64,000 bases of DNA, taken from Diphasiastrum complanatum. Lineage: Eukaryota; Streptophyta; Lycopodiopsida; Lycopodiales; Lycopodiaceae. Position numbers and translations under genes: made by a program. The stretch covers positions 34,010,361-34,074,360 of the forward strand of contig CM055106.1 in the NCBI GenBank assembly GCA_029204225.1, in the 5' to 3' direction. The notes under the pieces are model-generated. The model did not search any database, had not been told where the DNA came from, and was given only the letters and a program-made list of their open reading frames with translations. Shown here in pieces: positions 1-64,000 of this stretch (positions are counted from its first letter, which is position 1; every line of letters begins with the position of its first letter).

Positions 1-40
1 GGCAGGTATTGAAGTCAGACCAGATACCACTCTAGGTGAC

Positions 41-694
41 ATGAGGGCCTTTGATAAAAAGGCGCAGAGAGCATTGTCCTTAATCAATCTTTCAGTGAAA
101 GACCATGTAATCCCTCATATAAGTGATGTCACAACGGCTCTTAGAATGCAATTTCAAACTTGCAATCCAGCTCGGGCCATGTTCTTGAAGTCAAGATTGA
201 ACGCAGTAAGGATGGAAGAAAGTGAATCAGTGAGATCTTTCTTCACTAGGATAAAGGAGCTGAGAGATCAACTTGTAGCAATTGGAGAACCAATTAGGGA
301 CATTGAATTGGCACATACCACAATGAGCGGTGTCTCGGAAGGGCTACAGATGTTTGTGGGTGGCATTGCTTTGAGGGAGAGGTTGCCTACTTTTGAAGAC
401 TTCCACGGAGTCATGTTGCAGGAAGAGCAACGTCGCAAAGTGGTGAAGTCAAGGCAAACCCCACAGGAGGATCAAGCCTTGTTTGCTAAAGGCAAGCAGA
501 AAGGATGGAAAAGGATTCCTAAGAAATCCAAGGATGATGATGACGAGGGAGAGTCTTCATCAAAAGGGAAAAAGAAAAAGAAAGACAAATGTTACTATTG
601 CCACAAATCGGGTCATTGGACACGTGTGTTACAAGAAGAAAGCGGACATAAAGGCGGAAAAAGTGATTCAACAAGGCAACATTGCCGCAGATGA
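41..694 (+). pseudogene. Copia gag with zinc knuckle (element 1)
   Basis: A Copia-type gag polypeptide that would package element RNA in a cytoplasmic particle. The middle shows the usual AMFLKSRLN...RLPTFEDFH pattern of plant Copia gag. A basic Lys-rich stretch follows near residues 150-185, then a CCHC zinc knuckle beginning CYYCHKSGHW near residue 188. Sequence before 41 is still open and gag-like, so the true start is probably upstream or outside the window. A homologous gag fragment lies on the opposite strand at 41337-41667. Part of a fossil element. Confidence 0.85.
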
Positions 695-699
695 TGGAG

Positions 700-1985
700 A
701 AGATGACGAGACAAGTGTCTTCTCATCGGCATTGGCATCCCAAGTTGATGATGGTGCCAGATGGTTCATAGATTCAGGCGCCACAAGGCATATGACCGAG
801 AAACATGATTGGTTTGAGAAATTCTCACCAATCCATGATGGGGATAAGGTCACTCAAGCCAATGGGGAGGAATGTCAAATACAAGGTGTGGGCAATGTAC
901 CTATACAGTTTTCTGATGGTAAAATCAAGAACATCCCTAATGTGCTTTATGTTCCTGGACTCAAAAAAAGTTTGCTTTCTATTGGTGCAATGGCAAATCA
1001 ACATCTTAAGGTTGAATTTGTCAAGGATAGATGCCTTATGAGGGATATGAACCACAACCATAAAGTGGTGGTGAAGAGTTATAGAGATAGTAACTGTGGC
1101 CTTTATAAATTGGATGCTGCAAAACCAGGAGAATATGGTTTGGCTATCTCAACAAGATCTCAATCTGAGTTGTGGCACAGAAGACTTGGTCATCTGAACT
1201 ATGAGAGCTTGAGATTGATGGCGAAGCTGAAGATGGTAATAGGGTTACCGGCATTGTAGGATGATCATGCAATATGTGAAGGATGCGTCATGGAAAAGCA
1301 TCACAGGGAGACATTCAAGAAAGGTGGAGCTGCAAGAGCTAAGAAACCGTTGGAACTCATTCACAACGACCTGTGTGGCCCAATGAAGACATGTCGTTGG
1401 AGAAAGCATATTATTTTATGACTTTCGTAGATGATTACTCTATGAGGACATGGATTTATTTCTCGAAGAAGAAATCTGACGCTTTTGCTCGCTTCAAGGA
1501 GTTCAAGACTTTGGTAGAGAACCAACTGGATGCACGCATTAAAGTGCTAAGATCTGATAGAAGGGGTGAATACAAATCTGATGATTTTGAGGACTTTTGC
1601 AAAGAATACGATATCAAAAGACAATTCACACAGTCACACATGCCACATAGTAATGGTTTAGCTGAAAGGAAAAACAAGACTATTTATGGAGAGTGCACGC
1701 TCCATGATAAAGCAAATGGGCTTGACCGATTTAGTTTGGTCGGAAGTGTGCAGTGCAACAACATTCTTGCAAAATAGGAGCCCTACAATTGCGGTTCCAA
1801 ATGTGACTCCCGAAGAAGCATTTACAAGAATAAAGCCAAAAATCGACAAGTTTCGTGTCATTGAATGTAAGGCCTATGTACATGTGCCAAACGAGGAGCG
1901 AAAGAAACTTGATGCCAAAGAAATTAAGTGTATCTTCGTCGATTATGACGAGAGGACAAAGGAGTACATGTGTTTTGATCTGTAA
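700..1985 (+). pseudogene. Copia protease, pre-integrase and integrase region (element 1)
   Basis: The protease signature WFIDSGATRHM lies near 763-795. The pre-integrase zinc region (LWHRRLGHLNYESL) lies near 1170-1205. The integrase core lies near 1373-1700, with DDYS, SDRRGEY and AERKN motifs corresponding to the D, D and E catalytic positions, followed by the C-terminal segment to about 1985. Roles known for the family: polyprotein cleavage and insertion of the cDNA. This is fossil coding sequence spread over several frames. Confidence 0.85.
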
Positions 1986-2377
1986 TGGACAAGATTCACA
2001 TTAGCAAGGATGCAATCTTTGATGAGATGCATAGGTATGAAGATGAAGACCATGCAAGTGGTGAAAGCATCAAAAGACTTCCCACAATTTTGGAGGAAGA
2101 AGATGAAGAAGATGCTCCACAAGATGATGCACGTGAAGACGAGAGTCGAGAGGGCGAGTATGAAAGGACACCACCTATTCAAGAGCCTAGGGGGAGGTAC
2201 TTGCCAATTTGAGCAATAAAGGAGAAACCGGTTGGAAGTAAGAGACATTACTTAGACACTCCTTGGGATACATACTCTCCACGTAGTGTATCACTTGAAT
2301 CTAAGATACCAAAATGGTATGAAAAGATCACGAAGGACGCAAAGCTAAATCAAACATGATCTAGCACACAAGGAGAA

Positions 2378-3656
2378 GTGAGAAGATCAACGCGGGAAAG
2401 GAAGTCTCCCGATCGTTATCATGTGAACTATGCCCTAATGAGTGACATTTTGAAGTGTCGAGAGCCATCAACCTTTGATGAGGCAAAAGATCACAAAGAG
2501 TGGCAAAGGGCAATGGAAGAGGAGATAGAATTCATCCACAGGCATGATACATGGGAGTTGGTTGATCTACCACTTGGAAAAAAACCCATTGACAACAAAT
2601 GGGTGTTTAGAACAAAGTTTCATGCGGATGGCACGCTAGCAAAGCATAAGGCACGCCTAGTAGTGAAGGGTTATGAACAAAGCAAATGAATCGACTATGA
2701 AGAGACATTTGCTCCAGTGGCTAAGTGGACTACGCTACGTCTTATCATTGCCCTAGCATCTCATTTGGATGGAAGATCCATCAAATGGATGTGAAGTCCG
2801 CATTTTTGAATGGTGACTTAGAGGAAGAAGTTTACATGGTCCAACCGCAGGGCTTCATGGCAAAAGGGCAAGAACAGAAGGTATGTAAACTACACAAAGC
2901 ACTTTATGGCCTTAAGCAAGTGCCACGCGCATGGTATGGACGCCTTGACAACTATTTTCTTTCTCATGGGTTTGTAAGAAAAAATGCAGATCCAAATCTC
3001 TATGTTCTTATAAATGATGGTAGCATTGCCTTGATTGTACTTTACGTTGATGATATCATTATCACGGGCAATGATGAGAACCTCACTCGTTCTATCAAAG
3101 CCAACTTTTGCAAGCAGTTTGAGATGATCGATTTAGATCTTATGAACTATTGCTTGGGTGTCGAAGTATGGCAAACTGGCAGTGATATCAGGTTATGTCA
3201 AAACAAGTATGTGAGCGAGATATTGGAGAGATTTCACATGACAGAGTGCAAACCTTCCATCACCCCTTGCAAAGCTAGTAAGAAATTATCTCGTATTGAT
3301 GATAGTGCAATGTTGACGCTACTCTATTTCGTCAGCTAGTTGGGAGTTTGATATATATTACAACTACACGTCTTGATATCTGCTATGCTGTAAGTTTGAT
3401 TAGCCAATTCATGTCATCACCCACTATGGACCATTGGAAAGCTGCAAAAAGGATTTTGAGGTATGTGAAAGGTACACCTAATCTTGGCCTAATCTACAAA
3501 AGACAAAGTGTTTTACCTAAGTTGCAGGGTTCTGTTGACACTGATTGGGCAGGAAGTATAGATGATAGAAAGTCAACAATAGGTTATGCCTTCAATTTTG
3601 GTAGCGATTGTTTTTCATGGTCTAGCAAGAAGTAAGATACTATTTCTCTTTCTTCT
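2378..3656 (+). pseudogene. Copia RT and first part of RNase H (element 1)
   Basis: The Copia RT start TWELVDLPLGKKPIDNKWVF is clear near 2550-2610. The QMDVKSAFLNGDLEEEV and LYGLKQVPRAWY blocks follow, then YVDDIIITG near 3043-3070. After it come the connection and the RNase H start (DTDWAGSIDDRKST near 3540-3575). This is the RVT_2 family, which copies the element's RNA. The coding sequence is fossil. It meets the inserted LTR at 3657. Confidence 0.88.
3652..3656 (+). repeat. Target-site duplication, left copy (CTTCT)
   Basis: CTTCT directly precedes the TGTTG start of the inserted LTR and is repeated at 10283-10287 directly after the right LTR. It falls in the Copia RNase H coding region, which resumes immediately after the second copy. 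Five bases is the usual duplication length for LTR-element integrases. Confidence 0.9.
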
Positions 3657-4823
3657 TGTTGGCTGATTCTGACGAATCCCCAAGATACTCAGACAGAGCA
3701 ACTCAAGAGCACCTCTCACCTTAGACTGAGGAAGTCTCTGAGAAGGCGAGACTAATGAAGACTGAGAGCCAAGTATGAGAGCCGAGAAATACTAGCTAGG
3801 AGAGACATGCAAGAATTGTGTAAGCCTCATGGTGAATCCCGGAAGATGGAATGACCATGTAGGAACTAGTATTTCTAAGAAAATGTAATAAATGCAAGTA
3901 GACCTCTCTTAAAGAAAGTAGAGTGAGCCACCTTTTGATGGTGACCTCTAGTGGAGAGCAATATTCCACTTGTAATTTGTGAAATGTGGAAATTCCACTA
4001 GGATGCCACCTAAGGAGCTCTCTTGCTTATTTAAAAGGCTCCCTCTTTGTGAAGAGGAGCTTTTTGCATTGTATCTACTCCATGCTTAATAAGAAGATTT
4101 TCCAAGAGTTTGATGCTACACTAAGCTCCTTGATCATGATGGTTTTCTTGAGTGATGCCCCTATGATCATGCCCTTCCATTCATATTATGTGTGGTTGTG
4201 GATTTAGAGTGGATTAGTTTTCTTGCTTTCCTAGTTGTGGATTAGATTTCTTGTTTTCTTGTGGATTAATGTAGGAGCCAGCATTCAAGTAAACTAAAGA
4301 GGCTAGAAATGTGGCATAAATCTTGCATATTCTCTAACATTCTAGTTCTTGATGTTCTTGGGATGTCCAAGAATCAAAAGACTGGTTAGTTTCTTGATTC
4401 TTAGACTTCTAACATGTTGTAGATTAGTTCTTGTTTTTTGTTTATCAGCTTATACAAATGTAGCTCAGTTTAGTGTAGTGTAGGATCTGATTTCAATCCG
4501 TTTTTAGAGTAAGTAGCAGTAGAAACTACTGAACATTCATTGGTTTGCATGCTGATCCATGAATGAGCATTCTTGGCTTGCATCCTATGTAGAATGTAAG
4601 TGCATTCAAGAGTGATGTCCTCGAGTAGTCCTCTGACAGGCAGGAAAAAAAAAATTTATACTACAAAGTTATTCAGTCTGTTTGTACCTGGCCAGGGCAT
4701 TGTAACACATAAAAAACAGTCAAGTAATGCCCAAACGAGCCTGGTAACAGACAAGAAATAGATCTGTAGGCAAGAAGCAAAAAAGTAAACAACATGTCCT
4801 TTGGAGCAGGGGATCTGTCAACA
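3657..4823 (+). repeat. Left LTR of the gag-only element
   Basis: About 1.17 kb, starting TGTTGGCTGATTC and ending CTGTCAACA, near-identical to 9128-10282. It contains a TATA-like stretch (CTTATTTAAAAGG near 4026-4038) about 370 bases in, the likely LTR promoter. Parts of its centre are shared with LTR relics at 20215-20850 and 24156-24570, showing one LTR family at four places. Confidence 0.92.
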
Positions 4824-5119
4824 TTTGACCCATTGCCACTTGCATCACTCACATTCTGAAATGACATATGCTACAAGACTATCTTTGATCGAACCCATGC
4901 ACGCAATCTGAAATGTCTCTAGATCCATTAATAGCTCAGAACGACCTGCACACACCATCCCCACGCCCTGCATACATCCTCAGCTCCTTCTACATCATCC
5001 TCTACCCATAGCTTACCCATCGTCTCCACCTCTCTCTGTCACCATCTCAGCCGAGCACCCTGTCTCACATCTCAACCGAACACCTTATCTTCCATTCAAC
5101 CGAGCCTCTCTCTCTTACC

Positions 5120-5740
5120 ATCTTGACCGACGCAACGCAGGTGCATAAAAAAAATAATTTAAAATCTCAACTGGAGCTCACGATCACATCTCAACCGGAG
5201 CTCCAGCTCAAATCTCAACCGGAGCTCATGCTCACATCTCAACCGGAGCCCAATTCACATCTCAACCGGAGCTCTCAGTAAAATCTCAACCGGAGCCCAT
5301 GCTCACATCTCAACCGGAGCTCTTAGTAAAATCTCAACCGGAGCTCACGCTCACATCTCGATTGAAGTGCCCGTTGAGATCTCGACTGAAGTGCTCCCTG
5401 AAATCTCGACCAAAGCGCTCGATGGAATCTCAACCAAAGCATCCGTTGAAGTCTCAACCGAAGTGTCCGTTGAAGTCTCAGCCGAAGTGCTCGCTCAGAT
5501 CTCGACCGAAGCCAAATTGCTCGTTGAAATCTCGACCGAAGCCAAAGTGCCCATTCAGATCTCGACCGAAGCCGAAGTGATCTCGACCGGAGCCAAAGCG
5601 CCCGTTCAAATCTCAATCGGAACCGAAGGTAGCGATCAAATCTTGACCGGAGGGATTCAATCAGATCTCAACCGAAGCAATAAGGTCAAAGCTCGACCAG
5701 AGCAATTAACACCCATCTCGACCGGACCATACCTTTTGAT
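5120..5740 (+). repeat. Minisatellite in the leader: degenerate 15- to 24-bp units of CTCAACCGGAGCT type
   Basis: A run of units built on ATCTCAACCGGAGCTC, drifting rightwards into ATCTCGACCGAAGCC. Units recur about every 15-24 bases for about 600 bases between the left LTR and the gag of the gag-only element. Open frames on both strands here are by-products of the repeat (Ser/Arg/Lys/Pro-rich periodic peptides), not genes. Position in the untranslated leader suggests an RNA-level or neutral role; function unknown. Confidence 0.85.
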
Positions 5741-5879
5741 CAACACCTTTGATTGCCATTTCAACCAAACCACCATCTTCGCAACACCTTTGAGCCTGAA
5801 AAAAAAAATTCAAAAAACAACACTCATACCAATAGAAAGCCCTTATTATACCGAGTCTCCACCTTCACTTCCTTCAACA

Positions 5880-5965
5880 CCCTAAAAAATCCAAAAACAC
5901 CAAAAACCCTAAAAAATCCAAAAACACCAAAAACCCTAAAAAAATCCAAAAACACCAGAAACACA
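5880..5965 (+). repeat. Short A-rich tandem repeat
   Basis: Three or so units of roughly 27 bases built on CCCTAAAAAATCCAAAAACA just upstream of the gag region. It superficially resembles plant telomere repeat (CCCTAAA) but the period is wrong. Probably polymerase slippage in the leader. Confidence 0.7.
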
Positions 5966-6092
5966 TACCCAACACAAAAAAGTCACAACAATACCCAATG
6001 GTCGACAATACAGATCCTGACATCCCAAAAGATTATCCATATGAGATCAGGTCTCCGTAGCTGAACAAATTAGATGTCATAGATTCTACCGA

Positions 6093-7349
6093 ATGCGGTC
6101 CCAATCCTACGAGCCATCCACAAACCCATTTAAAGGACAAGAACATGATAGAGCCGAGTCCTCGCGAGCCAAAACCCATGTTCATGGTGTTGAAACATCC
6201 CATGCCAGAACCAACCTTAATGGAGTCTCTGCTACCCACAATGCTCATCATGAGAGACGTACACCCAAACTAGATCTACCAAAGTTTGACGGTAGTTCGG
6301 ACCCTCAAAGATTTTTGCAAATATTTGAGAATGCATGTGATGTATATGGCGAGACATCACCCGACACCATGATTCAACTCTTCTCGATGACCATGATCGA
6401 TCGAACATGAGAATGGTTTTTTAACCTTGATCGTGAAGATAAACGTGACTGGTCACTCTTGAAGGAGGCCTTTATCAAATGCTTCAAGCCATTTTTCTTG
6501 ATAGAAAGCCCTTTTGTCAAGCTAAGTAATATCAAAATGACAAAAGACGAATGAGTATGAGACTATATTGAGCCTTTCAAACGTCTCAAAAGTCAAGTAC
6601 AAGAACAGCCCTCTGAACAGATGCTCATCATCTGGTTCTTAGTCGGCCTTCCAAGATGGATTAGACGCGAGCTTAAATCCAATGATGAATATACGAGCCT
6701 AAAGTTAGCTATGTCTGATGCCATCAAGGAAGAAGACGAAGGATCAGATATTGACCCTTCTAGAAAAAGGCAAGCACCACGTGCTCCTGTCCATGATTCG
6801 AAGCCGATCCAGGACACTCGAGATCAGCTTTGGAAATCACAGCTGGCGTTGCTTAATAAGCAACACCAACTTCAAATGGAGAAACTCACCAATGAGTTTC
6901 AAGCTACCCTGAAGTCTATCCAAAGCAATATGCATGGTCAGTCAAACCCTGCACAGGTACCTTATAGACGAAAAACAATATGGTGCCCACACTGTTGGGC
7001 TACGCATCCTGTTGATGCTTGTCCTTCATATCGACCTATCCAAGCATATACAGTTCATCAATATGAAGAACACCCATCCCAACTTGGAAATGCCTTGTCT
7101 TATCCTGACTATCCATCAGAAAGTCCAGACCCACTAGCCATACAAGATGGCTATGTAGTTATACAAGGGCCACTGCACACCAGATGCTTCATCTGTGGTG
7201 AAACTGGCCACTTCATGGGTGATTGTCCAGTCAAGACCAAGTACCATCCTGAGTGTCCCGACTGTATAAGAAAACATAGTTTCAAAGACTGTCCCAAGCA
7301 ACACGCTCAGATCCTACCTGCCTGTCACGTTAGTTATGAATCACAATAG
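6093..7349 (+). pseudogene. Ty3/gypsy-type gag with zinc knuckle (gag-only element)
   Basis: The retrotransposon gag core begins at about 6260 with LDLPKFDGSSDPQRFL, followed by the typical Trp-rich W...F segment and a helical stretch. A CCHC knuckle, CFICGETGHFMGDC, lies near 7190-7232, with a second Cys-rich cluster (CPDCIRKHSFKDC) after it. This is the only recognisable protein of the element; the capsid-like core would bind RNA and form the particle. It is decayed, with a small number of breaks. The following 1.8 kb to the right LTR has no convincing gene. Confidence 0.85.
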
Positions 7350-9127
7350 GATCTTCATGACAACAACATGAGCACCATAGCAACCAATAGTTAAACCTGC
7401 TGCTCGATCGAGAAGTTTCTTGTAAACTTCTACATCACCATCCAATACGCCAATGCCATAATGCAAAAAGACAATCTGAAATGAGTCCTTGTCGAAAGAA
7501 AGTAAAACCGATATTCCGTCATCTGCTACAATGTCCAACCAAGAGCAACCTCCACAAGGAATTGACAGTTTTTCTCCCCTTCTACAAAATCAAATCTATT
7601 TGTCTTTCCACATGCAGATAAGATTTCCAATGTGCCAATACACAACAAATCTAGGATTCAGAAATCCACTTCGAGATTTGGTTCTGAATCTCTTGTTCGA
7701 CGAGGTTCTCAGGACATAGTACCTCAACCATACCTGCATCTCATGCTATATCTTACAACATCTGTTATCTATCACCAACCCTATCTTGTTTTGACAAGGG
7801 CATGTTAGAGTAAGTCACATTACTCTACAAACAACTAAAATATTACAACTATCAAGGTACATTATCAATGTTGATGAATGCAAGTTTTGTTTGACAAGTG
7901 CTATACAGTTCTTACTATCTGTAACGTTTGTTTATTTTCTTGTTTCTCTTCACCTATTTTGTGTGACTGATTTTTGCATGAGGAATAGCTACTGCACGAG
8001 AGTCTTCTGTAGAGCATCTCCAGAACACATTTTCATTCATCTATCCATCTTCAGAATACCATGTACAACAATTTCAAATTTTTGAAAACTATGAGAAATC
8101 CATGACAAGTTAGAGTTGATTCCTACACCTCATTACCATATTATTCTTTGAGTCAACTACAGCAAGATCGAAACAAATCTAGTTAAAATTTGTTCAATAT
8201 TTAGTCTAGTCACATGTTCAACGAGTTTCACCTATGTGTTCCACACGCCGATCCAATCCTGAGCATGAACAGTCACCAACAACAACATCCCCACCAACAG
8301 ATTTTTGGGGGGGAGGGGGGGGAGAGAGTGGATTTGCTTGGATCCACTGGAGCAGTTACGCTGCCAACAACAACACCAGCAAGATCGACAGCCAAGGTCA
8401 CAAACCCAAAGTCGACAATGACAAGGCTAAGAAGACAGATGGGCAATCCAAAACAACTCGATCAGAAGAAGTACTCCAGCAAGTGGTGGTTGAAGCTTGA
8501 CATTGCAAGGGCCCAAGGCTGCAATTGTAGAACTATCAGTTCCTTCATCTTGTCACCAAGCCTTCATCATGTTTCCTCACTGTTACCAAACCGTCAATCA
8601 AAACTGTTTCTACCACCAAATTTTTGATGATGAGTCCATCCCCTTGAGACTGATAACCAAGATTTGTGCTACCTATCAGAAAAGAGCATCGACAAGACTG
8701 AAACTTCAACTAAGAGAAGAACCACGAAAACCCCCAGAGGTAAATGGAAGATACAGACCTCCCAGAAAAAATCAAAGATGGAATCTACCAAGAAATCAAA
8801 GATGAAACCGTCAATGGCAGATACAAGTGACTAAACAAAGAGACACATGTAAAGCACTCGAGCATGCAAGTTGTGAAGCTACTGAGATCTCTCCAAATTT
8901 TGAGAATGTCAACCCATCATAGCAATAAGACATTCTAAATCCAATTGCGATAATTTGTGAAAAACAATTTTTGTGATAAAGACTGGCGAAAATAAGCACT
9001 TGGTTTTGTGTAAGTGAACGAGGATCTACGCTTTTCCAAGTGACGATCAAAGATGCCAATGCAAAGCGGAACGACATCATCCAATATGAGTTGCAGTGGG
9101 TCCTACAACACATTAGGGGTGGGATGA
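7350..9127. other. Non-coding interior of the gag-only element
   Basis: No recognisable protein domain was found; the longest frames are about 137 codons and lack family motifs. It includes a G-rich run near 8307-8325. The segment near 8990-9055 (AAGTGAACGAGGATC, CTTTTCCAAGTG) recurs near 20145-20210 beside the related LTR relic, so it is probably element-specific sequence before the polypurine tract. Confidence 0.7.
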
Positions 9128-10282
9128 TGTTGGCTGATTCTGACGAATCCCCAAGATACTCGGACAGAGCAACTCAAGAGCACCTCTCACCTTAGATCAA
9201 GGAGGTCTCTGAGAAGACGAGACTAATGAAGACTGAGAGCCGAGTATAAGAGCCAAGAAATACTAGCTAGGAAAGACATGCAAGAACTATGTAAGCCTCA
9301 TGGTGAATCCCGAAAGATGGAATGACCATGTAGGAACTAGTATTTCTAAGCAAATGTAATAAATGAGTAGACCCCTCTTAAAGAAAGTAGAGTGAGCCAC
9401 CTTTTGATGGTGATCTCTAGTGGAGAGCAATATTCCACTTGTAATTTGTGAAATGTGGAAATTCCACTAGGATGCCACCTAAGGAGCTCTCTTGCTTATT
9501 TAAGAGACTCCCTCTTTGTGAAGAGGAGCTTTTTGCATTGTATCTACTCCATGCTTAATAAGAAGATTTTCCAAGAGTTTGATGCTACACTAAGCTCCTT
9601 GATCATGATTGTTTTCTTGAGTGATGCCCCTATGATCATGCCCTTCCATTCATATTGTGTGTGGTTGTGGATTTAGAGTGGATTAGTTTTCTTGCTTTCC
9701 TAGTTGTGGATTAGATTTCTTGTTTTCTTGTGGATTAATGTAGGAGCCAGCATTCAAGTAAACTAAAGAGGCTAGAAATGTGACATAAATCTTGCATATT
9801 CTCTAACATTCTAGTTCTTGATGTTCTTGGATTGTCCAAGAATCAAAAGACTGGTTAGTTTCTTGATTCTTAGACTTCTAACATTTTGTAGATTAGTTCT
9901 TGTTTCTTATTTATCAGTTTATGCAAATGTATCTCAGTTTAGTGTAGTGTAGGATCTGATTTCAATCCGCTTTTAGAGTAAGTAACAGTAGAAACTACTG
10001 AACGTTCATTGGTTTGCATGCTGATCTATGAATGAGCGTTCTTGGCTTGCATCCTATGTATAATGTAAGTGCATTCAAGAGTGACATCCCTGAGTAGTCC
10101 TCTGACAGGCAGGACAAAGAAAATCTATACTACAGCTCATTTCTGCCTGGTCTGGGCATTGTAACAAATAAGAAACAGTCAAGTAATGCCCAAACGAGCC
10201 TGGTAACAGGCAAGAAATAGATCTGTAAGCAAGAAGCAGAAAAGTAAACAACAGGTCCTCTGGAGCAGGGGATCTGTCAATA
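9128..10282 (+). repeat. Right LTR of the gag-only element
   Basis: Closely similar to 3657-4823 over its whole length, starting TGTTGGCTGATTC, and followed directly by the CTTCT duplication. It contains the matching TATA-like stretch near 9495-9507. Confidence 0.92.
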
Positions 10283-10968
10283 CTTCTACAGAAGCCGAAT
10301 ATAAAGCGTTGAGTTCTGCTACCCAAGAAGCTGTTTGGCTACGTAAGTTGTTATGTGAGATTGGCATGAAGCAAGTTAATCCTACTATTATTTTCTGTGA
10401 CAGTCAAAGTGGAATACAATTGGCTAAGAATCAAATCTTTCACGCAAAGACAAAACATATTGAGATAAAATATCACTATGTGCGTGAGAAGCAACAATCT
10501 GAAGATATAAATATTGTACATTGTTCTACGTTATTACAAGTTGCTGATATATTTATGAAAGCTATAAGTAAAGAAAAGTTTGAGACTTTTAGATCCAAAC
10601 TTGGCTTAGATCTGGTTATGTAAAAAGCCTTTACTTGTAATACTATCATGGAGATATGTTCCATGAATAGAGTAAACTCTAAAATAAAGAGAGACGTTGA
10701 TCATCAAGGGAGAGAGTTAAAATAGCAATGATCAACTTATACAGTGCTTTCTTATTTTGATGGCACCACGTGTGCTTAGTTCTAGAGTTATCGGGCCATC
10801 TTTCTTTTACGAGCCCTTTGAGTGCTTTTAAGCAACTTATCTTTGTACTTACTTATTAGTTGAATATACAGTTTGTGGAGAGCAATTCTGTTGCCTTGTT
10901 TTGTTGCACTTGACGTTGTGCTGTGGTGATTGATCCGGTCGGGTGTTAGAATTGTGTTTCTTAACTGC
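10283..10968 (+). mobile_element. Copia element 1 resumed: end of RNase H, polypurine tract and probable 3' LTR remnant
   Basis: Immediately after the target duplication the Copia RNase H resumes at EAEYKALSSATQEAVWLRKL and runs through the ADIFMKA block to a stop near 10623. A polypurine tract (CAAGGGAGAGAG) lies near 10705-10716, as expected just before a 3' LTR. The following ~250 bases are probably the LTR, but its end is not defined because the next element abuts near 10968. Confidence 0.8.
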
Positions 10969-11615
10969 TTCCAAATTTGAACTCTCTATAAAAATACAGC
11001 AAACAAACAATAAATGTGAGTGATCAACATTTGCTTGCATCTCTCCTCCTCCTTTGTCCTTTGTTGCCATGTATCCACCATGATACTGCATGAATGAGCC
11101 TCCATCTTCATCTTGCCATAAGATGCCATCATACCTTGATGACTTGACCATGAATGAGTCACATAATGAACCTCCAATAGCTTCATTTCCATCATCAAAA
11201 CCAGCCAATAATGATAGTACAAATCCAACATCAAAACAATGCTCACCAATGTAGCTAGTTTTACCATATCTTGACAATTTGCACACATCCACGTGAAATT
11301 GCTCAAACATGAGACGGAACAAGTAAAGTAAACTTGAACAGCACTTCCTTGTTGCTCCTTTGACCATACTTGAGTCTTCAATATGCTGCAAAAATAAAAA
11401 CATAACATCTTTGCCAATTACCTCTCCTTTGATGCTCTTGACTAGTTCCAAATTGCCACCTTCCCTTTTGACTAGTAGAAGCGCTTTGAGATAAACCTCT
11501 TGATCTTCAACTTGACCATCAAAGTCATTGAAAAATTTTTGTCTTCTTGATTTTACAGCAAGATAACATCCATCCACTTGCATAGCTCCATGTACACAAG
11601 AAGATCCTCCAAAAG
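10968..11615 (-). other. Unrelated segment in place of Copia RT (copy 1, partial)
   Basis: After the LEYRALMKSGT block, where Copia RT normally begins, the open frame goes on into sequence with no RT motif. It shows CVHGAMQVDGCYL, KREGGNLELVK and HCFDVGFVL. The same segment, longer, is at 51272-52345 in the second copy, so it was acquired before the family spread. I do not recognise the protein. It could be a captured host gene fragment or fortuitously open DNA. Confidence 0.75.
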
Positions 11616-13934
11616 ATGTTCCACTCTTCATAAGAGCTCGATACTCAAGATCCATTGCTTGGATCCGCTCCTCTTCTTTCCTTGCTTGATCTACACTTGT
11701 AGGCTCATCCAAAGAGGTTAGGAAAGCAACATAATTTCTAGAAACTACTTGCTTACCCTTTTGATCATATGTGAGCCTTGAAGGTACTTGTCTTTCTCTT
11801 GATGTTCTCCTTGGCTTTTGACTTGATGAAGGTCCATCATCATCACCATCCAAAGTAGGATCCTTCTCATCAACATCAAGAATGTTAGATCCATCCACTT
11901 TACCATCAATCATGCTTGAAGACACCTTTGGAATGTTCCCCTCATAAAAAATGACATCTCTACCAGCAATTACTTTGTTAGTAGAAGGAATGTAAACCTT
12001 GTAGGCTTTACTCACCTCACTATATCCAACAAAAATACCTCTTCTTGAAGATGGATCCTCCTTGGTCCTATCATCAAGAGTAATGTTGACATAGCATGTG
12101 CATCCAAAGGTTCTTAGAAAGTTGACACTCGGCCTCCTCTTGAATAGCATCTCAAAAGGTGTCCTTCCATCCAAAATAGCACTCGGCCACCTATTGCACA
12201 AGAAATTGGCACACAACAAAGCTTGATCCCAAAATGGTTTGTCAAGATTAGCACTTGAACTCATAGCTTTAGCACTTTCACATAAAGTCCTATTCTTCCT
12301 TTTAGCACTTTCACATAAAGTCCTATTCTTCCTTGCATTCTTGAACTTGACAAGACATCATACACTTCATCCTTGTTCTTTAGTAGATAGATCCAACAAA
12401 ATCTACTAAAATCATCAATGAATGTTACATACATCTTAGCTCCACTATTGCTAATTGTAGTAAATCCATGAATATCCAAATGTACAAGCTGAAAAGGCTT
12501 TGTAGATCTAGTATAAGGAAAGACAAAGCATAAGACTCACAAACATGCTTGTCATTACTTAAGGAACTTGGAAGACCAATCACAACCTTCTTCCTTGCCA
12601 TTACCTCCAATGACTTGAAGTTGAGGTGTCCCATCCTTTTGTGCTAAACCTCTTGAATAGAAATTTGATCCCTTGCAACACATCCAATTTGGTTAGCAAT
12701 AACACAAGCATCAAGTTTGAACAACTTCCCTTGCCTTTTACCTTTTCCAATCAAGACATCCTTCCTTTTGATCAAACAAGGATCTCCATCAAACTCCACC
12801 TTGAGGCCGTTACTTAGCATTTGACACTAAGCAAATTATTGTTAATAAATGGAATAAACAATACATCCTCCAAATGAACATTCCTATTTGTAGAGAGAGA
12901 AATAGGAATTGTGCCAATCCCTTTGATTGCACACTCACCATCATTGGCCATGTAGATCACCCTCTTGTTGTCTTCATATGCCAACAAAGAAGTGAAGTAC
13001 TCTTTGTGAAAGGTCATGTGTGAACTTGCTCCACTATCAATCCACCAAGGATCTAGATCTCCATCATTAGCAAGCATACATGAAGACATCACAAAAGCAT
13101 CATCATTTGCATCTTGAACATCCAAACCATCCTCATCAAGAGTAAGATTACCTTGCTTGTCTCCTTGATCTCTCTTCTTCTTGTAGCACTCACTTGCAAA
13201 GTGTCCTTTGATGCCACAATAGAAGCACTTGAGCTTTGATCTATCCTTCTTTTTGCCACTTGAAGAAGCATCCACTTGATCTTGCCCTTTAGACCACTTG
13301 CTTTTGGTTTTGCCTTTGAATTTGCCCTTTGTGAACATAGCATCCTCTTGAAACCTCTTTCTTGAAGCCTATATTCCTCATTGATCAAGATCTCTTGAAG
13401 ATCCATCAAACTTGGAAAAGTCTTTTGAATAGCAATACTTTGAACAATGTTAGCATGAGCATCCAACAAGCCATTAAGAATCACTTGAATAAGCTCTACT
13501 TCCTTAATGCTTTCATCAATGCAAGCTTACTCATCATTCAATGCTTTCATTCTCAAAACAAAAGTACTTGGACTTTCTTCATTCTTTGGCAAACAAGAAA
13601 AGATTTGCCTTCTTAGAGTCAACACTCTAGAAGTAGACTTGGATTCATAAAGCTTCTTCAATGAATTCCAAGCTTCCAAAGATGATGTGCACTTACCAAC
13701 TTCTTTGAGAAATTCATTGGTAACATTCATCTTTATCATGTGTAGAGCCTTCTTATCCCTCTTGTCATACCTCAATTGATCTTGTTGTGTTGCTGGTCTC
13801 TCCTCCAAACCTACAACAATATCCAAAACATCATTCATCTCAAGAAGTGACTCCATCCTCACTTTCCATAATGCATAGTTACTTGAGGTAAGCCTATCAT
13901 TGGCTTCCAACATGACTCCAATTGAGGTTGCCAT
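11616..13934 (-). pseudogene. Copia gag, protease and integrase (RT-replaced family, copy 1)
   Basis: The gag starts at 13934 (MATSIGVMLEANDRL), with the SNYALWKVRMESLL block typical of Copia gag. A CCHC knuckle (CFYCGIKGHFASEC) lies near 13180-13225, the protease WWIDSGASSHM near 13020-13055, and pre-integrase and integrase parts at lower coordinates. Relative to copy 2 some integrase sequence is missing. Fossil, several breaks. Confidence 0.85.
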
Positions 13935-14520
13935 GTAGCAATGACCTGATCTTCTCTTTCAACCTGATTAAATGCACAAATCACTCCTTTGAACAACAAT
14001 AAATGCTTTCAAAAGAAATCACTAAGATTTGAAACTATCTCACAAATTCTCTTCTAGCACTTATCCAAGCAAATCAATACATAGAATCATGAAATCTTGA
14101 CCAACCTATGATCTATCCTCAATCTAATGACTTTTGCCACTTTCTAAGATTGAAACACACTCAAATGAAGTCCAGTAACCTCACTATCTAGAGATCCAGT
14201 CAAAATTAGGGTTTTGACAAAATCACAAAAAATTGACTATTCCAAATCTACATGCAAATGCTGAAAATTTGATATGCAATCTATAAGCCACTACTTAGGC
14301 TGATCGAATGATCCAAAAGTCGGCCAAATCCAGTATGTGAATTCAAAAATTGGAATTGAACAATTATATTGACCTATTTAGTGTTTTGATCTACAAAAGG
14401 TCCAATCTACAAAAGCAAAAAATTCGATTTTGGTGTAGAATCCTCTCTAGCATGCTCTAGACTTGATATCTTCAGCAAATCATTGATTGATCTGATTTTC
14501 TCCTTCATAACCTGAAACAA

Positions 14521-14534
14521 AAGCTCTGATACCA
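14521..14534 (-). other. Primer-binding site (initiator Met-tRNA type)
   Basis: Read on the minus strand, TGGTATCAGAGC directly follows the LTR's last base. This matches the 3' end of plant initiator Met-tRNA, the usual Copia primer, and fixes both the LTR boundary and the orientation. Confidence 0.9.
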
Positions 14535-15181
14535 TGTGAAAGATTTCAGGTCCTTAAGATCCAATCTACTTGAATGATCTTTGGTTAGAAAGAGAAATAC
14601 ATTACCAATCTCACCAATGTAGAAAAATCAGCATCTACACGCAAATTGAGATGCAAACACCAATAGAACTTGATCAAACTTGAATGAAATGATTATGTAC
14701 TATTGCATTCCGTACAAAACCAGAAAGCTATTGTATTTCATAGGTGTGGATCCAAAAATAACAAATATAGATCATTCTACACATAGAATTGCAAGCAATC
14801 ACCAAGATAGTGCACCAATGGATAGTAGAACCCAAGAGAACCATGTATAAGCATGAAATGAGATAGAGAAGAGAGAAGATGACTCTCTCCACGAGTTACA
14901 TCCTTTTATAGCAGGTCCAAACCCTATTTGGCCACTTGGCTTTCCCACCAAAATGCTAACCCTACTAATTTTGGGTCTAGATTCAATGTACCCAACTATT
15001 CAAATTGAATCTATTCAAACTCGCACTAGATTTTCCACACTTTCAAAAAGTGTTTATTCAAATGAAATTTAGACTAATGAACTCTGAAAAGTCAACCTCT
15101 AAGTCTAAAACAAGTTTTGGCCTCAATATGTCAAATATGGAAATATTGCAAAATGTGATGAAACTAGTTGAATTTTTCACA
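14535..15181 (-). repeat. 5' LTR of the RT-replaced Copia, copy 1
   Basis: 647 bases beginning TGTGAAAGATT and ending TTTTTCACA (+ strand view). It nearly matches 50043-50692 base for base. The + strand right end abuts unrelated sequence. Confidence 0.9.
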
Positions 15182-15520
15182 CCTAGTTGCCAAACACAAG
15201 ACAACAATGAATACGCAAGAAGCTTCAAGCCAGGAGAAAATCACCTGATGGATCCTCATCAAACGATTCAACTTCAGATGATGGAATCTCGACACACTCC
15301 TTACCCTTACACACCACTGACGAGGGTGATGGAGGAGCTACCTCATCAACAATGGACACGGGCACAACCCACATCGTGCCACCAGACGAAGTCACCACTC
15401 TACCCATTCTGATAACCACGACAACATCACCATCGGCACTTTTTTTGGGGGGTGGGAGTGGGGAGTTCCATTTCCCAAGACACAGAAGCGGCCAGCAGCC
15501 AAAAGATCAATAGCCACAGG
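15182..15520. other. Spacer between two Copia copies
   Basis: No domain recognised. It contains a short G-rich run near 15440-15463. Probably flanking sequence or the degraded start of the next Copia element. Confidence 0.4.
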
Positions 15521-17191
15521 CCCAGCAAGTCCACACCTTGGCAAGACACTTTGCCAACTATAGAAAAACTTCACAGTGTATTAGTGGCTGAAGAGTGTAG
15601 GATGCTCCATGCAAAATCTAGGATGAGTTCCTTATTGTTGCAGGATGGTGATGAGAAAGTCGATTTCTCATTCAAGGGCAAAAAGAAGACCAATGAAAAG
15701 AAGAAGCATCTAAAGGAGGCCAAAGAAGAGGATGATGCATCAAGCTCAAAGGACAAGTCAAAGCAGAAATGCTTCTTTTGTGGAAAGAAGGGACAGTATG
15801 CATCTGAATACTACAAGAGGCTAAGAGCACAAGTGGAGGAGGACAAACAAGGAAACCTTGCAAAGGAGGAGGAGGAGGATGAAGTAGATGTATTCTTGAT
15901 GGCATCTACATCCTCACCAACAAGCAATAGCAATTCAAGAGACAATTGGTGGATCGACAGTGGGGCTAGCTCCCACATGTCTTGCGAAAAGGACTTTTTC
16001 TCAACCTTACACTCTTTCAATGTTGCTAAAAAGTTTGCCTTTACTGCAAATGATGAAGAGTGTAGGATAGATGGTGCTGGCACCACCTCTTTGTGTCTAG
16101 AATCCTCAAAATGCATGGATCTAGAAAATGTCCTTTATGTACCATCAATCACCAAGAATATGCTTAGTGTTGGTCTACTCTTAGAAAGTGGTTTGGATGT
16201 CCACTTTAAGCATGGTGTTTGCTTCATCTTGAAGAATGATGTTTGCATTGCAAAGGGATTTAAACATGGAAGATTGTTTAAGTTGGAAGCTAGTGTTGCT
16301 TTTGAAAGAATGAGCTTGGCAAAGGAGGAGATCACTCAAGAAGAGATCTTGGCAAAGTGTGATCTTGCTTGCATTGAGGAGGAGCATCAAAAGAAGGAAG
16401 ATCTTGAGGATCAGTTTCAAAGCATGAGAGTTCCAAGGGAGTCCTCAATGACAATGGCCGAGTCATCAAATTTCATGCAAATTATCCACTCAAGTGTGCA
16501 TCTTGCAAGGGTGCTGAGCATTGGAGAGTCTACTATCTTTGAATTCTTTTTGGAAAGTAGTGGTAGACATGAGGTGACTTGTTTCTTACCTTTAAGATTC
16601 ATGGTGTTTATTACTTTGTATGACAAGACAATGAAATGGGTTGCTTTGAAATCTACATTTGTTGTTGATAAAGCAATTTCATTGGATAACTATTTTTGTA
16701 ATAGTTTGAATAGTGTCATAAAAGATGAAACATCATTTGTATTGGAAATATTTGGGTCCACATGCTTTGAGCATGATCATTCCAATGCAAGGACCAAAGA
16801 TTATCCTATTTCAATGATAGGAATAATGGTAGTGTTTTGCTCTTCAAGTAGAGATTGTAAAATCTACTTGTTTTCAACTGAAGAGTTTGTCAATGGTGGA
16901 AATGTGATCTTTCAAGAGTGGAAGATTTGTAAACTTGAAGAAGAACCTTTGGATCAACACCTTATTCGATTCATTGATGTTTTGGAGTCAAGTCAAGTAG
17001 AGGAGCAAGCTCAAGACCCAAGGACTCCAAGAAGAACCTTGAGTATCAAGATGGAGCCATCTAGGCTCAATCATATGGATCAAGCAAGGCAAGTTGTCTT
17101 TGGCAACAATATGTATGCACTTAATAGTTTTATTGATGTATCTTCAAGTGCACAAAATGCCTTGGAATCCATGGCTTGGCATGATGTATAA
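15452..17191 (+). pseudogene. Truncated Copia gag-protease ORF with substituted integrase region
   Basis: 579 codons. The gag C-terminus is followed by a CCHC-like knuckle (CFFCGKKGQYASEYY, near residue 109), the protease WWIDSGASSHM (near residue 168) and a stretch to about residue 285 matching Copia (NVLYVPSITKNMLSVG). The next ~150 residues lack the integrase D, D and E motifs and are not recognised. Copia resemblance returns near FGSTCFEHDHSNARTKD (near residue 430), the usual integrase C-terminal region, and the ORF ends before RT. The methionine start may be accidental, because homology begins about 30 codons in. Confidence 0.75.
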
Positions 17192-18104
17192 TTTTTGAAG
17201 TGTGCTACATGTATATAGACACATTTGTGGAACATCTTGTATGGGATCCTTTAAGAGGTGGTGAAAGATCCTTCATGGACATCATTCTCTATTGGAGTCT
17301 CAAAAGTTCCTTGTTTGTAGCTGGATTTTGTAGACACTTCTAAAAGCATTCATTCATCTAGCAAGAGAGCTGTAGATAGATCAAGCTAAATTTGAGGAGG
17401 AGTGTGAAGAATTGCCAAAAATTGGCAAATCTAGCTTGATCAAAAACCATGTAGAACATTGTAAATATTGTGTATAATTGAGTTCCACACATGTGAGGCC
17501 AAGATGCCACGTGGAAACCCACTCCTAATGTAGGTTAGGTCAAGTCCATAGGGTTGGTCATGTCATTTTGGTAGTGATTCCTAGTTTATAGGACCTAAAT
17601 CCTAGATTTAAGGTGAAAATTTGACCAACTAGCTATCTACCAAGCATGACTCTAGGAAATGGACTAGGGTTTTATTTTAGGTCAAGGAAAGTGAGCTAAC
17701 TTCCTTATTACATGCTGGAAATTCACCTAACTTCAAGAAGGAAGTCGAATTTGCTATGTATTCCCTCTCTCCATAGTGAGAAGAGAGAAAATTTTTGGAG
17801 CTCATTGGCAATCTCAAGTTAGTTCACTATGTACATTGAGTTTTTGTGATCCAAATGAACCCAAATCAATTTCTACTTGTTACTTAGGTTGAAGGCCGTA
17901 CTACAGCTTGTAGTACACACGTGTGGGCTTGGATTTTAATGTTGATTAATGCTTTTGATTGTTAATGCTTGTTGTTTGTCAAATTGCCAATCTAGATCAA
18001 CTTTTTTGTGTCTAGTTTTTTGATAAATTGTTAAGCAAGCATCCAATCTCTCTTGTGGATCTTTTGTAGATCCATTTATGGTCCTAAAGTATAGTACTTT
18101 CACA
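15520..18104 (+). mobile_element. Copia-derived element with 3' LTR and no recognisable integrase core or RT
   Basis: The + strand interior starts in gag (LPTIEKLHSVLVAEECRM near 15546) and ends with a 702-base 3' LTR (17403-18104) preceded by a purine tract (TTTGAGGAGGAG, 17391-17402). The 5' LTR and most of gag are absent. It has a single 579-codon frame but lacks RT and RNase H. It is therefore a defective derivative that could at best move with help. Confidence 0.82.
17403..18104 (+). repeat. 3' LTR of the Copia derivative
   Basis: 702 bases beginning TGTGAAGA after a purine tract and ending ACTTTCACA, with imperfect terminal inverted repeats. The length and termini fit the other TGTGAA...TTCACA Copia LTRs in this window. 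Confidence 0.8.
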
Positions 18105-18301
18105 CTCCGCAACGTGTATTTTTTGGATTAGCTTCACCATCTCACACCCCTAATCAATACCCAACCATAACCCTGAGAAGCTCTCCAAAGTAGCTAAACG
18201 CTCAATGATCAGCGTATCCGAAGCAAGCTACCACATGCATTGGTTGATAAGCCAACACCAAGTGCTCTAGAATAGGGTCCAGTACCAAGGACCAAAAAAT
18301 T

Positions 18302-18682
18302 GTGCAACAAAAAAAGTTGGCCAAAGAAAAAGAAAAAGATACAGAAGAAATCAAATCTGTGATGGCCGGGCAAAAGATCACTTTTGAAGAGGTCCAGCAG
18401 CAACTGCACCAGATGGTCCAGATCGACCAAGTACAAGACGGATCGGCAGGGGAAATGACAGCTGGTGTCCCTCTAATAAAGCCCGAGGACATACAATTCT
18501 AGGCCCCACAGGCCTCAACCATTCGGATGGAGAAGTACGTGCAGCTGATCCAAGAATGGGAGGCTGAGAAAAGAAATTTTAAAAATATTGTGGCCAAGCA
18601 AGAAAAGATCATCCCTGAGTCCCAGAAGTAGTTAGAAGACACAACGATGGCCTTGCAGCAAGTCTTGGACAAGGTGAACTAG
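18302..18682 (+). pseudogene. Coiled-coil-like coding remnant upstream of the unknown ORF
   Basis: A Lys/Glu-rich frame (KKLAKEKEKDTEEIKSVMAGQ) of 66 codons continues in coding-like sequence (MEKYVQLIQEWEAEKRNFK) up to the 18683 ORF. The heptad-like pattern suggests coiled coil. No family recognised. It probably belongs with the next ORF as the N-terminal part of one decayed protein of an LTR element. Confidence 0.45.
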
Positions 18683-19741
18683 TTGTGGGACATGACATGC
18701 AAGGCCCAAGCATGCGCTCATTCAAAGAAACCACAAAACGATGATGGAGATGACGGAGCAAGCAATAAGGACGGGCCAACCCGACCATCAGATGGTAGCC
18801 CAGGTTCGGGTAGCCAGAGAGCCGAAGCTACTTCTAGAGCTTTTCCCCTTCCCCCTCCCACTTTTAACCCCTCATCTTATTCTACTTTTAATTTTTTTGA
18901 AACATTCATTCCGACTTACCATGTCCCTTCATCTTCCCTCTCTCCACCACCTCCTAGTGAATTAATGGGCCCATCAAAAGGTCCAGCTGACACATACAAA
19001 GCCCGACGGGACGAGTTCCTTCAACAACTCCGCTCCCCCGGTGCGGCGTATGATTTGTTAAACCCACCTCGTCTTAAATCTGTCCTTCCTACACCTCTCT
19101 CTCCAGATCACTCCATCCCTGACGTTCCAAAAGTTAACACTGACATTGGGGGTGATGACGACTTCCTGGCAGATCCATTGGAGTCAAGAAGATTCTTGCC
19201 CAGACAAGACATGGGTGAAGCTGAGCCGTCAACGAGCGAGCGGACGAAGGAAAAAGATACGAGCACTATGGCCTTGGATGATTGCCTGGCGAGGCCATCA
19301 CAACCATATAGGACAACTTCTCCTAGTAGGCCAAGGGGCAAAATGGCTGATACCAGAGAATCAGAGAAATTCGAAAGGAAATATCCTCCCAACATGAGGG
19401 GAGACAAAGAGGGGATGGATCAAAGCCAATACTCCACTAGGGCTGAGATCATTGTGGCACTACAACCACAATCGGAATGGCGGAGTAAGGTCTTAAAGGA
19501 TAGCAGGCGGCTACAAGAGTACTTGAGGGCACCGGCGTGGAAGCGAATTGATCCATTCCACATGCCGCTCAAACGAAGAAATCCATGGCCGACAGAAAAG
19601 CCACAGGTTGAGTTGGTGAACTGGCTAGTGATTCCGGGAATTTCAGAGAGAATCTCCCCGGATGACGTGAGGCTACAGTTGCTAGACTTCAGACACAAAT
19701 ACAAGGACAAGTGCCAATCTATGCGTGCAAGAAAGTGTTGA
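18683..19741 (+). CDS. Unrecognised 352-residue ORF, probably retroelement-associated
   Basis: One of the longer open frames in the window outside the Copia ORFs. The N-terminal half is low-complexity, rich in Ser, Pro, Asp and Gly (about residues 15-110). The C-terminal third is basic with a more globular look (WKRIDPFHMPLKRRNPWP near residue 285; ERISPDDVRLQLLDFRHKYK near residue 320). No RT, integrase, protease or knuckle motif. It precedes sequence matching the 3' end of the gag-only element (near 20145-20210), so a gag or extra ORF of a related LTR element is the simplest reading. The start is uncertain because upstream sequence is also coding-like. Confidence 0.5.
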   Translation: MWDMTCKAQACAHSKKPQNDDGDDGASNKDGPTRPSDGSPGSGSQRAEATSRAFPLPPPTFNPSSYSTFNFFETFIPTYHVPSSSLSPPPPSELMGPSKGPADTYKARRDEFLQQLRSPGAAYDLLNPPRLKSVLPTPLSPDHSIPDVPKVNTDIGGDDDFLADPLESRRFLPRQDMGEAEPSTSERTKEKDTSTMALDDCLARPSQPYRTTSPSRPRGKMADTRESEKFERKYPPNMRGDKEGMDQSQYSTRAEIIVALQPQSEWRSKVLKDSRRLQEYLRAPAWKRIDPFHMPLKRRNPWPTEKPQVELVNWLVIPGISERISPDDVRLQLLDFRHKYKDKCQSMRARKC

Positions 19742-20102
19742 ATACTGTTGATCCATGGCCTTTCTAATGCAGCAAGAATGTTTCTGGGATCGTGGTTTGG
19801 ATACGATCAGGATCAATCCAAACGTAGCCCTCTAGTCAGAGGAAGATCATGAGATGATGGCCCGACTATACTACAGAGCGGCCTTTATGTCATCACGATA
19901 CGTCACCATGGTAGAAGACTGGCAGGAGATGGGCTTCATAAAAAAGATACGAGAGTACCTGGGACCACTAAATTACGGAAGTAAGCTCCGCTTCCAAGTG
20001 TTCGAAGCCCTAGGGCAAAAGGTGAGCGAGCGAAAACAAATTACGGTAGGACAACAAGGCGAGCAGGACTCACAAGAGGTTCTCAAGAGGGCTGGAATGT
20101 AG
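19742..20102 (+). pseudogene. Continuation of the unknown coding region
   Basis: An 82-codon frame at 19854-20102 (MVEDWQEMGFIKKIREYLG) and coding-like sequence before it look like the same decayed protein as the 352-residue ORF. No family recognised. Confidence 0.4.
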
Positions 20103-20139
20103 CGACCATTGAGAGATCTTCATTTTTGAAATTTTTTTT

Positions 20140-20850
20140 TGTAGATAATAAGCACCTGGTTTTACGAAAGTGAACGAAGATCCATGCTTTTCCAAGTGTC
20201 GAGCGGAACCTCTTGTGAGAGAGCTTTGATTGTATTGTCAATTTCTCTTGAGTGAATAAAGAAGATATTCCACGAGTTTTTGATGATTGTGAAGCTCCTT
20301 GTTCATGGGAATGTTCTTGAGTGAAATTTCTATGAGCATGTTTTGATTTCCTTTTGTGATTGTGGATTAATTAGATCTCTTGCTTACTTTCTGGCTTTGT
20401 GGAATGTAGATGTGGATTAATTTTCTTGTTTCTTGTTTTTGTAGTTTCAGCATGCAAGTAAACTATAGAGGTTGACATTGTGAATCTGATTTGCATATTC
20501 ACTAACAATCTTGTCCTTGATTGTTCTTGGTATTCCAAGCATCAAGAAATGGGTGTTTCTTGATTATTGGGCTGCTAGAATGTTGTTAGAAAACTAGTTT
20601 TCTTGTTTCTTGTTTCTTGCTGAGTAGCTTAATCTTGTCATTGCATTGTTCCTTGATTTCCTAGATAATTTGTAGACTTGCTTCCTGATTCAGAACGTTG
20701 ATCTATGCTGAGATAGGACTAGTTGCATGACTTGTAAATGCATGTATTCGAGTCAAGTAACCGTTTTCCCCACTGAGAGGCTAGGAATACACGTTGTAAT
20801 CTGAGAAACACTTTTGCTTGGAAACCGTTCTAACAAAAAGATTAAAACTG
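20140..20850 (+). repeat. Partial LTR related to the gag-only element
   Basis: 20145-20210 matches interior sequence near 8990-9055, and 20215-20560 matches the central LTR sequence of 3657-4823 and 24156-24540. Shared blocks are GAAGCTCCTTG..CATG, TTCTTGAGTGA and TTTCAGCATGCAAGTAAACT. The transition from interior to mid-LTR shows that the LTR start is missing. The right end is not defined. Confidence 0.7.
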
Positions 20851-20966
20851 TAAAGAACTATAACCAACAGAAGTAACAAAAAATAAGAACGAAAGAAAAT
20901 CATGTTCACAAATTCGATTGGAATCTGTGAACACTTGTTGACCATGTTTCGAGAATCGAATCAGCA

Positions 20967-22130
20967 CCAGTTAATAGTGAAGTGGATGATAAACTACCAT
21001 ATGTTGCATTATTTTATGTTGAAGCAGGACTTGAGTGGGCAGCAAATATTGTTGAATATCTGATGTTAGGCCAACCTAACGACTCTTTGACAAAAGTATA
21101 GAAGAAACAATTGAATTCTTAAGGCACAACCTTATCAATTGATTGCGAGCCAATTGTATTGACATGGAATGGATGATATTTTGAGACGATGTGTGTTGCC
21201 TCATGAAGTACCTAACCTAATCATGTTCTCACATGATGGGATGGGAGGTGGACATTTCTCAATAGATATCACTGTTCGCAAACTTTTACAATCAGGGTCT
21301 TGGTGGTCGACACTTCATAAGGATACTGAAAACTATATTCAGTCATGTGATGTGTGTCAACGAGCACGATGTCCTACAAAGCGGAACTATGAACCTTTGC
21401 ATCCAGTTTTATCACAAGCACCATTTGAGAAATGGGGCCTTAACTATGTTGGTCCTATTCAACCCGCGGCAAGAGGATCTCAAGTCTGATATATCATCGT
21501 AGCAATGGATTATATGACCAATTGTGTTGAGACAAAAGTAGTTAGAGTTGCTGATGCTAAGTCTATGGCTAAGTTCATGTATGAGCACATCATTGTTAGA
21601 TTTGGATGTCCTATCGAGATCATAAGTGATCGCGGAACACACTTTGTTAATGAAGTGATATAGTGTTTGTTGGAAGGCTTTTTCATTATACACCGGTTTA
21701 GTACTCCGTATTATCTGAGGGGTAAAGGACAAGCTGAATCTTCCAATACGTTTCTCTGCAACATTATAACAAAAACGGTTGAAGCAAGTCATTATGATTG
21801 GAACATAAATTTCATGCAGCGTTATGGGCATATAGAACCACTTACAAAGTTAGTACGAATTAAACACCATTTCAACTGGTTTATGGTCAAGATGTAGTGA
21901 TGCCGATTGAGTTTTTGGTACCATCCTTATGTGTAGCAGCAAATAGAACGATTGGATGATTCAAAATCCTTACAAATGCGTCATGAGGCTTCACATAAAC
22001 TTTGTGAAACCAGATTGATGGCAGTAGATGCATTAGCAACAGAAAAACTTGCCGCTTACACAAAAAAAGAACTGAAGGAAGGAGATCTACTAGCATTGAT
22101 GTATAAAACCAAGAACACTCTTGCATCATT
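20967..22130 (+). pseudogene. Ty3/gypsy integrase relic
   Basis: The H2C2 zinc-binding region (HDGMGGGHFSIDITVRKLL...CDVCQRARCP) lies near 21230-21370. The integrase core follows, with WGLNYVGPI near 21435 and ISDRGTHFVN near 21622-21652. A remnant of the C-terminal region extends to about 22100. The order and H2C2 spacing are those of gypsy elements. LTRs were not identified. Fossil with several breaks. Confidence 0.85.
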
Positions 22131-22660
22131 TACTCCCAGATTTTGCATTCTATCACCATGTCTTCTACCGATACTAGTCAATCTATGTGTTATGTCACTC
22201 ATCGCGATGTTCCAACTGCAAACAACATACATTATGATACTTCCTAGCACAAGCATGGTGGCTCAGTGGATAACCCTTGCTGAGCCTTTGATCACGGCAA
22301 TGGAGATCCATGAGCACGTCTTTTGTAGCAAAATAAATATGCAAATCATTACTATGGCCTTTAGTACATGGACAAAGGATAAGTCTAAATTTTATATTAC
22401 CTACCAGGGAGCTACCCACAAGGTGCGTGTTACTGAAGCCGCCCTTGCTGCTATAGGCATATCTTCAGGGACCCAACCTTCACCAAACCACAAGCATGCC
22501 AAGAATGTCATAGAATCCTTTATTGATACAACCATCAAACTTTACTGAACGAATGAGAGTTATTTGCTAGAGTCCATCCGAGTTCAATAGTTGTTCAATA
22601 CTCTGTGTCATCAGCTTGGCTCGACATCTGGAGATTCTCTGGAATCTGCTAACAGGTATG
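22131..22660 (+). other. Open but unrecognised tail after the gypsy integrase
   Basis: The frame 21952-22548 stays open well past the integrase homology (MVAQWITLAEPLITAMEIHE near 22255). No motif recognised. It could be a gypsy C-terminal extension, or unrelated sequence joined to it. Confidence 0.35.
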
Positions 22661-23035
22661 TAAATCCCTAAGGCACCCTTAGATTCAAGGAAGTGAAGAA
22701 GGCAAAAAAGGCAAAAAAGCCGAATAGTGCCTTATATTGGAGGCAGAGAAGAAGGCGAAGTTGCCTTAAACTAAAGACAGTGAAGAAGGTGAATGCGTCT
22801 TAGTTTAAAGGTTCGAAAAAGGCGAAAAAGGAGGTGTCTTAAAAATGGTTTTTAAGGCATTTTGGCCAGTGTGTCACGTTTTTCGTTAAGGCAAAAAAAT
22901 GAAGGTGCCTTAAGAATGGTTTCTAAGGCATTCTGGCCACTTGGCCAGTGTGTCGCATTTTTGGCTAAGGCGAAAAAAGATGAAGGTGCCTTAAGAATGG
23001 TTTCTAAGGTGTTAGGAAAAAAACTTTAAAGGAGA
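22660..23035 (+). repeat. Minisatellite built on GAAGGTGCCTTAAGAATGG units
   Basis: Repeated blocks of AAGGCGAAAAAG, GGTGCCTTAAGAATGG and TTTCTAAGGCATTCTGGCC recur with a larger period of about 60-75 bases. The core CCTTA/TAAGG is self-complementary. The short frames here are not genes. Confidence 0.75.
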
Positions 23036-23159
23036 AAAAATGTGAAGGTCCGAAATCATGTTCTTGGCCTTCTGTTTTCAAGATGCTCATTACTTGATGA
23101 TTTTTAAGGTTGAGCATAAGAAATCTAACACTCCCCCTTTAATGAGGATCTTGGAAAAA

Positions 23160-24155
23160 TGCTTTGAACTTCAGTTTTAACATATCGTTAAATCTGAGAT
23201 GAAGATCCTTTTGATAGAGCTAACATGCACTTCTTCAATAAATAAAAATTTGAGTCTGTCAAATTTGGAATAAAACCATTCTCGTAAAAGATGCATTGGT
23301 CTTCTTTTAATCAGCGTCAGGTGTTGACATTGCCTCTGAAACAACGTTTGATTCTTGCACAAAGTAGCAGGCCGGATCATTTGTAACTTGGGATAGAGGC
23401 TGTGTTGATCGGTTCGATCTTCTGGTTTGAACTACAATCCTCTGATGCGATTCATTTTGCTGAGAGACTACCTCATTGTCAGAGTCAGTGTTAGTGTCAC
23501 TGTCAATCCTCTGATCAATCCTTAGTCATGTAGCCGTTGGTGTTGATTCTAGGAGATGAATTTGAAGTAGCTTTTCCCTTGTGGTCGATAAATTGATCGA
23601 CCACAAAAATGACATTTCTGAGAGTCCATATTGAAGAGCTTGTATGTCTGATTGAGGAATAGCTGATGAAGATTGACCTTCTGGTGGAGTTGTCCAGCTT
23701 TCTACTTAGATCAGCAGAGGTCTGTGAGTAGGCTTTGCATCCAAACACTCGAATATTTGTGAGTGATGGCTTCGATCTTGTCTACCCTCATAAGATGTCT
23801 TGCCATTTAGGGCCTCTGAGATGGATCTATTTTGAAGGTAGGCTGCTGTAGTAATAGCTTCTGTCCAGAATTTCTTTGGAAGAGAGGCATGGGCCAGCAT
23901 GCTCTTTGCACTTGCGATGAGTGTCTGATTCTTCCTTTGAGCTACACCATTGGACTGAGGTGAGTAGTTGGCTGAATGTTGTTGTAAATGTATTTGATTG
24001 GCCTTGCAAAAAGCTTTGAACTCGGTGGAGATAAATACTTTCCCTGCATCAGAGCGTAGAGCTTTGATTCTTCTCTCGGTCATTTTTTCTAATGATGTCT
24101 TGAACTGCATGAAGAACTTGAGAATCTCGGATTTGTTCTTCAAAAAATATGTTGC
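23160..24155 (-). pseudogene. Copia integrase and linker relic
   Basis: On the minus strand: NATYFLKNKSEILKFF, ALRSDAGKVF near 24020-24060 (second catalytic Asp block), YSPQSNGVAQRKNQT near 23920-23965, KFWTEAITTAAYLQNRS, then the post-core segment to about 23515 and an RRSNR-type linker near 23420. Gag, RT and LTRs are absent. It abuts the + strand LTR at 24156. Fossil. Confidence 0.82.
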
Positions 24156-24570
24156 ATTGATGGTGACCTCTAGTGGAAGGGCTATTTCCACATGTAGTTT
24201 CTAAATCAGTGGAATTGCCACTTGGGCTCCACATGGGCAGCCCTCTTGCTTATTTAAGGACCCCCCCTCTCTTGTGTGGGAGCTTTGATTGTATTGTCAT
24301 TCCTCTTGATTGAATAAAGAAGATCTTCCACGAGTTCTTGGCAATTGTGAAGCTCCTTGTTCATGGCAATCTTCTTGAGTGAAATTCTTATGAGCATGTT
24401 CTGATTTCTTTTTGTGATTGTGGATTAATCAGATCTCTTGCTTACTTTCTTGCTTTGTGGGATGTAGATGTGGATTAACTTCCTTGTTTCTTGATTTTGT
24501 AGTTTCAGCATGCAGGTAAACTATAGAAGCTGAGCAATCTAATCTTGATCATTGTGCATTCAAATTCACA
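24156..24570 (+). repeat. Partial 5' LTR, related to the gag-only element family
   Basis: It begins mid-LTR at GATGGTGACCTCTAGTGG (as near 3938) and includes the TATA-like CTTATTTAAGG near 24249-24259. It ends AAATTCACA directly before a primer site. The LTR start is missing at the junction with the Copia integrase relic. Confidence 0.8.
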
Positions 24571-24582
24571 TGGTATCAGAGC
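24571..24582 (+). other. Primer-binding site (initiator Met-tRNA type)
   Basis: TGGTATCAGAGC follows the LTR's final CA. It marks the start of an element interior, which after 31 bases runs into a GA microsatellite. Confidence 0.88.
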
Positions 24583-24611
24583 CTACTTGAGGTTACCATG
24601 CATTTCTCATC

Positions 24612-25382
<771 letters not shown>

Positions 25383-26061
25383 TGTTGAAAATGTAGCAAA
25401 TAGACTCTAATAAACCTTTGAAATGATGGATGAAGCACCTTGAATGGATCCAATTGAGATCCTATAGCAAAAACACCAACCAATTTAGTGTTTACTAGCT
25501 TCACCTTGGCTTGAAATCCAATTGAAGGCTCAAATTCATGCAATTATCTTCACATGTTTGAAATACGGACTGCCACCGACAAAGTTTAGTATCTCAACTT
25601 CTAAATCAATCACAATTACAAAGTACTGAACACAAATAGCAAATGTCAGGCATCTAGATCACCAACAACATTGGTAGATGGAAAACCGATTTTTTACTCA
25701 TCAATTGATGGAGAAACCATCACATAATTATACATTAGTAGCTCAGATATGAGCATTTTAGGGCTTCTGTGTACTTTTCATACCCTAACCCTAACATCCA
25801 AGCTAATTCATAATTGGATTCACCCTAATTAGGGTCCTTGATCTCGAGATCCAAAAACAATGAGAAACATACTCTCTACCCTATCTAAGCTCTCTTTGGC
25901 CTTATTTCAAAGGTGACTTTACACTGATAGGATGTAGAATAAGACTTTGGAAAAGCATCCTATGATATTTGGCACCTGTGACATCTATTTACATGGCCCC
26001 ATCTTGCCAATTACAATGCACGTGACCAAAATTGGTCCAAACTAGCTTGCGAATTTTAACA
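25383..26061 (-). repeat. 3' LTR of the deleted Copia
   Basis: 679 bases, TGTTGAAAATG to TTTTAACA in + strand view, matching 26872-27556. The adjacent CTCCTCACAAC (minus: purine-rich) is the polypurine tract. Confidence 0.88.
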
Positions 26062-26871
26062 CTCCTCACAACTAGTTTTGGATCTAGCATAAATCTACTA
26101 ATCACTCCAAGAGAGTTTCTTAACTTTAAAAGTGATGCTCTTTTAAGAGGTTTAGTGAGTACATCAGCCACACATTCATTACTTGATATATGTTCCAAAG
26201 AGACCTCCTTTTCTTGAACCCTTTCCCTCACAAAGTAATGACAAATCTCAATATGTTTGGATCTTGCATGGAAGATTGGATGCAAGATGTTGAGCTAAAA
26301 TGTTGTCATTATGGATGATTGGTACATCCTTTGGATCCATAATCTTTAGCTCCCTTAGTGATGCTAGGAATGTACAAGACTCTGTCAAAATTGACCCTTT
26401 ATGAGGATCCTAAGCACAATGGGATAAAACCTACTCCTTCTATCTTACAAATCATCATTTGCTGTAAATATAGACTTGCAGATAGGTTCTTCATAAGACA
26501 AAAGAGTTGAAAAGTACTCCCTCTTGCTTGTCATGTGGGAACTTGCCCCACTATCTATCCACCATGGATCTTCCCCCTTGAAACTTGATGAAGAGAAGCT
26601 TGACATCATTTGTGTCCTCTTGTGGACTCTCCTCCTCCTCTTGGCTGATATTTGCTTGCCCTTGTGCTTGCTTCTTCTTGAAGCATTTTGAGGCATAGTG
26701 CCCCATCTTTCTACAATAATATCACTTGATTTTCGACTTGTTTTTCTTGGTTTGCTTGGAGTTGAACTTGAAGATCCATCTTGATCTTCATTCTTTGCTT
26801 GGTTATTCTATGATTATGATCTATGATGTTTGCAAGAATTTAGTTCATTTCATAACAAGGCTCTGCTACCA

Positions 26872-27556
26872 TGGTGAAAAAGCAGCAAATAGACTCTAAT
26901 AAACCTTTGAAATGATGGAGGAAGCACCTTGAATGGATCCAATTGAGATCCTATAGCCAAAATACCAACAATTTAGTGTTTCCTAGCTTCACCTTGGCTT
27001 GAACTCCGCTTGAAGGCTCAAATTCATGCAATTCTCTTCACACATGTGAAAGTACGTATTGCCATAGTCAGAGTACAGTACCTAAACTTCCAAATCAATC
27101 TCACAATTACAAAGTACTCAACACAAATAGCAAATATCAGGCATCTAGATCACCAACAACATTGGCAGATGGAAAACCTGATGGAGAAACCATCAGATAT
27201 TTATACATTAGTAGCTCGGATATGAGAATCTTCGGGCTTCTATGTACTTTTCATACCCTAACTCTAACATCCAACCTAATTGATCATTTAATCCACTCTA
27301 ATTAGGGTGCTTGATCTTGAGATCCAAAAACAATTTAAAAAAAAACACTGTATTTTTGGCTCCTATTTTCTCTCTACCCTATCTAAGCACTCTTTGGCCT
27401 TATTTCAATGGTTCCTTTACAATGTAGGATGTAGAATAAGACTTTGGAAGAGCATGCAACGGTATTTGGCATGTGTGGCATCTATTTACAAGGCCATCTT
27501 GCCAATTAAAATGCATGTGACCAAAATTGGTCCAAACTAGCTTGTGAATTCTAACA
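26872..27556 (-). repeat. 5' LTR of the deleted Copia
   Basis: 685 bases, beginning directly after the primer site and matching 25383-26061. Confidence 0.88.
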
Positions 27557-27918
27557 CTGTTGTCCGCCCTTGCCGTCACCCTCCTCAAATAGAAGGTTTG
27601 GGGATTTCACCGCTCTTTGGTCCATCAATTCCATCCCATCCACTAGCTTCCACGATCTCCTACCCTTCCCTCAGATTCTCCATCTAGCAAGTGCATGCAC
27701 GGTGCCACATCTTCCACCTCCGATCCTCCATCTAGTCCTCCATCTAGCAGCACCCGTCACCGTACCAGCACTACCACCACTCCTACCACTTCTTCCATCA
27801 CTTTCCTACCTCCTCCTGTTGGATTTATATCCTCTCCAACCCTTATCTCATTACTAATCTAGATCCATTCATTAGTTGTTGTAAACACTTGTATAGTCAC
27901 ATACTCTGTAGAAATACA
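27557..27918. other. Spacer right of the deleted Copia
   Basis: C-rich, Pro/Ser-coding-like sequence (CCTCCATCTAG repeated near 27675-27740). It seems to continue the sequence left of 25383. No gene recognised. Confidence 0.35.
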
Positions 27919-28325
27919 TGTGAAAATTTGTCAACTAGTTTGTTGGTTATTTGGCATTTTTGGAGGCCAGCATGATATCGCAACTTAGAGATAGGTTCAT
28001 ATTTGTCAATAAAGGCCTAAATAATGTTTATATTATTTTTGGCAAGTAGATAAACGGAGGAGGTCGAGTTTGAACCCATTCTACTTGGCTAAATTTGATA
28101 CATTGCATCTAGACTAGAATTTCTAGGTCATTTGGTGAGATACCAAGAAATCACCATTTAGGACAAGTGGCCAAATGACATTTGAACAGCTATAATAGCA
28201 GTAGCAGCGTGGAGAACAAATCATTGTATTCTCTTTTGATGTAGAGAATTCATCTCTTTTGGCTCTATGTCCATCTTGTGTATTTCTATTGATATCTTGG
28301 TTTTCTATGTGTAGAATGTTGATTT

Positions 28326-28792
28326 AGTTGAAATTCTGTTAGGATCTAATGCAGTATGCAGATCACATCACACAATCACCATAGTCACTCCTCACAAGCT
28401 CTCATATATGACACAACAAAAGTTGATAGATTACAAAAAAACATTGTACATATAGAGTATTCACAAATTGCATGAAAAGGTAGGTGTCCTAAAATTGGCC
28501 TACCACCTGTCAAACTAAGGTCGGGCCCAATATGGCCAAATTAGACCGACAAACTTGGGACATGCCCCCAAGTATAGCAAGTATTGTAAATAACTCTGTA
28601 CAGGCTAATTCTTCCTATGTGTGGCTACCCGGCTAACCCAAGTAGCCGTCTACAGGATCAGTGCTCGATCAATATATCCTAATGGGTCACGTCTTGATCG
28701 CAACCATATATAGTAAACCAAATAAGCTATACACCAATTACATCATCACATTTAGAGCTTATACTAATGAATCAGATCAAGACTAGTTTCTA
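28326..28792 (-). repeat. 3' LTR of the gene-less element
   Basis: Matches 32841-33307 nearly throughout. The exact ends are uncertain by a few bases. Confidence 0.85.
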
Positions 28793-31700
28793 ACTCTCTC
28801 CCTTAAGCTCAAATGTGATAAGAGTGAAAAATAGTATATTGCAGCAGCGTCTGGAGTGTCCAAAAGATGTTATGCATATCACAACTACTATGTACTTGAC
28901 TCACACTCAAGCACACCAACAAACCACCAGGTTTTACTCACAAAGTATCATGTAAACACAATGCTCATATAGAGAGTCTATCACACTCTCGACCAACTGA
29001 CTCATCCCCAATCCAACTTGACCACAAGTGGACCACATGAGCGACATGGCTCAAACTAAAGAAATTCCACTGCCATTATGAGACTTACATCCTCCATCTA
29101 GCTAGGCTGACATCCTATCAGACACTTACAAGCACAAACCTGTAAAGCTGACATACATGAGCGACTGAGGCTCAACCTAAGAAAATCTTCCTACCACCAT
29201 AAGATTGCACCCTCACTAGATAAACAGCTAGTAGACAATGACAAGTCAATGAGCATAAAATGACTACTTTGTTCCTGACGTAGCAAATGCACAACCATAT
29301 ACAACTCTGACTCAGATCTAAACTCCCGTGACAAGGCAACATGCAAGCCCACACGCACTCATGCAAACCAACACGAATGATAAAGCGTGAAATACATGAC
29401 CAAGGCCTATCCATAAGTGGTATCCTGTCGTACCAACACATGGGCTTGACCCATCTCTAGGTCACCACATGATGCACCAGCTGAAGAACATCATCCATAC
29501 ATCAAATGCCATATCATACCTGAGCAACTATAGCATCTCCCTGAGTGCCACCCCAATGGACTCGTCATCCACATACTATGCTCACTTGATGTCTCCGATC
29601 TTGGTCACCATCCTGCTAGACAAGCCAAACTCCAAAGCATCACCTGCTCCACCTGGCTCCTAGCAACTGTTCGCTCTCCCTGGCTATGTGCCACCCGACA
29701 CCATGCCAGCGCAAGCATATCCCTGAGTCGTCGCTCACGGGATCCCGAGACTATTGTCTCCCTGATCGTACTGAGGTATATGGCTCTGAGTGACTTCCTC
29801 TAGGCTTCCCCATGATCTCACCCCCTGAGAATTTGCACCATGGAAATTCCAACACCTGTGCCAAGCCTAGACTCCTGCAAATACAACCAATTGCATGAAA
29901 GCTATAGGTAGCTTATCCACGCATGTGATGGTAGATGCCTCTCCATCAATGCCAATGTCAATGACTGGCCCCCTGCTGTAATGCCAACCTGTACTTCCAA
30001 ATGAGCACACCATGAAGTCCTCGCCATCAGTGTCCCCTCTAGTAGATCACTAGCAAAACACCCATCATAGTGTTTGCCCTCCGATTACACCCCATGCAAT
30101 CTCCATCAGCTCTCCAACCTAGAGCTGGCTCTCAAAGCTTCACGCTTTGACCATTTACATTTGCAATGTTCTGATTCCATCATGAATCCCACCTGTAAGT
30201 CATGTCTATGCCAATGACTCAAGTCCAATATGAAATAGCGGCCCCCTGATGATCATCCCATGTCATCTTGCAGTGCTATCTCTACCAGGAATCCCAATGC
30301 CATCCCTGCTCACAAAGATCTGAGCATCTACCCTAAAGTGTCCACCTGTATTACCCCAAGCTAGATCCTAGCTACTCCTGTGAATGGTTCCAAACCACTT
30401 CCTGAGAATACACTGAGATGTGAACTCCAAAGCCACCATCAAGTCCCTCACATGATTGTGCATGCCAAAATCCCTCCAAGCGAACCTATGAGATCTTCCA
30501 TGGCCCAAACCAAATGATCTACACCTTGTCATCACTGAAATCTACATCCTTGATGCAATACTAATATGGCAAATTGACTTGACCTACCCAGAGTAGGTAG
30601 TTGAAGTGTATCTCCTCGATGACAAACCTGATACACTGCTCCACAGCTACAATGACTTGATCAAAATTGACTTATCGACTGCAAAACCGCAAAATCATCA
30701 CACTCACCACTCGCCAAGAGCATCCAAAGTGTGATTATCGACCCGTTCTTCATCCTCTGAGTGTCCCACACACAACTCGTCCAATGCAAGTCCGCTATCT
30801 TGCCCAATGGCTTCCAACTGGCACCAACTCGCACTTCCATCACCTGTGACCGCCAAAATGTGTGTACCTCCAAGCTAGCCCATATTTCCCTCCGAACGAG
30901 AAATTTACAAGCTACAGATGCATGTGTCAATGCAGCTATCACCTGACTCGACAATGCCACTGCCAATCATATCTGTGAGAGCGTTCCCCCAAAATGCCAC
31001 TTCACGTTGGTTGGTTTGAGCCCCAAGAGTTGAACCTGATCACAAGAATTTCTCACCTGTAAGCCTGCCTCTCACCTGTGACTGCTTGCCCTCTCAAAAT
31101 TGTCACCAATGATGAGTAGTCACGACGACAAACTACACTTCCGTCGCCAAAACCAGCTTTCTCCACACGATTCCGCTACCATTCACCCCCATACTACATT
31201 TACCACTTCCAAACACCCTGTTACCCTATCAGGAGTAAATAATAATGATTTTAAAATGATAATGCCTCACTGTACCGGCATGTAGCAGGTTTCACCAGCC
31301 AAAAATTGCCCCAAATTTGGCCCTACGGTACCCAAATGGCGAATGTAGCCCCTCACTAGGTCACTTGCACTCCGCTCGATAGAATGATGATGAAAACACA
31401 TCAAAACACCTTTCCCCCTACTCTGTGATGTTGCTCTATGTGTTGGCTCTGAGCAGCCAGTTTCAGGGGTCATTTTGGCCCAAGGATGGCCAAAAAATGT
31501 GCCCTCTAGCCAAAGTTATCCCTTTCCAAAGGGTGATTTGCAAATTTGAACTATTTCTTCATGATGAAGCAACTTCACCTTTCAGTTGTGAAGGGACCCA
31601 GCTCAAATTTCAGTATGAAAATTTTAAATAAAATGGAAGTGCTTTATGCACTTCAGACCCCTTCAATTGAAGTTCTTGGTGGTTTTGAGACAATCCAATG

Positions 31701-32840
31701 GTGCATTCACATCCAACGGTCCATATCACATGTGGCCTCCACCGTTGATCAACAGATTCCTTGATTGCATGGCCACAATGAAACTTGAGCACCAAACGAA
31801 GCTCTAGGAGACACTACTCCCTTTCATACACTACAAGACTAGCGTAGCTAGCTGCACGAGCTGGCCCACGAGCCTTCAAGGCTATCTCTCCTCCATTCTC
31901 CTTCAGGCCTTCTTCCAAGCTTTTCAGCTATGGCAGATGCTGGGGCATTTTTCACACTTACTCCTCCTCTGGCCCGCGGCCATCCACGACCCTTTGCTAG
32001 ATCCATATTGTTCTAGGGCACCCATCTGCAGCCGTTGACAACATCGAAAACGGTTCACATCAGAGAGAAAACGAAGGATTCTCAACTGTAATCCCTAGCC
32101 ACCATTTTGGCTCTCTGAGAGAATTTGATCCAGTGCCATAATCTGTCAACAGTTGTCCACGGCCATCTGCAAGCTGCTTCGCCCTGCCAGTGTGCCCCTC
32201 TTCACAAATTTACATTGTTGCAAAAGGCTTTACATAGAGAACGGTCTAAGCTTTTTGCTCTATAAACCCTAGCAGCTTGAAGAAGAGGATATCTTTCTAA
32301 TGGTTCTTCTTGCAGCTCATCATCTGACTGAGGTTGCCCTACTTCTGGCTTTCTGATCCAATTTACAACATTCAAATTGGTGCAACATCGACTTCAAACA
32401 GACTGATTTTCTGAGAAATCCGTCAACACTACACGAAATCGGAAATTTTCGAAACTTCCACCGATTTTCACCCAATTAATTCCTGTAAATTGCCCTGACT
32501 TTGTAGCACTATTCTTTACAGCTCCCTTGCAAATCCAATTGCGTCAACTGGCTGCCTACAAAGTCAATTACGTAGCCATCATCGATGATTTTTCCGAAAT
32601 CAGTGGAACTGCAAGATTTTCCGTGAATTCTCCTCGGAATCCACATACAATGATCGTTCTGATCTTCTCCAAAGCTCCGATCAAAGGAACTTTGCTGTCT
32701 CATGCCATCCGGACTGCCGATACCCCATATGGAGTCCTCTCTCCTGAGACGCTCCGAGTGCTATTTTTCCTGGTGAAAGACGCTATCCCATAGCTCCACC
32801 GGATCGTGCATACCTGCATCACCCTGACGCTTTGATACCA

Positions 32841-33307
32841 AGTTGAAATTCTGTCAGGATCTAGTGCAGTATGCAGATCACATCACACAATCACCATAGT
32901 CACTCCTCACAAGCTCTCATAGATGGCACAACAAAAGTTGATAGATTACAAAGAAACACTGTACATATAGAGTATTCACAAACTGCATGAAAAGGCAGGT
33001 GTCCTAAAATTGGTCTACCACCTGTCAAACTAAGGTCGGGCCCAATATGGCCAAATTCGACCGACAAACTTGGGACATGCCCCCAAGTATAGCAAATACT
33101 GTAAATAACTCTGTACAGGCTAATTCTTCCTATGTGTGGCTACCCGGCTAACCCAAGTAGCCGTCTACGGGGTCAGTGCCCGATCAATATATCCTAACGG
33201 GTCACGTCCCGATCACAACCATATACAGTAAGCCAAATAAACTGTACACCAATTACATCATCACATTTAGAGCTTATACTAATGAATCAGATCAAAACTA
33301 ATTTCTA
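32841..33307 (-). repeat. 5' LTR of the gene-less element
   Basis: Matches 28326-28792. The primer site follows on the minus strand at 32840-32828. Confidence 0.85.
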
Positions 33308-33541
33308 TTTGATTTTGTGATTGATCTAGCTTCCACACGTGTGAAGGACAGTTCCGTACTAATTTTGTATGGACATGGACAGTACCTCACTGTATTTTCA
33401 TGCTTATGATCAAATCTTAGTGATTTATGCAATTCTAGCATGCTAAAATTGATAATTTTTATCTTGTAGATAAAACTGCATCCAAATTTGGTCAAGATCT
33501 TAGAGATCCATTAAATGTGTTTTGGATATGTATTTTTCACA

Positions 33542-33553
33542 TGGTATCAGAGC
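33542..33553 (+). other. Primer-binding site (initiator Met-tRNA type)
   Basis: TGGTATCAGAGC directly after the LTR terminus CACA. Confidence 0.85.
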
Positions 33554-33771
33554 AGGTTGCAAGCCAAAATTGGTGTTTATGCCAAATCTAGAGGTGGATT
33601 TGAGGGCGCCATTAATTCTATGTGGATTTGGAGATGTTTCGAGATCAAATCTTGCATTGTCAAGTATAGAAAGTGGATCTTTGTGGTCCAAGCATAATTT
33701 TAGGTCAAATCACTTGTGGATGGCCGATTTTTGAAACCAGTTAGTGGAATGTGGAGACAGAAATTGCTCAT

Positions 33772-33774
<3 letters not shown>

Positions 33775-33864
<90 letters not shown>
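33775..33864 (+). repeat. Compound (TG)n(GA)n microsatellite
   Basis: About 28 bases of TG repeat followed by about 62 bases of GA. It lies about 220 bases downstream of a retrotransposon primer site. Confidence 0.97.
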
Positions 33865-38943
<5,079 letters not shown>

Positions 38944-40145
38944 GTGGTACAACCACGCCATTTGTATTGTACAAAATCTGAATTTTGGAAATTTGCCATG
39001 GCGTGGCAAATTTCCAAGGAGCGTTCTAGAAAAATAGCCACGCATGGCAATATGCTTTGCTTGATTGATTTGCTAGAAACCATTGATTGGGTTAAGATTT
39101 ATCTTGAGTTTGTTAAAAAGAAACAACCGCTGAGCCTTGTGAAAAATCTTTATAGTCGTCTCAAGGATTTTGTTGAAAAGTTTGAAGAGGAAGAAAAGTT
39201 CTGTAAATTGCACATTAGAAAAGTGTTCTTGTGTCTAGAAAATGAAAACAATATTTCTCCTTTTGTCACTACCCAACTGCTTCTGATGTGCCCGTCTCTC
39301 CTCACCCGCTTGTTTTTACTGAAGACCTTGATGAAGACAGTACCTCTCAACTTGAGATTTTCTCTCAAGAAATTTGTGGTGATCTCTCTTCTTATGATTT
39401 CTGCCAATCCAAAAACTGCCAAGTCTCTTTTGTTCCTGCAAGGATCACTGAGTATAAATCCACTCTTACTTCTTACAAGCTCTGGAGTCTCCCTTCTGTT
39501 AACTTCCTTGAACCTATATCTATTGACCTTTGGATTATGATGACTCATATGACACTGGTTCACTGTGAATAACCTTGCCAAGTTCTTTCCTGGTGCTTCC
39601 CTCCAAAATCAGATAAACGCCTTCTTCATGTAGTTGAATAAACCTGTTAGGGATGTGGTAAAGTCTCATATTACCTTTATCTTTATCCGCCAATACATGA
39701 CTAATGCCTCTATTGAGCTTGCTAAAGACTCTTCCGCCAAATTACTTGCACCTTTAGGAGATGCCGAGAATATCCGTGCGATAGAACGCCTCTTAAAATG
39801 TCCCAGCTTTTCTACCCTCCAAGACAAATACTTCCAGAACTCAAACAAAGGACGGGCTCTTTCAATTTGAACCATTTGGACTCGGTCATTTTTGGTTCAG
39901 GAATGGGAAAGAAAAAGCATGTCTCAGAAAGCAAAGGAAGGACAAAGTAGTGGCAATAAAGATGACTTACCATTCAAAAAGCCGAATTTTTACAGAGCCT
40001 AATCTATGTGCAGGACGAAGAAGAAATAGTTAGAAGACAAATTAGTGTTTCAACAATTGGACGTCTCTAATTTTCCACTAGCAACGACTCAGGGAGACTT
40101 TTTTTACATCTATGTTACCGGAATAGAGCATTTGAGTTTATCCAT

Positions 40146-41337
40146 GTGAAGCATTTTTATGCTCACATTTTACGTAGAATATTTGGTACTGTTGACGAAC
40201 CCTTTTATGATATTACTTTCGGTTGGACTTATCTACCAAGTTTTAAAAGTGAATGGTATTTTCCTTATGATGTGTTTTGCCAATTTGATATAGACAACCT
40301 TCATCCTTGTCAATGTTACACTTTTAACCGTTTCAAGAATTTTATTTCTGAAAAATTTGGCCATGTCGTTTGCACAGATTGTAAGATTATTAAAAGTTCT
40401 CTTGTGCGAAAATCCCTAGAAAAAGTCCTAAATCATATAACTCTTAACAAGCTAATGTGAATGAAGTCGCTTCAGAGCTTTATGACAGATTGTTTAAACT
40501 TATGGGACTCCTACTTGTTTATGATTCTTTAGACAGTAATACAAAAAAAGAACATGCTACTTTTTGTAAAAGTATCGCTTTAAGTCATATTAGAAAGGGT
40601 AAATGACTTCATGGTAATACTAGATCTCTTTCCAGAAATAAGATTGCAAAGGATGAGCTACTTTGGCTTACAAAATCTCTATATGTTAATGGTATTGATA
40701 AAGCACAGCATAATCCCTGTTTCATGTGTAAATTCTTTGTACGACATTTGGCCATAAAACGACTCAACAATCTAGATTTTACTCCTTTTCCTAACAATCA
40801 ATTAATTATGTGGAGGATTCCTTGTCGTATATAGCGAACATTTTTACGTACTCTTTACCAGAAATTCTTTTGGGCAATAATTCTCTACCTTACCTTCTCT
40901 GTACCTTTAAAGCCCACAAGGACTCGTTCAGATGGATTACCAATGCTCATGATTGCTGCTTTAACAAACTCGCCAAATTTCTCACAAGAGCTCTTGGTAT
41001 GCTATCACCATTCCTCATGGAAGGTGCAGGCCTTAAGGCGAATACATACAAGAGTATACTTAGAGTTAATACAATTTTATATTGGCAATGTGAGTCATCT
41101 ATGGATTTCCATCTAGACCTACCATCTCTGTTTACCAATATGTGGGTCACAGATATTTCAAAATGTTACGAGAACATACCCTTAGATGGCCCAGAAGGTT
41201 TAAAAACTGTTATGAAAAAGACAATAAAATACATCTTTAAATATTCCAGACATGAGCTTGTGTACTTTAAATGGAATCACTCACGCGAAACTTTCAATTG
41301 GTCCTTGCCTTGTTTTTGGCGTGTCGCAAGTGCCTGA
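40146..41337 (+). pseudogene. Penelope-like RT, finger/N-terminal part
   Basis: Contains the CxC pair and a following GHVVCTDCKIIKSSLVRKSL block, then the FKAHKDSFRWITN block and the DISKCYENIP block that carries the first catalytic Asp. Intervening sequence is coding-like. Family membership rests on remembered motifs, not on an alignment. The Copia gag fragment begins just after. Confidence 0.65.
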
Positions 41338-41667
41338 TCGTCAGTAATTTGATGTCTAGCTTTCACCATTTCTGGTCGTTGCTCTTCCTGCATCAAGATT
41401 CATGTGAGCTGATCAAAGGTTGGCAATCTTTTTCTTGATGTTATTCCACTCACAAACATCTGATAGGGTTCTGCAATGCCGCACAATGCATTGTGCACCA
41501 GCTCCACATCACGTATGCGCTCACCAATAGAATGCAGTTCATCTCTCATTGTCTTGATTCTAGTCATGTACGTCTGAATGTGCTCTCCTTGCTCCACTCG
41601 GACATTATTCAGCTTTGACTTCAAAAACATGATTGTTGACAAACAATCAGAGGATTGGCACACTCTT
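41337..41667 (-). mobile_element. Copia gag fragment inserted in the Penelope-like RT
   Basis: On the minus strand it reads as Copia gag (TIMFLKSKLNNVRVEQGEHI ... MFVSGITSRKRLPTFDQL), homologous to the gag at 41-694. It has no LTR, primer site or obvious duplication at its ends. It is only ~330 bases, which looks like filler DNA at a repaired break or a template-switch product rather than an insertion by integrase. Confidence 0.85.
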
Positions 41668-42057
41668 GATATAAACCTACTCTATCAATGGAACGACTTC
41701 TTCATTGATAATTGTATTGTCAGACTAGGAAACAAAACCTGAAGACAAGTATGAGGTATTCCTATGGGTTTTTCCTGCTCACCTACATGGTGTATCTAGT
41801 ATCTATCCTTATTTGAAGCACAATTTATTAAGAGACTTGCTAAGCTGGGCATGACCTCTTTCATGAATGTCTTTCGACATTGTTTTAGATATATAGATGA
41901 CATTTGCTTCATCAATAACCCTAATATCGAATTTTTTATGGACAATACACAGGTAAGGAACCCTGATAACCCTTTTTGGATCTATCCCCTAGATTTCCTA
42001 GAAATAGAAAGGAAAGTGAATGAAGGAAACAAGATCAGCTTTTTAAATATATCTATT
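41668..42057 (+). pseudogene. Penelope-like RT, palm part with RYIDD
   Basis: Holds the GIPMGF and RYIDD motifs, then PDNPFWIYPLDFLEIE and [10 protein letters not shown], corresponding to the palm/thumb portion of this RT type. The reading meets the poly-C tract at 42058. Confidence 0.7.
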
Positions 42058-43652
<1,595 letters not shown>

Positions 43653-45540
43653 TAAATCTGACTCAACAATCTGTAACCAAATGTTAGAGATGACAGAAAA
43701 AGCAATTCACAGATCCACAAATAGTTTTCGTCGATAGCTTTTAAGGTTGTGCAAATGACACGTATCAAATTGGATTTCGTGATCTCTATGGAAGTACAAT
43801 GATGTGTGTTGAAAGCTTCTCATAAGAGGATGTGCTGTAATTTCCAGGTTGAAAGTACTTCAAAACGAAGTTCTTGCATATCAACATCTTTAGATTGTAA
43901 AGATCTTCTCAACGTCAACTGCGTGTGGTAGCTTCCTTTCTGGAGGTGATTTATTCTCACAACTTATGGTTTATATTAGGGGGTTCTACCTTAGATTTGC
44001 ATATCTTCTTCTAATTTGCGTATCTCAGCATGTTTTGTCACTATTTTGAGAGAAACTTCGGTGGTGGTTTTAAGTTTGCAATCTGCAAGAAAACTTGAAG
44101 GACTTTATTTGGAATATGTAGGTATTGTCAAGGTTGAAAAGTAGATGGTTTCTTATTGCAATCTCAAAATCTACTATTGTAATCTTTTGCGTAATCATTA
44201 TGTTTTTGCCAAAGTTTTGTTCTCTGTTGTTGTCCATATGATGCAAGCAATGTGGATTACCTCGACATCTTGAAGTTTCCACTGCTTTTATTGCCTTTTG
44301 TGGCATCACTTCATATATTGTGCAGGCCCTGTTGCGTTCAGTTTTGCAGATGAGGAATGAGCTCATGGGCAACGACTTGCAAATGACTTGAGCTTTTGAA
44401 ATATTCGCATATTCTCATTATTAGAGAACGACATTATCAGAGCCATTAGCTTTATCAGCACATTTATTCTGCAGGCTTTGTTACTGGCAGCCAAGCGGAG
44501 GCACAACCGTGAGTAACCAGGTTCTAGTAGATCTTATAAAGAGCATTGAAAGCATGAATGGAGTACGAAGTAGACATTGGCAGGTCACCGATTCTCAACA
44601 TCATCCTATTCGGTAAGGTATTCTTTCTGTTTTGCTATTAGTTCTTCGAATTATTTTTTCGATGCTTACTATTTATTCACTTTGGGTTCTTTGAATGGCT
44701 CTTACGGGAGCTTGCATTTCTGTATTTTGTGTGGAAGAGGGAATGTTACAGGCAAAGACAACTAGAAGAGTCTCTTACAATTTCTTACGTTACGATTTTG
44801 AAGTTGAAGTTCCTCAAAGGTGCATTACTTCCTAGGCATTTACAATATGAAGTTCAACATCACTACCAGGATTTCTTAACCGATGTTGATAAATCCATTG
44901 TGTAAGCAATTGCTCCTTTATAATCATTTTGAAGTCCAATTTGCATCCTTGTGATAATTAGTCTCGAATGAATGTTTGTTGAGCATTTGACAACGAGAAC
45001 ACCAGTCGCATATCAAGTGGCTGGTCAAGGAGGCCGACATCTACACAGATCATGAGATTGATCCGGAAGAGGTTTTCAAGGGACGAAATTGATGCAGCTC
45101 TATGAATTGATGCTGGCAAAAATTTGGCCCTAGTTTCAAACTGATTATATCATCAATTTTTCGCTGGTCAACTTCACAGTCAAATCAAGTTGTGCACTAT
45201 CTTTATGCTTAAGGAATAGAGAACTATTATAAAAATTTCTTCGTAATTCATGAACGTATTCTGGATGAGAGGACATTGATTTTTGTCTTCAAATAAAAAA
45301 ATGAAGTTGATCACAAACATGTCGTGTATGATAGTTGAAGTTGAATTTTGTTTATGGTAATATTTTTGTCTCTTTATTGCAAATGGACTAAATTGTAGCT
45401 AATTTTTACTCACAAAGCTCAAACAAAATCATGTGATCTCTTTTACATCTATTGGTGCTTTTGGTTTTAATTATCCTTCGCAACAATCAAATTAGGACAA
45501 ATATACATTGCTGTTAGTCATTGATAGTGTCCTTGTATTG
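43653..45540. other. No confirmed gene; exon-like islands
   Basis: Two short islands follow good acceptor sites: TTGTGCAG then ALLRSVLQMRNELMGNDLQ near 44325-44385, and TTCTGCAG then ALLLAAKRRHN with a GTGAGT donor near 44476-44510. A third (IKWLVKEADIYTDHEIDPEE) lies near 45017-45075. They may be remnants of a host gene; no family recognised. Confidence 0.3.
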
Positions 45541-46192
45541 TCCCAAAAAGGACTTGAAAATCACTTCAGTTGCCCCTGATCAGTTTCTCATCAGCGACAA
45601 GACTGATTGCTTTGTCGAATGTCATATTTGATAGACTCAATATGTGCATTCTCAACGGTTGATAGGACGTAGGTAGAGACTTCATGAGGTACATCAGTTG
45701 TTGTAGTGCTGGGACCTGGTGCTCTTGTCCTGATGCAGCGAGTTGAGAGAAGATCGTTCAGATCTTCTCAACGTGTTGGTCTAACTAGTTGCCATCCCAT
45801 CGTATGGATTGTAGCTGATTGTGAAGATGCATCATTGAAGCTGTAGTCCTCACTTCATACTTCTGTTTTAATCTTTTCCATGCTGCATGGCTACTTTCGT
45901 AGTCTTCAATCTACATGAGTAGATCTTCGTTGATGGACGAAACGATGATCGCCATTGCACGCTCATCCTTTTTAATCCATTCAGCTCTTCTCGGGTCTCC
46001 CTCTGGAGGCTGCACCTCTGAGAGTTTGGTCACTGACCAGATGCCTTCGCCCTTCAGAAGTATTTTGATTTTGAATTTCCATATCTTGTAGTTTGTGCCA
46101 TCAAGACAGATTGTTACTCTTGTCTGTATCGTTGTAGCCATATTGTGTTGTCTAGAAAATCACTGTTCAGATATCAGTAGTGATAACCTGTA

Positions 46193-46205
46193 GGCTCTGA
46201 TACCA
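46193..46205 (-). other. Primer-binding site (initiator Met-tRNA type)
   Basis: TGGTATCAGAGCC on the minus strand, directly following the LTR end. Confidence 0.9.
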
Positions 46206-46894
46206 TGTCGCGAACGGGTTTGTTTCGTATCGCGAACGTATTTGTTTCTTTGTATTTTCTTGTGCGGAAGCTTATAGGAGCCTAGGCATGCGACTGCAGA
46301 TTTCATTCTAGCAATCAAGACTGCAGAAGACAAGGAGATGCTTGAGATAGAGCAACTATATTATCAATTTAATTTTTAGAGCGAGATGGTCAATGTCTCG
46401 CTCATTGGCGGCCTGACGCTCTGTTCGTTTCGTTTTGTTCTGCTCGTTGGCAGACTTTCATGCACAACTATTTTGTTTCTATTCTTTTTCTTTTATGCTC
46501 TACTCATGCACATTCTCTGTGTCTATTTTGATCCAGAAAAGTAGTTTATATCTTTACTGTGTGGAGTTTACAAGATAGCTAAACAAAGAATTACAAGAGT
46601 AGTTAATGTTAATCAACTAATCAATTACTCTCTGTTATTGCTAACTGTTTCAGCTGGGCGTAAAGTTTAAGACTCCACGCCTGTTGAGCTGCCAGCTGAT
46701 AGCGCGAAAGATTTTCTTTTGTTTCTTTTCGTTTCGTGTCGTGTCATGTCTTTCTGGTCCTGCAGGCATGTTTGACTTTCGCGAATCATTTGACCTTCGA
46801 GTTTCGCTTTGTTTCGTGTCTTAGACTTTTCGAGGTACATTGACTTTCGCGAATTTTTTGCTATTCGACCTTCGCTTTGTTTCACGTCGCGACA
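46206..46894 (-). repeat. CpG-rich Copia 5' LTR with TGTCGCG/CGCGACA ends
   Basis: 689 bases whose ends form a perfect 7-bp inverted repeat. It is unusually rich in CG and TCGCGAA/TTCG motifs compared with other LTRs here (for example TTTCGCGAA near 46845). Unrelated to the TGTGAAA LTR group. Confidence 0.82.
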
Positions 46895-46924
46895 AAGTTG
46901 CTGGAGTTCACCATTTCTGACAAT

Positions 46925-47227
46925 CTAAACTAATGCTTGTCTCAATAAAAAAAAGTTTCTATATCTACAATCTTCGACTTTTCGGACTTTTGTACCACTG
47001 GAAAAAACAGGTTCAGAAGTGGAAGGGCCAGCTTTCAAATCGTTAGAAATATTTAACAAAAGACAAAAAACAAATGCAGACTGTAATCCAATAAATCTAC
47101 ATGTTTTCTTATGAATTGGGCAATCATCTACAGATTGGAAATCATTATGTAACTTGGTAAACATTTTGTCAAGCTTAGCTTTATAGCTATGCTTGTCGAG
47201 TGCCACCAGGTCTTGATAATGAATCAT
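46925..47227 (-). CDS. Unrecognised 100-codon frame
   Basis: It begins MIHYQDLVALDKHSYKAKLD and has a mixed-composition, globular look. It lies just outside the CpG-rich LTR. No motif recognised; it may be chance. Weak support. Confidence 0.2.
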   Translation of the reverse strand: MIHYQDLVALDKHSYKAKLDKMFTKLHNDFQSVDDCPIHKKTCRFIGLQSAFVFCLLLNISNDLKAGPSTSEPVFSSGTKVRKVEDCRYRNFFLLRQALV

Positions 47228-47469
47228 GTCCTTATTCTAAGATCTGAATAATGGAGTATTGAGCAGAGACTTAAATCTAAAATAAATCTCAGAAAATACT
47301 TCCACACCAGGACCCTCAGAAATAGAAGAAAAAATAAAAAAAAAAGAAGAAAAAAGAGATTTGAAATACTCTAAATTATCACTAATACCAAATTCATGAA
47401 AAAAAAAAGCAGACTAGAATCAAAATTAGACATTTTAAACAAAAAATACAGAAGAAAGATTTCGAATAC

Positions 47470-48256
47470 CGCTCTCAAGCGCAAAATGCTGGTCAGACAA
47501 GAACCTCAAGGCAATGTGCGCTCAAAAGAGATATAAAAAAATAGGGTATCAGATCCGAGAGCGACTACAAAGATCAGAAAAGAAAGGAGACGTAAGACGC
47601 GCTTGAAAGCGATACCGGATCAGAAAGTATCACTTCCAAGCGCAAGTATCTCAATAGAACGTAAACAGAGGCAAGTGTGCTCTTGAAATCGATATTCGAC
47701 TCAAAAATCGAAAAATTTGCGTGAAAATCCGCGTCGAAGATGACCTATTTATAAAACATTTATGCACGTGTGGAGGAGTTCCAAAAGAACATGTGTCGAG
47801 GCATGATTCATCAAGAATATTTTGTCGTATAGAAAATGATTGATCTGACATTTATCACATGCAGAATGACACGTGTCGCAATATGATTAGTGCATGTGTC
47901 CTACACCCACGTGGCCTCATAATTGAGCCATGATTGGCAGTACAAACATAATGCATGGACCAGTTAGATGCTACCACATGTCAGTAGACGTTTTTTTCAC
48001 ACGTGCAAAAATTATATATATATAGGCCCTCAAAATTTTTATTTTTTTCTCACAAATTTTTTGTTTTTCGCTCCCAATATCGCTCTCAAGCGCGCTTTGT
48101 GTCCGCAATTACTCCGCCTTCTCATCCTACGCTCAAGGCTGATACCATTGTATTTTCAATATCACTTTTGAACGTGGTTTAGGGTTCTTCTGATATTCTC
48201 TTTCTATCTTGCGTTTGAAATCGATATTTAGTTCTGGTATCGATCTCAAGCGCCTT
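47470..48256. repeat. Dispersed short motif, TCTCAAGCGC / GCGCTTGA, in both orientations
   Basis: About nine copies or near copies, often extended to ATCGnTCTCAAGCGC or GCGTTTGAAATCGATAT. They start near 47471, 47599, 47633, 47680, 48080, 48130, 48165, 48210 and 48243. Both strands are represented. The nature is unknown. Confidence 0.6.
47765..48024 (+). promoter_or_regulatory. Promoter-like cluster: four CACGTG boxes and a TATA run
   Basis: CACGTG cores at 47765-47770, 47870-47875 (within the palindrome GACACGTGTC), 47908-47913 (CCACGTGG, a perfect G-box) and 48000-48005, followed by TATATATATA at 48013-48022. G-boxes bind plant bZIP and bHLH factors. The geometry (boxes over 240 bases, TATA just after) looks like a plant promoter facing right, towards the histone-like sequence 330 bases downstream. 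Sequence evidence only. Confidence 0.45.
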
Positions 48257-48355
48257 CTTATCACAAATTTTTTTGCTTTCATTCCCTGTGCTTGGGTTCG
48301 ATAATCAACTTACAGAATTTTTTTTTAAAATTTATTTATTTTAATTCTGAGAATG

Positions 48356-48772
48356 ATGGCTAGGACAAAATCCACTGCCCGTGCCATAACCTTTGTACAG
48401 CCATCCCATGTCCGTGTTCCCCCTGGTACCGGCCGTAGATGTGGTAGAAGGCAGGTCTGGCTGAGGAAGATAAGAAAACTCCAGATATAAACTAAATTGT
48501 TGATCCCTAGAGCTCCTTTCGGCTGATTTGTTAGAAATGTCACACTGTCACTTGGGCTAGATGTTCGTTTTGTCGTGACAGCCATGCAGGCCTTACATGG
48601 TGCTATTGAAGATTTTCTATCCCAGATTTTTGAGGATTCCTATCTTTTGGTCGTGCATGGTAAGCGTGTCACCATCATGCCAAAAGATTTCGTTATTCTC
48701 AAAAGACTTCGGGACCGTTATTCTGGTCTGCATGTGGATAACGCCAGCATCTCCAGACCTGCCTCTGGATAG
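48356..48772 (+). pseudogene. Histone H3 / CENH3-like pseudogene
   Basis: One frame of 138 codons, about H3's length (136), starts MARTKSTARA like H3 (MARTKQTARK). The tail is diverged and Arg-rich. The alphaN region WLRKIRKLQ resembles H3 LREIRKYQ; LLIPRAPF resembles plant CENH3 (LLIPAAPF) more than H3 (LLIRKLPF). The fold follows: AMQALHGAIEDFLSQIFED, then GKRVTIMPKDF, with VTIMPKD exactly as in H3 and KDF as in CENH3. Loop 1 length is H3-like. Codons 45 (TAA) and 57 (TGA) are in-frame stops, with no frameshift. The absence of introns suggests a retrocopy. Alternatively the stops lie in unrecognised introns of a functional variant; I think that less likely. Confidence 0.75.
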
Positions 48773-49116
48773 AACAAACTTGCCAACTACCTCTAGGAAG
48801 GAAAAGGAAGCAATCTGTCCCTAAGAAAGCTGGATCTCGAAGGCCAGCTTCCCTTCCTCTTAGAGTTATTCCTAGCAAGAGACCCCATATTTTTTTGAGC
48901 TCTGAATCAGATGCTGGAGAACTTACTTCAGACCGAGAATCACCCTCTCCTCCTCATGTTATTCGTTCAGCTCCTCAGAAGGTTTCTTCACCAAAAGTGA
49001 AGATTACCCAAGAGGAGCTTGACAAAATAATCGAGAGATCTGTAATTATTGTGTCTACTTCTCTTTCTGCTCCTGTACATCATCTTTTTGTCATAATTCC
49101 ATACAATCCTATGTAG
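48745..49116 (+). CDS. Basic Ser/Pro-rich ORF, unknown
   Basis: An open stretch of about 120 codons in another frame, overlapping the end of the histone-like frame. It has a nuclear-protein look: LGRKRKQSVPKKAGSRRPAS (possible bipartite nuclear signal), then SSESDAGELTSDRESPSPP, then a short helix (ITQEELDKIIERS). The first ATG is at 48895, but the coding-like character starts upstream. No family recognised. It may be another exon of the same decayed locus. Confidence 0.4.
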   Translation, partial: QHLQTCLWIEQTCQLPLGRKRKQSVPKKAGSRRPASLPLRVIPSKRPHIFLSSESDAGELTSDRESPSPPHVIRSAPQKVSSPKVKITQEELDKIIERSVIIVSTSLSAPVHHLFVIIPYNPM

Positions 49117-49239
49117 GTTTATTTTGATTCCAAGCATTATAACCAATACGAGACTTACTTAGCTAATAAAATTAATCTTCTCGACAATTATTTTGAGTTC
49201 TTTCTTTCAAATTCAAATAGAAGCTATAGATTAGGTCCC

Positions 49240-49435
49240 AATTTTGTGCCGAGCTGAAAGAAAAAACATCAGAGATTACAGATGTTATAGTAGAAGCCGG
49301 AAGAAACTTTTTGCAGCATAGTATTAGTGCTAATTCTCATGGTGTAGTAGTTGTTGTTAGTCCATTTTTTTCTGGGAGTAGTGAAGGCAAAAGACGCCAA
49401 TTTTATAAGGGCTGTATATTTCATCGAGTGTAGTC
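49240..49435 (+). pseudogene. Short coding-like stretch, unknown
   Basis: An open frame reading ELKEKTSEITDVIVEAGRNF and on to a hydrophobic VVVVVSPFF patch. It lies between the basic ORF and the exon-like islands on the same strand. No family recognised. Confidence 0.3.
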
Positions 49436-49571
49436 CAGTGACAAAATTTTATTTGATTTCATATGAGAATAAGTAAGGATTGTTCGATTGTTTTTGTTGC
49501 TTTAATTTGGATTGTTGTGGTCAACATTGCTTTAGTAAGGATTGCTTTGATTTTTATTTTGATTGTTGCAG

Positions 49572-49758
49572 TCGGCATTGGAGCCTGAACATTCTTTCTG
49601 TAAAGATAAATAAGGAGGGAGTATCAAATTTTCTATGTGTAAAAGTAAAGTCAGTTGCTAATTCACATAGAGAATTTGATTCTCTACTACATGACATCGT
49701 TCGGGAAATTCTGATAACGACAACCTCAATTGGAGAGATAACCATTAAATCTCTCAAG
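49572..49758 (+). CDS. Exon-like island 1 of an unknown gene
   Basis: Preceded by a pyrimidine-rich tract and acceptor (TTGTTGCAG, ending 49571) and followed by CTCAAG/GTATAT. One frame is open throughout (LNILSVKINKEGVSNFLCVK ... EITIKSLK) and ends in phase 0 at the donor. The sequence is not recognised. Confidence 0.4.
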
Positions 49759-49870
49759 GTATATTGAATTTATCTCTGATATGCATGTATTGTTTTTAGT
49801 TTAAATCTATTATCATAGCATAAATAAATTTTCTGTCATAATATTACTAATTTTTGTTCAATATATGTAG

Positions 49871-49977
49871 TGTGTGCTGCAAAGGGACGCTTTTAGTTGT
49901 ACATGGTTCATCTTGTATAATACAAAGCTCTTTTCTGAGTGGTATAATTTACAAGTGGACGTAGATATTGAAAAGGT
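49871..49977 (+). CDS. Exon-like island 2 of an unknown gene
   Basis: Acceptor ATATATGTAG then CVLQRDAFSCTWFILYNTKL ... VDIEK, ending GAAAAG/GTAATA. It is open in a frame that starts and ends in phase 0, compatible with island 1 across an intron of about 110 bases. Cut off by the Copia LTR 66 bases later. Not recognised. Confidence 0.4.
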
Positions 49978-50042
49978 AATATTTTGTTCATTTGTAGTTT
50001 CTTTCATTATGATTCATATTTCTTTACTATCATTGTTTGTAA

Positions 50043-50692
50043 TGTGAAAGATTTCAGATCCTTAAGATCCAATCTACTTGAATGATCTTTGGTTAGAAAG
50101 AGAAATACACTACCAATTTCACCAATGTAGAAAAATCAGCATCTACACACAATTTGAGATGCAAACACTCATAGAACTTGATCAAACTTAAATGAAATGA
50201 TTATGTACTGTTGTTGTCCGTAAAAAACCGGCAAGCTACTATATTTCACACGTGTGGATCCAAAAATAACAAATATAGATCATTCTACACATAGAATTGC
50301 AAGCAATCACCAAAATAGTGCACCAATGGATAGTAGAACCCAAGAGAACCATGTATAAGCATGAAATGAGATAGAGAAGAGAGAAGATAACTCTCTCCAT
50401 GAGTTACATCCTTTTATAGCAGGTCCAAACCCTATTTGGCCACTTGGCTTTCCCACCAAAATGCTAACCCTACCAATTTTGGGTCTAGATTCAATGTACC
50501 CAACTTATTCAAATTGAATCTACTCAAACTCACATTGTATCTTTCCCACACTTTCAAAAAGTGTTTATTCAAATGAAATTTAGACTAATGAACTTTGAAA
50601 AGTCAACCTCTATGTCTAAAATAAGTTTTGGCCTCAATATGCCAAATATGGAAATATTGCAAAATGTGATGAAACTAGTTGAATCTTTCACA
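50043..50692 (-). repeat. 3' LTR, RT-replaced Copia copy 2
   Basis: 650 bases with a perfect 12-bp terminal inverted repeat (TGTGAAAGATTT-type start, GAATCTTTCACA end, allowing one mismatch). Near-identical to 14535-15181. Confidence 0.92.
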
Positions 50693-51272
50693 CTCCCTCT
50701 TCAACTAGCTTTAGCATAGACTTTGATAATACTCCAAGTGAAGTCCTATGCTTCATGAACAAGTCCTTTCCCAATGCTTTGGTGAAGATATCAGCTACAC
50801 ATTCCCTTGAAGACACATGTTGAAGCTCCACCTCCTTTGCAATGACTCGCTCCCTCACAAAATGATATTGTATCTCAATATGCTTGCTCCTAGCATGAAA
50901 GATAGGATTGGATGCCATTCTTTGGGCTGATTGATTGTCACAAAAGATGATTGGGCTCTCTGAAAAATCCATCAAGTGAAGATCCTTGATCATCCTTTTG
51001 ATCCATACCATCTCCTTTGTGCAATGTGTAAGAGCTTTGTACTCGGCCTCACTAGATGACAATGAGATAGTGGCTTGTTTCTTTGACATCCATGATATAG
51101 CTCCATCACCTATGAAAATATAATAAGAACTAATGGATTTCCTATCCATTACATCTCCAGCATAGTCCAAATCTGAAAATCCAAAAAGATTAGGTGATGA
51201 TCCCTCATACCATATGCCAAAATCTCGAGTTCCAATGATGTACCTCAAAACTCGCTTTCCTAGCTTCCAATG
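50688..51272 (-). pseudogene. Copia RNase H (RT-replaced family, copy 2)
   Basis: On the minus strand LGKRVLRYIIGTRDFGIWYE, the SDLDYAGD catalytic block, ISLSSSEAEYKAL, IIFCDNQSAQ and HARSKHIEI are all clear, ending at LKLVEEGV beside the polypurine tract. RNase H removes template RNA in the family. Clear Copia sequence begins near 51272, where the substituted segment ends. Confidence 0.9.
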
Positions 51273-52345
51273 CTCATAGCATAGTTTTTGCCAATAGAAC
51301 TTTGATCCATCATAAGAATGATCTTCTTCCTAAGAATAGATCTCCTTTCAATGATCATGTAATGCTCAAAATAGAAACAACCATAATTGATATAGAGAAT
51401 AGTGTCCACTTGGGATGCTTCACTATTTCTTACATCAATTTTACATGTTAAAATGTGACTAGAACATGAAGAATCAAATATAATGTAAATGAAATGATTC
51501 CACCATGCTTCCAACTCTGAACTCTCTGGAAAACTACAGCAAACAAACAATAAATGTGAGTGATCAACTTTTGCTTGCATGTCTCCTCCTTCTTTGTCCT
51601 TTGTTGCCTTGTATCCACCATGATACTCCATGAATGAGCCTCCATCTTCATCTTGCCACAAGAAACCATCAAACCTTGGAAATCCATGAGTAGGTGAATA
51701 CATAAATGATGCAAATCTAGCACCACATGACTCCATAAACCAAGTAGTTTGCACTAGTCCATCTTCAAGATCTACGTGACACAAGAAAATGACCATGAAT
51801 TCACCAAAAATTGACAATCTCCAAGTATTGGCACCAAGTAGCTCGACACTTGAGAACTTAGCCATGGATGAGTGACATAATGAACCTCAAATAGCTTCAT
51901 TTCCATCAGCAAAATCAGCCAAGAATGCTAGTACAAATCCAACATCAAAACAATGCTCACCAATGCAGCTAGTTTTACCATATCTTGACAATTTGCACAC
52001 ATCCACATGAAATTGCTCAAACATGAGATAGAACAAGTAAAGTAAACTTGAACAACACTTCCTTGCTGCTCCTTTGACCTTACTTGAGTCTTCAATATGC
52101 TTCAAAAAAAGATCCATAACACCTTTGCCAATTACCTCTTCTTTGATGTTCTTGACTAGCTCCAAATTGCCACCTTCCCTTTTGACTAGTTGAAGCGCTT
52201 TGAGATCAACTTCTTGATCTTCAACTTGATCATCAAAGTCATTGAACAAACTTTGTTTTCCAGATCCAATACTTGATTTTACATCAAGATAACATCCATC
52301 CACTTGCATAGCTCCATGTACACAAGAAGATCTTCCAAAAGATGT
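51272..52345 (-). other. Segment replacing Copia RT (copy 2, full length)
   Basis: It lies between the LMKSGT block (where RT normally starts) and the HWKLGKRVLRY block (after RT). No RT motif is present, not even the YVDD region. Read in the element's sense it is mostly open: KREGGNLELVK, ARKCCSSLLYLFYLMFEQFH, GEHCFDVGFVLAFL, MEYHGGYKATKDKEGG, HSHLLFVCC. No known domain recognised. Openness in the element's frame suggests a captured coding fragment. About 1.07 kb replaces roughly 1.1-1.2 kb of RT. Confidence 0.8.
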
Positions 52346-54699
52346 TCCACTCTTCATAAGAGATCGATACTCAAGATCCATTGGTTGGATCCACTCCTCT
52401 TCTTTCCTTGCTCGATCTACACTTGTAGGATCATCCAAAGAGGTTAGGAAAGCAACATAATTTCCAGAAACTACTTGCTTACCCTTTTGATCATATGTGA
52501 GCCTTGAAGGTACTTGTCTTTCTCTTGATGTTCTCCTTGGCTTTTGACTTGATGAAGGTCCATCATCATCACCATCCAAAGTAGGATCCTTCTCATCAAC
52601 ATCAAGAATGCTAGATCCATCCACTTTACCATCAATCATGCTTGAAGACACCTTTGGAATGTTTCTCTCATAAAAAATGACATCTCTACCAACAATCACT
52701 TTGTTAGTAGAAGGAATGTAAACCTTGTAGGCTTTACTCACCTCACTATATCCAACAAAAATATCTCTTCTTGAAGATGGATCCTCCTTGGTACTATCAT
52801 CAAGAGTAATGTTGACATAGCATGTGCATCCAAAGGTTCTTAGAAAGTTGACACTCGGCCTCCTCTTGAATAGCATCTCAAAAGGTGTCCTTCCATCCAA
52901 AATAGCACTCGGCCACCTATTGCACAAGAAATTGGCACACAACAAAGCTTGATCCCAAAATGGTTTGTCAAGATTAGCACTTAACCTCATAGCTTTAGCA
53001 CTTTCACATAAAGTCCTATTCTTCCTTTCAGCCACTCCATTTTGTTGTGGGGTCCTTGATGTTGTATACTCCCTCTTGATCCCATGCTCATCACAAAAGG
53101 CCTTGAACTTGTTAGATATGTACTCACCACCATTGTCACCTCTCAAGCACTTGATCTTTGTGGAGAATGGGTTCTCCCTTGCATTCTTGAACTTGACAAA
53201 GACATCATACACTTCATCCTTGCTCTTTAGTAGATAGATCCAACAAAATCTACTAAAATCATCAATGAATGTTACATACATCTTAGCTCCACTATTGCTA
53301 ATTGTAGTAAATCCATGAATATCCGAATGTACAAGTTGAAAAGGCTTTGTAAATCTAGAAATAGATCTAGTATAAGGTAGTCTATGTGACTTAGACAAAG
53401 CACAAGACTCACAAACATGCTTGTCATTACTTAAGGAACTTGGAAGACCAATCACAACCTTCTTCCTTGCCATTACCTCCAATGACTTGAAGTTGAGGTG
53501 TCCCATCCTTTTGTGCCAAACCTCTTGAATAGAAATTTGCTCCCTTGCAACACATCCAACTTGGTTAGCAATAACACAAGCATCAAGTTTGAACAACTTC
53601 CCTTTCCTTTTACCTTTTCCAATCAAGACATCCTTCCTTTTGATCAAACAAGCATCTCCATCAAACTCCACCTTGAGGCCCTTACTTAGCATTTGACTCA
53701 CACTAAGCAAATTCTTGGTAATAGATGGAATAAACAAGACATCCTCCAAATGAACATTCCTATTTGTAGAGAGAGAAATAGGAATTGTGCCAATCCCTTT
53801 GATTGCACACTCACCATCATTGGCCATGTAGATCACCCTCTTGTCATCTCCATATGCCAACAAAGAAGTGAAGTACTCTTTGTGAAAGGTCATGTGTGAA
53901 CTTGCTCCACTATCAATCCACCAAGGATGTAGATCTCCATCATTAGCAAGCATACATGAAGACATCAAAAAAAGCATCATCATTTGCATCTTGCACATCC
54001 AAACCATCCTCATCAAGAGTAAGATTACCTTGCTTGTCTCCTTGATCTCTCTTCTTCTTGTAGCACTCACTTGCAAAGTGTCCTTTGATGTCACAATATA
54101 AGCACTTGAGCTTTGATCTATCCTTCTTTTTTGCCACTTGAAGAAGCATCCACTTGATCTTGCCCTTTAGACCACTTGCTTGTGGTTTTGCCCTTGAATT
54201 TGCCCTTTGTGAACATAGCATCCTCTTGAAGTGTCGATGTAGATCCACCTCTTGCTTGAAGCCTATATTCCTCATTGATCAAGATCTCTTGAAGATCCAT
54301 CAGACTTGGCAAAGTCTTTTGAATAGCAATACTTTGAACAATGTTAGTATGAGCATCCAACAAGCCATTAAGAATCACTTGAATAAGCTCTCCTTCCTTA
54401 ATGCTTTCATCTATGCAAGCTAACTCATCATTCAATGCTTTCATTCTCAAAACAAAAGTACTTGGACTTTCTTCATTCTTTTGCAAACAAGAAAAGATTT
54501 GTCTTCTTAGAGTCAACACTCTAGAAGTAGACTTGGATTCATAAAGCTTCTTCAATGAATTCCAAGCTTCCAAAGATGATGTGCACTTACCAACTTCCTT
54601 GAGAAGTTCATTGGTAACATTCACCCTTATCATGTGTAGAGCTTTCTTGGCCCTCTTGTCATACCTCAATTGATCTTGTTGTGTTGCTGGTCTCTCCTA
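52346..54699 (-). pseudogene. Copia gag (partial), protease and integrase (RT-replaced family, copy 2)
   Basis: The knuckle CLYCDIKGHFASEC lies near 54060-54105. The protease WWIDSGASSHM (near 53895-53930), pre-integrase VWHKRMGHLNFKSL and integrase blocks HSDIHGFTT, CLRGDNGGEYIS and QQNGVAERKNRT follow in order. The C-terminal GYSEVSKAYKVYIPST is also present. The integrase D, D and E blocks are all visible. The gag beginning is missing. Confidence 0.9.
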
Positions 54700-56000
54700 A
54701 CAATATAGAGATTGTATGAGAAAGTTTTTATTAAAACTATTCATAGAGAATTGAGTGTTTATAGTCACTTACGAGTTTACCATTGAAAATGAATATGAAG
54801 TTTGAAAGTACATCATCTTGTAGGAGCAATAGTTTCTTCTAATATAATTTAGACTCCAATCTTCTTCCACCTCAACACATGTCAAAACTGCATTATTGTA
54901 TATAATTTCAATATTTTTTCGTTTTGAATGTCCTCTAGCTTCCAAGTCTCGATTGAGTGGCACTCATTTACCTATATTTTTTTTCATCTTTGATAATGGA
55001 AGCATAAGCTCAACATTTGTTTTTTAATTTGATAGCAAAAGCACATGGAAGATATTTTAATTCTGCATTCTATTTCTCCATCTAATTTTTTAACCCAGCC
55101 TTCATCCATAAGTTCAGATAATAAACTATTTGATAAATTTTTGCATACAAACATCATTGGAGTTTTGTGTACATTGACACTTGAAAAGAAATCCACAAAT
55201 ATATTCAAGAAAATAAACCAATTCAATCTTACTATTTTTGATCTCGTGCTTATCTTTAATGAATTTTTTCCATCATGATATAGCTTGCAACGAAATGATT
55301 TTGAAACTGCAGCATCTGGAGCAACCCATTCATCACTTTCAAAACTAGGCAATGGAATTGGGACTATTCATCCTAAATTTTCTTTTGTATCAGGAATGTA
55401 CATTGATTTATAAAAAAAGATCCCACTATTAGCTAGATCTTTTGCAATTCTACCTCAATATTGCTGTTGTCCAATATTAGTGTGAATAACATCTAATACA
55501 CCTGCTAGAGATCCATTGGGCTCCCATTCATTTATGTTGGATGGATATAAATGTGCAAGAAAAAAAGGATTAGATTGGCAAGTTTACTATTAGATATTTA
55601 TGAATGACAAAAGTCAAAATATCAAAAATATTAATACTCATAGTTGCTTTTTTTGTGATCTTGACGGTTGAATCCTTGCACATTTATCTTTGAATGCATA
55701 TATACATGTTGGACTAGAATTTCAAAAATAGATTTTCATCCTGATGATATTCTGAAATCCAAAAATTTGGCCTTCCAATAAGATCAAAATGATAGTTTTG
55801 ACCTTTTGCTTTTTCAAAATGTTTCTCTTGATGATGGATGCATCAAAACTCAAGAGTTTTTTGAATATTTTCTTGGCACCCATAATCCATTATCATCTTT
55901 CTCATTGAATAGGAGCACAACTTCCTTGATGGCGCCATTCGTAATGTGCAAGCAAAAACCTAAAACATTGAACTATGAATCTAAAAATATGCGTAGATAA
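54700..56000 (-). pseudogene. Decayed coding-like region of unknown family
   Basis: Minus-strand translation looks protein-like over about 1.2 kb although interrupted many times: NINEWEPNGSLAGVLDVIHT (near 55480-55540), FESDEWVAPDAAVSKSFRCK (near 55290-55345), NLSNSLLSELMDEGWVKKLD (near 55080-55140), SIETWKLEDIQNEKILKLYT (near 54890-54960). The longest open part is 54984-55352 (122 codons). No family recognised; it could be a host gene, a DNA transposon or an old insertion. Confidence 0.45.
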
Positions 56001-56470
56001 AAAGCCATGAATCTGAAAATAGGTGTTGGCGAAAATTTGAAACACTGATCTATTTGGCGCTACAAATTAACTCCAGTTACCATTGTTAACCATGATTTGA
56101 CAATGCATATACATTAATGGTACATCGATTTTCTCATTTCAACCATCTATCATATTCATTTTCAATATTTTTGGGTCTCTTCGGAGAGTGATGAGCTAGA
56201 AGGGCAGGCCTCAACAACCAATAGCATTTTTACAAGCTGCCCAACGAAACAACAATATATTTAGAAAGTTTTTATTTTATTTATATTTGAAAAATTCTAC
56301 GTTACGTAGAACACTGATTTCAAGGTTTCAATTGTTCCACATGGCAACAAAAATAGGAAAAAAAAATAAAAAAACATCTTTTTCAAAGGCCCTCTTTAGG
56401 CTCTAAGTTTCTCTAATGAAAAAACAAAAACCCCACGTTTAAGTACTAGCAGTTACGCAGGCATAGAAAT
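56001..56470. other. AT-rich spacer
   Basis: No gene, repeat end or motif recognised. Confidence 0.5.
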
Positions 56471-57252
56471 GGAAGGGAGTGGCTCCATCTACAATGTCAT
56501 CAGTATCAATGGCCAATGATCAACCCAAAGCAACAGGACCACATCCTAATGTGAGGGAGGAAGGAAAGCAATATCAAAAGATACGCCATTGGATACATGA
56601 TGCACAGGTAGAGGAAGCAGCGCTAGCAAAGGAAAAACTGACAGTGCTTGTACCATCAAAAGTACCAGTATCACCAATCGACTCGCCATTGCGATCGGAT
56701 CAAAATGACTATTTGCACCATCATGAAGTACTATTACACATGGGTGAGCCTGAGGTTCCACAAGGGAGTGCTTGCAAGTTTGCTAGCTAGCTGCATGGAC
56801 ATATCCTTTAGAGAACTCATGCGGATGGCACCACAAGCTAAAAGCATTCTAATAGATTGGCTCAACCCAGAGTCGGAACCAACCACAAAGGAGCCCTTAT
56901 ACTGTATGGGCTACGAAGGAACCAACAACGTCCTCCATGTTGGGGCAGCGTGGGAAAGTGAAGAGCACAACATCACCCTCCCAATCAAGCATAAAAGATT
57001 TGAGGACGAAGCTGAAGTGGTAGATGGAGGATCACGTGTGAATTTGATCTCCACTACCTTGTACCAAAAATGGGGTCTGCAAGGATTGAAGCCAATGAAA
57101 TTTGTCATAAAATTAGTAGATCAATCCTATGTAAAACCAAAAGATGTGGTTGACGACACTCCGATAAAAATAGCAAGAATGCAGTTTGTAATCGCTTTTG
57201 TCATGATGTGTGAAAAAGTGGATCTTGAAGGGATCCAAACAAAAATACTTGG
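56471..57252 (+). pseudogene. Ty3/gypsy gag-end and protease relic
   Basis: The frame 56648-57256 includes the retropepsin-like block VVDGGSRVNLISTTLYQKWG (near 57015-57075) with the following KFVIKLVDQSYVKPKDVVDD, typical of plant gypsy aspartic proteases (DGGSxVN type). Upstream HWIHDAQVEEAALAKEKLTV (56479-56790) is probably the gag-protease linker. No RT follows; the sequence switches to a Copia LTR near 57253. Fossil. Confidence 0.75.
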
Positions 57253-57859
57253 CTAAGATCTTTGCACAACAAGCTACAAAAGCTAGAAATGGCAAAACAT
57301 CCTAATGCTACCTTTGATACACATGAACTTGACAAAGCATTCAAGAGACAAAAGAAACTAATAAAAGGTACTGATGATAGCCAAAAACAGCATTATACCA
57401 GCCCTACAACAGCAGCTTACCACTTTTGGAAACCTCTTAAGATCATACACAAAAGCTTGAAGACAATACACAAAGCAATGCTCTCAATGGAGGAAGAAAC
57501 TGTGACAATGATCTATTGATCTCTCTCAACAATACAATAAGTTTCTCCAACCTGTTCTCCACAAATTTCAGTCTACTATAGGTGAGAGAGATGACTCTCT
57601 CTCCTCTCTCTAGAACTTAGGACCCAATTTTAGGGCAGCAGTAGCCTAAAATAGCCAATTTTGGCCTATATGTCCAAATAACATGATTTTGGTGTCATTT
57701 CAAAGGTCCTGAAGTTTGGGACTTCTTTAATATGAAATATATACTAGAATAAAAGTATCTAGGTCTCTTTCACATGTGTAAAAGGTTAGATCCAAAACTA
57801 TGTACAAAAACTGCCAATTTAGGCCTCAAACTAGCTAGGAAATGTTGACAATTTTCACA
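57253..57859 (-). repeat. Partial 3' LTR of a Copia copy
   Basis: Related to 58751-59405 but lacking about the first 57 bases (+ strand view). It ends GACAATTTTCACA beside a polypurine tract (57860-57872). Confidence 0.8.
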
Positions 57860-58750
57860 CTCCCTCTTCAACAGATGATAGTTTCAACATAGATCTTGAA
57901 CACATTCCAAGATTAGATCTATGCTTATAATACAGGTCCTTTTCCAATGGTTTGGTGAAGATATCAGCCACACACTCCAATGAAGAGACATGTTGAAGCT
58001 CCACCTCTTTGGCAATGACTTGATCCCTCACAAAGTGATGAGCAATCTCAATGTGCTTGTTTCTAGCATGGAAAACTGGATTGGTTGCCAAGCTTTGGGC
58101 TGAAAGGTTGTCACAATAGATGATTGGTGTCTTCTTAGAATCCAACAAGTGAAGATCCAATAGCATCCTCTTTATCCAAAGCATCTCCTTGGTGCATGTT
58201 GTCAATGCCTTATACTCGGCCTCGGTGGAAGATAGAGAGATAGTAGGTTGCTTCTTTGATAGCCATGAGATAGCTCCCTCTCCAAGATATATTGCAAAGA
58301 CACTTGTTTACTTACTATCCATTTGATCACCTGCAAAATCTGAATCTGAGAAACCACAAAGGTTAGGTGAAGATCCTTCATACAAGATGCCAAAATCTCT
58401 AGATCCCGAGAGGTATCTTAGTACTCTCTTTCCTAGCTTCCAATGAGCCTCACTGGGATCTTGCATGAATTGACTTAGTTTACCAACCACATAGCTTAGA
58501 TCAGGTCTTGTGATGGTTAACCAAATAAGAGATCCTATGAGCTTTCTGTAGAGAGTAATGTCCTTGAAGGATCTTTCATTACCTCTTATAGATAGCTTTA
58601 CATTTGATTCCATAGGAGTAAAAACTACTTTGCAATTTTCCATATGAAATTTTTTAGAATAGAGCTAGAATACTTCTCTTGACAAATGAAAGTAGAATTA
58701 TAAGTCCTAACAATCTTTATTCCTAAGATATAGTGAAGCTTACCAAGATC
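57855..58750 (-). mobile_element. Copia copy, 3' part: RT end and RNase H, interrupted by the intact Copia
   Basis: On the minus strand: the RT end (VKLSIRGNERSFKDITLYRK, LIGSLIWLTITRPDLSYVVG), RNase H (CGFSDSDFAGDQMD), CDNLSAQSLATNPVFHARNK and the end LSSVEEGV. It is closely similar to the whole-looking element to its right, which inserted at 58750/58751 inside this copy's RT region. Its 5' portion would lie beyond the window. A few breaks. Confidence 0.88.
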
Positions 58751-59405
58751 TGTGAAAAATACAGATCCTAAGTGGATCTAAACTCCAAGATCATTGGCTT
58801 GAATGCTTACACTCCAAACTACATAAGCTAGGAATTGGCAACACATTCTATGCTACCTAGAATGCAAAGAACTTGATCAAAAAGCATTTATCACAAATGG
58901 AAACTTCCATAAACATCAAGTGCGGCCCAAAATAGCATTATACAGTCCATAATACATCAGCCTATCACTTTTGGAAATCACCTAAGATCATACACAATAG
59001 CTTGAAGACAATACACACAACAATGCTCTCAATGGAGGAAGAAACAATGACAATGATCTATTGATCTCAATGAAGCATACAAAAGGTTTCTCCAACCTGT
59101 TTTCCACGACTTCCCTACTATTTATGGATGAGGAAGATGACTCTCTCTCCTCTCTCTAGAAGGTACTTGACCCTAGATATTCCCTATATAGGAAAAATAG
59201 CTAAAAATGGCTTATATGACCAAAATACATCAAAATGGTCTCATTTTGAAGGGTATGAAGTTTGACACTTCATCATACTGAAAAAATACAGTAAATAAAA
59301 ACATTGTGGCCTGGTTCACACGTGTGAAACTCCAGAACCAAAACTATTTACAATTTTAGCCAATTTAGGCCTCAAACTAGCTAGGAAATGTTGACAATTT
59401 TCACA
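58751..59405 (-). repeat. 3' LTR of the whole-looking Copia
   Basis: 655 bases from TGTGAAAAATAC to GACAATTTTCACA (+ strand view). The outer host bases are AGATC; the second copy of the target duplication would be outside the window. Confidence 0.88.
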
Positions 59406-62400
59406 CTCCCTCTTCAACATTGGATGCTAGTTTCAACATAGTCTTTGAGCACATTCCAAGATTAGATCTATGCATTAAATATAGGTCCTTTCCCAATGGT
59501 TTGGTGAAGATATCAGCCACACACTCCTTTGAAGAGACATGTTGAAGCTCCACCTCTTTGGCAATGACTTGATCTCTCACAAAATGGTGAGCAATCTCAA
59601 TGTGCTTGCTCCTTGCATGAAAAATAGGATTGCTTGCCAAGCTTTGGGCTGAAAGGTTATCACAAAGTATGATTGGAGTCTTCTCTGGTTCCAGCAAGTG
59701 AAGATCCAATAACATCCTCTTGATCCAAAGAATCTCCTTGGTGCATGTTGTTAATGCCTTGTACTCGGCTTCGGTGGAAGATAGAGAGATAGTTGGTTGC
59801 TTCTTTGATAGCCATGAGACCACTCCATCTCCAAGATAGATTGCAAAGGCACTTGTAGACTTCCTATCCATTTGATCACCTGCAAAATCTGAATCTGAAA
59901 ATCCACAAAGGTTAGGTGTAGTACCTCCATACAAGATGCCAAAATCTCTAGATCCCGAGATGTATCTAAGTACTCTCTTTCCTAGCTTCCAATGAGCCTC
60001 ACTAGGATCTTGCATAAATTGACTTAGTTTACCAACCACAAAGCTTAGATCAGGTCTTGTGATGGTTAACCATATAAGAGATCCTATTAGCTTTCTATAG
60101 AGAGTAATGTCCTTGAAGGATCTTTCATTACTTCTTGTAGTTAGCTTTACATTTGATTCCATAGGAGTAGAAACAACTTTACAATCTTCCATATGAAACC
60201 TTTTTAGAATAGAGTTAACATACTTTTCTTGACATATGAATGTAGATTTAGAAGTTCTAATAATCTCTATTCCTAAGATATAATGAAGTTTACCAAGATC
60301 TTGAATTTCAAACTCTCTTTTGAGTGCCATCTTGATTTCATCTATATCTAGATTGTTACCACCACTTAAGATAATGTCATCAACATAGATCAAAAGTAAA
60401 GTGATATCATTTTCATTCAATCTAAAGTAGAGAGAATGATCATACTCACTCATAACAAAGTTTTGAGAAAGTAAGAAGGAATTGAGCTTAGCATACCAAC
60501 TCCTTGGTGCTTGCTTTAGCCCATACAAACTCTTTTGGAGATAGCACACATGATTAGGCTCATCATGTGAAACATAGCCCTCGGGTTGCTCCATGTAAAT
60601 ATCTTCTTCAAGATCACCATTCAAGAAGGCATTAGTAACATCCATTTGCCACATATCCCAATCATAAAGAGTTGCAAGAGAGATTAGGATTCGAATAGTT
60701 ACCATCTTTGCCACGGGTGCAAAGGTCTCATCATAGTCAATACCATATTCTTGAGCATACCCCTTTGCCACCAACCTTGCCTTGTACTTGTTGATTGATC
60801 CATCTTGATTTGTCTTGATCTTGAAGATCCACTTACAACCAATTGCCTTCTTGTCCTTTGGAAGCTTTACCAACCTCCATGTGTTGCTTTTGATGAGTGC
60901 TTGATGCTCATGATCCATGGCTTGGATCCATTCCTTCTTTTGAATTGCTTCACCTACACAAGTTGGTTCATCAAAAGAGGTAAGAAAAGCAAGGTTAGAG
61001 TTGTCCACCACTTGCTTTCCTTTTTCATCATAGGTTAGCCTTGATGGCTTAGCCCTTTGCCTTTGAGTCTTCCTTGAAGTTTGCTTTGGAGTGGCATCTC
61101 CATCTTCATCCAAGACATCTTGCACATCATGATGATTAGTAGGCACATCAACATCAACATCAACAACATTGGAAACATTCTCTTCATGAAAGATGACATC
61201 CCTACTTATGACAACTTTCTTTGTAGAAGGAATGTACACTTTGTAAGCCTTGCTTACTTCACTATAGCCAACAAACACACCCTTCTTTGATGAAGGATCT
61301 TCTTTAGTTCTATCATCAAGTGTGATATTGACAAAACATGTACATCCAAAGATCCTACAATGCTTGACACTCGGCCTTCTACCATAAAGAACCTCATGAG
61401 GAGTTTTACCATCCAAGGAAGCACTTGTCCATCTATTACATAGATAGTTAGCACATGCTAAAGCTTCCCCCCAAAAAGACTTAGCAAGATTAGCATGTAG
61501 TCTCATTGCCTTGGCACATTCACAAAGGGTTCTATTCTTCCTCTCGGCCACTCCATTCTGTTGTGGAGTCCTAGGACTAGACATCTCCCTCTTAATCCCA
61601 TGTGCTATACAAAAGTCTTTGAACCTATTTGAGGTGTATTCCCCTCCATTATCTGATCTTAAGCATTTGATCTTTGTATTGAATTGGTTTTCCATTTCAT
61701 TCTTGAACTTGACAAATGCAGCAAACACTTCATCCTTACTTTTAAGAAGATAGATCCAAGTATACCTACTAAAGTCATCAATGAAAGTTGCATACATCTT
61801 TGCCCCACCATTGCTAGTTGTACTAGAAGAATGAATATCAGAATGCACAAGTTGAAAAGCTTCTTTAGATCTAGAAGTAGATCTAGAATAAGCAAGTCTA
61901 TGAGATTTGGACAAGGCACAATGTTCACAAACACTATTGTTTGCAACAAGACTTTTAGGGAGACCAAGAACAAGCTCTTTCTTTGCCATTACCTCCAAAG
62001 ATTTGAAGTTGGGATGGCCCAACCTCTTGTGCCAAACTTCTTGGTTTGTCAATTGCTCCCTAGCCATACATCCTTCATGATTAGAGATCACACATGCATC
62101 AAGCTTGAAAAGTTTACCATGCCTCCTACCTTGAGCAATCAAGGATCCACATTTACTTATCAAACATGCATCTCCAATGAACTCCACATCAAGTCCTTTG
62201 TCAATCATTTGACTTACACTAAGCAAATTCTTAGTGATTGAAGGAATGTACAAAACATTTTCAAGATTTGCTTTCCTATTTGTTGAAAGGGAAATAGGAA
62301 TAGTGCCTATGCCTTTGATGTCACATTGACCATCATTTGCAGTGTAGATGATGTTACCTTCTCCCTCATAAGACAATAAGGATGTAAAGTATTCCTTATG

Positions 62401-63354
62401 TCTTGTCATGTGAGATGAGGCTCCACTATCAATCCACCAAGGATCATTATCATCTATGTTGGCTAACAAACTTGAAGTCATAACAAGTGATTCACATGTG
62501 TTATGTTCTTCCTCATCTATTGTAAGATTTCCTTGCCTCTCTCCTTGCTCTCTTTTCTTCTTATAACATTCATTTGCAAAATGACCTTTTATCCCACAAT
62601 AAAAGCACTTGAACTTTGACTTATTGTTCTTAGTAGAAGAGGAAGAGGAAGAGTGATCATCATGATCAAAGTTACCACCTTTGGACCATTTCCCTTTGCC
62701 TTTACCTTTGCCCTTGAATTTGCCTTTTGTGAAGAAAGCCTCTTCACCTCCACCTTGCAAGGATGCACCATCAAGCTTTGATTGCAACCTATGTTCTTCA
62801 GCCAATAAGATTTCTTGCAAGTCAACCACACTTGGCAAGACTCTTTGAATGGCAAAACTTTGCACAAGGTTAGCATGTTCATTTAGCAAACCATTCAACA
62901 TAACTTGGACTATTTCACCATCTTTTATGTTCTCATCAATGCATGCTAAATCATCACTTAGGGACTTAACTCTCAAGATAAATGCATGAGCACTTTCACC
63001 CTCTCTTTGCCTACTAGAAAATATTTGTCTCCTTAGGGTCAATACCCTAGATGTGGACTTTGATTCAAAGAGCTTCTTTAAGGCATTCCATGCCTCACTT
63101 GCACTTTGACACTTTCCAACTTCCTTGAGAAGTTCATTTGTAACATTCATTTTAATGATATGAAGAGCCCTTTTGGCCTTCTTATCAAACCTTTGTTGCT
63201 CTTGAAGTGTGAGAGGTCTCTCTTCAATTTCTGCAACTATGTCCATGAGTTCATTCAACTCAAGTAAGGACTCCATCCTCACTTTCCAAGTAGAGTAGTT
63301 TGATGAACTCAACCTTTCACTAGACTCTAGCATGATCCCACCATTGGAAGCCAT
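59401..63354 (-). CDS. Copia gag-pol polyprotein, 1317 residues, apparently intact
   Basis: One open frame of normal plant Copia length. Gag comes first (SNYSTWKVRMESLL near residue 18), then a Lys/Gly-rich linker and the CCHC knuckle CFYCGIKGHFANEC at residues 250-263. The protease DSGA is at 309-312. The pre-integrase HKRLGH zinc region starts at residue 442. Integrase catalytic residues are D near 505, D568 (SDNGGEY) and E near 604 (NGVAERKN). RT starts near residue 818 (WRLVKLPKDKKAIGCKWIF) with YVDD at 990-993. RNase H follows, with D1156 in SDSDFAGD and EAEY near 1198, ending SNVEEGV. The start Met is supported by homology to the gag start at 13934. The product would act in cytoplasmic particles and then insert cDNA in the nucleus. 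Confidence 0.95.
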   Translation of the reverse strand: MASNGGIMLESSERLSSSNYSTWKVRMESLLELNELMDIVAEIEERPLTLQEQQRFDKKAKRALHIIKMNVTNELLKEVGKCQSASEAWNALKKLFESKSTSRVLTLRRQIFSSRQREGESAHAFILRVKSLSDDLACIDENIKDGEIVQVMLNGLLNEHANLVQSFAIQRVLPSVVDLQEILLAEEHRLQSKLDGASLQGGGEEAFFTKGKFKGKGKGKGKWSKGGNFDHDDHSSSSSSTKNNKSKFKCFYCGIKGHFANECYKKKREQGERQGNLTIDEEEHNTCESLVMTSSLLANIDDNDPWWIDSGASSHMTRHKEYFTSLLSYEGEGNIIYTANDGQCDIKGIGTIPISLSTNRKANLENVLYIPSITKNLLSVSQMIDKGLDVEFIGDACLISKCGSLIAQGRRHGKLFKLDACVISNHEGCMAREQLTNQEVWHKRLGHPNFKSLEVMAKKELVLGLPKSLVANNSVCEHCALSKSHRLAYSRSTSRSKEAFQLVHSDIHSSSTTSNGGAKMYATFIDDFSRYTWIYLLKSKDEVFAAFVKFKNEMENQFNTKIKCLRSDNGGEYTSNRFKDFCIAHGIKREMSSPRTPQQNGVAERKNRTLCECAKAMRLHANLAKSFWGEALACANYLCNRWTSASLDGKTPHEVLYGRRPSVKHCRIFGCTCFVNITLDDRTKEDPSSKKGVFVGYSEVSKAYKVYIPSTKKVVISRDVIFHEENVSNVVDVDVDVPTNHHDVQDVLDEDGDATPKQTSRKTQRQRAKPSRLTYDEKGKQVVDNSNLAFLTSFDEPTCVGEAIQKKEWIQAMDHEHQALIKSNTWRLVKLPKDKKAIGCKWIFKIKTNQDGSINKYKARLVAKGYAQEYGIDYDETFAPVAKMVTIRILISLATLYDWDMWQMDVTNAFLNGDLEEDIYMEQPEGYVSHDEPNHVCYLQKSLYGLKQAPRSWYAKLNSFLLSQNFVMSEYDHSLYFRLNENDITLLLIYVDDIILSGGNNLDIDEIKMALKREFEIQDLGKLHYILGIEIIRTSKSTFICQEKYVNSILKRFHMEDCKVVSTPMESNVKLTTRSNERSFKDITLYRKLIGSLIWLTITRPDLSFVVGKLSQFMQDPSEAHWKLGKRVLRYISGSRDFGILYGGTTPNLCGFSDSDFAGDQMDRKSTSAFAIYLGDGVVSWLSKKQPTISLSSTEAEYKALTTCTKEILWIKRMLLDLHLLEPEKTPIILCDNLSAQSLASNPIFHARSKHIEIAHHFVRDQVIAKEVELQHVSSKECVADIFTKPLGKDLYLMHRSNLGMCSKTMLKLASNVEEGV

Positions 63355-64000
63355 GATTCTAATGTTTCTTCAACTTTTAGGTTCTGTCCTAAAGCACTTA
63401 GCACTCACTTTTCTCCAACAAATGATAGATAAAGAGATCTATGAAGATTTAGGACCCTAAAACACTTCTATCTTGAACCTAGATGGTTTCCAAGCATAGA
63501 AAGGAAGATTGAAACACATGCAACACTTTGCACACACTAACAATGGATTACAAAATCAAACCAACCTGAACACACTCTTGCTTAAGCTCTCAAACTTTCC
63601 AGCAAGTGACCAAATCAAGTTATGGTGTGAAGAGTTACTTGCATTCTTAGAAAATACCCAAAACTAGGATGCCAAGATTACCTAGTAATGAACAAACTTG
63701 ATCAACATATGATCAACACACTAAGATATTGATTCAACCTGTAAAACCACATGTAAACCACACTTCTAAAAGTTTATAAACTCCAGCAAGTGATAAATAC
63801 AAGATTTAGAGGTGAATGAATGAGCACACTTAGTGAATCACAAGACTAGCTTCACTATCTTGTCAAATCTTGGTGTTTAGATGTAGATCTAAGATCACTT
63901 CACATGAGAATGTTCCTCAACCTGTTAAGAACCTGAAAACACACTTGCATAATGGTTAACACCTTCCAGCAAATGCTCCAATCAAATTACATAAGGAGAG
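63355..64000 (-). other. 5' leader of the whole-looking Copia
   Basis: No gene. A-rich sequence between gag and the expected primer site, with repeated short AACCTG segments (for example near 63565, 63738 and 63920). Similar in length to the 600-base leader of the copy at 13935-14520. Confidence 0.6.

Follow-up and report, generated by a model that had tools for sequence, protein, structure and literature searches.

Combining alignment, profile searches and genome-wide junction counts in the 1.74-Gb genome of Diphasiastrum complanatum, we describe a high-copy family of Ty1/Copia retrotransposons in which the reverse transcriptase (RT) is replaced by a 1,064-bp segment of non-RT sequence, hereafter X, with gag, protease (PR) and integrase (IN) before it and RNase H and the long terminal repeat (LTR) after it. 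This non-autonomous family was most probably made by recombination between retroelements and would since have been copied in trans: a high-copy element that abandoned reverse transcription and kept its integrase. Since an RT-bearing (RT+) sister family, relatives of the donor module and the junctions can all be read in one genome, the assembly of this parasite of a parasite can be traced stepwise.

Segment X in the focal element

The window, the whole stretch of 64,000 nucleotides analysed (C15:34010361-34074360), contains the following features:

50043..50692, minus strand: 3' LTR of the focal copy, running TGTGAAAGATT...ATCTTTCACA
50688..51329, minus strand: RNase H open frame, in a frame different from that of gag-PR-IN-X
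51278..52341, minus strand: segment X in place of RT, bounded by the divergence points against RT+ sister loci
51887..51889, minus strand: stop codon within X, private to the focal copy among 20 aligned rows
51890..54166, minus strand: open frame with protease/BBD, pre-integrase, integrase core and SH3, in frame into X
54118..54696, minus strand: open frame of gag (Retrotran_gag_2), which the focal copy carries in another frame; truncated at ~54699
10968..15181, minus strand: second, more diverged copy, with 5' LTR (14535-15181), leader and gag-PR-IN with small deletions
59401..63369, minus strand: related autonomous element with an unbroken 1322-aa gag-PR-IN-RT-RNaseH frame; RT at 60013-60885

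In the focal element (50043-54699), which is oriented on the minus strand, Pfam matches within the open frames correspond to a copia-type gag, Pol_BBD, gag_pre-integrase, rve and SH3, all upstream of X. The frames of 51272-52345 gave zero Pfam matches, so that the RT-family homology sought there by profile search, RVT_2 included, was not found. As the same scan detects RVT_2 in the intact relative of the window (59401-63369; gag_2, BBD, rve, SH3 and RVT_2 in order, the last with E 3.1e-78), an ordinary RT would have been detected. Together with this Pfam result, alignment against RT+ sister copies confirmed the original prediction of an RT swapped for a ~1.07-kb non-RT segment, the RT that X replaces being about 870 bp long, and set the divergence points at 51278 and 52341, at most 6 bp from the bounds first proposed (51272-52345). 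On the left, homology with the RT+ sisters ends after ..GGAACAT (GGAACAT/CTTTTGG versus GGAACAT/GGAGATTGG, the slash marking the switch point); on the right, it resumes at ..AGGAGCATTGG (..TATGCT/AGGAGCATTGG versus ..CTAGTG/AGGAGCATTGG). RNase H and the LTR had been described as resuming after the segment where expected: their order and the junction hold, but RNase H sits in another frame.

In the second window copy (10968-15181), X is represented by its 5' part, which extends to about 10968, and neither RNase H nor a 3' LTR was seen. This copy does carry the same replacement, as had been predicted, X being partial, but in the 300 bp compared the LTRs described as near-identical have 93% identity. 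Neither window copy has both LTRs: the focal one has a 3' LTR only, its 5' LTR being absent, and the second a 5' LTR only. Elsewhere in the window, a partial RT-RNaseH copy (about 57855-58664) adjoins the intact relative, and a 24-bp tandem repeat (ATCTCAACCGGAGCTC..) at 5135-5515 is flanked by repeats (3897-4196 and 9366-9665) that are 98% identical and perhaps form an LTR pair.

Copies and insertions of the X family

The initial genome search with X gave 4,754 candidates, the best 40 of which were scored and, the focal copy itself aside, are 97-98% identical to the focal X. Twenty of the 39 non-focal scored copies were fetched, a sample biased to well-preserved copies because it was drawn from the 40 best-scoring matches. 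All 20 present the sequence X, RNase H, 3' LTR, with parts missing in L015, L017 and L020, and IN sequence lies upstream of X in 19 (the exception being L027); in L022, IN and X are 358 bp apart. The proposal that the RT replacement predates the spread of the family is supported.

Eight fetched copies carry a pair of LTR matches, each 600 bp or longer. The PBS TGGTATCAGAGC and a purine-rich PPT are common to all eight, their LTR pairs (type TG..CA) are 96.6-99.2% identical, and six of them (not L010 and L028) are bordered by perfect 5-bp target-site duplications (TSDs) that differ from one another. Given the differing TSDs, segmental duplication was rejected as the cause of the copies, and the separate insertions originally predicted are supported by these six family members, the window copies themselves having one LTR each. 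Across the genome, the IN/X junction was counted at 1339 places and the X/RNase H junction at 996 (at most 3 mismatches; reversed-pattern controls of 0 each). Three same-strand IN/X junctions spaced by ~4.13 kb (C4:43132940, 43137070 and 43141198) resemble a tandem array of X elements.

The order gag-PR-IN-(RT)-RNaseH, the copia-type gag, the TG..CA LTRs, the 5-bp TSDs, the PBS and the PPT place the family within Ty1/Copia. Its scanned frames contain rve and no RVT_2, yet it has amplified to the 1339 IN/X places, in agreement with the predicted non-autonomous element that retains its own integrase.

Reading frames of X and RNase H

The segment had also been described as largely open and reading in the element's sense, and both features are supported. 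In a frame alignment of 20 rows (19 copies plus the focal one; L010, which has a stop in X, was dropped by the length filter), the X frame is free of stops in 15, among them L018, with a 1-nt deletion in X, and L027, with no IN upstream; the remaining five have one stop each. Stops amount to 14 in 16 rows for gag-PR-IN and 5 in 20 rows for X, which per codon is of the same order. In L025, where the open frame reaches 1175 codons, X has 0 stops in 358 codons versus 12-32 in its other five frames, and a Markov model of the same composition as this X gave a mean of 22.6 stops and a minimum of 13 (200 runs).

The X frame continues that of gag-PR-IN, and this main frame terminates just past X. RNase H occupies a different open frame, whose overlap with the main frame is 13 nt; frameshift expression was rejected as no slippery heptamer was seen by eye in this overlap, so RNase H is probably not produced as a fusion. 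Its resumption out of frame suggests that RT, and probably RNase H, are supplied in trans. RNase H variants among X-family copies have an N/S ratio of 0.43-0.76, and a ratio below 1, unexpected for an untranslated frame, counts against RNase H being unmade; judged from the frames, the RNase H enzyme of the X family is nevertheless probably supplied in trans as well.

An RT-bearing sister family as putative helper

The IN/RT junction of the sister family was found at 2126 genome places (at most 3 mismatches; reversed control 0), and eight RT+ loci were examined (L041-L048). An IN 96.0-97.5% identical to the focal one runs directly into RT in L045-L048, IN identities are 93-95% in L042 and 86-93% in L043, and L044 is a leader-RT fusion. 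In L041, RT is present, RNase H and the 3' LTR are 97.0% and 95.3% identical to those of the focal copy, and the match to the IN piece is confined to its final 138 bp (88%), next to unrelated sequence; the first 1019 bases of L041 (sense), unrelated sequence at the IN position, have the look of a candidate DNA transposon. L041 was dropped as an IN-less, RT+ complementary partner, IN directly preceding RT in 4 of 5 further loci (L045-L048). The full LTR, compared in two RT+ loci, is 95% identical in L041 and 71% in the more distant L043. The RT+ sister is a plausible helper of the X family, whose mobilisation by it is predicted; L029/L040 and L031-L034 were rejected as helpers, their IN identity being 77-84%. 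In L039, another RT-bearing relative, the IN-RT segment is inverted inside the element.

X in other LTR elements

The sequence upstream of L010 belongs to a different LTR element, which closes with an X-like stretch abutting PPT and LTR; a 297-bp query from it had 100% identity in all 40 scored of 1,210 candidates. This Y family (L010:1-950, L049-L053) is a very young gag-only element with the layout LTR, gag, X/Y-like frame. Its gag shares 71% aa identity with that of the intact relative, its frame, which spans two adjacent loci and measures about 1,050 codons between stops, ends just before the PPT, and Pfam found no PR, IN, RT or RNase H in the two parts of Y scanned.

A pattern requiring the end of X near a PPT matched 7 genome places, all of which were read (L054-L060), and in these elements X is the last internal module, directly before the PPT. 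The near-identical L055 and L056 are organised as IN-X-PPT-LTR, with an X at 89% and the same IN/X junction as the focal family; L058 combines a Y-like part with a whole X (88%) in a single 565-codon frame; L059 and L060 contain a shortened X, and L054 and L057 the X end alone. The stop is supplied by the first LTR bases in L054, L058 and L059 (VEEGV then stop, ..GTGTGA), which is how the L058 frame ends; L055/L056 carry frameshifts and L060 two stops. CKIDVRNSEAS and like blocks are common to X and Y and are conserved at the DNA level too. In both L058 and Y, X is preceded by a stretch that resembles RT (31% across 122-130 aa, with E values of 2e-5 to 7e-6 in small sets). This stretch has lost the YVDD motif and lies below Pfam detection, and by its similarity X follows a degenerate RT in L058 and the Y family alike.

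Selection on X and Y

NG86 dN/dS controls gave 0.17 for gag (Y against the intact relative), 0.15 for gag-PR-IN (X family against the intact relative), 0.24 and 0.30 for gag-PR of L054, and 0.54 (interval 0.24-2.07; 57 codons) for the IN end of L055. Between X and Y the ratio was 0.73 in the N-terminal part, 1.12 in the C-terminal part and 0.88 overall, the middle being not alignable, and it was 1.08 for X against the gag-fused part of Y. L058 yielded 1.02 (0.69-1.68) against X, 0.78 (0.59-1.09) against Y and 0.84 for the upstream L058-Y part; L060 yielded 0.91 against X and 0.82 against L058, L059 0.95 against X, L055 1.38 (0.75-2.89) against X, and L054 0.71 and 1.20 against Y. For three X-Y parts, the estimates were 1.11, 1.48 and 1.29 with LWL85 and 1.06, 0.42 and 0.44 with YN00. 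All three codon positions of X/Y are about equally conserved. The RT-like parts of L058 and Y have dN/dS of 0.34 and 0.45 against true RT, as expected if they were formerly RT.

Within the X family, variants found in at least 3 copies number 14 N to 4 S in X (0.94) and 8 N to 7 S in gag-PR-IN (0.31), both small numbers, and singleton variants have N/S ratios of 1.03 and 0.81, respectively. Neutral drift predicted 4.7 stops for X-L058, 3.8 for upstream Y-L058 and 11.4 for L058-Y, where the distance rests partly on uncertain alignment; none was observed in any of the three (P of zero stops 0.009, 0.014 and 0 of 3000 runs). Indels of a length other than a multiple of three were 1 of 2 for L058-X (by reading, at the very end), 0 of 4 for upstream L058-Y, 3 of 4 for L058-Y, 1 of 3 each for L059-X and L060-X, and 5 of 5 for L056-X. 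Frames kept open across diverged families, with most dN/dS values at 0.7-1.4, hint at selection for openness and not for protein, but the YN00 estimates of 0.42-0.44 in two cases, the wide dN/dS intervals, the broken lineages, the frame-shifting indels and the N/S ratios of RNase H speak against openness-only selection.

Origin of X and alternative explanations

Searches of X against NCBIfam, PHROGs and PDB gave best E values between 0.059 and 1.8. No host-gene source of X was seen among the best 40 of thousands of genome candidates, and as 40 of these thousands were scored, there is room for a host source locus. A 61-bp stretch (X 899-959) aligns to RT with E 0.12, equalled by 1 of 200 shuffles (0 of 200 for the X of L055), and as a PR-IN model matches X equally weakly (E 0.015), this RT patch is suggestive at most; with no RVT_2 match and this single weak patch, X was rejected as a diverged RT.

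Capture of a host-gene fragment (transduction), first into an ancestral non-autonomous element and then passed on, would fit an X that is open, sense-oriented and in frame, and for the most part without similarity to gag, PR, IN, RT or RNase H. We regard it as unlikely: X and Y, wherever their surroundings were read, lie inside LTR elements, the codon-position pattern is flat with dN/dS near 1, Pfam gave no match, and NCBIfam, PHROGs and PDB gave none better than E 0.059. The original prediction of an unrelated captured (host) coding fragment is not supported, since X occurs also in L054-L060 and the Y family, after decayed RT in L058 and Y. Somewhat less probable still is that X represents no more than decay of the RT-RNase H region within one element lineage. 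The 61-bp patch and the RT-like stretches upstream in L058 and Y point that way, but neither RT nor RNase H similarity extends to the rest of X, collinearity between the patches is poor, the PR-IN model performs as well, and on either side of X the RT+ sister shows about 97% identity, so X did not decay in place.

Two further explanations concern the open frame. X/Y could encode an accessory protein of retroelements that evolves fast and in part by diversification (e.g. against host silencing), to which the maintained frame, NG86 values up to 1.12 in X-Y parts and of 1.20-1.38 in two comparisons with wide intervals, and the blocks found in both X and Y would correspond, and YN00 at 0.42-0.44 in two parts would even permit protein constraint; the about equally conserved codon positions, the conservation of the blocks in DNA too and the lack of a recognisable domain make this rather doubtful. 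The frame may also be open through youth alone, being open at capture with too little time to break, a minority possibility that draws on the 97-98% identity to the focal X of the best 40 scored copies and on the similar order of stops per codon in gag-PR-IN and X, but that is at odds with L058 and Y, open despite 11-35% divergence from X or each other.

Under recombination between retroelements, the reading that we favour, RNAs of an RT+ element and of an L055/L058-like element would have been co-packaged, and a double template switch during reverse transcription would have departed from the RT+ template where IN ends, copied X and returned at RNase H. Transcripts of the X family would give rise to Gag, PR and an X-fused IN, with RT and RNase H for their reverse transcription coming from the RT+ sister with almost the same LTR. 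Less firmly, selection might hold the frame open in X-bearing elements, the amino acids being of little import, perhaps because a premature stop would produce a lengthy 3' UTR and make the genomic mRNA a target of nonsense-mediated decay; with its stop just past X, the focal family has RNase H and the LTR as 3' UTR, a poor fit to decay avoidance. A broader picture, which we put forward tentatively as one possibility, is a swarm of recombining non-autonomous LTR elements in which selection would maintain an open frame as such, from gag to the PPT/LTR stop, X being a swappable "filler" cassette that here replaces RT, perhaps through mRNA protection or ribosome retention.

Comparison with known non-autonomous elements

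LARD and TRIM are LTR elements without coding capacity, and TR-GAG elements have LTRs and gag but no enzymes. The focal family was assigned to neither: the 1175-codon open frame of L025 sets it apart from LARD/TRIM, and its filing as TR-GAG was rejected. The Y family resembles TR-GAG, from which it differs by its ~1,050-codon frame, mostly X/Y module, ending just before the PPT. The layout of the focal family, with PR and IN of its own, RT absent and RNase H in a different frame, was not found in the open-access literature searched, including the available part of PMC3701649, and may still be published.

In wheat, as far as the available parts of the articles describe them, RLG_Sabrina, RLG_WHAM and non-autonomous RLC_Angela are high-copy families co-evolving with autonomous partners, and their LTRs were exchanged, possibly via template switching (PMC9744471). 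Sabrina and WHAM are without RT and INT coding sequence and the coding sequence of non-autonomous Angela is wholly degenerate, whereas the focal family has an open frame with a recognisable IN. Barley BARE2, according to the same part of that source, resembles the focal family in being a Copia element deprived of one function, for which it presumably relies on a sister family, but the function lost is GAG, and in the focal family RT is replaced by another module (PMC9744471). In the portion of PMC11302176 at hand, wheat RLG_Quinta is a non-autonomous element encoding GAG and a domain of unknown function, and its mobilisation is attributed to the autonomous partner RLG_Cereba, with conserved LTR ends, PBS and PPT, and template-switch recombination between lineages. 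The Y family, with gag and a non-enzymatic domain, fits this GAG plus DUF layout (PMC11302176), whereas the focal family, which keeps PR and IN, does not. If the open but unconstrained frame is true, it would offer a reason why abundant non-autonomous plant retrotransposons carry domains of unknown function (e.g. DUF1 of RLG_Quinta) and would provide a testable tie between retroelement success and mRNA surveillance. RLG_Quinta is a Gypsy element without integrase, and the focal family a Copia element in which PR and IN are retained but RT and the RNase H frame are lost; as far as these sources describe them, its layout is unlike that of the gag-only partners of wheat (PMC11302176, PMC9744471).
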